From: Bacteroidota bacterium
Lineage (GTDB): Bacteria > Bacteroidota > Ignavibacteria > UBA10030 > UBA8401
Length of the DNA: 37,389 bases
Direction of reading: 5' to 3'
Assembly: GCA_008933835.1 (NCBI GenBank)
Contig: WBUG01000032.1
Span: forward strand, 1 to 37,389
The translations under genes and the position numbers were made by a program. Numbering within the stretch: position 1 is the first letter of the stretch; the number at the start of each line of letters is the position of its first letter. The notes under the pieces are model-generated. The model had not been told where the DNA came from. It did not search any database and was given only the letters and a program-made list of their open reading frames with translations. This document shows positions 1 to 37,389 of this stretch, piece after piece.

Positions 1-523
1 CGCGTTGTGTGCGGGGTTGTTGGTGAAGTGATGCAGTGAAATAGCGCAGCGGATCATCCCTTGCGAGGATGACAGGGAAGGCGGACGTGTCCGCCTTCTT
101 TATTTTCTGCCGCCTCGTATTCTCGTTAGGATACGTACGCCTACCTGGTGTTGCTTTGTGCGGGGAATCAGCATCTTCCACGAAAAAAGATGCTGAATCG
201 GTCGTAGAGCAACGCCCAACGCCCCGAGCTCGACCTGGTGTTGTTTGCTAGGTCGAGTCCCGATGATTTCAGTCGGGGCTTGTCGAGGGGCGTTCAGCAT
301 GACACGGTACTCCTTCATCGTCATGCTGAACACCGCTCAATCGTTGCTCTTCGCGGTGATTCAGCATCTATTCGAAAAGGAAGATGCTGAATTCCTGCCG
401 AGGGACCGTCAGAGAGCGGGATTCAGCATGACGGGAGATGATTGTTGCGACCAAGCAGAGATCTTCATCATGCCCTCCGCGAAGTCCTCATGGCTTGAAT
501 CTCCGCTCTCGTCCGCCTCGTGT
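1..523. repeat. Gene-free region rich in GTCATGCTGAA-type inverted repeats
   Basis: No convincing gene lies here. The region is a mosaic of short inverted repeats built on one word, TTCAGCATGAC, and its complement. A perfect 12-bp pair (GTTCAGCATGAC) occupies 292-303 and 320-331. GATTCAGCATCT at 358-369 pairs with 382-393 with one mismatch. A related pair, TCAGCATCTT, spans 168-177 and 187-196. One further single copy sits at 420-431. CTCGACCT (229-236) pairs with 250-257, and ACCTGGTGTTG is directly repeated at 143 and 233. The pattern looks like REP/BIME-type intergenic repeats. Short reading frames in it have no family resemblance and were left out. Confidence 0.7.
77..107 (+). terminator. 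Rho-independent terminator
   Basis: GAAGGCGGAC (77-86) is followed two bases later by its exact complement (89-98) and then by TTTATTTTC. In practice the loop would be somewhat larger than two bases. It would end a transcript entering from left of the window on the + strand. Confidence 0.65.
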
Positions 524-1009
524 TCATCCCCCGTACAATTCCCTCGAACCCGCCGGCACTCCCATCATCTTCAGATACATGAAGAGCTCCGCCTTGTGGT
601 TCAGGTGGTGCGCCACGGTGAAGAGGGCGTAGCGCCATTTCTCCTGCGGACCGAACTGCGGCGTGTCCACCAGCGAACGGTGGAACTCCTCCTCCGGCAT
701 CGTCTTGAACACATCGTACAGGAACTCCGCATTCTCCCGGTAGAGCTCCACCGCCCTTTCCACCGTCGCCGTTTCGATGCGCCGGTTGGCGAGCAGGATG
801 TGGCGGAGCGACGGCAGCGCCCACTCGTTCGTCTTCAGTCCCTGCGCGTTGAACCGGAGCGCCTGCGCCATGTGGAGCATCAACTGTCCCGCGGTGAACG
901 ATTCGGGGGTCGGCTTCCATTCCGTCCGGTCCGCGGGGACGAGCCGGAAGAGCGCCTCGGTGGGCCGGAGCATCTGCTCGGCGTAATCGACGAACTGCAG
1001 CGGGGTCAT
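524..1009 (-). CDS. DinB-like four-helix metal-binding protein
   Basis: A 161-residue protein resembling the DinB/YfiT-like superfamily, metal-binding four-helix bundles often linked to thiol transfer or stress. The features seen are a predominantly helical sequence, a histidine near residue 46 (LMLHMAQ) and a later HHLNHKAEL stretch giving an H-x3-H pair. Together these match the three-histidine metal site usual in the family. I chose the ATG at 1009 because AGGAG lies five bases upstream; the open frame continues further upstream but without a better start. It follows the CPXCG protein by 31 bases on the same strand and is probably cotranscribed with it. The substrate is unknown, and DinB assignments rarely predict a specific reaction. 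Confidence 0.75.
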   Translation of the reverse strand: MTPLQFVDYAEQMLRPTEALFRLVPADRTEWKPTPESFTAGQLMLHMAQALRFNAQGLKTNEWALPSLRHILLANRRIETATVERAVELYRENAEFLYDVFKTMPEEEFHRSLVDTPQFGPQEKWRYALFTVAHHLNHKAELFMYLKMMGVPAGSRELYGG

Positions 1010-1040
1010 GCGTCTCCTGCGGGTTGGTGGTCGAAGGACA

Positions 1041-1223
1041 TCAGCTTTCCGGTTCCGCCTCGATGACGGTCCGGTCTTCCTGAATGAGGATGCGGAGCAG
1101 GTTCGGGCGGCAGCAGATCTCGCAGTCCACCGTGAGGGTCTGCCGGAGCCCGTCCTCCGGCTCGATGAAGATGGCGTTCTCTTCGCCGCAATAGGCGCAG
1201 AGAAAGGTGTCGTACAGGTCCAT
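1041..1223 (-). CDS. CPXCG-motif cysteine-rich small protein
   Basis: A 60-residue protein with two Cys pairs, CAYC (C9, C12) and CEICC (C34, C37), typical of the small Cys-rich CPXCG family, which probably binds a metal such as zinc. The first motif reads CAYCGEEN instead of the canonical CPYCGE. The start is the ATG at 1223. It has no Shine-Dalgarno sequence; instead TATTTTG (1234 to 1228) ends four bases upstream, resembling the -7 box placed just before miaB and the TPR gene, so the transcript may be leaderless. Its -33 box is poor (CTGG). Function is unknown; it heads a likely two-gene unit with the DinB-like gene. Confidence 0.75.
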   Translation of the reverse strand: MDLYDTFLCAYCGEENAIFIEPEDGLRQTLTVDCEICCRPNLLRILIQEDRTVIEAEPES

Positions 1224-1333
1224 GGAACAAAATAGCCATCCCGGCGTCGAAAAACCAGGCCGGACCACCCCTGCCGAATCCGCCGAAAAACGCCCGTTCC
1301 GCCGGTCATCCGCAATACGGGCTTCCGGATTTG

Positions 1334-1365
1334 ATTGCGAATCTGGCCTAAATTCATTAATTTTA
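1334..1365 (+). promoter_or_regulatory. Bacteroidota-type promoter for the PPIase operon
   Basis: ATTG (1334-1337), a 20-base spacer and TAATTTTA (1358-1365) match the -33 TTTG / -7 TAnnTTTG consensus of Bacteroidota sigma-A. The ATG lies 55 bases downstream at 1421. Confidence 0.55.
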
Positions 1366-1420
1366 TATACTTACACCGATTTTCCCCCAACGTTCAACAC
1401 TCATTCAGGAGAAGTACGGT

Positions 1421-3499
1421 ATGCGTTCGATGTCGATGATGGCGTACGCCATGGTCCTGTTCCTCTTCCTCGGGATCGCCGGTTGCGGCGGTTCATACGT
1501 CGCGGACATCGCCGGAGAGAAGATCTCCACGGCGGAGTTCGAGCAGGTCTATGCGAAGAACAACGGCGGCCGCGAAGCGGCGGCGAAGAGTTCGGCGGAG
1601 GACCGGCAGAAGTTCCTCGATCTCTACGTCAAGTTCCGGCTGAAGGTGAAGGAGGCGTACGCGCTGGGGTACGATAAGGACCCGGAGCTGACCAAGGAGC
1701 TGGCCGAGTACCGTAAGAACCTCGGCGTCTCGTACATGCTGGACCAGGAGATCACCGGTCCGGCCATCGAGAAGATGTACCAGCGCCGGACGAAGGAGGT
1801 GCGGGCGAGCCACATCATGATGCGGCTCGAGGAATCCCCCTCCCCGGCGGACACGCTGGCCGCATGGACCGCCATTCAGAAAGTGTACGATTCGCTGAAA
1901 GCGGGTGGCGATTTCACGACGCTGGCGCGCAACAACTCGCAGGACCCGTCGGTCAGCTACAACGGCGGCGACCTCTACTACTTCACCGCCGGCGCGATGG
2001 TGCCCGAGTTCGAGGACATGGTCTTCTCCCTGAAGCCGGGCGAGACCGGCGTGGTGCGGACGCAGTTCGGCTACCACATCGTGAAGGTCACGGACATCAA
2101 GGACAATCCCGGCTCGGTGCACGTCAGCCACATCATGAAGCGCCTCGCCCCCCAGCCCGCGGCGGAGGAATCCACCGCGGCCGCGGCGGAGCTGCTGAAG
2201 GTGCGCGATTCCGTGATGCGCGGCGGCGACTTCGCCGAGTTCGCCCGCACGATGTCCGACGACACGTTCAGCGGCCAGCGCGGCGGCGACCTGGGTTTCG
2301 TGGAGCGCGGACGCACCGTGCGCGAGTTCGATGAGGCGATGTTCGGGCTGAAGGACGGCGAACTCTCCGGCATCGTCAAGACGCAGTTCGGTCTGCACCT
2401 GGTGAAGCGCCACGAGACGCGCGGCATTCCGGCGTTCAAGGAGCTCGAACAGCAGCTGCGCACCGAGTACCAGCGCAACCGCTTCCAGTACGACTACGAC
2501 AACATGGTGGCCAAGATCAAGGCGCAGTACGCCTTCGCGGTGAACGACGCCTCGAAGCGCGCGTTCGCCGCCGCCGTCGACACCACGGCCACGACCAACG
2601 ACGCGCGGTGGGATTCCACCGTCACCGACGCGGTGCGCGCCATGCCGCTCTTCACCTTCGGCGGCCGCTCCGTCTCCGTCGGCGCGGCCATCGCCGCCGC
2701 CGAACCGATGCCGGAACTGAAGGGGCTCCCGCTCAACGCCCCCTCGACCGTCGACGCCATCGTGGAACGGACCGGGAAGGAGTTCATCACCGAGCACCAT
2801 GCGCGGCAGCTCGAGGCCCGCTTCCCCGACTTCGCCCGCACGATGAAGGAGTACGAAGAGGGTATCCTCCTCTTCAAGGCGGAGCAGGAGAACGTGTGGA
2901 ACAAAGTGCAGCCGACCGATTCGGCGCTCCGGGCGTACCACGCCGCCCATGCGTCCGCCTACACCTGGCCGGACCGCGTGAACATCCAGGAGATCTTCGT
3001 CGCCACGGACAGCGCCGCGAAGGCGGTGAAGCAGGCGCTCACCGGATACACGACGGAGACCCTCGTACCGAAGAAGACCAGGGCGCGCTCCAAGAAGCCG
3101 CAGTTCGACACGCTCCGTACGGCGGTCGCCCCCATTCCGTTCGATTCGGCGGCGGTGCTGTACGGCACCCGCGCGGCGACGAAGGAACAGCGCGGCGCCT
3201 GGGGCCTGCTCCCGGCGTCGACCAACGACCTGACCAGCCGCGGCTGGCACATGGCGGCGGGGGATTCCACGCTCTACTTCCCCTTCGAGAATGGCTTCTC
3301 GTTCGTGAAGGTGCTGCAGAAGGACCCGGCGCGCGAGAAGAGCTACGAAGAGGCGCAGTCCGAGCTCTCCGGCGCGTTCCAGGAGTCCGAGACGAAGCGC
3401 ATCGGCGACGAGTGGTACGAGTCGCTCCGGGCGAAGTACCCGGTGACGCTGAACCCCGAGGGACTGAAGAGCGCCTACAGCGGAACGGCAGTGAAGTGA
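1421..3499 (+). CDS. Peptidyl-prolyl isomerase lipoprotein with repeated parvulin domains
   Basis: A 692-residue predicted lipoprotein: a hydrophobic leader ends in a lipobox (GIAGC, Cys near 23). Two clear parvulin (PpiC-type rotamase) domains follow, at about 130-232 and 233-340. Each carries the family pattern of an SHI[LM] strand, the GGDFxxxAR segment, GGDL and QFGxHxVK. The C-terminal half (about 510-690) looks like a third, degenerate parvulin-like unit. Such proteins help outer-membrane and secreted proteins fold in the periplasm. AGGAG nine bases before the ATG supports the start. It is the first gene of a three-gene chaperone operon, with the next gene starting 10 bases after its stop. 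It resembles PrsA/PpiD/SurA relatives, but the exact orthology is unclear, so no symbol is given. Confidence 0.88.
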   Translation: MRSMSMMAYAMVLFLFLGIAGCGGSYVADIAGEKISTAEFEQVYAKNNGGREAAAKSSAEDRQKFLDLYVKFRLKVKEAYALGYDKDPELTKELAEYRKNLGVSYMLDQEITGPAIEKMYQRRTKEVRASHIMMRLEESPSPADTLAAWTAIQKVYDSLKAGGDFTTLARNNSQDPSVSYNGGDLYYFTAGAMVPEFEDMVFSLKPGETGVVRTQFGYHIVKVTDIKDNPGSVHVSHIMKRLAPQPAAEESTAAAAELLKVRDSVMRGGDFAEFARTMSDDTFSGQRGGDLGFVERGRTVREFDEAMFGLKDGELSGIVKTQFGLHLVKRHETRGIPAFKELEQQLRTEYQRNRFQYDYDNMVAKIKAQYAFAVNDASKRAFAAAVDTTATTNDARWDSTVTDAVRAMPLFTFGGRSVSVGAAIAAAEPMPELKGLPLNAPSTVDAIVERTGKEFITEHHARQLEARFPDFARTMKEYEEGILLFKAEQENVWNKVQPTDSALRAYHAAHASAYTWPDRVNIQEIFVATDSAAKAVKQALTGYTTETLVPKKTRARSKKPQFDTLRTAVAPIPFDSAAVLYGTRAATKEQRGAWGLLPASTNDLTSRGWHMAAGDSTLYFPFENGFSFVKVLQKDPAREKSYEEAQSELSGAFQESETKRIGDEWYESLRAKYPVTLNPEGLKSAYSGTAVK

Positions 3500-3509
3500 C
3501 GGCGTTCCG

Positions 3510-4367
3510 GTGACCTTCCTCCGCGCCTATACTGTCCCTCTCCTCCTGCTGCTCCTGCTGGCGGGATGCACCGAACCGGCGCCGCAGGGGGAGGTGGTGG
3601 CCCGGGTGAACACCACGGTGCTCACCACCGAGATGGTGCGCGAGAGCGCCGGTCCCGGCCGCGTGCTGACGGACGACGAGGTCCGCCAGTACGCCAACCG
3701 CTGGATCACCTCGCAGCTGCTGTACGAGGAGGCGAAGGCGCGGGGGTACGACGAGACGGAGGGGATCCGCCGCAAGGTGGAGGAGGCGCGGCGCCAACTC
3801 GCCGTGGCGGAACTGCTCGAGCGCGAGGTGTACGCCGCCGCCGAAGGCTCCGTCTCGACCACCGACGTGGCGATGTACTACCAGCAGCATACCGACGAGT
3901 ACCTGCTCAAGGAGGACCTGGTGCGCCTCTCGGTCATCATCTTCCGCTCCTCCGATGCGGCGACGCGCTTCCGCGCCTCCGCGCTCGGCGGCACGGGGTG
4001 GGACGAGAGCGTGTCGCGCGTCCGTGCGGACCCCGATGCCGGAGTCCTCTCCCACTCCGATTCCCTCTTCTTCACGCCGGCGTCGCTCTATCCGCCGGAG
4101 CTGTGGAAGGTGGCCTCCATCCTCGGCATGTTCGAAGTGTCGTTCCCGGTCAACACCAGCGCGGGATACGTCGTGATGCGGTCGCTGGGACAGTACAAGA
4201 AGGGGAGCCTCTCCCCCATCCAGTACATCGCCGACGACATCCGTCACCGGCTCGCGATGGAGCGCCGGCAGCAGCGGTACGCGGAGTTCCTGCAGGGCGT
4301 GCGGCGCAAGCACACGGTCCAATACCAATATTCAACGCCGGACACTTCCGGCCTGGGAGTCCAATGA
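3510..4367 (+). CDS. SurA-N/PPIase-like lipoprotein, degenerate rotamase
   Basis: A 285-residue predicted lipoprotein with a leucine-rich leader and lipobox LLAGC (Cys about 20). The part after the leader (VVARVNTTVLTTEMV, then helices around LTDDEVRQYANRWITSQLL) resembles the N-terminal chaperone segment of SurA/PpiD proteins. The later half keeps the outline of a parvulin domain, ending in a GYVVMRSLGQY strand, but lacks the usual GGDL core, so isomerase activity is doubtful. The start is GTG at 3510, and its stop overlaps the next ATG as ATGA, implying translational coupling to surA. It probably acts as an export chaperone with its two neighbours. Confidence 0.8.
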   Translation: MTFLRAYTVPLLLLLLLAGCTEPAPQGEVVARVNTTVLTTEMVRESAGPGRVLTDDEVRQYANRWITSQLLYEEAKARGYDETEGIRRKVEEARRQLAVAELLEREVYAAAEGSVSTTDVAMYYQQHTDEYLLKEDLVRLSVIIFRSSDAATRFRASALGGTGWDESVSRVRADPDAGVLSHSDSLFFTPASLYPPELWKVASILGMFEVSFPVNTSAGYVVMRSLGQYKKGSLSPIQYIADDIRHRLAMERRQQRYAEFLQGVRRKHTVQYQYSTPDTSGLGVQ

Positions 4368-5632
4368 CGAAGCCGTTCCTCCTCATCCTGACCATGCTCG
4401 CCGCGCCGCTCGCCGCACAGACCACGCTCGACAAGGTGGTGGCGGTGGTGGACCGCGAGGTCATCATGCTCTCGGACCTCACCTTCACCGTGCAGCAGGT
4501 GGCGCTCCAGAACCGGCTCGATCCCAACGCGCCCGACCTCCGCGAGCGGGTGCTGGACGGGATGATCAACGACAAGCTGGTGCTCGCGCAGGCCATCGAG
4601 GACAGCGTGGTGGTGACCGAAGAGGAGGTGACCGACCGGCTCGAACAGCAGATCCAGCGGCTCACCTACCAGGCGGGTGGACAGGAACAGCTCGAGAAGG
4701 TCTACGGCATGACCGTGAGCCGGATGAAGCGCGACTACCAATTCCGCGAGCTCATCCGCAAGCAGCTCCTCACGCAGAAGGTGCAGCAGCAGCGGCAGGC
4801 CTCCCTCTCCGTGTCGCGCCGCGAGGTGGAGGAGTTCTTCCAGACGTACAAAGACAGCATTCCGATGGTGCCGACCGAGTACACGCTGAGCCACATCTTC
4901 CTGAAGCCGCTTCCCGATTCGAGCGTGCTCCAGGCGATCCGGAACAAGGCGCAGGCGGTGGCGGACAGCATCAAGGCCGGCGGCGACTTCGCGGCGTTCG
5001 CGAAGCGGCATTCGTCCGACGGCTCCGCCGCGAACGGCGGCGACCTCGGGTTCGCGCGGCGCGGGTCGTTCGTGAAGGAGTTCGAGGAGGTGGCGTTCAC
5101 CTTGCGCGAGAACGAAGTGTCCAAACCGGTGAAGACGCAGTTCGGCTTCCATGTCATCCAGCTGATGGAACGTCGCGGCGACGCGGTGCGGACGCGGCAC
5201 ATCCTCTTCCCTATCGAGATGTCGAAAGCGAACGACGATTCCGCCGTGGCGCGGCTCGGCCGCATCCGGGCGGAGGCGCTCGCCGGAGGGGATTTCGGGG
5301 TGCTGGCGCGGAAGCATTCGGAGGACCCCGACACGAAGGACGTGGGGGGCGACCTCGGGAAGGTGGCGGCGGACCAGCTCGATCCCTCGTACGCCGATTT
5401 CGTGACCGCGGCGAAGGGGGGCGACATCAGCGAGCCGCGGCGGGTGCCGTACCAGAACGCCTACGGCTACCACATCATCTACGTCCGGGCGGTGACCCCG
5501 GAGCACACGGTGAACCTGCAGGACGACTATCCGCGGCTGGAGCAGCTGGCGCTGCAGTTCAAACTCTCCAACCAGTATCAGCAGTGGGTGGAGGAGATGC
5601 GGAAGAACATCTACTGGGAAAAGAAATTGTAA
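4364..5632 (+). CDS. surA: SurA-like periplasmic peptidyl-prolyl isomerase
   Basis: A 422-residue protein with a cleavable signal peptide (to about AAQT, residue 19), a SurA N-terminal chaperone domain (LDKVVAVVDREVIMLSDL, then the helix bundle to about residue 165) and two parvulin domains. The first, about 175-275, has LSHIFLKP, GGDFAAFAKRHS, GGDLGF and QFGFHVIQL. The second, about 280-385, has RHILF, GGDFGVLARKHSED and YGYHIIYV. This is the SurA domain order and size; SurA escorts outer-membrane proteins through the periplasm. The ATG overlaps the previous stop (ATGA). The last codons overlap the promoter of rpsT. Confidence 0.88.
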   Translation: MTKPFLLILTMLAAPLAAQTTLDKVVAVVDREVIMLSDLTFTVQQVALQNRLDPNAPDLRERVLDGMINDKLVLAQAIEDSVVVTEEEVTDRLEQQIQRLTYQAGGQEQLEKVYGMTVSRMKRDYQFRELIRKQLLTQKVQQQRQASLSVSRREVEEFFQTYKDSIPMVPTEYTLSHIFLKPLPDSSVLQAIRNKAQAVADSIKAGGDFAAFAKRHSSDGSAANGGDLGFARRGSFVKEFEEVAFTLRENEVSKPVKTQFGFHVIQLMERRGDAVRTRHILFPIEMSKANDDSAVARLGRIRAEALAGGDFGVLARKHSEDPDTKDVGGDLGKVAADQLDPSYADFVTAAKGGDISEPRRVPYQNAYGYHIIYVRAVTPEHTVNLQDDYPRLEQLALQFKLSNQYQQWVEEMRKNIYWEKKL

Positions 5633-5657
5633 CTACCGGCGAAAATCGTTATCTTAA
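5626..5657 (+). promoter_or_regulatory. Bacteroidota-type promoter for rpsT
   Basis: ATTG (5626-5629, inside the end of surA), a 20-base spacer and TATCTTAA (5650-5657). The predicted leader is about 30 bases and contains an AAGGGA ribosome-binding site before the ATG at 5695. Confidence 0.55.
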
Positions 5658-5694
5658 ACCACTTTTCGAAACATTCTTAGGGTGAAGGGAACCA

Positions 5695-5949
5695 ATGGCA
5701 CAGCATAAATCCTCCGAAAAACGCATCCGCTCCACCGCGCGCCGCAGCGCCCGGAACGCCGAGCAGAAGTCGACCATGAAGACGCTCATCAAAAAGGTCC
5801 GGTCGGAGAAGGACAAGACGAAGGCGGAAGTATTCCTGAAAGAGACCGTGTCGGTGCTGGACAAGCTCGCGCGGAAGAACGTCATCCACCCCAACAAGGC
5901 GGCGAACCAGAAGTCGAAGCTGACGAAGGCGGTCAACAAGCTGAAGTGA
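5695..5949 (+). CDS. rpsT: Small ribosomal subunit protein bS20
   Basis: An 84-residue, very lysine- and arginine-rich protein of the normal bS20 length. It begins MAQHKSSEKRIR and ends in the typical basic helix (HPNKAANQKSKLTKAVNKL). bS20 binds 16S rRNA early in assembly of the small subunit. AAGGGA six bases upstream of the ATG is a usable ribosome-binding site. It sits 62 bases after surA with its own promoter and ends before a strong bidirectional terminator, so it looks monocistronic. Confidence 0.95.
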   Translation: MAQHKSSEKRIRSTARRSARNAEQKSTMKTLIKKVRSEKDKTKAEVFLKETVSVLDKLARKNVIHPNKAANQKSKLTKAVNKLK

Positions 5950-5974
5950 CGTCGTCCGGAACCCCGGAAAAGAG

Positions 5975-6000
5975 AAAAGGCGGCCCATGGCCGCCTTTTT
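5975..6000. terminator. Bidirectional terminator between rpsT and the TPR gene
   Basis: AAAAGGCGGCC (5975-5985) and its exact complement (5989-5999) form an 11-bp stem with a CAT loop, flanked by A and T runs. It serves rpsT on the + strand and the TPR gene, ending at 6027, on the - strand. Confidence 0.8.
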
Positions 6001-6026
6001 CGTTCCATCCCCTCCCTGTTCCTCCG

Positions 6027-7172
6027 CTACACCAGTCCGTCCTTCTCCATCTTCAGCTGCTGCAGTTCGCGTACACGCTGCTGGAACTCCGCGGTGCGTC
6101 CGGGCTGCGAGAACATCAGGATCTCGTACGCCTGGATGGCGGCCTGGTACTCTCCCTGGGACGCGTAGATCTCCGCCAGGGTCGGGGTGATCATGCCGGC
6201 GTCGAACGAGCCGGAGGAGGCCGGTTCTTCGGCCGGTGGTTCGGGCGCCGCGCCGGCCTGCGGCACGATGCGCTCTGCGTTCTGCAGACGTTCCGCCAGG
6301 TCGTCGAAGTTCTCTTCCGGTTCCGCCGCGCTTCCCCCCGTCATCTCCGCGAAGAGCGCCGCCTGCTCGGGAGAGGCGAAGATCATCTGCGGTTCTTCCT
6401 CCGCCGGCGCGTCCGCAACGGCGGGGGTCTCCGGTTCATGGGCGATCGCGGCGGCAGGAAGTTCGTCCGGTTCCACAGAGAACTCGCGGAGCGGTTCCGG
6501 TTCCTGCTCCGTCTCCGGTGCGGCGGTGACCGGCGCGTCGGAACGGTTCAGGTACTCGTCGAGCGCGATGGTCTCCATGCCGCCGATCCGCGCCTGGTTC
6601 TGCTGATAGTACTCGTCGTGGGACGGGAAGGGCTGTCCCGGTTCCGCCGGAGCGAAGAACTCCGTGCTCTCCGCCGTTGACACCGTCGCTTCGCTCATGC
6701 CGGAGAAACCCATCTCCTCCTCGGTCGGCATCTCGAACACCGGCGCGCTTTCCTGCACGGAAGCCGGAGAGGGCTCGACGGCGACGGGGTTCTCATCCTG
6801 CAACACGGCGGCGGCCGGAGCGGGGGGGACGAAGTAGTCTTCGTCCGTCGTACGGTCGGAGCTGTCCGGCTGCTGTTCCATCGTGCGGAGCAGCGCCGGC
6901 ACGGTGCGGTTGTACGGCGACAACGTGAGCGCGGCCGCAAAGGCTTCTTTCGCCTTCGAGAACTCCTTCAGCGCGATGTGAGCCTTGCCGAGGACGATGT
7001 ATCCGGCGTAGTAGTCGGGATAGGTCGCGATGCCGTCCTGACAGACCTTCAGCGCTTCGACGTTCTTCTCCTGCTGCAGATAGAGGTCCGCCAGCCGTGC
7101 AAAGAGGGGCGACAGGGGATTCTCCGCTATCTTCTGCGAGAGGAACTCGATATCGAACTCGATGGTGTCCAT
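6027..7172 (-). CDS. TPR protein with long acidic linker
   Basis: A 381-residue protein in three parts. The N-terminal 100 residues hold tetratricopeptide repeats (PLSPLFARLADLYLQQ; YPDYYAGYIVLGKAH). A Glu/Ala/Pro-rich, probably disordered segment covers about 115-330. A C-terminal helical pair resembles a further TPR (TPTLAEIYASQGEYQAAIQAYE). No signal peptide is visible, so it is likely cytoplasmic. TPRs bind other proteins; no specific partner can be inferred. I chose the ATG at 7172 over an upstream TTG because the -7 box ends only six bases before it, so the transcript is probably leaderless; there is no Shine-Dalgarno sequence. It is divergent from the asparagine-synthetase-like gene. 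Confidence 0.82.
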   Translation of the reverse strand: MDTIEFDIEFLSQKIAENPLSPLFARLADLYLQQEKNVEALKVCQDGIATYPDYYAGYIVLGKAHIALKEFSKAKEAFAAALTLSPYNRTVPALLRTMEQQPDSSDRTTDEDYFVPPAPAAAVLQDENPVAVEPSPASVQESAPVFEMPTEEEMGFSGMSEATVSTAESTEFFAPAEPGQPFPSHDEYYQQNQARIGGMETIALDEYLNRSDAPVTAAPETEQEPEPLREFSVEPDELPAAAIAHEPETPAVADAPAEEEPQMIFASPEQAALFAEMTGGSAAEPEENFDDLAERLQNAERIVPQAGAAPEPPAEEPASSGSFDAGMITPTLAEIYASQGEYQAAIQAYEILMFSQPGRTAEFQQRVRELQQLKMEKDGLV

Positions 7173-7178
7173 TGTGAA

Positions 7179-7210
7179 CAAAAATAGCTGAGTTCCCCCT
7201 CAATTGCAAG
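7179..7210 (-). promoter_or_regulatory. Bacteroidota-type promoter for the TPR gene, probably leaderless
   Basis: On the - strand: CTTG (7210-7207), a 20-base spacer, TATTTTTG (7186-7179), then six bases to the ATG at 7172. A start site about six bases past the -7 box would fall at or next to the start codon. Confidence 0.65.
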
Positions 7211-7215
7211 ATTGC

Positions 7216-7247
7216 TTTGTTTTTCTTCGGATTGTTGAGTACCGTGA
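7216..7247 (+). promoter_or_regulatory. Possible promoter for the asparagine-synthetase-like gene
   Basis: TTTG (7216-7219), a 20-base spacer and TACCGTGA (7240-7247). The spacing fits the other promoters here but the -7 box is weak. It is nearly back to back with the TPR promoter. Confidence 0.35.
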
Positions 7248-7259
7248 TGTGCCAACAGC

Positions 7260-8975
7260 ATGAACACGATCACCGGCATCATCTGTGAAGTTCCCGGAGC
7301 GGGGTCCGCTCCGGCCATCCTCCGCCGTCTCACGACCGCCGCGTTGGCCGTTTCCACTGACGGTTTCGCCCTCTCCCTGCCCGTTTCGCCGACGACGGTC
7401 ATCGGTCCGGAGACGCTACCGTTCACATTCGCCGTGTCGGGTACCGGACTGTTCCGAGAAAGAGGACGGGTACGCATCCTCGCCGCCGATGACTGGGCGG
7501 AGCGTCTCGCTCCGGACGAGCCCCGACTGGGGGACCTCAACGGACATTACATCGCCGTCCGCCGACGCGGGAACCGGACCGAGCTCTTCAGCGACCGGGC
7601 CGGATTGCGTACGGTGTACATCGGGCGAACGGAATACGGCTGGATCTTCAGTTCGCGGCTGGACGTGGTGTGCCGGGATGTGCCGGACGCCGGGATCGAC
7701 TGGCGGACGTTCGGTTCACGCTGGCTGCTGCTGCAGCAATGTTCGCACCGCAGTCCCGTCCGCGGAGCAGTGAAACTCCCGCCGAACGGCCGGTTCCGGG
7801 TCGAGAACGGCTCGCTCACCGTCACCTCCTCTCCCTGGATGAAGTTCGACGGCGTCACCGATGCGGAGACGGTGGCCGGAACCATCGCGGCCTTCACCGC
7901 GCCCATGGACAGAACGGTCTCCCTGGGCCTGTCCGGCGGACTCGATTCCCGCGTGCTGCTCTCCGTCGCATTGTCATCGAAAGTCCCGTTCGCGGTCCAC
8001 TCGTTCGGAGAGCGGACCGATGCGGACGTGGCCCTTGCCGAACGGATCGCCGCCCGAGAAGGGGTCCCGTTCAACCACCTTCAGCAGCCGTTCCCCTCCC
8101 GCGACCGGTGCGTCGCATTGATGCAGGAGTACGTGCGCACCTCCAATCTCGTCGACGGCGCCGCATCGTCCGTCCGGCTGGACCAGTACCCGCTCATCAT
8201 CGGCGGCGCGGTGATGCTCGACGGCGGGAACGGCGAGATCCTCCGTCGTCAGTTCCTGCAGCGGGCGGCCGTCACCGCCTCGGACGACCTGCGGCACCGC
8301 CGGACCGAACGGCTCTTCCCGGCGTTCACGCTGCGCCGTGCGGACATCTTCTCCGGTCCGTTCCTTCGGGAGATGCGGAGCGGAGCGGAGGAGGACCTTC
8401 ATGCATCTCTGCACTCGCTTCCGCCGCCGGACGAGATCGGGCTCGCCGACTTCCTCGACGGATGGTCGGCGCTCTTCCGCATCCCCGTCGTCGCGTGCGA
8501 TGAACAGGGACGGCTGGACGGCATCCTGACGAACTACATGCCCTTCTCCCAGCCGGACCTGCTGCAGCTCGCGGTCCGTCTGCCGGAGCGCGAGCGAAGG
8601 AACAACCGTTTGATGAAGCGGATCATCCGCGAACACCGTCCGTCGCTCGCCCGATTCCCGCTGGTGAAGAACGGCGTCCGGTATCCCTACCGTCTCACCA
8701 CGCTGCAGGCGCGCGCATGGAGCGCCCTTGCGCGCCGCTTCGCGCATTCCGCCGATCCGTTCCTGCACCGGTTCCTCGATGCGGTGAAGGAGTTCGCGCT
8801 GGACACGCTCGGGTCCGCCGCGACGGCGCGGTACGACGCGTACGACCTTGCGGCGGTACGCCGGGCGGTGGAGGGATACTACCGCAGCGAACGACGGTAC
8901 GGCGGAACGGTCAACTGGTGGCTGGCCTTCGAGGTCTGGAGACAGGGGATCGAGAACGAAAAAGCCGGTCATTGA
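7260..8975 (+). CDS. Asparagine-synthetase-like ATP-dependent amidotransferase, no glutaminase Cys
   Basis: A 571-residue protein with the asparagine synthetase B fold in two halves. The N-terminal half (about 1-180) keeps the shape of an Ntn glutaminase domain (LNGHYIAV, LFSDRAGLRTVYI) but begins MNTITG, without the catalytic Cys2. The C-terminal half has the pyrophosphate-binding motif LSGGLDSR (about 224-231) and the late KRIIREHRPSLARFPL segment of this family. Members activate a carboxylate with ATP; without Cys2 it cannot release ammonia from glutamine in the standard way, so free ammonia or another amine is the likelier nucleophile. It stands alone, divergent from the TPR gene, and its stop lies inside a terminator. 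Substrate unknown. Confidence 0.82.
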   Translation: MNTITGIICEVPGAGSAPAILRRLTTAALAVSTDGFALSLPVSPTTVIGPETLPFTFAVSGTGLFRERGRVRILAADDWAERLAPDEPRLGDLNGHYIAVRRRGNRTELFSDRAGLRTVYIGRTEYGWIFSSRLDVVCRDVPDAGIDWRTFGSRWLLLQQCSHRSPVRGAVKLPPNGRFRVENGSLTVTSSPWMKFDGVTDAETVAGTIAAFTAPMDRTVSLGLSGGLDSRVLLSVALSSKVPFAVHSFGERTDADVALAERIAAREGVPFNHLQQPFPSRDRCVALMQEYVRTSNLVDGAASSVRLDQYPLIIGGAVMLDGGNGEILRRQFLQRAAVTASDDLRHRRTERLFPAFTLRRADIFSGPFLREMRSGAEEDLHASLHSLPPPDEIGLADFLDGWSALFRIPVVACDEQGRLDGILTNYMPFSQPDLLQLAVRLPERERRNNRLMKRIIREHRPSLARFPLVKNGVRYPYRLTTLQARAWSALARRFAHSADPFLHRFLDAVKEFALDTLGSAATARYDAYDLAAVRRAVEGYYRSERRYGGTVNWWLAFEVWRQGIENEKAGH

Positions 8976-8992
8976 GGACCGGCTTTTTCGTT
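8955..8992. terminator. Strong bidirectional terminator
   Basis: AACGAAAAAGCCGGTC (8955-8970) pairs perfectly with 8977-8992 over 16 bp around a six-base loop, with A and T runs on the two sides. It overlaps the stop codon of the asparagine-synthetase-like gene and separates it from the convergent glycosyltransferase gene. Confidence 0.85.
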
Positions 8993-9014
8993 GGACAGCG
9001 ATCGATGCAGAGCG

Positions 9015-10514
9015 TCAGGCCGCGATGGGCTCCACCGTCAGATCCATCTGCGCCAGTTTCACGCGGCGCGCTTCGAGCGCCTGCTGCACCGAGAGGTAGG
9101 CGACGAAGCCGTAGCCCATGGTGAACAGCAGCTGGAACGGCACGGCGGCGATCTCCAGATAGTAGAGCGACGCGAGGGCGCCGGCCCCGCAGTAGAGCGC
9201 CAGCGCGATCTCGATGATGACGGTCCAGCTGAACTTCACCGGCACGTACTTCTTGTCCTTCCACGACTGCTTCTTCCCTTCGATGCCGTACTTCGGCGTG
9301 CGGACGAACTCGCTCTTCCGTTTGAACAGCCCTTCGAGCACCGCCTTGCTGTTGTTCACCGCGAAACCCATGCTCCCCGCCATGAAGACCGGGAAGAGGA
9401 AGATGCGGCGGCGCCAGTCGGGGTAGATGTCCTTCTGCGAGTACAGGTAGAAGAGGAACGAACCGATGAACGCCAGCACGAAGACCGACATGAAGTCGAA
9501 GTACGCGTCGAACCCGCCGGCGTGCTTGATGAACGTGAGGGGGACGTTCAGGAGGCTCGCCAGGATGATGAACGGGAAGACGATGTTGTTCGTCAGATGG
9601 AACGTGCTGTGGAACTTGATGCGGAACGGGATGTCGGACCTCCACACCATGGGGAGGAGCTTCCGGGCGGTCTCGATGGCCCCCTTGGTCCAGCGGAACT
9701 GCTGCGACTTCAGCGCGTTGATCTCCGCCGGCAGTTCGGCGGGCGAGGTCACGTCGCGGAGGAACTTGAACTTCCAGCCCCGCAGCTGCGCGCGGTAGCT
9801 CAGGTCCAGGTCCTCGGTGAGGGTGTCGGACTGCCAGTCGCCGGCGTCCATGATGCACGAGGTGCGCCACACGCCGCCGGTGCCGTTGAAGTTGATGAAG
9901 TAGCCCGCCTTGTTCCGGATGTTCTGCTCGATGACGAAGTGACCGTCGAGCGCCATCGCCTGCGTGCGGGTCATCAGCGAGTAATCGCCGTTGAGGTGCT
10001 CCCACCGCGTCTGCACCATGCCGATGGAGGGGTCGGTGTCGAAGTACGGGACGGTCATGCGCAGGAACTCCGGCTTCGGGATGAAGTCCGCGTCGAAGAT
10101 GGCCACGAACTCGCCCGCCGCGGTCTTCAGCCCCTCCTTCAGCGCCCCGGCCTTGAACCCCTTGCGGTTCGGACGCCGGACGTGGTGGATGATGTATCCC
10201 TGCTCCTGCTTCTCACGGACGATGCTGGCGACGAGGTCCACCGTCTCGTCGGTGGAATCGTCCAGCACCTGGATCTCGAGCTTGTCCTTCGGATACTCGA
10301 TGGCGCACGAGGCGTCGATGAGCCGGCGAACGACGTACATTTCATTATAGAGCGGAAGCTGGATGGTGACCATCGGCGTCCGGGTCAGCGGCAGGACGCC
10401 GTCCACCTCGTTGCGGTGACGGTAGTAGTGGTAGACCATGACGAAGCCGTGAGCGCCGAAGACGAAGAGGATGCTCAGGCAGACGATGTAGGCGATGAGA
10501 ATGATGTGTTCCAT
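9015..10514 (-). CDS. Processive family 2 glycosyltransferase (cellulose/mannan-synthase-like)
   Basis: A 499-residue membrane enzyme. One N-terminal membrane helix (about 4-28) is followed by a GT-A domain carrying the full processive GT2 motif set: DD at 85-86, DAD at 141-143, TED at 233-235 and QQFRW at 271-275. At least four C-terminal membrane segments follow (about 305-325, 345-370, 380-400, 430-490). This layout resembles CslA-type glucomannan synthases and related bacterial polysaccharide synthases that polymerise and export a sugar chain at the inner membrane. The sugar cannot be read from sequence. It appears monocistronic: 127 bases of repeat-rich DNA separate it from lptE upstream, and a strong terminator follows it. 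No partner such as BcsB is present. Confidence 0.88.
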   Translation of the reverse strand: MEHIILIAYIVCLSILFVFGAHGFVMVYHYYRHRNEVDGVLPLTRTPMVTIQLPLYNEMYVVRRLIDASCAIEYPKDKLEIQVLDDSTDETVDLVASIVREKQEQGYIIHHVRRPNRKGFKAGALKEGLKTAAGEFVAIFDADFIPKPEFLRMTVPYFDTDPSIGMVQTRWEHLNGDYSLMTRTQAMALDGHFVIEQNIRNKAGYFINFNGTGGVWRTSCIMDAGDWQSDTLTEDLDLSYRAQLRGWKFKFLRDVTSPAELPAEINALKSQQFRWTKGAIETARKLLPMVWRSDIPFRIKFHSTFHLTNNIVFPFIILASLLNVPLTFIKHAGGFDAYFDFMSVFVLAFIGSFLFYLYSQKDIYPDWRRRIFLFPVFMAGSMGFAVNNSKAVLEGLFKRKSEFVRTPKYGIEGKKQSWKDKKYVPVKFSWTVIIEIALALYCGAGALASLYYLEIAAVPFQLLFTMGYGFVAYLSVQQALEARRVKLAQMDLTVEPIAA

Positions 10515-10572
10515 GGTTGTGATGTGTATGTGGGGAGATGGTATAACTATTTTCCGGTTCGCAATTCCGCCG

Positions 10573-10641
10573 ATGATTGATTCATCGGTTCATTGCTTCA
10601 TTGACTCATTCAAAGACTGTCCACTGTTCACTGTTCACCGA
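10573..10641. repeat. Degenerate short-word repeat tract (TTCATTG / TGTTCAC)
   Basis: Between lptE and the glycosyltransferase the sequence repeats imperfect words such as GATTCATCG, TTCATTG, CTTCATTG and CTGTTCAC. It abuts the lptE stop codon. The same word family recurs at 25061-25200 and 26999-27066. Confidence 0.6.
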
Positions 10642-11163
10642 TCACCATCCTGAAACGGTCTCGAGCAGGATGTCCTCCGCCACGCGGTTGATGGCCGTTT
10701 CGAGCGCGACGGCGCGGGTCTGCTGTCCCTGCGTGTACTCCCCCCAGTTGGAGAAGTCCTTCTCCCACACCTTCTTCCGCAGCTTCATGTCCGTGAACGA
10801 GGCGCGCACGATGACGGTGACCTTGCGCGTGGTGACGATGTCGTTGCCGGTGATGACCTGCGGCGCGTCCACGATCTGGACGATGGAGCCCTCCACGACG
10901 GAGTCCGAGGTGAGACGCTCGCCGATCTCCAGATTGTTGTCGTTCCGGAAGAGTTCGATGACCTTCTGCGTGAACTTCTCGCGCAGTCCCGCTTCGCCGA
11001 AACCGCTCACGTCCTCGAACAGCGGCACGGCGACGGTCTTGAGGTGCGGCGGCACCGAGGCGCCGGTGAACGTGTAGCAGCCCGCAGCGGCGAAGGCCAG
11101 GGCCAGGAACGGCAGGAGGAGCGCCTTCCGGCGGACGGTGTTGCGGTTGACGTGCACGTTCAC
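10642..11163 (-). CDS. lptE: LptE-family outer-membrane lipoprotein
   Basis: A 173-residue predicted lipoprotein with a basic N-terminus, hydrophobic core and lipobox (AAAGC, Cys about 29), followed by the compact alpha/beta domain of the LptE/RlpB family (YTFTGASVPPHLKTVAVPLFED; a later LTSDSVVEGSI strand and VIVRASFTD). LptE plugs the LptD channel and helps insert lipopolysaccharide into the outer leaflet of the outer membrane. The start is GTG at 11163, overlapping the stop of the sigma-54 activator gene as GTGA, so the two are translationally coupled. It is last in the miaB operon, as is common for LptE-family genes in Bacteroidota. The assignment rests on gene order as well as sequence. 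Confidence 0.8.
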   Translation of the reverse strand: MNVHVNRNTVRRKALLLPFLALAFAAAGCYTFTGASVPPHLKTVAVPLFEDVSGFGEAGLREKFTQKVIELFRNDNNLEIGERLTSDSVVEGSIVQIVDAPQVITGNDIVTTRKVTVIVRASFTDMKLRKKVWEKDFSNWGEYTQGQQTRAVALETAINRVAEDILLETVSGW

Positions 11164-12266
11164 AGTCCGTACTCCTTGATCTTCCGGTACAGGGTCCGTT
11201 CGGAGATGTTCAGTTCGTCCGCGGCGAGGCGGCGGTTGCCGTGGTACTTCTTCAGCGCCGTCTCGATCATCCGGCGTTCCATCTCTTCCAGAGAGAGGAC
11301 CTCGGTGACGGAGGAGACGCCCGGCGCCCCCGGAGCGATCCCGGCGGCCGCCATCCCCTTCAGCAGGTTCTTCACCTCCAGCAGGTCGTTCTTCAGTTCG
11401 ATGAGCGCGCGGTAGAGGAGCTGGCGTTCGTCGAAGTCCGACTGCTTCGGCATGAGCATCGGCAGCGGCCGCTCCTCCGCGCCGGCGCGGAGGTACTTCC
11501 GCACGTCGTCCGCCTCGAGCCGTCGTCCTCGCTCGATGACGAGCATGCTCTCGGTGACGTTGCGCAGCTCGCGCACGTTGCCGCTCCAGTAGTGCGCCTT
11601 CAGCAGCTCCATCGCTTCGGGACTGATGCCGGCGAACGGGATGTGGTTCTTGGCCGAGAGTTCACGCACGAACTTCTCGAAGAGCAGCGGGATGTCGTCG
11701 CGCCGCTCGCGCAGGGCCGGGATGCGCACGTTCACGGAACGGAGCCGGTAGAAGAGGTCCTGCCGGAAGTGGCCGCTGCGCACCTCCTGCTCCAGGTCCT
11801 TGTTCGTCGCGGCGATGACGCGCACGTCCACCGTGCGGGCGGAGGAGGAGCCGACGCGGAGGAACTCGCCGTTCTCGAGGATGCGGAGGAACTTCACCTG
11901 CGTGGCGACCGGCAGTTCGCCGATCTCGTCCAGGAAGATGGTGCCGCCGTCCGCCAGTTCGAAGTACCCCTTCCGTTCGCTGCTCGCGCCGGTGAAGGAG
12001 CCGCGTTCGTGCCCGAAGAGCTCGGATTCGATGATGCCCTCGGGGATGGCGCCGCAGTTCACCGTCACCATCGGTTTCTTCGCCCGCGCGCTCGCGCCGT
12101 GGATGGCGTGGGCGATGACCTCCTTGCCCGCGCCGCTCTCGCCGGTGATGAGCACCGTGATGTCCGTGGGGGCGACGTGCTGCACCACCTGGACGATCTC
12201 CTGCATCTCCAGGGAGTCTCCGATGATGCCGAACCGCTGCTGGAATTCCTTCCGTTCCATCGTCAT
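11160..12266 (-). CDS. Sigma-54-dependent transcriptional activator, AAA+ and Fis domains only
   Basis: A 368-residue enhancer-binding protein. It starts directly with the AAA+ domain: Walker A GESGAGKE at 42-49, the sigma-54 contact loop as GSFTGA at 89-94 (usual form GAFTGA), Walker B FLDEIGE near 111-117, and the sensor/arginine-finger region NVRELRNV near 230. The C-terminus is a Fis-type helix-turn-helix (about 325-366, AADELNISERTLYRKIKEYGL). No receiver, PAS or GAF domain is present, so activity must be set by expression level or a partner protein. The ATG overlaps the previous stop (ATGA). It sits inside the miaB-lptE operon, a conserved position in Bacteroidota; its targets are unknown. 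Confidence 0.92.
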   Translation of the reverse strand: MTMERKEFQQRFGIIGDSLEMQEIVQVVQHVAPTDITVLITGESGAGKEVIAHAIHGASARAKKPMVTVNCGAIPEGIIESELFGHERGSFTGASSERKGYFELADGGTIFLDEIGELPVATQVKFLRILENGEFLRVGSSSARTVDVRVIAATNKDLEQEVRSGHFRQDLFYRLRSVNVRIPALRERRDDIPLLFEKFVRELSAKNHIPFAGISPEAMELLKAHYWSGNVRELRNVTESMLVIERGRRLEADDVRKYLRAGAEERPLPMLMPKQSDFDERQLLYRALIELKNDLLEVKNLLKGMAAAGIAPGAPGVSSVTEVLSLEEMERRMIETALKKYHGNRRLAADELNISERTLYRKIKEYGL

Positions 12267-12991
12267 CGCTTCACCAGGAACCAGTCGAGGTTGTGCCGTG
12301 ATTTCAGCTCGGCACCGAAGGTCCGCGCCGCGGTCTCGGCCGTGAATCCTTCGAACGCCACGGCGTAGACCGCCTTGGCGCCGCTGATCTTCATGAACAC
12401 CGTTGCGGGGCGTCCCACCGTCTGCGTGAGCTCCTTCGCCTGCCGCTGCGCGGTGGCTTCCTGCGAGTAGACCCCCACCTGGACCGCGAATCCTGTGCCG
12501 GCGGTACGGACCTCCGGTGCGCTCACGGCCGGAGCGGGGGCAGGTTCGGGTTCGGTACGCGCCGACGTCGCCGGAGGGGCGGTCACCGGGATGCGTTCCG
12601 CCACGTTCACCGGTTTGGTGGCGTACACGGAGGAGGGATACTGCGCGTTCAGCTGCGCCATCTTCGCTTCGGCGGTCTTGTACAGACCGACCGCATAGTA
12701 GTATTGGTACACGCGGAAGAGCGCGTCGTCCGCCCAGACATCCTTCGGGAAACGGTCCACGACCGCCTGGTACTTCCGCACCGCCTGGTCCCCGTTGGCG
12801 GTGAGGGCGGCGTCGAGGTAGAGCACGCCGGGATCGTTCGGCGAGGTGCGGAGCAGTTCCTGCACCTGGGTGCGCACTTCGGCGTCGCGGCCGACGCTGA
12901 TGAGGTCGAGGCGGGCGCGGACGTCCTGCTCGCTCACCTGGGCCGCGGTCGGAACCGCGGCGAGGGCCGTCATCAGGATGAGGGTCTTCAT
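12263..12991 (-). CDS. Periplasmic TPR and SPOR-domain protein
   Basis: A 242-residue secreted protein: signal peptide (to about AAQV, residue 18), a TPR-like helical part (about 20-130, including DPGVLYLDAAL and the RYQAVVDRFPKDVWADDALFR pattern), a Pro/Ala-rich linker (about 135-165) and a C-terminal SPOR domain (about 167-242, beginning FAVQVGVYS). SPOR domains bind glycan strands of peptidoglycan stripped of stem peptides, usually at division sites. It starts one base after miaB ends and overlaps the sigma-54 activator by ATGA, so it is embedded in a tightly coupled operon. The role in that operon is inferred to be envelope-related. Confidence 0.85.
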   Translation of the reverse strand: MKTLILMTALAAVPTAAQVSEQDVRARLDLISVGRDAEVRTQVQELLRTSPNDPGVLYLDAALTANGDQAVRKYQAVVDRFPKDVWADDALFRVYQYYYAVGLYKTAEAKMAQLNAQYPSSVYATKPVNVAERIPVTAPPATSARTEPEPAPAPAVSAPEVRTAGTGFAVQVGVYSQEATAQRQAKELTQTVGRPATVFMKISGAKAVYAVAFEGFTAETAARTFGAELKSRHNLDWFLVKR

Positions 12992-12992
12992 G

Positions 12993-14318
<1,326 letters not shown>

Positions 14319-14325
14319 TGCGATA

Positions 14326-14357
14326 CAAAAATACCGAAAGACTGACAGATGGACAAT
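14326..14357 (-). promoter_or_regulatory. Bacteroidota-type promoter for miaB, probably leaderless
   Basis: On the - strand: ATTG (14357-14354), a 20-base spacer, TATTTTTG (14333-14326), then seven bases to the first ATG at 14318. The near-identical layout before the TPR gene suggests a shared leaderless start. Confidence 0.7.
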
Positions 14358-14458
14358 TCGGCCGTCCTACATTAATGAAAATTAATCCAATACGAATCGT
14401 TTTCGCCGATTTCACCGCCGAGTAAGGATTGCCAATTCGTCAGGAGGAAATTGTAACG

Positions 14459-14490
14459 ATTGAATTCAGGGCAAAAAAGAGGTATGTTGA
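14459..14490 (+). promoter_or_regulatory. Bacteroidota-type promoter for pta
   Basis: ATTG (14459-14462), a 20-base spacer and TATGTTGA (14483-14490). The -7 octamer and its ATTG at 20 bases are identical to those before mreD. The ATG follows 51 bases later. Confidence 0.65.
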
Positions 14491-14541
14491 ACCACTGCAA
14501 TATTCCACTGGAACGGACACCTCTTCAAAAGGACACACATC

Positions 14542-15528
14542 ATGAATCCCCAGAATTTCATCGCCGACATCCGCGCAAAAGCCAAACAGCTCAACAAGAC
14601 CATCGTTCTGCCCGACGCCACCGATCCGCGGACCGTGAAGGCGGCGCGCATCCTGGCGGACGAGAAGATCGCGACGCCGGTGCTCATCGGACCGGCGGCG
14701 GAGATCGCCGCGGTGGCGCAGAAGGAGAACGTCCCGCTGCACGGCATCACGGTGATGGACCCGGCCTCCTCCGAACACTTCGCGGCGTTCGCGCAGAAAT
14801 ATTTCGAGCTGCGGAAGTCCAAGGGGATGCAGCTGCCCGAGGCGCAGGAGACGATGAAGAAGCCCCTCTTCTTCGGCGCGATGATGGTGCGCGAAGGGCT
14901 CGCGGACGGCAGTGTGGCGGGTTCGCTCTCCACCACCGGCGACGTGCTCCGCGCGGCCATCCAGATCATCGGCATGAAGGAGGGGATCAGCATCGTCTCC
15001 AGCTTCTTCGCCATGGTCTTCCCGGACAAGCTGCTCACCTTCGCGGACTGCGCGGTGGTGCCGGACCCGACCGCGGAACAGCTCGCGGACATCGCCCTCA
15101 CCTCCGCCGAGAACCACCGGAAGATCACCGGCGAGGAGGCGCGCGTGGCGATGCTCTCGTTCTCCACCAAGGGGAGCGCGGCGCATCCGCTCGTGGAGAA
15201 GGTGCAGAAGGCGACCGCCATCGCGCAGCAGAAGAACCCGTCATTGAAGCTCGACGGCGAACTGCAGCTCGACGCCGCCATCGTGCCGAAGGTGGGGGCC
15301 TCGAAGGCGCCGGGCAGCATCGTGGCCGGCACGGCGAACGTGCTCGTCTTCCCGGACCTCAACGCGGGGAACATCGGCTACAAGCTCGCGCAGCGCCTGG
15401 CCGGCGCCGAAGCGATCGGTCCGGTGGTGCAGGGACTGAAACGCCCCGCCTTTGACCTCTCACGCGGCTGCAGCGTGGACGACATCGTCAGCACCACGGC
15501 GATCAATGCGGTGATCGGAGCGGTCTGA
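14542..15528 (+). CDS. pta: Phosphate acetyltransferase
   Basis: A 328-residue protein of the short, single-domain Pta type, without the N-terminal DRTGG/P-loop extension of the enterobacterial enzyme. It interconverts acetyl-CoA and phosphate with acetyl phosphate and CoA. Family features include [15 protein letters not shown] near 24-38, [21 protein letters not shown] near 115-135, the [21 protein letters not shown] segment and the C-terminal [16 protein letters not shown]. The start is the ATG at 14542, with an AAGGA site upstream. No acetate kinase gene is adjacent, although the two are often neighbours; it may be elsewhere. The related butyryltransferase (Ptb) is less likely from these motifs. 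Confidence 0.92.
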
Positions 15529-15671
15529 CCAAAAAGAAATGCAGGAATGATGAACGCGGAACGAGGAACGCACCGCGAAGAACGAGAGTGGATAGACCAA
15601 CAGCGCCCGTCATCAGAACGCCTCACCGGCACGGACCAGACCCGTGAGCGCGGCCAACAACGGAGGGCGCA

Positions 15672-16034
15672 TTGGAAAAAGAGAACATCGTTCGCGAGCG
15701 GTCGTTCCGTTTCGCCGTGAAGGTCGTCGCGTTGTCCCGAACATTGTCCGAAGAACGGAAGGAGTTCGTGCTCAGCCGGCAACTGTTACGCTCCGGGACA
15801 TCCATCGGCGCCAACATACGGGAGGCCGACAACGCCGAATCGAAAGCAGACTTCATTCACAAGATGTCCGTTGCCCAGAAAGAATGCGATGAGACGATCT
15901 ATTGGTTGGAGCTCATGAACGCCTCAGGGATCATCAGCGGGACATCGTCCACGGAATTGGTGGATGATGCCGCCGAAATCCTGCGCATCATCAAACGGAT
16001 CATCATTACCGCGAAAGCTTCGCTTCGTCCCTGA
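15672..16034 (+). CDS. Four-helix-bundle protein (23S rRNA IVS-protein family)
   Basis: A 120-residue helical protein with the family pattern SFRFAVKVVALSRTL, LLRSGTSIGANIREADNAES, FIHKMSVAQKECDETIYWLELM. These proteins were first noticed in intervening sequences of 23S rRNA genes, are related in fold to the Avd accessory protein of diversity-generating retroelements, and often sit alone in intergenic regions. Their function is not established; nucleic-acid binding is suspected. The start is a TTG at 15672, backed by GGAGGG four bases upstream. No rRNA gene, reverse transcriptase or variable repeat is near. The 143 bases before it carry loose GAACG-type repeats (15551-15590). Confidence 0.82.
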   Translation: MEKENIVRERSFRFAVKVVALSRTLSEERKEFVLSRQLLRSGTSIGANIREADNAESKADFIHKMSVAQKECDETIYWLELMNASGIISGTSSTELVDDAAEILRIIKRIIITAKASLRP

Positions 16035-16067
16035 CCAGAATCGGTCGGCTCACGCGATGCTGATCCG

Positions 16068-16130
16068 TTGTCCTATCGTTCATCATTCATCGTTTATCAT
16101 TCATCCTCCATCATTCATCGTCCATTCTTG
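16068..16130. repeat. Degenerate ATCATTCATC repeat tract
   Basis: Imperfect copies of ATCATTCATC, with variants TTTATCATTCATC and TCCATCATTCATC, fill the gap between the four-helix-bundle gene and the cupin gene. It can be read as an N-terminal extension of the cupin frame but translates to low-complexity Ser/His/Ile, so it was excluded. Confidence 0.6.
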
Positions 16131-16136
16131 GTCTTT

Positions 16137-16637
16137 ATGATCGCGCACGACTGGATCTCCTTCCTCTCTCTCCTTCCTCATCCCGAGGGGGGATACTACC
16201 GCGAGATCTACCGGTCCGAAGGGATGATCGCGCAGCCGAACCTGCCGTTCCGGTACAGCGGGGGACGGGCGTATGCGACGGCCATCTACTATCTGCTGGA
16301 GGGACATCAGGTCTCGTCGCTGCACCGGCTCCGGTCGGACGAGCAGTGGTTCCACATCGACGGCGGGGCGCTCACCATCCACCGCATCGCGCCGGACGGC
16401 TCCTACGAGGCGCACCGCATCGGAAAGAACACGGCAAAAGGGGAACGGCCGCATGCGATGGTGCCGCAGGGGCATTGGTTCGGGGGGAGCGTGGACGAAC
16501 GGGATTCGTTCGCGCTGGTGGGCTGTTTCGTGGCGCCGGGATTCGACTTCGACGATTTCGAACTGGGTAAGCGGGACGAGCTGCTGCGCGCGTTCCCGCA
16601 GCATGCCGACATCATCACCCGGCTGACCCGGGACTGA
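16137..16637 (+). CDS. DUF985 cupin-domain protein
   Basis: A 166-residue single-domain cupin of the DUF985 family. The sequence opens with LLPHPEGGYYREIYRS, the family hallmark, and continues with the cupin core SLHRLRSDEQWFHIDGGAL (about 62-80) and PQGHWFGGSV (about 115-125). Some members are described as sugar or nucleotide-sugar epimerase-like, but the substrate here is unknown. I chose the ATG at 16137 rather than the upstream frame because the preceding 23 codons come from a repeat tract. The gene ends six bases from the convergent QueF-like gene with no visible terminator in between. Confidence 0.85.
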   Translation: MIAHDWISFLSLLPHPEGGYYREIYRSEGMIAQPNLPFRYSGGRAYATAIYYLLEGHQVSSLHRLRSDEQWFHIDGGALTIHRIAPDGSYEAHRIGKNTAKGERPHAMVPQGHWFGGSVDERDSFALVGCFVAPGFDFDDFELGKRDELLRAFPQHADIITRLTRD

Positions 16638-16643
16638 CCTCTC

Positions 16644-17057
16644 CTACCTCTTCCTCCACTCCGTCTCCACCGTCATCGCGATGCCGCCGCGGACGGCGTA
16701 CGCCGCCGTCACACGGCACCGTCGCGGCTTCAGCGCCGCAACGAGATCGTCGAGGATGACGTTCACCGCATGCTCGTAGAAGGTCTCCTCGTTGCGGAAG
16801 CTCTGCAGGTAGAGTTTGAAGGACTTCGATTCGACGATATGCCGGTCCGGAACGTACTCGACCGTCAGCGTCGCGAAATCGGGCTGGCGGTTCACCGGAC
16901 CGAGCGTGGTGAACTCGTCCGTGACGAGGGTGATGACCGTGTCGCGGCCGCGGTGGTGGTTGGGGAAGGTCTCGAGCGTGCGGCCGGGAGCGGCGGCGCG
17001 GCCGAGCTTCGTCAGGCGGAGCGTGTCTGTCGGTGTGGTGAGCCGTTTCGCCGTCAC
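16644..17057 (-). CDS. QueF-like protein lacking the catalytic Cys and His
   Basis: A 137-residue protein of the short (YkvM) preQ0 reductase family: LETFPNHHRGRDTVITL, RQPDF, VESKSFKLYLQSFRN and PRGG-like RGGIAM blocks are all in order. QueF reduces the nitrile of preQ0 to preQ1 in queuosine synthesis through a thioimide on a conserved cysteine. Here that position reads FTTLGPVNRQPDF, with Gly (GGT codon) where FTSLCP is expected. The active-site HE pair reads YE, while the Asp of QPDF and the Glu are kept. It is therefore unlikely to be a normal reductase; a changed function or decayed paralogue is inferred. The GTG start overlaps the stop of the aldo/keto reductase gene (GTGA). It is the last gene of a long co-directional run. 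Confidence 0.8.
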   Translation of the reverse strand: MTAKRLTTPTDTLRLTKLGRAAAPGRTLETFPNHHRGRDTVITLVTDEFTTLGPVNRQPDFATLTVEYVPDRHIVESKSFKLYLQSFRNEETFYEHAVNVILDDLVAALKPRRCRVTAAYAVRGGIAMTVETEWRKR

Positions 17058-18088
17058 CGGACGTCCCGGTGGTTGCGCAGGCGGTCGTGCGTGCCGGCGT
17101 AGACGATGTTCGTGATCGGCTTTGAGTTCAGGAAGTCGTACGGAAATCCCATGTCCACCCTGCTCACCGCGTCCAACCGTTTCAGATGTTCCTCGCCGAG
17201 CGAGACCGAGAGCGAACCGAGATTGTCCTCGATCTGCGCCGCTTTCGTCCCGCCGATGATGGGGATGATGTTCCCCTTCTGCTGCCGCAGCCACGCCAGC
17301 GCCACCTGTGCGGGCGTCACGCCGAACTCCTTCGCCACCGCCGCCGTCTCCGCCGCGATGCCCAGGTTCCGTTCGCTCAGCCGTCCGCTCCCCTCCTTCA
17401 GCCGCACCGCCTCCGGCACTCCACCGGCGAACTTCCCGGTGAGCACGCCGGCGCCGAGCGGGGACCAGGCGAGCACCGCCATATCGAACGCCCGCGCGAG
17501 CGGGAGCAGTTCCCGTTCCACCGTCCGCTGCACCAGACTGTACTCGATCTGCAGCCCCACGAACTGCGTCCATCCGCGCAGTTCGGCGATGGTGTTCATC
17601 TGCGACACGATCCAGGCGGGCGTGTCGGAGACGCCGATGTAGAGCACCTTCCCCTGCCGCACCGCGTCGTCCAGGGCCCGCAGCACCTCCTCCGCCGGTG
17701 TGGTGTAGTCCCACGCATGGAGCCAGTAGACGTCGATGTAATCGGTCTTGAGCCGTTTCAGGCTGTGGTTGAGCGACTGCATCATGTTCTTGCGGTGGTT
17801 CCCGCTCCAGTTCGGGTCGCCGTCCTTCATCTTGAGCGTGTACTTGGTCGCCAGCACGATGCTCTCGCGGTCGTGCGCGATGAGCTCGCCGACGATGCGT
17901 TCCGACGTCCCTTCGGTGTACCGGTTGGCGGTGTCGATGAAGTTCCCTCCCGCGGCGCGGTACAGGTCGTACATCCGCCGGCACTCCTCCTTCGACGCCC
18001 CCCATCCCCATTCTTCGCCGAAGGTCATGGTGCCGAGCGACAGTTCCGAAACGCGCAGGCCCGAGCGGCCGAGCAGTCGATAGTTCAT
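17054..18088 (-). CDS. Aldo/keto reductase
   Basis: A 344-residue NADPH-dependent oxidoreductase of the aldo/keto reductase superfamily. The catalytic tetrad is present: D52 (FIDTANRY), Y57, K82 (LATKY) and H124 (YWLHAWD). The cofactor-binding C-terminal region includes LAWSPLGAGVLTGKF and IIPIIGGTKAAQIEDNL. The sequence resembles the AKR11/YajO-like group that reduces small aldehydes and ketones; the substrate is not readable. GGAGA upstream supports the ATG at 18088. It lies 39 bases after the hydrolase gene and overlaps the QueF-like gene, so the three are probably cotranscribed. Confidence 0.92.
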   Translation of the reverse strand: MNYRLLGRSGLRVSELSLGTMTFGEEWGWGASKEECRRMYDLYRAAGGNFIDTANRYTEGTSERIVGELIAHDRESIVLATKYTLKMKDGDPNWSGNHRKNMMQSLNHSLKRLKTDYIDVYWLHAWDYTTPAEEVLRALDDAVRQGKVLYIGVSDTPAWIVSQMNTIAELRGWTQFVGLQIEYSLVQRTVERELLPLARAFDMAVLAWSPLGAGVLTGKFAGGVPEAVRLKEGSGRLSERNLGIAAETAAVAKEFGVTPAQVALAWLRQQKGNIIPIIGGTKAAQIEDNLGSLSVSLGEEHLKRLDAVSRVDMGFPYDFLNSKPITNIVYAGTHDRLRNHRDVR

Positions 18089-18127
18089 GGTGTTCTCCGT
18101 CGTTGAAAGGCGATGTCCGGCGCCGCC

Positions 18128-19030
18128 CTAGCGGTGCGGGAGGGGTCGCAGCGTACTGGTCGAGAGAAAATCGCGAAATTGGTCCTGAGTTGCAATCACG
18201 TCGTTGTGTCCGAGCGCGGTGTGGATGAAGAGGAGCCGGTTCCCCCGCAGCACGGCCGGCGTGAGGGCGGTGTCCTCCGTGCGGCGGTACGGGATCTTCC
18301 ACGCGTCCAGGTCCGCCATCAGGTTCTCCGTCTCCCCCTTCGTCCCGCCGCTGTCGGTATAGACGGCGACGAAGCGGCCTTTGTAATGGTCCAGCCAGTA
18401 CGCGTACTTCTCCGTCTGCCCGTACAACGCGTCGAAGAGGATGACGTCCGAGATGTACGGCGTCATGCCGCCGCGGAGGAGCATGAAGGCGATGGCGCGG
18501 TAGGCGCCGCTGTGTCCGGCGAGCACGATGCGGCCGATGCGGGCGTGCGTGATGAGCTTCCGTTCCTTGAGATGTCGGAAGACGTCCGCCACGAGCTCCT
18601 TCAGACCGTCGGCCTCCTCCAGCTTCCCGCCGAAGGAATCGGGGGCGTGCTTCGGGCCTTCGGGAAAGACGAAGATGGCGTTCTTCTTCGCGCCGGCGAA
18701 CTGTTGGATGAGCCGGAACTGCGCGCAGGCGCTGTCCACCGAGTTGTACCAACCGTGCAGATAGAGGACGATGTCCACCGTCTCATGCGGAACGTATCCC
18801 TTCGGCACGACGATGAGCACGGTGCTGTCCGAATAGTGCCGTTCGGCGGGGAACACCGTTCCGCCGTACGTATGACCGGCGGCGCGCTTGGGGTGCGGGA
18901 ACGGGGCGGAGGCGAACTGCGGCGTGAGCACGGTGCCGAACGGAGCGTACCGCTCGGTGAGCGGCTGGGCGGCGAGGGTCGACATCGCTCCGGTGAAGAG
19001 CAGGGCGGTGACGAGGATACGGACGTTCAT
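18128..19030 (-). CDS. Secreted alpha/beta-hydrolase-fold protein
   Basis: A 300-residue protein with a signal peptide (to about LAAQP, residue 22). The alpha/beta-hydrolase core has a YLHGW oxyanion segment at 90-94, the nucleophile elbow AGHSGAY with Ser near 174, and a late histidine in HTALGHND (about 275-282). The elbow GHSGA departs from the canonical GxSxG. It could be a periplasmic esterase or peptidase, but no specific substrate is evident. GGAG stands five bases upstream of the ATG. It follows the GT4 gene by 34 bases in the same orientation. Confidence 0.75.
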   Translation of the reverse strand: MNVRILVTALLFTGAMSTLAAQPLTERYAPFGTVLTPQFASAPFPHPKRAAGHTYGGTVFPAERHYSDSTVLIVVPKGYVPHETVDIVLYLHGWYNSVDSACAQFRLIQQFAGAKKNAIFVFPEGPKHAPDSFGGKLEEADGLKELVADVFRHLKERKLITHARIGRIVLAGHSGAYRAIAFMLLRGGMTPYISDVILFDALYGQTEKYAYWLDHYKGRFVAVYTDSGGTKGETENLMADLDAWKIPYRRTEDTALTPAVLRGNRLLFIHTALGHNDVIATQDQFRDFLSTSTLRPLPHR

Positions 19031-19064
19031 GGGAACTCCGCGGATGATGGGGAGCGGGCCGCGC

Positions 19065-20186
19065 TCAGGCGGAGCGGCGGCGTTCGTGGACGATGCGTTC
19101 GAGGACCTCCATGGTGCGTTCGGCGCCGGTCTGCCAGTCGAACTCCTTCGAGCGGACGAGCGCCTGCCGTTCGAGCCGTTCGCGCAGGTTCGCGTCTCGG
19201 AGCAGCAGCAGGACCTTCTCCGCCAGCTGTTCGCGGTCGCCGTACTCGTAGAGCAGACCGGTCTCGCCGTCCACCACGGCGTCCCGGAGCCCCTGTACGT
19301 TGCTGGAGACGGTGGTGGTGCCGCAGGCGTTCGCCTCGGTGGCGGTGAGCCCCCATCCCTCCTTCGCGGAGGTGTTGACGGCGACGTGCATCCGGTTGAG
19401 CCGGTCCACCTTCTCCTGTTCGCTCACGAATCCGGCGAAGGCGACGCTCTCCGTCAGTCCGAGCGTCCGCGTGAGCTGTTCGAGCCGCGGACGGTCGTCG
19501 CCGTCCCCCACGATCTCGAGCCGCGCGTCGGGCATCTCGCGTTTCACGATGGCGAACGCTTCGATGAGGTGGTCGAACGACTTGTACTTCTTGAGCCGTC
19601 CCAGCGCACCGACGAGGGGGGTCGCGGACTTGGCGACGCCGGTCCGGCGGAAGAGCCCGTGGTTCACGCCGTAGTGGACGTGGTGGACGCGCTCCGGCGC
19701 GAAGCCGTTGGCGAGGAGTTCGGCGTGCGTGCTGGGGGAATGGACCATGAAGTGGACCTTCCGGTACATCGGCAGCGAGGCGCGCTCGGCCAGGTAGACG
19801 TAGGAAGCGAGGGGGAAGAACGCCTCCTTGAAGACGCTCGTTCCCAGCAGGTGGTGGATCTCGCCGAGGACCGGTTCCTTCACGTAGGCGGGGGCGCAGA
19901 ACGGCACTTTGTTGACGTCGTCCACCACCGCGTCGAACTTCCGGTGGCGGAAGTCCGTGAGGTACCTCCGCATCGCGACATAGTTGAAGAGGAAGCGTCC
20001 CCCTTCGCGCAGCACGGTGATGCCGTTCATCTCCTCGGCGGGTTTCGCCCCGTCGTAGGACGAACAGAAGAGCGTGACGCGGTGTCCCATCGCGGCGATG
20101 CGCGAGTACGTCTCATGCAGATGCACCTCGGCCCCTCCGGCGAGGGGATGGGAGAGGTCCTGCCAGTTGAGGACGAGGAGGTTCAT
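19065..20186 (-). CDS. Family 4 glycosyltransferase
   Basis: A 373-residue GT-B enzyme of the GT4 family. The N-terminal half has the acceptor-side pattern (LNWQDLSHPLAGGAEVHLHE, GHRVTLFCS). The C-terminal half has the nucleotide-sugar site: VGALGRLKKYKSFDHLIEAF near 190-210, ARLEIVGDGDDRPRLE near 225-240, and the ExxGLTxxEANACGTTTV region near 290-310 with the EX7E-like pair. It transfers a sugar retaining its configuration, typically to lipid carriers, glycans or small molecules. The donor and acceptor are unknown. It begins three bases after the methyltransferase gene, so the pair is probably coupled and could act on one glycan. Confidence 0.9.
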   Translation of the reverse strand: MNLLVLNWQDLSHPLAGGAEVHLHETYSRIAAMGHRVTLFCSSYDGAKPAEEMNGITVLREGGRFLFNYVAMRRYLTDFRHRKFDAVVDDVNKVPFCAPAYVKEPVLGEIHHLLGTSVFKEAFFPLASYVYLAERASLPMYRKVHFMVHSPSTHAELLANGFAPERVHHVHYGVNHGLFRRTGVAKSATPLVGALGRLKKYKSFDHLIEAFAIVKREMPDARLEIVGDGDDRPRLEQLTRTLGLTESVAFAGFVSEQEKVDRLNRMHVAVNTSAKEGWGLTATEANACGTTTVSSNVQGLRDAVVDGETGLLYEYGDREQLAEKVLLLLRDANLRERLERQALVRSKEFDWQTGAERTMEVLERIVHERRRSA

Positions 20187-20189
20187 GCG

Positions 20190-20960
20190 TTACGCTTTGC
20201 GGCCGATGACGCCCATGGAGAGGGCGGTGTAGTACGCGAGCGGAGTGTCCTTCACGCGGTCGCGGACCGATTTGCGCAGCGCGGTGAGGAGCGGGACCTT
20301 CGGGTTCAGCGGCAGATGCACGCCAAGCTTGCGCAGCGCTTCGCGACCGGCGCGGTAGAAAAGGGAGGGGTACATCCACTCGCCGTAGATGCGGACGGTG
20401 GTCAGGCCGAGCCGCTCCATCTCGCGCCGCAGTTCCGGCACGGAGAACGAGCGCTCCCACCCCGCGAACCACTTGTCCACGGCGATGAGGAGCGTCTTGA
20501 TGACGGTGTAGATGTGGTACCGCTGCGGCACGTCGACGCAGAGGAGTCCGCCCGGCTTCAGGATGCGGATGTTCTCCTTCAGCAGCGCTTCGGCCTTGGC
20601 GGGACGGAAATGCTCGAGGAGTCCCTGATGGAACACGGCGTCGAACGTGCCGTCCTTGAACGGCAGGGCGAACGTGTCGCCGCCGACGATGGTGACCGCC
20701 ATCCGTTCCTCCTCCGCGATGCGCTTCATGATGCGGAGCGAGTTCATGGAGTAGTCCAGCTGGTACACTTCGGCGCCGAGGGCGACGAGCGGGAAGCTGT
20801 CGCGTCCCGTTCCCGCGCCGATCTCGAGGATGCGTTTCCCCTTCACGTCCATCACCTTCGTGAGGTTGCGGACGACGCGGTCGGAGTTGGAATAGACCTC
20901 CTTCACCTCCTTCTTCTCTTCCCAGAAGGCGTCCCAGTGTTCGAGGCGTGATTCTTTCAT
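20190..20960 (-). CDS. Class I SAM-dependent methyltransferase
   Basis: A 256-residue methyltransferase with motif I ILEIGAGTGRD at about 44-54, the acidic motif II in VYQLDYS, and the post-I motifs FDAVFHQGLLEHF and LKPGGLLCVDVPQ. The overall sequence is like the type 11 small-molecule and glycan methyltransferases found in polysaccharide clusters. The C-terminal 100 residues (WMYPSLFYRAGREAL and after) probably form the substrate cap. It sits between the DUF2723 terminator and the GT4 gene. The substrate is unknown; a glycan or lipid acceptor shared with the GT4 enzyme is the simplest inference. Confidence 0.88.
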   Translation of the reverse strand: MKESRLEHWDAFWEEKKEVKEVYSNSDRVVRNLTKVMDVKGKRILEIGAGTGRDSFPLVALGAEVYQLDYSMNSLRIMKRIAEEERMAVTIVGGDTFALPFKDGTFDAVFHQGLLEHFRPAKAEALLKENIRILKPGGLLCVDVPQRYHIYTVIKTLLIAVDKWFAGWERSFSVPELRREMERLGLTTVRIYGEWMYPSLFYRAGREALRKLGVHLPLNPKVPLLTALRKSVRDRVKDTPLAYYTALSMGVIGRKA

Positions 20961-20992
20961 GGTCGTTCCGTCAGGTTCGGTGTGGAAACAGA

Positions 20993-21021
20993 AAAAGGAC
21001 GGCGCAGGGCCCCGTCCTTTT
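20993..21021. terminator. Hairpin terminator after the DUF2723 gene
   Basis: AAAAGGACGG (20993-21002) and its exact complement (21012-21021) enclose a nine-base loop, with A and T runs at the ends. It lies 26 bases past the DUF2723 stop on the - strand; no clear promoter is seen between it and the methyltransferase gene, so partial read-through is possible. Confidence 0.75.
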
Positions 21022-21047
21022 CCGTGGTCAGGCGTCGCGGTGCGGCC

Positions 21048-23810
21048 TCACTTCGCCGCGGTGTCCTTCGCGGCGGTCTGCTGCAGCGCCAGGCGCGCCT
21101 GCATCTGCGCCCGCTGCATGGCGACCCATTCGGGCAGTCCCTGCACCTTGCCGTACTGCGCGGCGATGGTGTCCAGCGTGGCGATGGCCAGGTCGTACTC
21201 CTCGCGGTTCTGGTAGAGCGAGAAGAGCATGTAGTACGGATGGTACTGGCTCTGGAACGGCTCCGTCACCGGGCGGGAGGTCATCACCTTCAGCGTGGCG
21301 ATGAGGCGGTCGGTCACCTGCCGGTACCGTGCACGGTCGCCGGAGTAGTAGTAGAAGTTCGTCAGGTCGTACTCCACGCGGTAGTCCATCGGCATCACCG
21401 AGTTCGGCATCAGCGCCTGCATCGAGTCGAGCACCGCCACCGCCTTGTCGTTCTCGCGCGTCACGTTGAGGTAGTGGAGCGCCAGACGCATGAACCCGTT
21501 GCGGTAGTTCATCACCAGCCGCTTCACGTTCTCGTCGTAGAACACGGTGGAATCCTGCAGGCCCCGGAAGAGGTAGCCGCGCTGGAACTGCTTGTTCGGC
21601 GTCTCGGGACGCTGCATCAGGTTCGCGGAGAGGATGCGCTCGTCGATGGCCCCTTCGTCCGTCGGACCGGCGTACGGGATGAGCTTCATCGCCAGGCCGT
21701 CCATCCGGAAGTACCGGTCGAGACCGATCTTGGAATCGGGGCTCGAGGTCACCGCCATGTAGACGGGACGCTCCCAGTTATTGGTCCGGATGATGTCGTA
21801 CGCCATGATGTCCTGCGCACGGATGGCCTTGATGTCGCCGAACTGGATGGAGTTCGGCATCACGAAGCGGACCACGCCGGGCCCCTGCTCTGCGGCCGCG
21901 CCGCTCTTCGCCGGCTGGGCCGGTCGGTCCATGTTGAACTGCTCGTACTCCTTCATCACGTGCGGCGGCACGGGGATGACCACCTCGCGCGGCTCCCACT
22001 GCATGGGACCGATCTGCGCGATCTCGGCGTCGCTGAGGCTGATGGGGACCTTCTTGGCGCCGTGCGGCGTCTCGTGCTTGAGCTGCATGATGTACCACGA
22101 GGTGTTCACCAGGCTCAGGTTCACGATGCGGACGTCGCGGCGCACCCCCTCCACGTCCTGCAGGTACCAGAGCGGGAAGGTGTCGTTGTCGCCGTTCGTG
22201 AAGAGGATGGCGTCCGGTTCGCACGACTGCAGCAGGTTGTAGGAGTAGTCCCACGCCACGTAGTCACCGCTCCGGTCCGACACCGTGAAGTTGGTGTAGA
22301 GCATGTTGACCGGGATGAAGAGGACGAGCAGCGCGAGCACCGCGTAGGTGACCATCTTCTGCAGCTTCTGTTCCTTCACCATCTCGCGGAGCGTGTCGAG
22401 GATGCCGACGGCGCCGATGCCGATCCAGAGCGAGAAGACGAAGAAGGCGCCGACGTAGAAGTAGTCGCGCTCGCGGGGCTGCGGGTTCTGCATGTTGAAG
22501 TAGAACACCATGATGAACCCCATCAACAGGAAGAAGTTGAAGAAGGTCCACCACATCGCCTTGTCGCGCTTCCAGTGGTAGTAGAAGCCGAAGAGCCCGA
22601 CGAAGAGCGGGATGCCCCACAGCTGCTTCCAGTTCACGCCCGCCCCCTGCCAGTCACCCTCGCGGCCGGCGTACTGCCAGAGGAAGTAGCGGAGGAACAT
22701 CTCGTCCATCTGGTAGCGCAGGAAGTAGTCCCAGTCGCTCTTGTAGTTGGTGTAGATGCCCTGGTGCTGCGGCTCCTGGCTCCAGCGGCGCTGCATGAGC
22801 GGCGCTTCGCCGTACTGCTCGCGGTTGAGGTACGAGACGAGCTTCTCCAGGGTGCTCGGGTCGTTCTCGTTCATCGGCGGCCGGGCGTTGGCGCGGATGA
22901 TCACCATGGTGTAGGTGGAGTAGCCGAGCAGGATGAGCAGGAACGACATCGAGGCGAGGTGGAGCATCTCCTTCCGCTCGCGGACGGAGTACCACACGCC
23001 GTAGAGCGCCGCACCGATGATGCCGAGCGGGATGAGGGTCCAGATGACGCTCTCGCTCTCTTTGCCGCTGCCGAAGGTGTACTTGCCGTCCAGCAGGCTC
23101 GGCAGGATCTTCACGATGCCCGGGTAGACCACCGCGAACACCGCCACCGCGATGGCGCCGAAGATGATGTAGTTGCGCACGGAGAAATCGTACCGGCGGA
23201 AGAAGACGATGATGAGGAACGGGAAGATGACCAGCAGCGCCAGCAGGTGCACCCCCAGCGACAGACCGATGAGGTACGCGATGAGGAGGATGTACTTCTG
23301 GTGCGACGGCGTGTCCGCCCGCTCGTTCCACCGGAGCGACAGCCAGGTGACCGCGCCGACGAAGAGCATGCTGATGCCGTACACCTCCGCCTCGACGGCG
23401 TTGAACCAGAACGTGGCGCTGAAGGTGAGCGACAGGGCGCCGACGGCGGAGGCGCCGTACAGCGTCGCCTTGTTCCACAGGTCGTCCGTGCGCGGACGCC
23501 ACAGGATGATGAGCTTCACCAGGGACAGGTAGAGGAAGAGCACCGTGAGCGCGCTGGAGAGGGCCGAGATGAAGTGGACGCGGACCGCCGGGTCCTTGTA
23601 GAACGGCGTCATCACCATGCCGAAGATGTTCCCGATGAGCAGGAACAAGGGCGACCCCGGGGGATGCGGCACCTGGAGCAGATAGGAGGCGGCGATGAAC
23701 TCGCCCACGTCCCAGAAGACGACGGTATCGGCCAGGGTCAGTACGTAGACCGCCAGGGAAACGACGAAAACGCCCGCTGCGACGATCTTATTGAGTTTGG
23801 TATGTTCCAT
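21048..23810 (-). CDS. DUF2723 polytopic membrane protein
   Basis: A 920-residue protein with the DUF2723 domain at its N-terminus (TLADTVVFWDVGEFIAASYLLQVPHPPGSPLF, about 20-55). At least a dozen hydrophobic segments run to about residue 510, followed by a large soluble part with TPR-like helices near the end (about 800-910). DUF2723 proteins are large inner-membrane proteins abundant in Bacteroidota and relatives. The early acidic motif (DVGEF) and topology recall protein O-mannosyltransferase-type GT-C enzymes using lipid-linked sugars, but I cannot verify activity. I preferred the ATG at 23810 over an upstream TTG. A promoter lies about 40 bases upstream and a terminator follows. Confidence 0.9.
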   Translation of the reverse strand: MEHTKLNKIVAAGVFVVSLAVYVLTLADTVVFWDVGEFIAASYLLQVPHPPGSPLFLLIGNIFGMVMTPFYKDPAVRVHFISALSSALTVLFLYLSLVKLIILWRPRTDDLWNKATLYGASAVGALSLTFSATFWFNAVEAEVYGISMLFVGAVTWLSLRWNERADTPSHQKYILLIAYLIGLSLGVHLLALLVIFPFLIIVFFRRYDFSVRNYIIFGAIAVAVFAVVYPGIVKILPSLLDGKYTFGSGKESESVIWTLIPLGIIGAALYGVWYSVRERKEMLHLASMSFLLILLGYSTYTMVIIRANARPPMNENDPSTLEKLVSYLNREQYGEAPLMQRRWSQEPQHQGIYTNYKSDWDYFLRYQMDEMFLRYFLWQYAGREGDWQGAGVNWKQLWGIPLFVGLFGFYYHWKRDKAMWWTFFNFFLLMGFIMVFYFNMQNPQPRERDYFYVGAFFVFSLWIGIGAVGILDTLREMVKEQKLQKMVTYAVLALLVLFIPVNMLYTNFTVSDRSGDYVAWDYSYNLLQSCEPDAILFTNGDNDTFPLWYLQDVEGVRRDVRIVNLSLVNTSWYIMQLKHETPHGAKKVPISLSDAEIAQIGPMQWEPREVVIPVPPHVMKEYEQFNMDRPAQPAKSGAAAEQGPGVVRFVMPNSIQFGDIKAIRAQDIMAYDIIRTNNWERPVYMAVTSSPDSKIGLDRYFRMDGLAMKLIPYAGPTDEGAIDERILSANLMQRPETPNKQFQRGYLFRGLQDSTVFYDENVKRLVMNYRNGFMRLALHYLNVTRENDKAVAVLDSMQALMPNSVMPMDYRVEYDLTNFYYYSGDRARYRQVTDRLIATLKVMTSRPVTEPFQSQYHPYYMLFSLYQNREEYDLAIATLDTIAAQYGKVQGLPEWVAMQRAQMQARLALQQTAAKDTAAK

Positions 23811-23848
23811 TCGGTCCTCGATGATGAACAACGGCGGTAAAAAGCAGG

Positions 23849-23879
23849 ATAATATACTCGGAAAGTGGCGATTTTCAAA
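23849..23879 (-). promoter_or_regulatory. Bacteroidota-type promoter for the DUF2723 gene
   Basis: On the - strand: TTTG (23879-23876), a 19-base spacer and TATATTAT (23856-23849). This is the one site here with a 19- rather than 20-base spacer. Confidence 0.5.
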
Positions 23880-23900
23880 AGAAAATAACGGGTCTCCGGT

Positions 23901-25043
23901 TCAGCCGATGAGCCGCCGGGCGATCTCGTCGCACACCGCGTACCCTTTCGCCGTCAGCGCGATGACGCTCTTTTGACGCCGCAGCAGTCCGCTCCGTTCC
24001 AGTTCCTGCAGCAGCCCCTCCTTCCCCGTCACGATGCCGGCACCGTACAGCCGTTCCAACCGGCCGAGATCGACGCCCGTGCTCCGAAGACCGAGGAAGA
24101 CCTCTTCGTCAAAGAACTTCTCCCGCGTCACCTCCTCTCCGCCGGAGACGGGGAACTCGTCCCGCGCCAGCGCGTCGATGTAGCTCTGCACGCTCCGCAC
24201 GTTCCACCACCGTCGGCCGGTGACCTGGGAATCCTTCCGGAACGAATGCGCCGACGGACCGAAGCTGAGGTAGTCCGCATGGTTCCAGTACGCCATGTTG
24301 TGCCGGCATTCGTAACCGGGCCGCGCGAAGTTGGAGACCTCGTACTGCCGGTACCCGGCGCCGGCGAGCGTCTCGATGGTGATCTCGTACATCGCCGCAT
24401 CCTCCTCGTCCGGCAGCGGCGCCACCAGCTTGTTCTTCACCATCACCGCCAGCGGCGTGTTCTCCTCCACGATGAGGGCGTACGCCGAGATGTGCGCGGG
24501 ACGCAGCGCCGCGGCGCGCCGCAGGTTCTCGCGCCACCGCTCCGGCGTCTGGCCGGGGAGCGCGAAGATGAGGTCCAGGTTCACGTTCGCGAACCCGGCG
24601 CGGTACGCGCTCTCGGCCGCCCGCTCCGCCTCCTCCGCCGTGTGGATGCGGGTGAGGAAGCGCAGGTCGTCGTCGAAGAACGATTGCACGCCGAAGCTCA
24701 CCCGGTTGAACCCCGCCGCACGGAACTCCGTCAGTTTGGAGAGCTCCACCGTACCGGGATTCGATTCGCAGGTCACCTCCGCGTCCGCCGCCACCCGGAA
24801 GTGCTCATGGATGCGCGTGAAGAGACGGTCGAAGTGGGCGCGTGTGAGGAGCGACGGCGTGCCGCCGCCGAAGAAGATGGTGCCGACCTCCTGCCGTCCG
24901 CCGGCCTCCCTTCCGCGCAGTTCGATCTCACGTTCCAGCGACGCCACGAACGTCTCCATGGAGCTCATGTTCTCCACGGAGTAGAAGTCACAGTACAGGC
25001 ACTTGTGCTCGCAGAACGGAATATGGAAGTACAGAGAGAGCAA
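23901..25043 (-). CDS. hemW: Heme chaperone HemW, radical SAM protein
   Basis: A 380-residue radical SAM protein. The cluster-binding motif is CEHKCLYC (C11, C15, C18), the SAM-binding stretch is FFGGGTPSLL (about 58-66), and the HemW C-terminal domain follows (YEVSNFARPGYECRHNMAYW, about 230-250, and the winged region near the end). HemW binds heme and delivers it to apo-proteins; it is often misannotated as coproporphyrinogen dehydrogenase HemN. HemN usually has a further cysteine directly after the motif (CxxxCxxCxC), absent here (CDF). The start is TTG at 25043, fixed by the conserved LYFHIPFC opening, and no Shine-Dalgarno sequence is visible. It follows lepB after a repeat tract. Confidence 0.92.
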   Translation of the reverse strand: MLSLYFHIPFCEHKCLYCDFYSVENMSSMETFVASLEREIELRGREAGGRQEVGTIFFGGGTPSLLTRAHFDRLFTRIHEHFRVAADAEVTCESNPGTVELSKLTEFRAAGFNRVSFGVQSFFDDDLRFLTRIHTAEEAERAAESAYRAGFANVNLDLIFALPGQTPERWRENLRRAAALRPAHISAYALIVEENTPLAVMVKNKLVAPLPDEEDAAMYEITIETLAGAGYRQYEVSNFARPGYECRHNMAYWNHADYLSFGPSAHSFRKDSQVTGRRWWNVRSVQSYIDALARDEFPVSGGEEVTREKFFDEEVFLGLRSTGVDLGRLERLYGAGIVTGKEGLLQELERSGLLRRQKSVIALTAKGYAVCDEIARRLIG

Positions 25044-25060
25044 AAAAGGAACAATGAATA

Positions 25061-25200
25061 ATTATGAATGAAGAATGAATAATTAGGTGTCAGGTTTTAG
25101 GCATTAGGCGTTGAGCAGGAACATCTTTGTTCATTGATGATTGCTCATTGCTCATTGTTCACTGTTTACTGTTCATTGTTCATTGATGATTGTTCATTGT
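25061..25200. repeat. Degenerate TTCATTG / ATGAATAATT repeat tract
   Basis: Between hemW and lepB, two word types succeed each other: ATGAATAATTATGAATGAAG near 25063-25085, then many imperfect TTCATTG, CTCATTG and TTCATTGATGATT copies from 25128 to 25200. The lepB stop codon (25194-25196) falls inside a TTCATTG word, so the tract borders directly on the gene's last codons. Confidence 0.65.
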
Positions 25201-25937
25201 ACGAGTTTTCCGATCCGTTCCCAGCGGATGCCGTCGTCGCCGCGGGACCAGTAGACGAGCATCGCGCGTCCGATGATGTTCTCCGCCGGAATGAAACCCC
25301 AGCTCCGGCTGTCGTAGCTGTTCTTCGCGTTGTCCCCCACCGCGAAGTAGTAGTCGCGCTCCACCGTGTAGGACGCGGCGGGCCGGCCGTCGATGAGCAC
25401 CTCCTCCTTCCGCCGTTCCGCCGTGTGTCCCTCGCGTTGAATGAAGACGCTCCAATCGCGGAACGATGCGGCGTCCAGCGGCACCGTCATGCCGGCGTAC
25501 GGCACCACGGTGCGGAACGGCACGGTGTCGTACTGCGAGAACGAGCGCGGGTCGCGGTAGCCGTTGACGATGAGGTTCCGCTGCGCCACCTCCACCGTGT
25601 CGCCGGGCAGCCCCACGCAGCGCTTCACCAGGAACTGGTTCCGCACCGGCAGCACTTCGTCCGGTTCGCCGGGAAAATCGAAGACGATGACGTCGCCGCG
25701 CGCGACGGCCGCAAGGGCGGGGAAGCGGAACTGGGGGAGCCGGACGTAGAGGAACTTCTCCGGTGTCCGTGCGCCGTAGAGGAACTTGTTGACGAGGATG
25801 AGGTCGCCGGGGACGATGGTGCCGCTCATGGAGGCGGAGGGGATGCGGTAGGCGTCCATGACGCACGACTTGATCCCCGCCGCGAAGAGGAGGGTGAAGA
25901 GGAGCACGGCCAGGACGTCGCGGAGCCTTCTGCCCAT
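25194..25937 (-). CDS. lepB: Signal peptidase I (downstream paralogue)
   Basis: A 247-residue type I signal peptidase with one N-terminal membrane helix (about 7-25). It has the catalytic serine in RIPSASM (S36) and the lysine in FLVKRCVGLPGD (K105), plus the conserved VGDNAKNSYDSRSWGFIP box. It removes signal peptides from exported proteins at the inner membrane. It shares with the upstream gene a long insertion (VPLDAASFRDW... against VPLTPATFAQW...), so the two are likely tandem duplicates. It starts 13 bases after its paralogue and is probably cotranscribed. Its stop codon lies within a repeat tract. Confidence 0.93.
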   Translation of the reverse strand: MGRRLRDVLAVLLFTLLFAAGIKSCVMDAYRIPSASMSGTIVPGDLILVNKFLYGARTPEKFLYVRLPQFRFPALAAVARGDVIVFDFPGEPDEVLPVRNQFLVKRCVGLPGDTVEVAQRNLIVNGYRDPRSFSQYDTVPFRTVVPYAGMTVPLDAASFRDWSVFIQREGHTAERRKEEVLIDGRPAASYTVERDYYFAVGDNAKNSYDSRSWGFIPAENIIGRAMLVYWSRGDDGIRWERIGKLVQ

Positions 25938-25950
25938 CGCCGTGCGGGGC

Positions 25951-26955
25951 CTAACCGATGACGTAGCCGATGCGGCCGAAACGGACCATCTCCGGATTGA
26001 AGACGACGAGGAACGCCTTGGCGACGATGTCGAGCAGGATGTTGTGTCCCGAGAAGGTGGTGTAGATCCACTCCATCCGGAGCGATTCGCCCTTCACGTA
26101 GAGTTCGGCGGCGTACTCGCGCGTGTCCGCCACCGAGAAGTAGACGAACATCGGCGTGCCGACGACGTACTCGCGGGGGATGAAGCCCCAGAAGCGGCTG
26201 TCGAGCGAGTTGTCCCGGTTGTCCCCCATGCCGAACACGTAGTCGCGCTGCACGGTGTAGGAGTCCGCCCGGACCCCGTCCACGAGCACGGTGCCGTCCG
26301 CCAGCTGCGCCGCGGCGTGTCCTTCGCGTTCGATGACGGTCTTCCACTGCGCGAACGTGGCCGGGGTGAGCGGCACGGACATCCCCTTCTTCGGTACGAC
26401 GACGGGTCCGTAGTGGTCCTCGTTGAAGGGGGCGGTGGGCGGGAAGATGCGGTCGTCCGCGTACCCGGCCGGTTTCGGCGAGAAGTTGAACTTCATGTTC
26501 TTGGGGAGCGGGGCCTGTTCGCCGTTGACGTAGACGACGCGGTTGCGCACCTCGAGCGTGTCGCCGGCGAGGGCCATGCAGCGTTTGAGATAGAAGGTGA
26601 ACTCGGACGGATTGACCTCTTCACGGTAGCCGGGGAACTCGAACACGATCACGTCCCCCCGCTCCACGTCGCGGAACCCCGGCAGGGTCGTCCACGGCAG
26701 GCGCACGTTGGTGAACATGATGTTGCGCGGCGTGGAGGCGCCGTAGAGGAACTTGTTGACCATCAGGAAGTCGCCGGTCATCACCTCGTTCTCCATGGAG
26801 CCGGTGGGGACGAGGAACGATGCGACGACGAAGTTGTTCAGCAGCAGGAACCCGCCGAACACGATGACGAACTCCTTCACCTGATGCTTCAGCCGCTCCA
26901 TGAACGGCTTCGGCGCCTCGGCGGCCTGTTCCTTCTTCTCGTCGTTCTTCGTCAT
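25951..26955 (-). CDS. lepB: Signal peptidase I (upstream, longer paralogue)
   Basis: A 334-residue type I signal peptidase. A charged N-terminus precedes one membrane helix (about 26-48); the catalytic serine is S53 (VPTGSMENE) and the lysine K124 (YLKRCMALAGD), with the box MGDNRDNSLDSRFWGFIP near 240. It is longer than its neighbour because of an extra C-terminal segment of about 60 residues (after FVYFSVADTREY), which includes a hydrophobic stretch that could be a second membrane anchor. Both active-site dyads are intact, so both enzymes should work; a division of substrates is an inference. Its neighbour upstream is lepA, a classic lepA-lepB arrangement. Confidence 0.93.
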   Translation of the reverse strand: MTKNDEKKEQAAEAPKPFMERLKHQVKEFVIVFGGFLLLNNFVVASFLVPTGSMENEVMTGDFLMVNKFLYGASTPRNIMFTNVRLPWTTLPGFRDVERGDVIVFEFPGYREEVNPSEFTFYLKRCMALAGDTLEVRNRVVYVNGEQAPLPKNMKFNFSPKPAGYADDRIFPPTAPFNEDHYGPVVVPKKGMSVPLTPATFAQWKTVIEREGHAAAQLADGTVLVDGVRADSYTVQRDYVFGMGDNRDNSLDSRFWGFIPREYVVGTPMFVYFSVADTREYAAELYVKGESLRMEWIYTTFSGHNILLDIVAKAFLVVFNPEMVRFGRIGYVIG

Positions 26956-26998
26956 ACGGACACTCGTTTCCGGAAGTAGAGATGCATCACGGTATCAT

Positions 26999-27113
26999 TA
27001 GAACATCGGTTCATTGATTCATTGATCCATCGGTTCAATGATTCAATGAACCGATGAATCAATGGTTCAATTTCTCAATTTCAAAATTTGAAAATTTGAA
27101 AATTTCAAAATTC
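26999..27113. repeat. TTCATTG and AAATTT repeat tract between lepA and lepB
   Basis: The first half repeats TTCATTGA/TTCAATGA words and contains a 10-bp inverted repeat, CATCGGTTCA (27028-27037) with 27047-27056. The second half (27066-27112) is a run of CAATTT, CAAAATTTG and AAAATTTC units. It abuts the lepA stop codon. It could form a hairpin in mRNA between lepA and lepB. Confidence 0.65.
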
Positions 27114-28919
<1,806 letters not shown>

Positions 28920-28927
28920 TGAAAACT

Positions 28928-29046
28928 AAGAAAGTCGTGGAGTCGGGGAGTCATGGAGTCGATGAGCGTATGAGTCTTGAAGTCTTGAAGTCGTGGAGTC
29001 GTTGAGATTAAAGTGGAATACTGTTTTTTCTCAACTACTCCACGAC
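28928..29046. repeat. GGAGTC short-word repeats and 18-bp inverted repeat in the lepA leader
   Basis: Repeated words GTCGTGGAGTC, GGGGAGTC, ATGGAGTC and GTCTTGAA run from 28933 to 29000. GTCGTGGAGTCGTTGAGA (28990-29007) pairs with 29029-29046 with a single mismatch around a 21-base loop. The tract lies between the predicted lepA promoter and the lepA start, so the lepA mRNA leader would contain the hairpin. Confidence 0.7.
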
Positions 29047-29131
29047 TCTGATACTCCAAAACTGCTTCAGCTTCACCGTTCCATCAAACAAAAATCCCCG
29101 CCGAAAAGTGGTGCAGGCAGGGTTTCTTTCA

Positions 29132-29163
29132 CTAAAATACGAAGAATGCGCAGGATTAGCAAG
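29132..29163 (-). promoter_or_regulatory. Bacteroidota-type promoter for lepA
   Basis: On the - strand: CTTG (29163-29160), a 20-base spacer and TATTTTAG (29139-29132). It lies just past the end of the ureohydrolase gene and points toward lepA. Confidence 0.55.
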
Positions 29164-29184
29164 GAGGGATGGAGCGGGTGCGTC

Positions 29185-30162
29185 TCACCGGTTCGCCAGT
29201 CCGGTCAGGAAGTACATCACCGCCAGGGAGGCGACCTTGGCGGTCCGGTCGTCCACGTCGTACTTGGGATTGAGCTCCACGATGTCCAGCATCTTCGTTT
29301 TCCGCCGTTTTCCGGCGAAGAGGGCGGCGGTGAGGAACTCTTCCGTGGTCAGCCCGGTCGGCAGCGACGTGCTCACGCCGGGAGCGTCGGTCCCGTTCAC
29401 CGCGTCCAGGTCCATGCTAATATAGAGCGAGTCCACCGCGGTGGTGGCGAGTTCGTAGGCAAGGTCCAGCACCTTGGTGATCCCTTCGGTCCGCACGTCG
29501 CGCAGTGAGAAGACGGTGGCGCCGCGTTCGACGAGCTCCGCGTAATGCTCCGGGGCGTTGGCGAAGGACTGGACGGCGACCTCGACGAAGTTCATGGCGC
29601 GAAGGGGACTGTTGCGGTGGTCGAGCATCTGCCGGAAGGGGGTGCCGCTGTTCCGTTTGGGGGAGGGTTTCCGGTAGTCGAGGTGGGAATCGATGTTGAT
29701 GACGCCGACCCCCTCCGTTCCGGCGGAGAAGCCGGCGAAGTTCGGATAGGCGATGTCGTGACCGCCGCCGATCACCACCGGCACGATGCCGGCGGCGCAC
29801 AGTTCCTTCACCACCGCCGTCAGGGTCTCGTGCGTCTCTTCCAGCGTCTTGCCGGTGCGGACGTCCCCGAGGTCGCACACGTCCGTGCCGGCCGGAGAGC
29901 GCTCCTTGCCGATGACGAACGGCGTCCGTTTGTACAGTTCGCGCCGGAGGGCGTTCGGTCCCTCTTTCGCGCCGGTACGGCCGCCGTTCCGCTTCACCCC
30001 TTCGTCCGTCGGAACGCCGAGCAGCGCCACGACGGTCCCCTCCGCATCGAGCCCCTTCACGCCGCGCCGCACCAGGTCCCCCATGCGGGGGTCGGAGGGG
30101 TCGTTCTTCGTGAAGAAGAGCGACGCGTCCGGCGGGACGAGGTATCGGGCGAGGTCGGCCAT
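29185..30162 (-). CDS. Ureohydrolase, formiminoglutamase-like (arginase family)
   Basis: A 325-residue binuclear manganese hydrolase of the arginase/agmatinase/formiminoglutamase superfamily. The metal ligands are all visible: GGGHD (H135, D136), NIDSHLD (D158, H160, D162) and SMDLDAVNGTD (D251, D253). The opening region and the GRxGAKEGPNALR segment resemble formimidoylglutamase (HutG), which splits N-formimino-glutamate in histidine breakdown. No other hut gene is present, so arginase or another guanidine-type substrate remains possible and no symbol is given. A weak -7-like box, TAGATTGA (30182-30175), lies upstream without a good -33. It is divergent from mreD. Confidence 0.85.
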   Translation of the reverse strand: MADLARYLVPPDASLFFTKNDPSDPRMGDLVRRGVKGLDAEGTVVALLGVPTDEGVKRNGGRTGAKEGPNALRRELYKRTPFVIGKERSPAGTDVCDLGDVRTGKTLEETHETLTAVVKELCAAGIVPVVIGGGHDIAYPNFAGFSAGTEGVGVINIDSHLDYRKPSPKRNSGTPFRQMLDHRNSPLRAMNFVEVAVQSFANAPEHYAELVERGATVFSLRDVRTEGITKVLDLAYELATTAVDSLYISMDLDAVNGTDAPGVSTSLPTGLTTEEFLTAALFAGKRRKTKMLDIVELNPKYDVDDRTAKVASLAVMYFLTGLANR

Positions 30163-30228
30163 ACATGGAAGTTATCAATCTAGCCGTGAGATGCAAGATG
30201 AAAGATTCCCCGGTCCCGCCGGCGCCGC

Positions 30229-30260
30229 ATTGATTCTTTTTTCAAATTGCGCTATGTTGA
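30229..30260 (+). promoter_or_regulatory. Bacteroidota-type promoter for mreD-mrdA-rodA
   Basis: ATTG (30229-30232), a 20-base spacer and TATGTTGA (30253-30260), the same two boxes as before pta. The ATG of mreD lies 52 bases downstream. Confidence 0.65.
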
Positions 30261-30312
30261 AGTCGTACGAAGCCGGTGCAACGCCGGCGGCCACCGTCAC
30301 CCGACCGAACCC

Positions 30313-30801
30313 ATGCAGCAGACCGTCCGTCTCATCGCGATCACGCTGGTATTGATCGCGCTCCAGACCACCATCATCCCGTTCCTCTCGGTGCTCACCA
30401 TCGTGCCGGACGTGATGATGATCTGGATCGTCGTCATCGCCGTGACGCGCGGTCAGATCCCCGCGACCCTCTTCGGGTTCGGCATCGGCCTCACCATCGA
30501 CATCGCGAGCGGACAGTTCCTCGGCCTCTCGGCGCTCACCAAGACGGTGGCGGGCTTCATCGCCGGATACTTCTTCCATGAGAACAAGGTGGAGATGACC
30601 CTCGGCACGTACCGCTTCCTCGTCATCGTCGGCGTGTCGGCGCTGGTGCACAACGTCATCTACTTCGTCATCTTCACCAGCGGCAGCGAGGTGAGCCTGC
30701 TCACCGCCGTCTTCCGCTTCGGGCTCTTCTCGGCGCTCTACACCACGCTCGTGGCGTTCATCCCCATGTTCATCACCAAACGGGCCCCGCACCTGCGGTA
30801 G
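30313..30801 (+). CDS. mreD: Rod-shape-determining protein MreD
   Basis: A 162-residue polytopic membrane protein with about five hydrophobic segments. It starts MQQTVRLIAITLVLIALQTT and holds the family's central FGFGIGLTIDIASGQFLG pattern. MreD is an inner-membrane part of the elongasome that links MreB filaments to peptidoglycan synthesis. I chose the ATG at 30313 rather than an earlier in-frame start because the 22 extra codons are polar, lie over the promoter region and are not family-like. Its own promoter is about 50 bases upstream, and mrdA starts 13 bases after it. mreB and mreC, usually just upstream, are absent here. Confidence 0.85.
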   Translation: MQQTVRLIAITLVLIALQTTIIPFLSVLTIVPDVMMIWIVVIAVTRGQIPATLFGFGIGLTIDIASGQFLGLSALTKTVAGFIAGYFFHENKVEMTLGTYRFLVIVGVSALVHNVIYFVIFTSGSEVSLLTAVFRFGLFSALYTTLVAFIPMFITKRAPHLR

Positions 30802-30814
30802 GCGAAGGACACCG

Positions 30815-32632
30815 ATGGACGAGTTCGGCTCCATAGAACGCCGCCGCGTCGTCAAGCTCGTGCTGGCGGCGGGCTTCCTGCTGCTGCTGGGCCGGCTCTT
30901 CCAGCTCCAGTACGTCTACGGCGACGTGTACGGCCGCGAGGCGGAGGCGAACTCCATCCGCAACGTGCCGAAGGTCCCCATCCGCGGCTACCTCTACGAC
31001 CGCACCGGCACGCTGCTGGTGGACAACCGTCCCTCCTACACCGTGATGCTCACCCCCATCGACTTCCAGACGGAGAACCTGCCGCTCCTCTCCGCCATCC
31101 TGTCGATGTCCGAGAGCGACATCGCGGCGAAGATCCGCCAGGCGCGCCGCTACAATCCCTTCATCCCCTCCCGCGTCAAGCGCGACATCTCGTTCGCCGA
31201 GCTCTCCATGCTGGAGGAGCACCGCGACAAACTGTACGGCGTCGAGATCCAGATGGAGGCGAAACGCTTCTACCCCGCCGGCGTGCGCGGCAGCCACATG
31301 TTCGGCTACGCGAAGGAGATCTCGGACGCGCAGCTGGAGCGCAACCGGGAGTTCTACCAGCCCGGCGACCTCATCGGCAGCGCGGGACTCGAATCGAAGT
31401 ACGAGACCTTCCTCCGCGGCGAGAAGGGATGGGAGTTCATCTCGCAGAACGCGAAGGGACAGATCATCGGCACGTTCGACAACGGGAAGCACGACATCCC
31501 GCCGGTGGACGGGTACGACCTGCGCCTCGCGGTGGACGCGGACGTGCAGGCGCTCGCCGAATCGCTCATGGCGGACCAGCGCGGCGCCGTGGTGGCGGTG
31601 GACCCGCGCACCGGCGGCATCATCGCCATGGTGAGCAAACCGGACTACGACCTGACCGACTTCAGCGGCGTGACGCCCCCCGACGTGTGGCGCGCCCTCA
31701 ACAACGACCCGGACAAGCCGCTGTTCAACCGCGCCACCCTCACGCGCTATCCCCCCGGCTCCACGTTCAAGATGCTCCTCGCCCTCACCGCACTGGAGAA
31801 GGGGATCGTAGACACGGAGTGGAGCGTCACCTGCGCCGGCGCCTACCGCTACGGCAACAAGGTGTTCAAGTGCGAGCACGTGCACGGACGCGTGGCGCTC
31901 GTGGAGGCCATCCACCGCTCGTGCAACGTCTACTTCTATCAGCTGATGCTGAAGGTGGGACTGGACGAATGGAGCGCGATGGGACGGCGGTTCGGGTTCG
32001 GCCGGACGACGAAGGTCGACATCACCGAGGAGAACGCCGGCCTGATGCCGGACCGCGACTACTACGACCGGGTGCACGGCAAGGGGAAATGGACGCAGGG
32101 GTACCTCATCAGCCTCGGCATCGGCCAGGGCGAGGTGGGGGTGACGCCGCTGCAGATGGCCAACTACGCCGCGATGCTCGCGAACAAGGGACGGCACTTC
32201 CAGCCGCACGTGGTGAACGCCGTGTACGACCGCCGCACCAAACGGGCGCGCCCCGTCGCCGTGCCGGAAGATACGGTGACCCTCTCCGACCGGGCGTGGG
32301 ACCCGGTGCGCGAAGGGATGCGGCGCGTGGTGATGGAACCGGGAGGCACCGGCTGGGCGTCGCGCATCCCCGGCATCGTCTCGGCCGGCAAGACCGGCAC
32401 CGCGCAGAACCCGCACGGCAAGTCGCACGCATGGTTCATCGGCTTCGCGCCGTACGACGACCCGAAGATCGCCGTCTGCGTGCTGGTGGAGAACGCCGGC
32501 TACGGCGGTTCGTTCGCCGCCCCCATCGCAGGGCTCTGCATGGAACAATACCTTTACGGCGAGATCATCCGCTACAACGCGGCGAAACGGAAGGCGGCCA
32601 CGGAGCCGGCCCCCGTGGCGGAGAACCGGTAG
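30815..32632 (+). CDS. mrdA: Penicillin-binding protein 2, elongation transpeptidase
   Basis: A 605-residue class B PBP with one N-terminal membrane helix (about 12-32), a pedestal domain (about 45-225, starting at PIRGYLYDRTG) and the transpeptidase domain. All three active-site motifs are present: SxxK at S316-K319 (PGSTFK), SxN at S369-N371 (RSCN) and KTG at 526-528 (AGKTGTAQ). PBP2 cross-links new peptidoglycan along the cell side wall with RodA. The PIRG motif and adjacency to rodA separate it from FtsI. Spacing of 13 bases after mreD and 3 bases before rodA shows one operon. Confidence 0.95.
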   Translation: MDEFGSIERRRVVKLVLAAGFLLLLGRLFQLQYVYGDVYGREAEANSIRNVPKVPIRGYLYDRTGTLLVDNRPSYTVMLTPIDFQTENLPLLSAILSMSESDIAAKIRQARRYNPFIPSRVKRDISFAELSMLEEHRDKLYGVEIQMEAKRFYPAGVRGSHMFGYAKEISDAQLERNREFYQPGDLIGSAGLESKYETFLRGEKGWEFISQNAKGQIIGTFDNGKHDIPPVDGYDLRLAVDADVQALAESLMADQRGAVVAVDPRTGGIIAMVSKPDYDLTDFSGVTPPDVWRALNNDPDKPLFNRATLTRYPPGSTFKMLLALTALEKGIVDTEWSVTCAGAYRYGNKVFKCEHVHGRVALVEAIHRSCNVYFYQLMLKVGLDEWSAMGRRFGFGRTTKVDITEENAGLMPDRDYYDRVHGKGKWTQGYLISLGIGQGEVGVTPLQMANYAAMLANKGRHFQPHVVNAVYDRRTKRARPVAVPEDTVTLSDRAWDPVREGMRRVVMEPGGTGWASRIPGIVSAGKTGTAQNPHGKSHAWFIGFAPYDDPKIAVCVLVENAGYGGSFAAPIAGLCMEQYLYGEIIRYNAAKRKAATEPAPVAENR

Positions 32633-32635
32633 GAC

Positions 32636-33856
32636 ATGGGGAACTTCTTCAAGGAATATTTCGACCGGACGGTCTTCTTCAGCGTGCTCGCGCTCGCGTG
32701 CATCGGACTGCTCTCCATCTACTCCGCCACGTTCGACGCGTACGACGGACGCGACTTCTACCGCCAGCTCCTCTGGGCGGTCATCGGCCTCTTCTCCATG
32801 CTCGTCACCATGCTCCTCCCGGTCCGCTGGCTGCAGCGCTCGGCCCTACCGCTCTTCTTCGCCTCGCTCACGCTGCTGATGCTCGTGCTCGTCGTCGGGA
32901 AGCGCGTGTACGGCTCGCAGAGCTGGCTCGGCGTGGGGGGACTCGGCATCCAGCCCTCCGAGTTCGTGAAGATCACCACGCTGCTCGCGCTCGCCTCGTA
33001 CCTCAGCCGTAGCGACGTGAAGGCGACCGACCTGAAGGACCTCGTGAAGGCCGGCGCGCTGCTCGTGCTCCCCATCGGCCTCATCATGCTGCAGCCCGAC
33101 TTCGGCACCGCGCTCACCTTCCTCGGCATGTTCGTGCCGCTGCTCTACTGGGCCGGCGCGTCGAAGTTCCTCATCATCATCATCATCGCCCCGGCCATCG
33201 TCGCCGCCGCCTCCATCATCGGCACCACCCCGTTCCTCATCGTGCTGGCGCTGCTCGGGGCGGGACTCTGGATGCTCCGCCGCGAGAACCAGTTCGTGGC
33301 GGCGCTCGTCTTCGGCGTGAACGTGGTGGTCGGCTTCCTGGTGCAGGTCGCGTACGAGAAACTGCCGCTCTACCAGCAGAAGCGCATCGCCACGTTCCTG
33401 GACCCGAACAACGACCCGCTCGGCGCGGGGTACAACGTCATCCAGGCGAAGGTGGCCATCGGGTCCGGGGGACTCTTCGGCAAGGGGTTCATGCGCGGCA
33501 CGCAGACGCAGCTCAGCTTCATACCCAAGCAGTGGACCGACTTCATCTTCTGCGTGCCGGGCGAGGAGTTCGGCTTCCTCGGCGGCGTTGTGGTGCTCGG
33601 CCTCTTCGCCGTGCTGCTCTACCGCGGCGTCCATCTCGCGTCGGTCTCCAAGAACCGCTTCGGCTCCCTCGTCGCCGTCGCCGTCACGTCGCTCTTCGCC
33701 TTCCACATCTTCGTCAACATCGGCATGTCCGTGGGACTCATGCCGGTCATCGGCATCCCGCTCCCGTTCCTCAGTTACGGCGGCTCCTCCCTCGTCTCCT
33801 ACATGATCATGGCGGGACTCCTCCTCAACGTGTACGCGAACCGGAAAGAGTACTGA
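32636..33856 (+). CDS. rodA: RodA, SEDS peptidoglycan glycosyltransferase
   Basis: A 406-residue SEDS-family polytopic membrane protein with about ten helices. Family features include [19 protein letters not shown] (about 100-118), [11 protein letters not shown] (with the catalytic-type Asp near 160), the extracellular [10 protein letters not shown] segment and the C-terminal [17 protein letters not shown] (about 362-378). RodA polymerises lipid II into glycan strands in partnership with PBP2. The central loop [24 protein letters not shown] is typical of RodA of this phylum. It is the last gene of the mreD-mrdA-rodA unit; downstream is a 138-base gap holding only a 7-bp hairpin (33926-33946) without a T run. 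Confidence 0.96.
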
Positions 33857-33994
33857 CCGCTCCGCCGCACTCCTCAGCAACGCTCCGCCCGACCGTGCAC
33901 CGTACCGTCCGCTCCGTCAGCAACGATCCCGCATGAAGCGCGGGATTGTGAGCGAAAGAGAACGCTATTTCATCGACAATGTTTCCGGTCCATA

Positions 33995-36688
33995 TCACCT
34001 GCCTCCTTCCTTCCGTCCGGGGAATGTCGCCAGCGCATGGGCCGCCAGCGACAGTTCGATGTCGGTGGTGAGTTTCGGCCGTTTGGCCGCCTCGTCATAG
34101 AGCGCGCTGGCCAGGATGAAGTTGTTGTCCGTGTACAGCGCGATGTAGAACAGATTCAGCAGCGCCCGCGCGCTGTATGCACTGTTCGGATGCGACCGCA
34201 CCACCTCCTGATACGCCGAACGGGCGTTCTCCATCCGTCCTTCGCGCTCGAACACGCCGCCGCGGAGCAGTTTCACCGCCGGCGGCGCCTCCGTACCGCC
34301 CGAAGCGAAGACCGTTCCGATCTCCCGCGCGGTGGCCGGCCCGTACAGACGGAGCAGTTCAAGGTACGCCCGAACGTTCGACGGTTCGCGCTCGATCATC
34401 CGGCGGAAATGACCCACCGCTTTCACCGTCTCACCCCGCTCCCTCATCCGTATCCCCTCCCGCACACCGCCGGCATCCTCCGCGCGGGCGCGCCGCTCTG
34501 CGGTCGCCGTCGGCGGGAGGCTCGGTGCGGACGACCAGGTGCTCTCCGGCAGGACGTTGCGGACGTCGAACGACTTCACCCCGCTGCCGATGGTGAACGT
34601 TCCGGCCGGAGAGGCGGTCCCCCAGTACACGTTCTGTGCGAACACCGTATCGTCCGGCGTCATGCTCACGTACGCGTTCTTCGTGTTCCCGAAGATGTTG
34701 TTGCCGTACGTCCGGCCGCTGTCCAGCGCCGCCGGCAGGCCGACGTCCGGATAGCTCCAGTTGTAGATGCGCAATCCGTACAGGCAGCCGGTCACATGGT
34801 TGTTCACCCCCTGGTTCGACGAATGACCGAACACCGGCATCGCTCCCCAATAACTCGCCAGTCCCCAGTTGTATCCCGCCACCCGGTTCTTCCACGCGCT
34901 GCCGGTCGCGCCTCCCGAGAAGATGACCGCGGCTCCGGACTTGTTCACCTTCGTGATGATGTTCTCCCGGCACTCTCCCGCCGCGTTGTTGTCGAAGATG
35001 ATGCCGTGGTCCCGCGCCATGGTGATGACGTTCTGCACGGCCGTCCCTTTTGCGTTGTTGAAGCGGATGCCGTTCACCGCCGTGTCGATGATGCACTGCG
35101 ACACCTCGACCCCCGCGGAGGAGGAGGGGATGTTGTAGGCCGCCAGTTCGGAGCCGTGCTTGAAGCGCGCGTACCGGAAGAGGCTCCCCGCCGCCCCGGC
35201 GCCGTTGAGCACCACCGAGCCCCAGCTGCCCGCCGCCGTTCCGTTCAGCGCGATGAAGTTCACCGGCTGCGCCTCCGTACCGACGGCGCTGATGACTCCC
35301 GACGAGGAGATACCGGTCCCGCTCCCGAACCGGAGCGTGGTCCCCGGCGGAACGGTCAGCGTCACTCCGCTGTTCACCGTGACGTTCCCGGTCACGATGC
35401 GGTCGCCGGACCATACCGCCGAACTGCTGACCGTTCCCGCCATGGTCGTGCCGACGAAGAGGGAGAGCGTATCGGAGGGCGCCGAAACGATGCCGAGCGT
35501 GTTCTTCGATACCGCATAGTACCGAAGGTAGACATCCTTGCCGGCGGGAATGTTCGCGGGAATGGGGGGCGTTTCGGTGAAGGAACCGGACTGGACCAGC
35601 GCACCGTTCGCTTTCGCATACGACACGGCGGCGCCGTTGTAATATACCGAGCGGTACACATCGTACCCGCCGCCGTTCGGCAGCATCGTGCCGCCGTACT
35701 CCGGTGTCCATTGCAGCGAAACGCGGTTCGACCCCGCGCCGAGAGCGCCGGCGAGGTTCTCCGGTCTTACCGGCGGCAGCTGCGACAGCAGATACTCCGT
35801 ATTGTACCGCAGCAGCGCGTATGCTTCGCTCGTCAGTGCGCCGCTGCTGTCCTGGTTCAGCTCCGTCAGGATCTGCGCGATCGTATCACGGGCGCCGCGG
35901 ATGTCGTTCGCCTGGATCCGCGTCCGAGTCTGTGTGAATCGGGTCAGATACCGGTCGCGGTCTGCATCAGAAGCGATCCATTGGTACGATCTGGAGCGCA
36001 CGGTAAAACTCAGCAACGTATCACACCACGCCTTATTCGTGTATGCAATGGGGGGTGATGATGGACCGATGGTCCAGCCATGGAAGTTGATGATTGAGCG
36101 TATCGAATCGACGATTTTGTGAGGGGTCCAACGCTGCGTAGAATCGTCTCCTGCAAAGAAAAACTCCCGTAGATTCAGATTCGGTATTACGGTGAAACGT
36201 CGAATACCGGGAAGACCTTTGCTGGTCAGTTCAATTCCTGAAAACTCTTCACCGGGCCTCACATAATCTCCCAGCGGACTCACGTGCATCGACAAGTTCT
36301 CGCCGACGCCGGCAAGCCATCCACGGGTAGGAAGCTTTGCTGGAGACGTTGCTATGACCCTGTCGCCGAAGGAAGGAAAATGGTCAACAAATAATTCGTG
36401 GAACAACTCCCTTGCAAAAAGGAGACCGGTAGTGTCGGTCGAAGACATAAATGAAGAGCGTGAAATGTCAATTTGGATATCCCAAATACTCCCTGCGTTT
36501 TGCATGGAATTCATACCTTGATATTGAAACGTATACAATCCAGATGGTTGATCATGTCTCACAACACAAGAGAGTTGAACGTTGGAGAGATACGGAAAGT
36601 CGGCCTTTTTTACCAATGTCTCGATTTGCATTGAATAGGCATATGATAATGCAATTAATTCGAGAAATAGATAGCGAAGTATTTTCAT
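33995..36688 (-). CDS. Secreted modular protein: helical, Fn3-like, beta-helix and TPR segments
   Basis: An 897-residue predicted secreted protein (hydrophobic leader to about residue 18). Segments in order: an unrecognised region (about 20-225); a helical FIMAH-like segment (about 238-303, with LTSEAYALLRYNTEYLLSQL); an Fn3-like segment (about 310-412); a right-handed beta-helix (about 425-740, with VNSGVTLTVPPGTTLRFGSG and many N-rich turns); and TPR-like helices (about 750-890). Beta-helices of this kind bind or cleave polysaccharide; no catalytic residues stand out and no type IX sorting domain is at the end. The first third is visibly AT-richer than the rest, suggesting a chimera. It starts one base after the peptidase-like gene, with AAGGA upstream, so the two are probably cotranscribed. 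Confidence 0.72.
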   Translation of the reverse strand: MKILRYLFLELIALSYAYSMQIETLVKKADFPYLSNVQLSCVVRHDQPSGLYTFQYQGMNSMQNAGSIWDIQIDISRSSFMSSTDTTGLLFARELFHELFVDHFPSFGDRVIATSPAKLPTRGWLAGVGENLSMHVSPLGDYVRPGEEFSGIELTSKGLPGIRRFTVIPNLNLREFFFAGDDSTQRWTPHKIVDSIRSIINFHGWTIGPSSPPIAYTNKAWCDTLLSFTVRSRSYQWIASDADRDRYLTRFTQTRTRIQANDIRGARDTIAQILTELNQDSSGALTSEAYALLRYNTEYLLSQLPPVRPENLAGALGAGSNRVSLQWTPEYGGTMLPNGGGYDVYRSVYYNGAAVSYAKANGALVQSGSFTETPPIPANIPAGKDVYLRYYAVSKNTLGIVSAPSDTLSLFVGTTMAGTVSSSAVWSGDRIVTGNVTVNSGVTLTVPPGTTLRFGSGTGISSSGVISAVGTEAQPVNFIALNGTAAGSWGSVVLNGAGAAGSLFRYARFKHGSELAAYNIPSSSAGVEVSQCIIDTAVNGIRFNNAKGTAVQNVITMARDHGIIFDNNAAGECRENIITKVNKSGAAVIFSGGATGSAWKNRVAGYNWGLASYWGAMPVFGHSSNQGVNNHVTGCLYGLRIYNWSYPDVGLPAALDSGRTYGNNIFGNTKNAYVSMTPDDTVFAQNVYWGTASPAGTFTIGSGVKSFDVRNVLPESTWSSAPSLPPTATAERRARAEDAGGVREGIRMRERGETVKAVGHFRRMIEREPSNVRAYLELLRLYGPATAREIGTVFASGGTEAPPAVKLLRGGVFEREGRMENARSAYQEVVRSHPNSAYSARALLNLFYIALYTDNNFILASALYDEAAKRPKLTTDIELSLAAHALATFPGRKEGGR

Positions 36689-36689
36689 T

Positions 36690-37319
36690 TTAGTGGAATC
36701 CTTTTAGTTGAAAGTGTATTGTTTCTTCTGGTTCCTCTTCAAGATTGTATCTGCTTAGGATATTTCGAAGGGCCTCTCCAAATTTTGTCCAATTACCATC
36801 ACCATCTTTTAACAACCGATTTGACCCACAATTCCTATTTATGTCGACCGCTTCACCTAATCGGTGGTATAAATGCTTTTGATCTTCCTTTTTCTTCCAC
36901 AAACCATCTGCGTCAAATCTTCCCCCGTAAGGCAGACTCATATCATTGATGCTGATAATAAGTGGACTACCCAAACTATCTTTGGACCATTTGTAAAAAT
37001 CGGATATACCTTTTTGCAGTTTCTCGCATAGTGAATCGAGGCCCCAATTAGTATGCTCGTCTTGGTGTCTGGCTCTTCCGGAATCGGTTTGAGCGAAACC
37101 CCACCTTCCATTTCTTGGTACATTGCGAAAATCAACCAAATCCTTTACTCGTTCAACGATGATCATTGTATCGCTTATGCTCATATTTCCGATATCATGT
37201 TGCGTCAACCTCGCGGAGAACTTCATTGAATCGCCAAAGATGGATGCATTATATTGAATATTTTTTGGGAACGACTCACTTTCTGGGTAGAACTTGATTG
37301 CCAGATACCAACCGACCAA
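36690..37319 (-). CDS. LAS-type (M15-like) peptidase-like protein, apparent 5' frameshift
   Basis: The open frame encodes 209 residues. Its second half resembles LAS metallopeptidases (D-Ala-D-Ala peptidase/hedgehog fold). SINDMSLPYGGRFD (about 123-136) precedes HRLGEAVD, an H-x6-D zinc motif (H152, D159), and ETIHFQ near the end supplies an E-x-x-H pair (E199, H202). Such enzymes cut peptidoglycan peptides, though related folds can be inactive. The only start in frame is a TTG directly after a stop codon. Just upstream a well-placed GGAGG and ATG (37365) open another frame, so the true gene probably begins there with one frameshift. The DNA is strikingly AT-rich compared with the rest of the window, suggesting recent transfer. 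Confidence 0.6.
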   Translation of the reverse strand: MVGWYLAIKFYPESESFPKNIQYNASIFGDSMKFSARLTQHDIGNMSISDTMIIVERVKDLVDFRNVPRNGRWGFAQTDSGRARHQDEHTNWGLDSLCEKLQKGISDFYKWSKDSLGSPLIISINDMSLPYGGRFDADGLWKKKEDQKHLYHRLGEAVDINRNCGSNRLLKDGDGNWTKFGEALRNILSRYNLEEEPEETIHFQLKGFH

Positions 37320-37375
37320 GGATTATTGCAGTAAAATCAGTATCCAAACCGAGGTTGTGTTTCATGTCGGCCTCC
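37276..37375 (-). other. Ribosome-binding site, ATG and short frame before the peptidase-like gene
   Basis: GGAGG (37375-37371) stands five bases before an ATG (37365). This opens 29 codons, MKHNLGLDTDFTAIILGRL and onward, ending at TGA 37278-37276. The frame is +1 offset from the peptidase-like frame. Joining them near 37305-37320 gives a plausible N-terminal membrane anchor (FTAIILG ... WYLAIKFYP). This suggests one gene broken by a one-base difference. Confidence 0.5.
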
Positions 37376-37389
37376 GCGAGATATCCCGG

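Follow-up and report, generated by a model that had tools for sequence, protein, structure and literature searches.

What does a QueF homologue do once it has lost the cysteine on which QueF chemistry depends? This question is raised by a small gene on the 37,389-nucleotide contig WBUG01000032.1 of a Bacteroidota bacterium of the class Ignavibacteria, the whole of which we refer to as the window. We use QueF* as a label for the Cys-less QueF-like protein of the window and of its clade (see below). Codons are counted from the GTG at 17057. The relevant features are as follows.

16644..17057, minus strand: QueF*, QueF-like protein without the thioimide Cys, 137 amino acids, GTG start
17054..18088, minus strand: aldo/keto reductase (AKR, PF00248, from Pfam), upstream of QueF* with a 4-base overlap
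16905..16907, minus strand: codon 51, Thr (Thr or Ser in the clade), the alternative disulfide-partner position of the catalytic Cys
16887..16901, minus strand: active-site loop GPVNR, codons 53-57 (CPxTG in Cys-bearing QueFs), from the alignment
16878..16880, minus strand: codon 60, Asp, the general acid/base position, kept and aligned with Asp62
16809..16832, minus strand: QueF motif ESKSFKLY, codons 76-83, NADPH-binding and kept, from the alignment
16773..16778, minus strand: codons 94-95, Tyr-Glu, with Tyr94 at the variable His96 and Glu95 at the invariant, base-anchoring Glu97

QueF* matches the Pfam QueF family PF14489 with an E-value of 1.1e-30 (106 bits, cut-off 27.3) and NCBIfam TIGR03139 (QueF-II) with 141.1 bits (cut-off 86.9), and so passes the curated score for a preQ1 synthase. 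Among PDB chains, it matches B. subtilis QueF (6.9e-27) and the C55A mutant of this enzyme (2.6e-27), the identity to B. subtilis QueF being ~45% across the aligned region of these solved structures. An AlphaFold2 model built from 54 sequences (pLDDT 91, pTM 0.87) has as its top Foldseek matches in the PDB first 4fgc, B. subtilis QueF C55A with bound preQ0, and then the wild type 4f8b; the model superposes on 4fgc with an rmsd of 0.9 over 108 columns. Judging from its sequence and predicted fold, the window protein is a unimodular QueF homologue, and the fold-defining blocks are intact, as a first, sequence-only reading of this DNA had proposed. The coupled start described there is present as well: the GTG of QueF* shares four bases (GTGA) with the TGA stop of the upstream AKR.

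Other T-fold proteins are more distant. GTP cyclohydrolase I (FolE) gives a fold match with an E-value of ~1e-6 at 16% identity, and the window genome has its own FolE. Dihydroneopterin aldolase (FolB), also a T-fold protein, belongs to the same superfamily as QueF*. QueF* does not replace FolB, since a separate FolB is present in the window genome and nearly all relatives. A role in place of dihydrofolate reductase was likewise discarded, as this enzyme was found in 20 of 20 genomes tested (weakly in G009). The QueF-Like archaeosine synthase (QueF-L, PDB 5jyx) employs the QueF fold in another chemistry; its TM-score with QueF* is 0.66 by query length and its identity 24%. QueF-L keeps its cysteine (Cys21) and forms a thioimide (PMC5485725), whereas QueF* has Gly at the position aligned with Cys21.

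A closer inspection of the active site confirmed that the catalytic cysteine is replaced: Gly53 of QueF* aligns with the thioimide Cys55 of B. subtilis QueF. A second cysteine is missing as well. Codon 51 corresponds by position to B. subtilis residue 53, the alternative partner in a disulfide that shields the catalytic Cys (PMC5372742); among the 75 nearest Cys-bearing QueFs, 73 have Cys in this column, and the clade has Thr or Ser. That both cysteines are gone is as expected if the reactive Cys has ceased to function. The NADPH-binding QueF motif, defined as E(S/L)K(S/A)hK(L/Y)(Y/F/W) (PMC5372742), is invariant across the clade in our alignment, as are Glu95 and Asp60. In comparison with the unimodular B. 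subtilis enzyme, QueF* is thus alike in family score, predicted fold, Glu, Asp and NADPH motif, but differs by the absence of the thioimide Cys and its partner, by GPVNR in place of CPxTG, by Glu91 in place of Gly, by Tyr94 and by its place outside a queuosine operon. The exchange of the active-site His for Tyr had been noted before and is present; its reading as a sign of lost function, however, is not supported. Genomic QueFs with the Cys have H, N, Q or Y at the His position, and viral ones frequently have C or A, so Tyr94 alone does not signal lost activity. One QueF that retains its Cys (L084:6001-6390) carries Tyr here (FYEH), showing that the His can be exchanged while the Cys stays.

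At ten columns, the clade has a fixed or almost fixed residue that is seldom seen among the 75 nearest Cys-bearing QueFs (G53, V55, N56, R57, Q85, E91, T92, Y94, V98 and M128). All ten cluster close to the active site or its helix; columns 25 and 132 passed this filter as well, and Gln85 is not unique to the clade, being frequent in viral Cys-bearing QueFs. Forty-seven columns are conserved to at least 97% in these 75 proteins, of which the window protein keeps 40 and its clade mates 39-41. Five of the seven changes of the window protein at conserved columns (C51, C53, T56, G91 and I128) are common to nearly the whole clade.

We searched 60 related genomes together with GTDB contigs and obtained 101 distinct homologues. 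Gly occupies the Cys position in all ten species found in one lineage of Ignavibacteria-type environmental bacteria, the window's included, whereas each of the 91 remaining genomic homologues has Cys. The ten species read FT[TS]LGP[VI]NRQPDF and ETFYEH; Gly and Tyr are thus conserved as a clade, and close relatives do not uniformly carry Cys and His. In a tree of the 101 homologues, a branch with an SH-aLRT of 100 separates the Gly/Tyr species from all others, pointing to a single origin, and Cys-bearing QueFs of the Syntrophales/Deltaproteobacteria kind surround the clade. A transfer of QueF from such a group into the lineage is likely rather than shown, because the deeper forks of the tree are weakly supported. 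When 395 genomes of the phylum were scanned with a pattern that allowed one form of the motif, no Gly-bearing QueF emerged outside the clade; the pattern matched the window genome, G003 and two chance sites outside QueF frames. No Cys-less QueF was found among the viral homologues either, 23 of 23 keeping the Cys in their translations. Our literature search found no paper linking QueF with Ignavibacteria.

We then asked whether the genomes hold another route to queuosine. No second QueF was found in the window genome, the other PF14489 match (on contig C26) being GTP cyclohydrolase I by translation. QueC and QueE had no real match in any clade genome or in the related genus g2, and the remaining PF06508 matches are short, fall on the N-terminal PP-loop and score close to the cut-off. 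Tgt was found in eight of the ten clade genomes (missing in G016 and G020), with the usual DECxPYP/GGLAVGE form of its motif where read, and QueA in all ten. With Tgt and QueA in place but neither QueC nor QueE found, these organisms must obtain queuosine by salvage. In genus g2, which also lacks queC and queE, the gene of a canonical QueF overlaps that of a full-length queuosine-precursor transporter (TIGR00697, 110 bits; L198:8046-9304); this arrangement is a plain preQ0 salvage operon. The clade genomes have, elsewhere in the genome, a divergent VUT homologue of ~175 amino acids that scores under the TIGR00697 cut-off. It was not found in G009 and is common to the clade and the QueF-less g7 and g8. 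By sequence, this PF02592 protein is a candidate queuosine-precursor transporter. Its genes (L238:7710-8228, L239:7854-8372, L240:2972-3511, L244:7396-7920 and L245:6331-6849, all in queC-less genomes) lie mostly beside isoprenoid, HPr and PTS enzyme I-like genes.

In a QueA tree, a single-gene and hence weak stand-in for the species tree, the Gly species cluster together with G021, a clade genome that is 79% complete and has no QueF match. Their sister is the QueF-less G007 and the next branch is G006, which has the full pathway. G007, representing sister genus g7, has no QueF, QueC or QueE and possesses Tgt, QueA and the short transporter homologue. A gene set without QueF has been read as preQ1 salvage (PMC5372724), and the QueF-less relatives, which have Tgt and QueA, indicate that salvage of preQ1 is enough.

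The adjacent reductase had been suggested to act together with QueF*. Apart from the window genome, only G009, G017 and G018 yielded orthologues of this AKR (72-75% identity), and each adjoins QueF*; the best match in the other 16 genomes reaches at most 38% identity. AKR and QueF* diverge in step, with paired identities of 75/71, 72/68 and 96/96, and are spaced by an overlap (window), 3, 85 and 137 bases. The suggested tie thus stands as a specific physical pairing, but it is not universal: it holds in four of the ten species and is missing in six. Five loci (L033, L034, L036, L040 and L041) carry a membrane protein of ~105 amino acids just downstream of QueF* instead, and L037 has neither gene.

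Taken together, we favor, with a probability of about 0.45, the reading that QueF* is a QueF repurposed in one small lineage, which would bind a (deaza)purine-like base and NADPH and act without a thioimide. In the simplest history, the lineage would have lost de novo synthesis and adopted preQ1 salvage, rendering QueF dispensable, and QueF would then have been lost in g7 and remodelled in g1, g3 and g9. Alternatively, the lineage could have gained QueF once it had separated from g7. The freed protein would have lost nitrile reduction, as we infer from the established thioimide mechanism, and taken another substrate. Glu95 may hold a guanine-, deazaguanine- or pterin-like base and the ESKS motif NADPH, from which hydride could be passed to a C=O or C=N group that is reactive without covalent activation. 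Asp60, and perhaps Tyr94, might serve as proton donor, while the new Asn56, Arg57, Gln85, Glu91 and Thr92 might fit the new substrate; the paired AKR may act on the same metabolite. More tentatively, and well short of even odds, QueF* would add a third chemistry to those of the QueF scaffold, as a Cys-free enzyme that uses NADPH and acts on a purine-, deazapurine- or pterin-like metabolite, paired with the AKR in some species. Several observations count against repurposing, namely the absence of the AKR from six of ten species, the long branch of the window copy (see below) and the lack of a preQ1 riboswitch, none of which reached the gathering score in the nine loci scanned; no other regulatory clue was found there. 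The kept NADPH and acid residues could also be structural only, which would speak against a repurposed reductase.

A binding role, also raised in the sequence-only reading, is the closest competitor, although we consider it rather doubtful. Here, QueF* would be a non-catalytic binder of preQ0 or preQ1, either a buffer or carrier to Tgt or a sink keeping preQ0 from Tgt. The base-anchoring Glu95 is kept, the organisms depend on salvage, and the Cys-less QueF mutants C55A (B. subtilis) and C194A (V. cholerae) were, by the titles of their PDB entries 4fgc and 3rzp, crystallised with preQ0, so binding of preQ0 is possible without the Cys. However, the NADPH motif and Asp60 are both invariant, although binding alone requires neither; sister genus g7 manages with the same salvage gene set and no QueF*; and no queuosine gene lies beside QueF* in the neighbourhoods read. 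The retention of NADPH motif and Asp60 is what tilts our choice to a non-covalent reductase over a pure binder.

It is unlikely that QueF* still reduces salvaged preQ0 for Tgt by a non-covalent route. This idea draws on QueF* being the sole QueF homologue of genomes that carry Tgt and QueA while lacking QueC and QueE, and on the same gene set accompanying a canonical QueF and the full-length transporter in g2. QueF variants in which the Cys is mutated are inactive, which counts against it, as does the sufficiency of preQ1 salvage in the QueF-less relatives with Tgt and QueA. Moreover, every QueF studied so far, and QueF-L too, has the thioimide Cys (PMC5372742, PMC5485725).

Slightly less probable still is a relic slowly decaying after loss of function, its conservation reflecting fold or oligomer. 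The catalytic Cys was lost along with the upstream pathway, and the window copy has the longest end branch in the clade (0.44). With a GC3 of 0.89, compared to 0.31-0.78 in other clade members, base composition may explain part of this rate, and the long branch may reflect either high GC or weaker constraint. Against decay, the two closest pairs gave dN/dS values of 0.056 (L035/L038) and 0.049 (L033/L034) by NG86 and of ~0.02 and ~0.06, respectively, by YN00, synonymous sites being saturated in more distant pairs. QueF* is under strong purifying selection in the clade. Moreover, it is kept in all ten clade genomes that are at least 80% complete, and the clade-specific residues are fixed in the active site and not scattered. 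The earlier argument that this otherwise well-kept QueF is no case of simple decay is therefore borne out. Finally, a single base separates GGT from TGT, but the idea that the Gly codon arose by an error in sequencing or assembly, or as a private mutation, is refuted by nine further species whose independent assemblies carry Gly while their loop codons otherwise differ, and by seven other positions that changed together with it.

It is very likely that QueF* does a job different from its database assignment. The TIGR03139 assignment of the clade as preQ1 synthase is probably a misannotation, as these proteins pass the model without the nucleophile that the reaction needs. QueF membership serves to predict preQ0-reducing bacteria, and the mode of queuosine salvage of the clade is probably mispredicted by it. 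Furthermore, these genomes provide a natural series, from the full pathway (G006) via no QueF (G007) to the Cys-less QueF* (g1, g3 and g9), in which an enzyme whose pathway step had become dispensable was apparently retained and remodelled, and which makes a gain of function on the T-fold testable.

Several further genes were observed in these genomes. On contig C26 of the window genome (G000) and in L002 and L202, a PTPS-like protein (CSNPNGHGHNY), GTP cyclohydrolase I and short-chain dehydrogenases are clustered, as judged by translations; the cluster is perhaps a tetrahydropterin pathway. The ~105-amino-acid membrane protein has no Pfam match and overlaps the 3' end of QueF* by four bases (L033:6405-6722, L036:6402-6713 and L041:5202-5519). 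In the window, 18128-19030 encodes a probably secreted protein of 300 amino acids with no Pfam match, and genes resembling it lie upstream of QueF* in L033, L034, L036, L040 and L041, with a weak esterase match in L033. A gene for a 23S rRNA intervening-sequence protein (PF05635, 15672-16034 of the window) is located between pta and a Cupin_5 gene, and genes of the PF05635 type are also close by in L033, L037 and L039.
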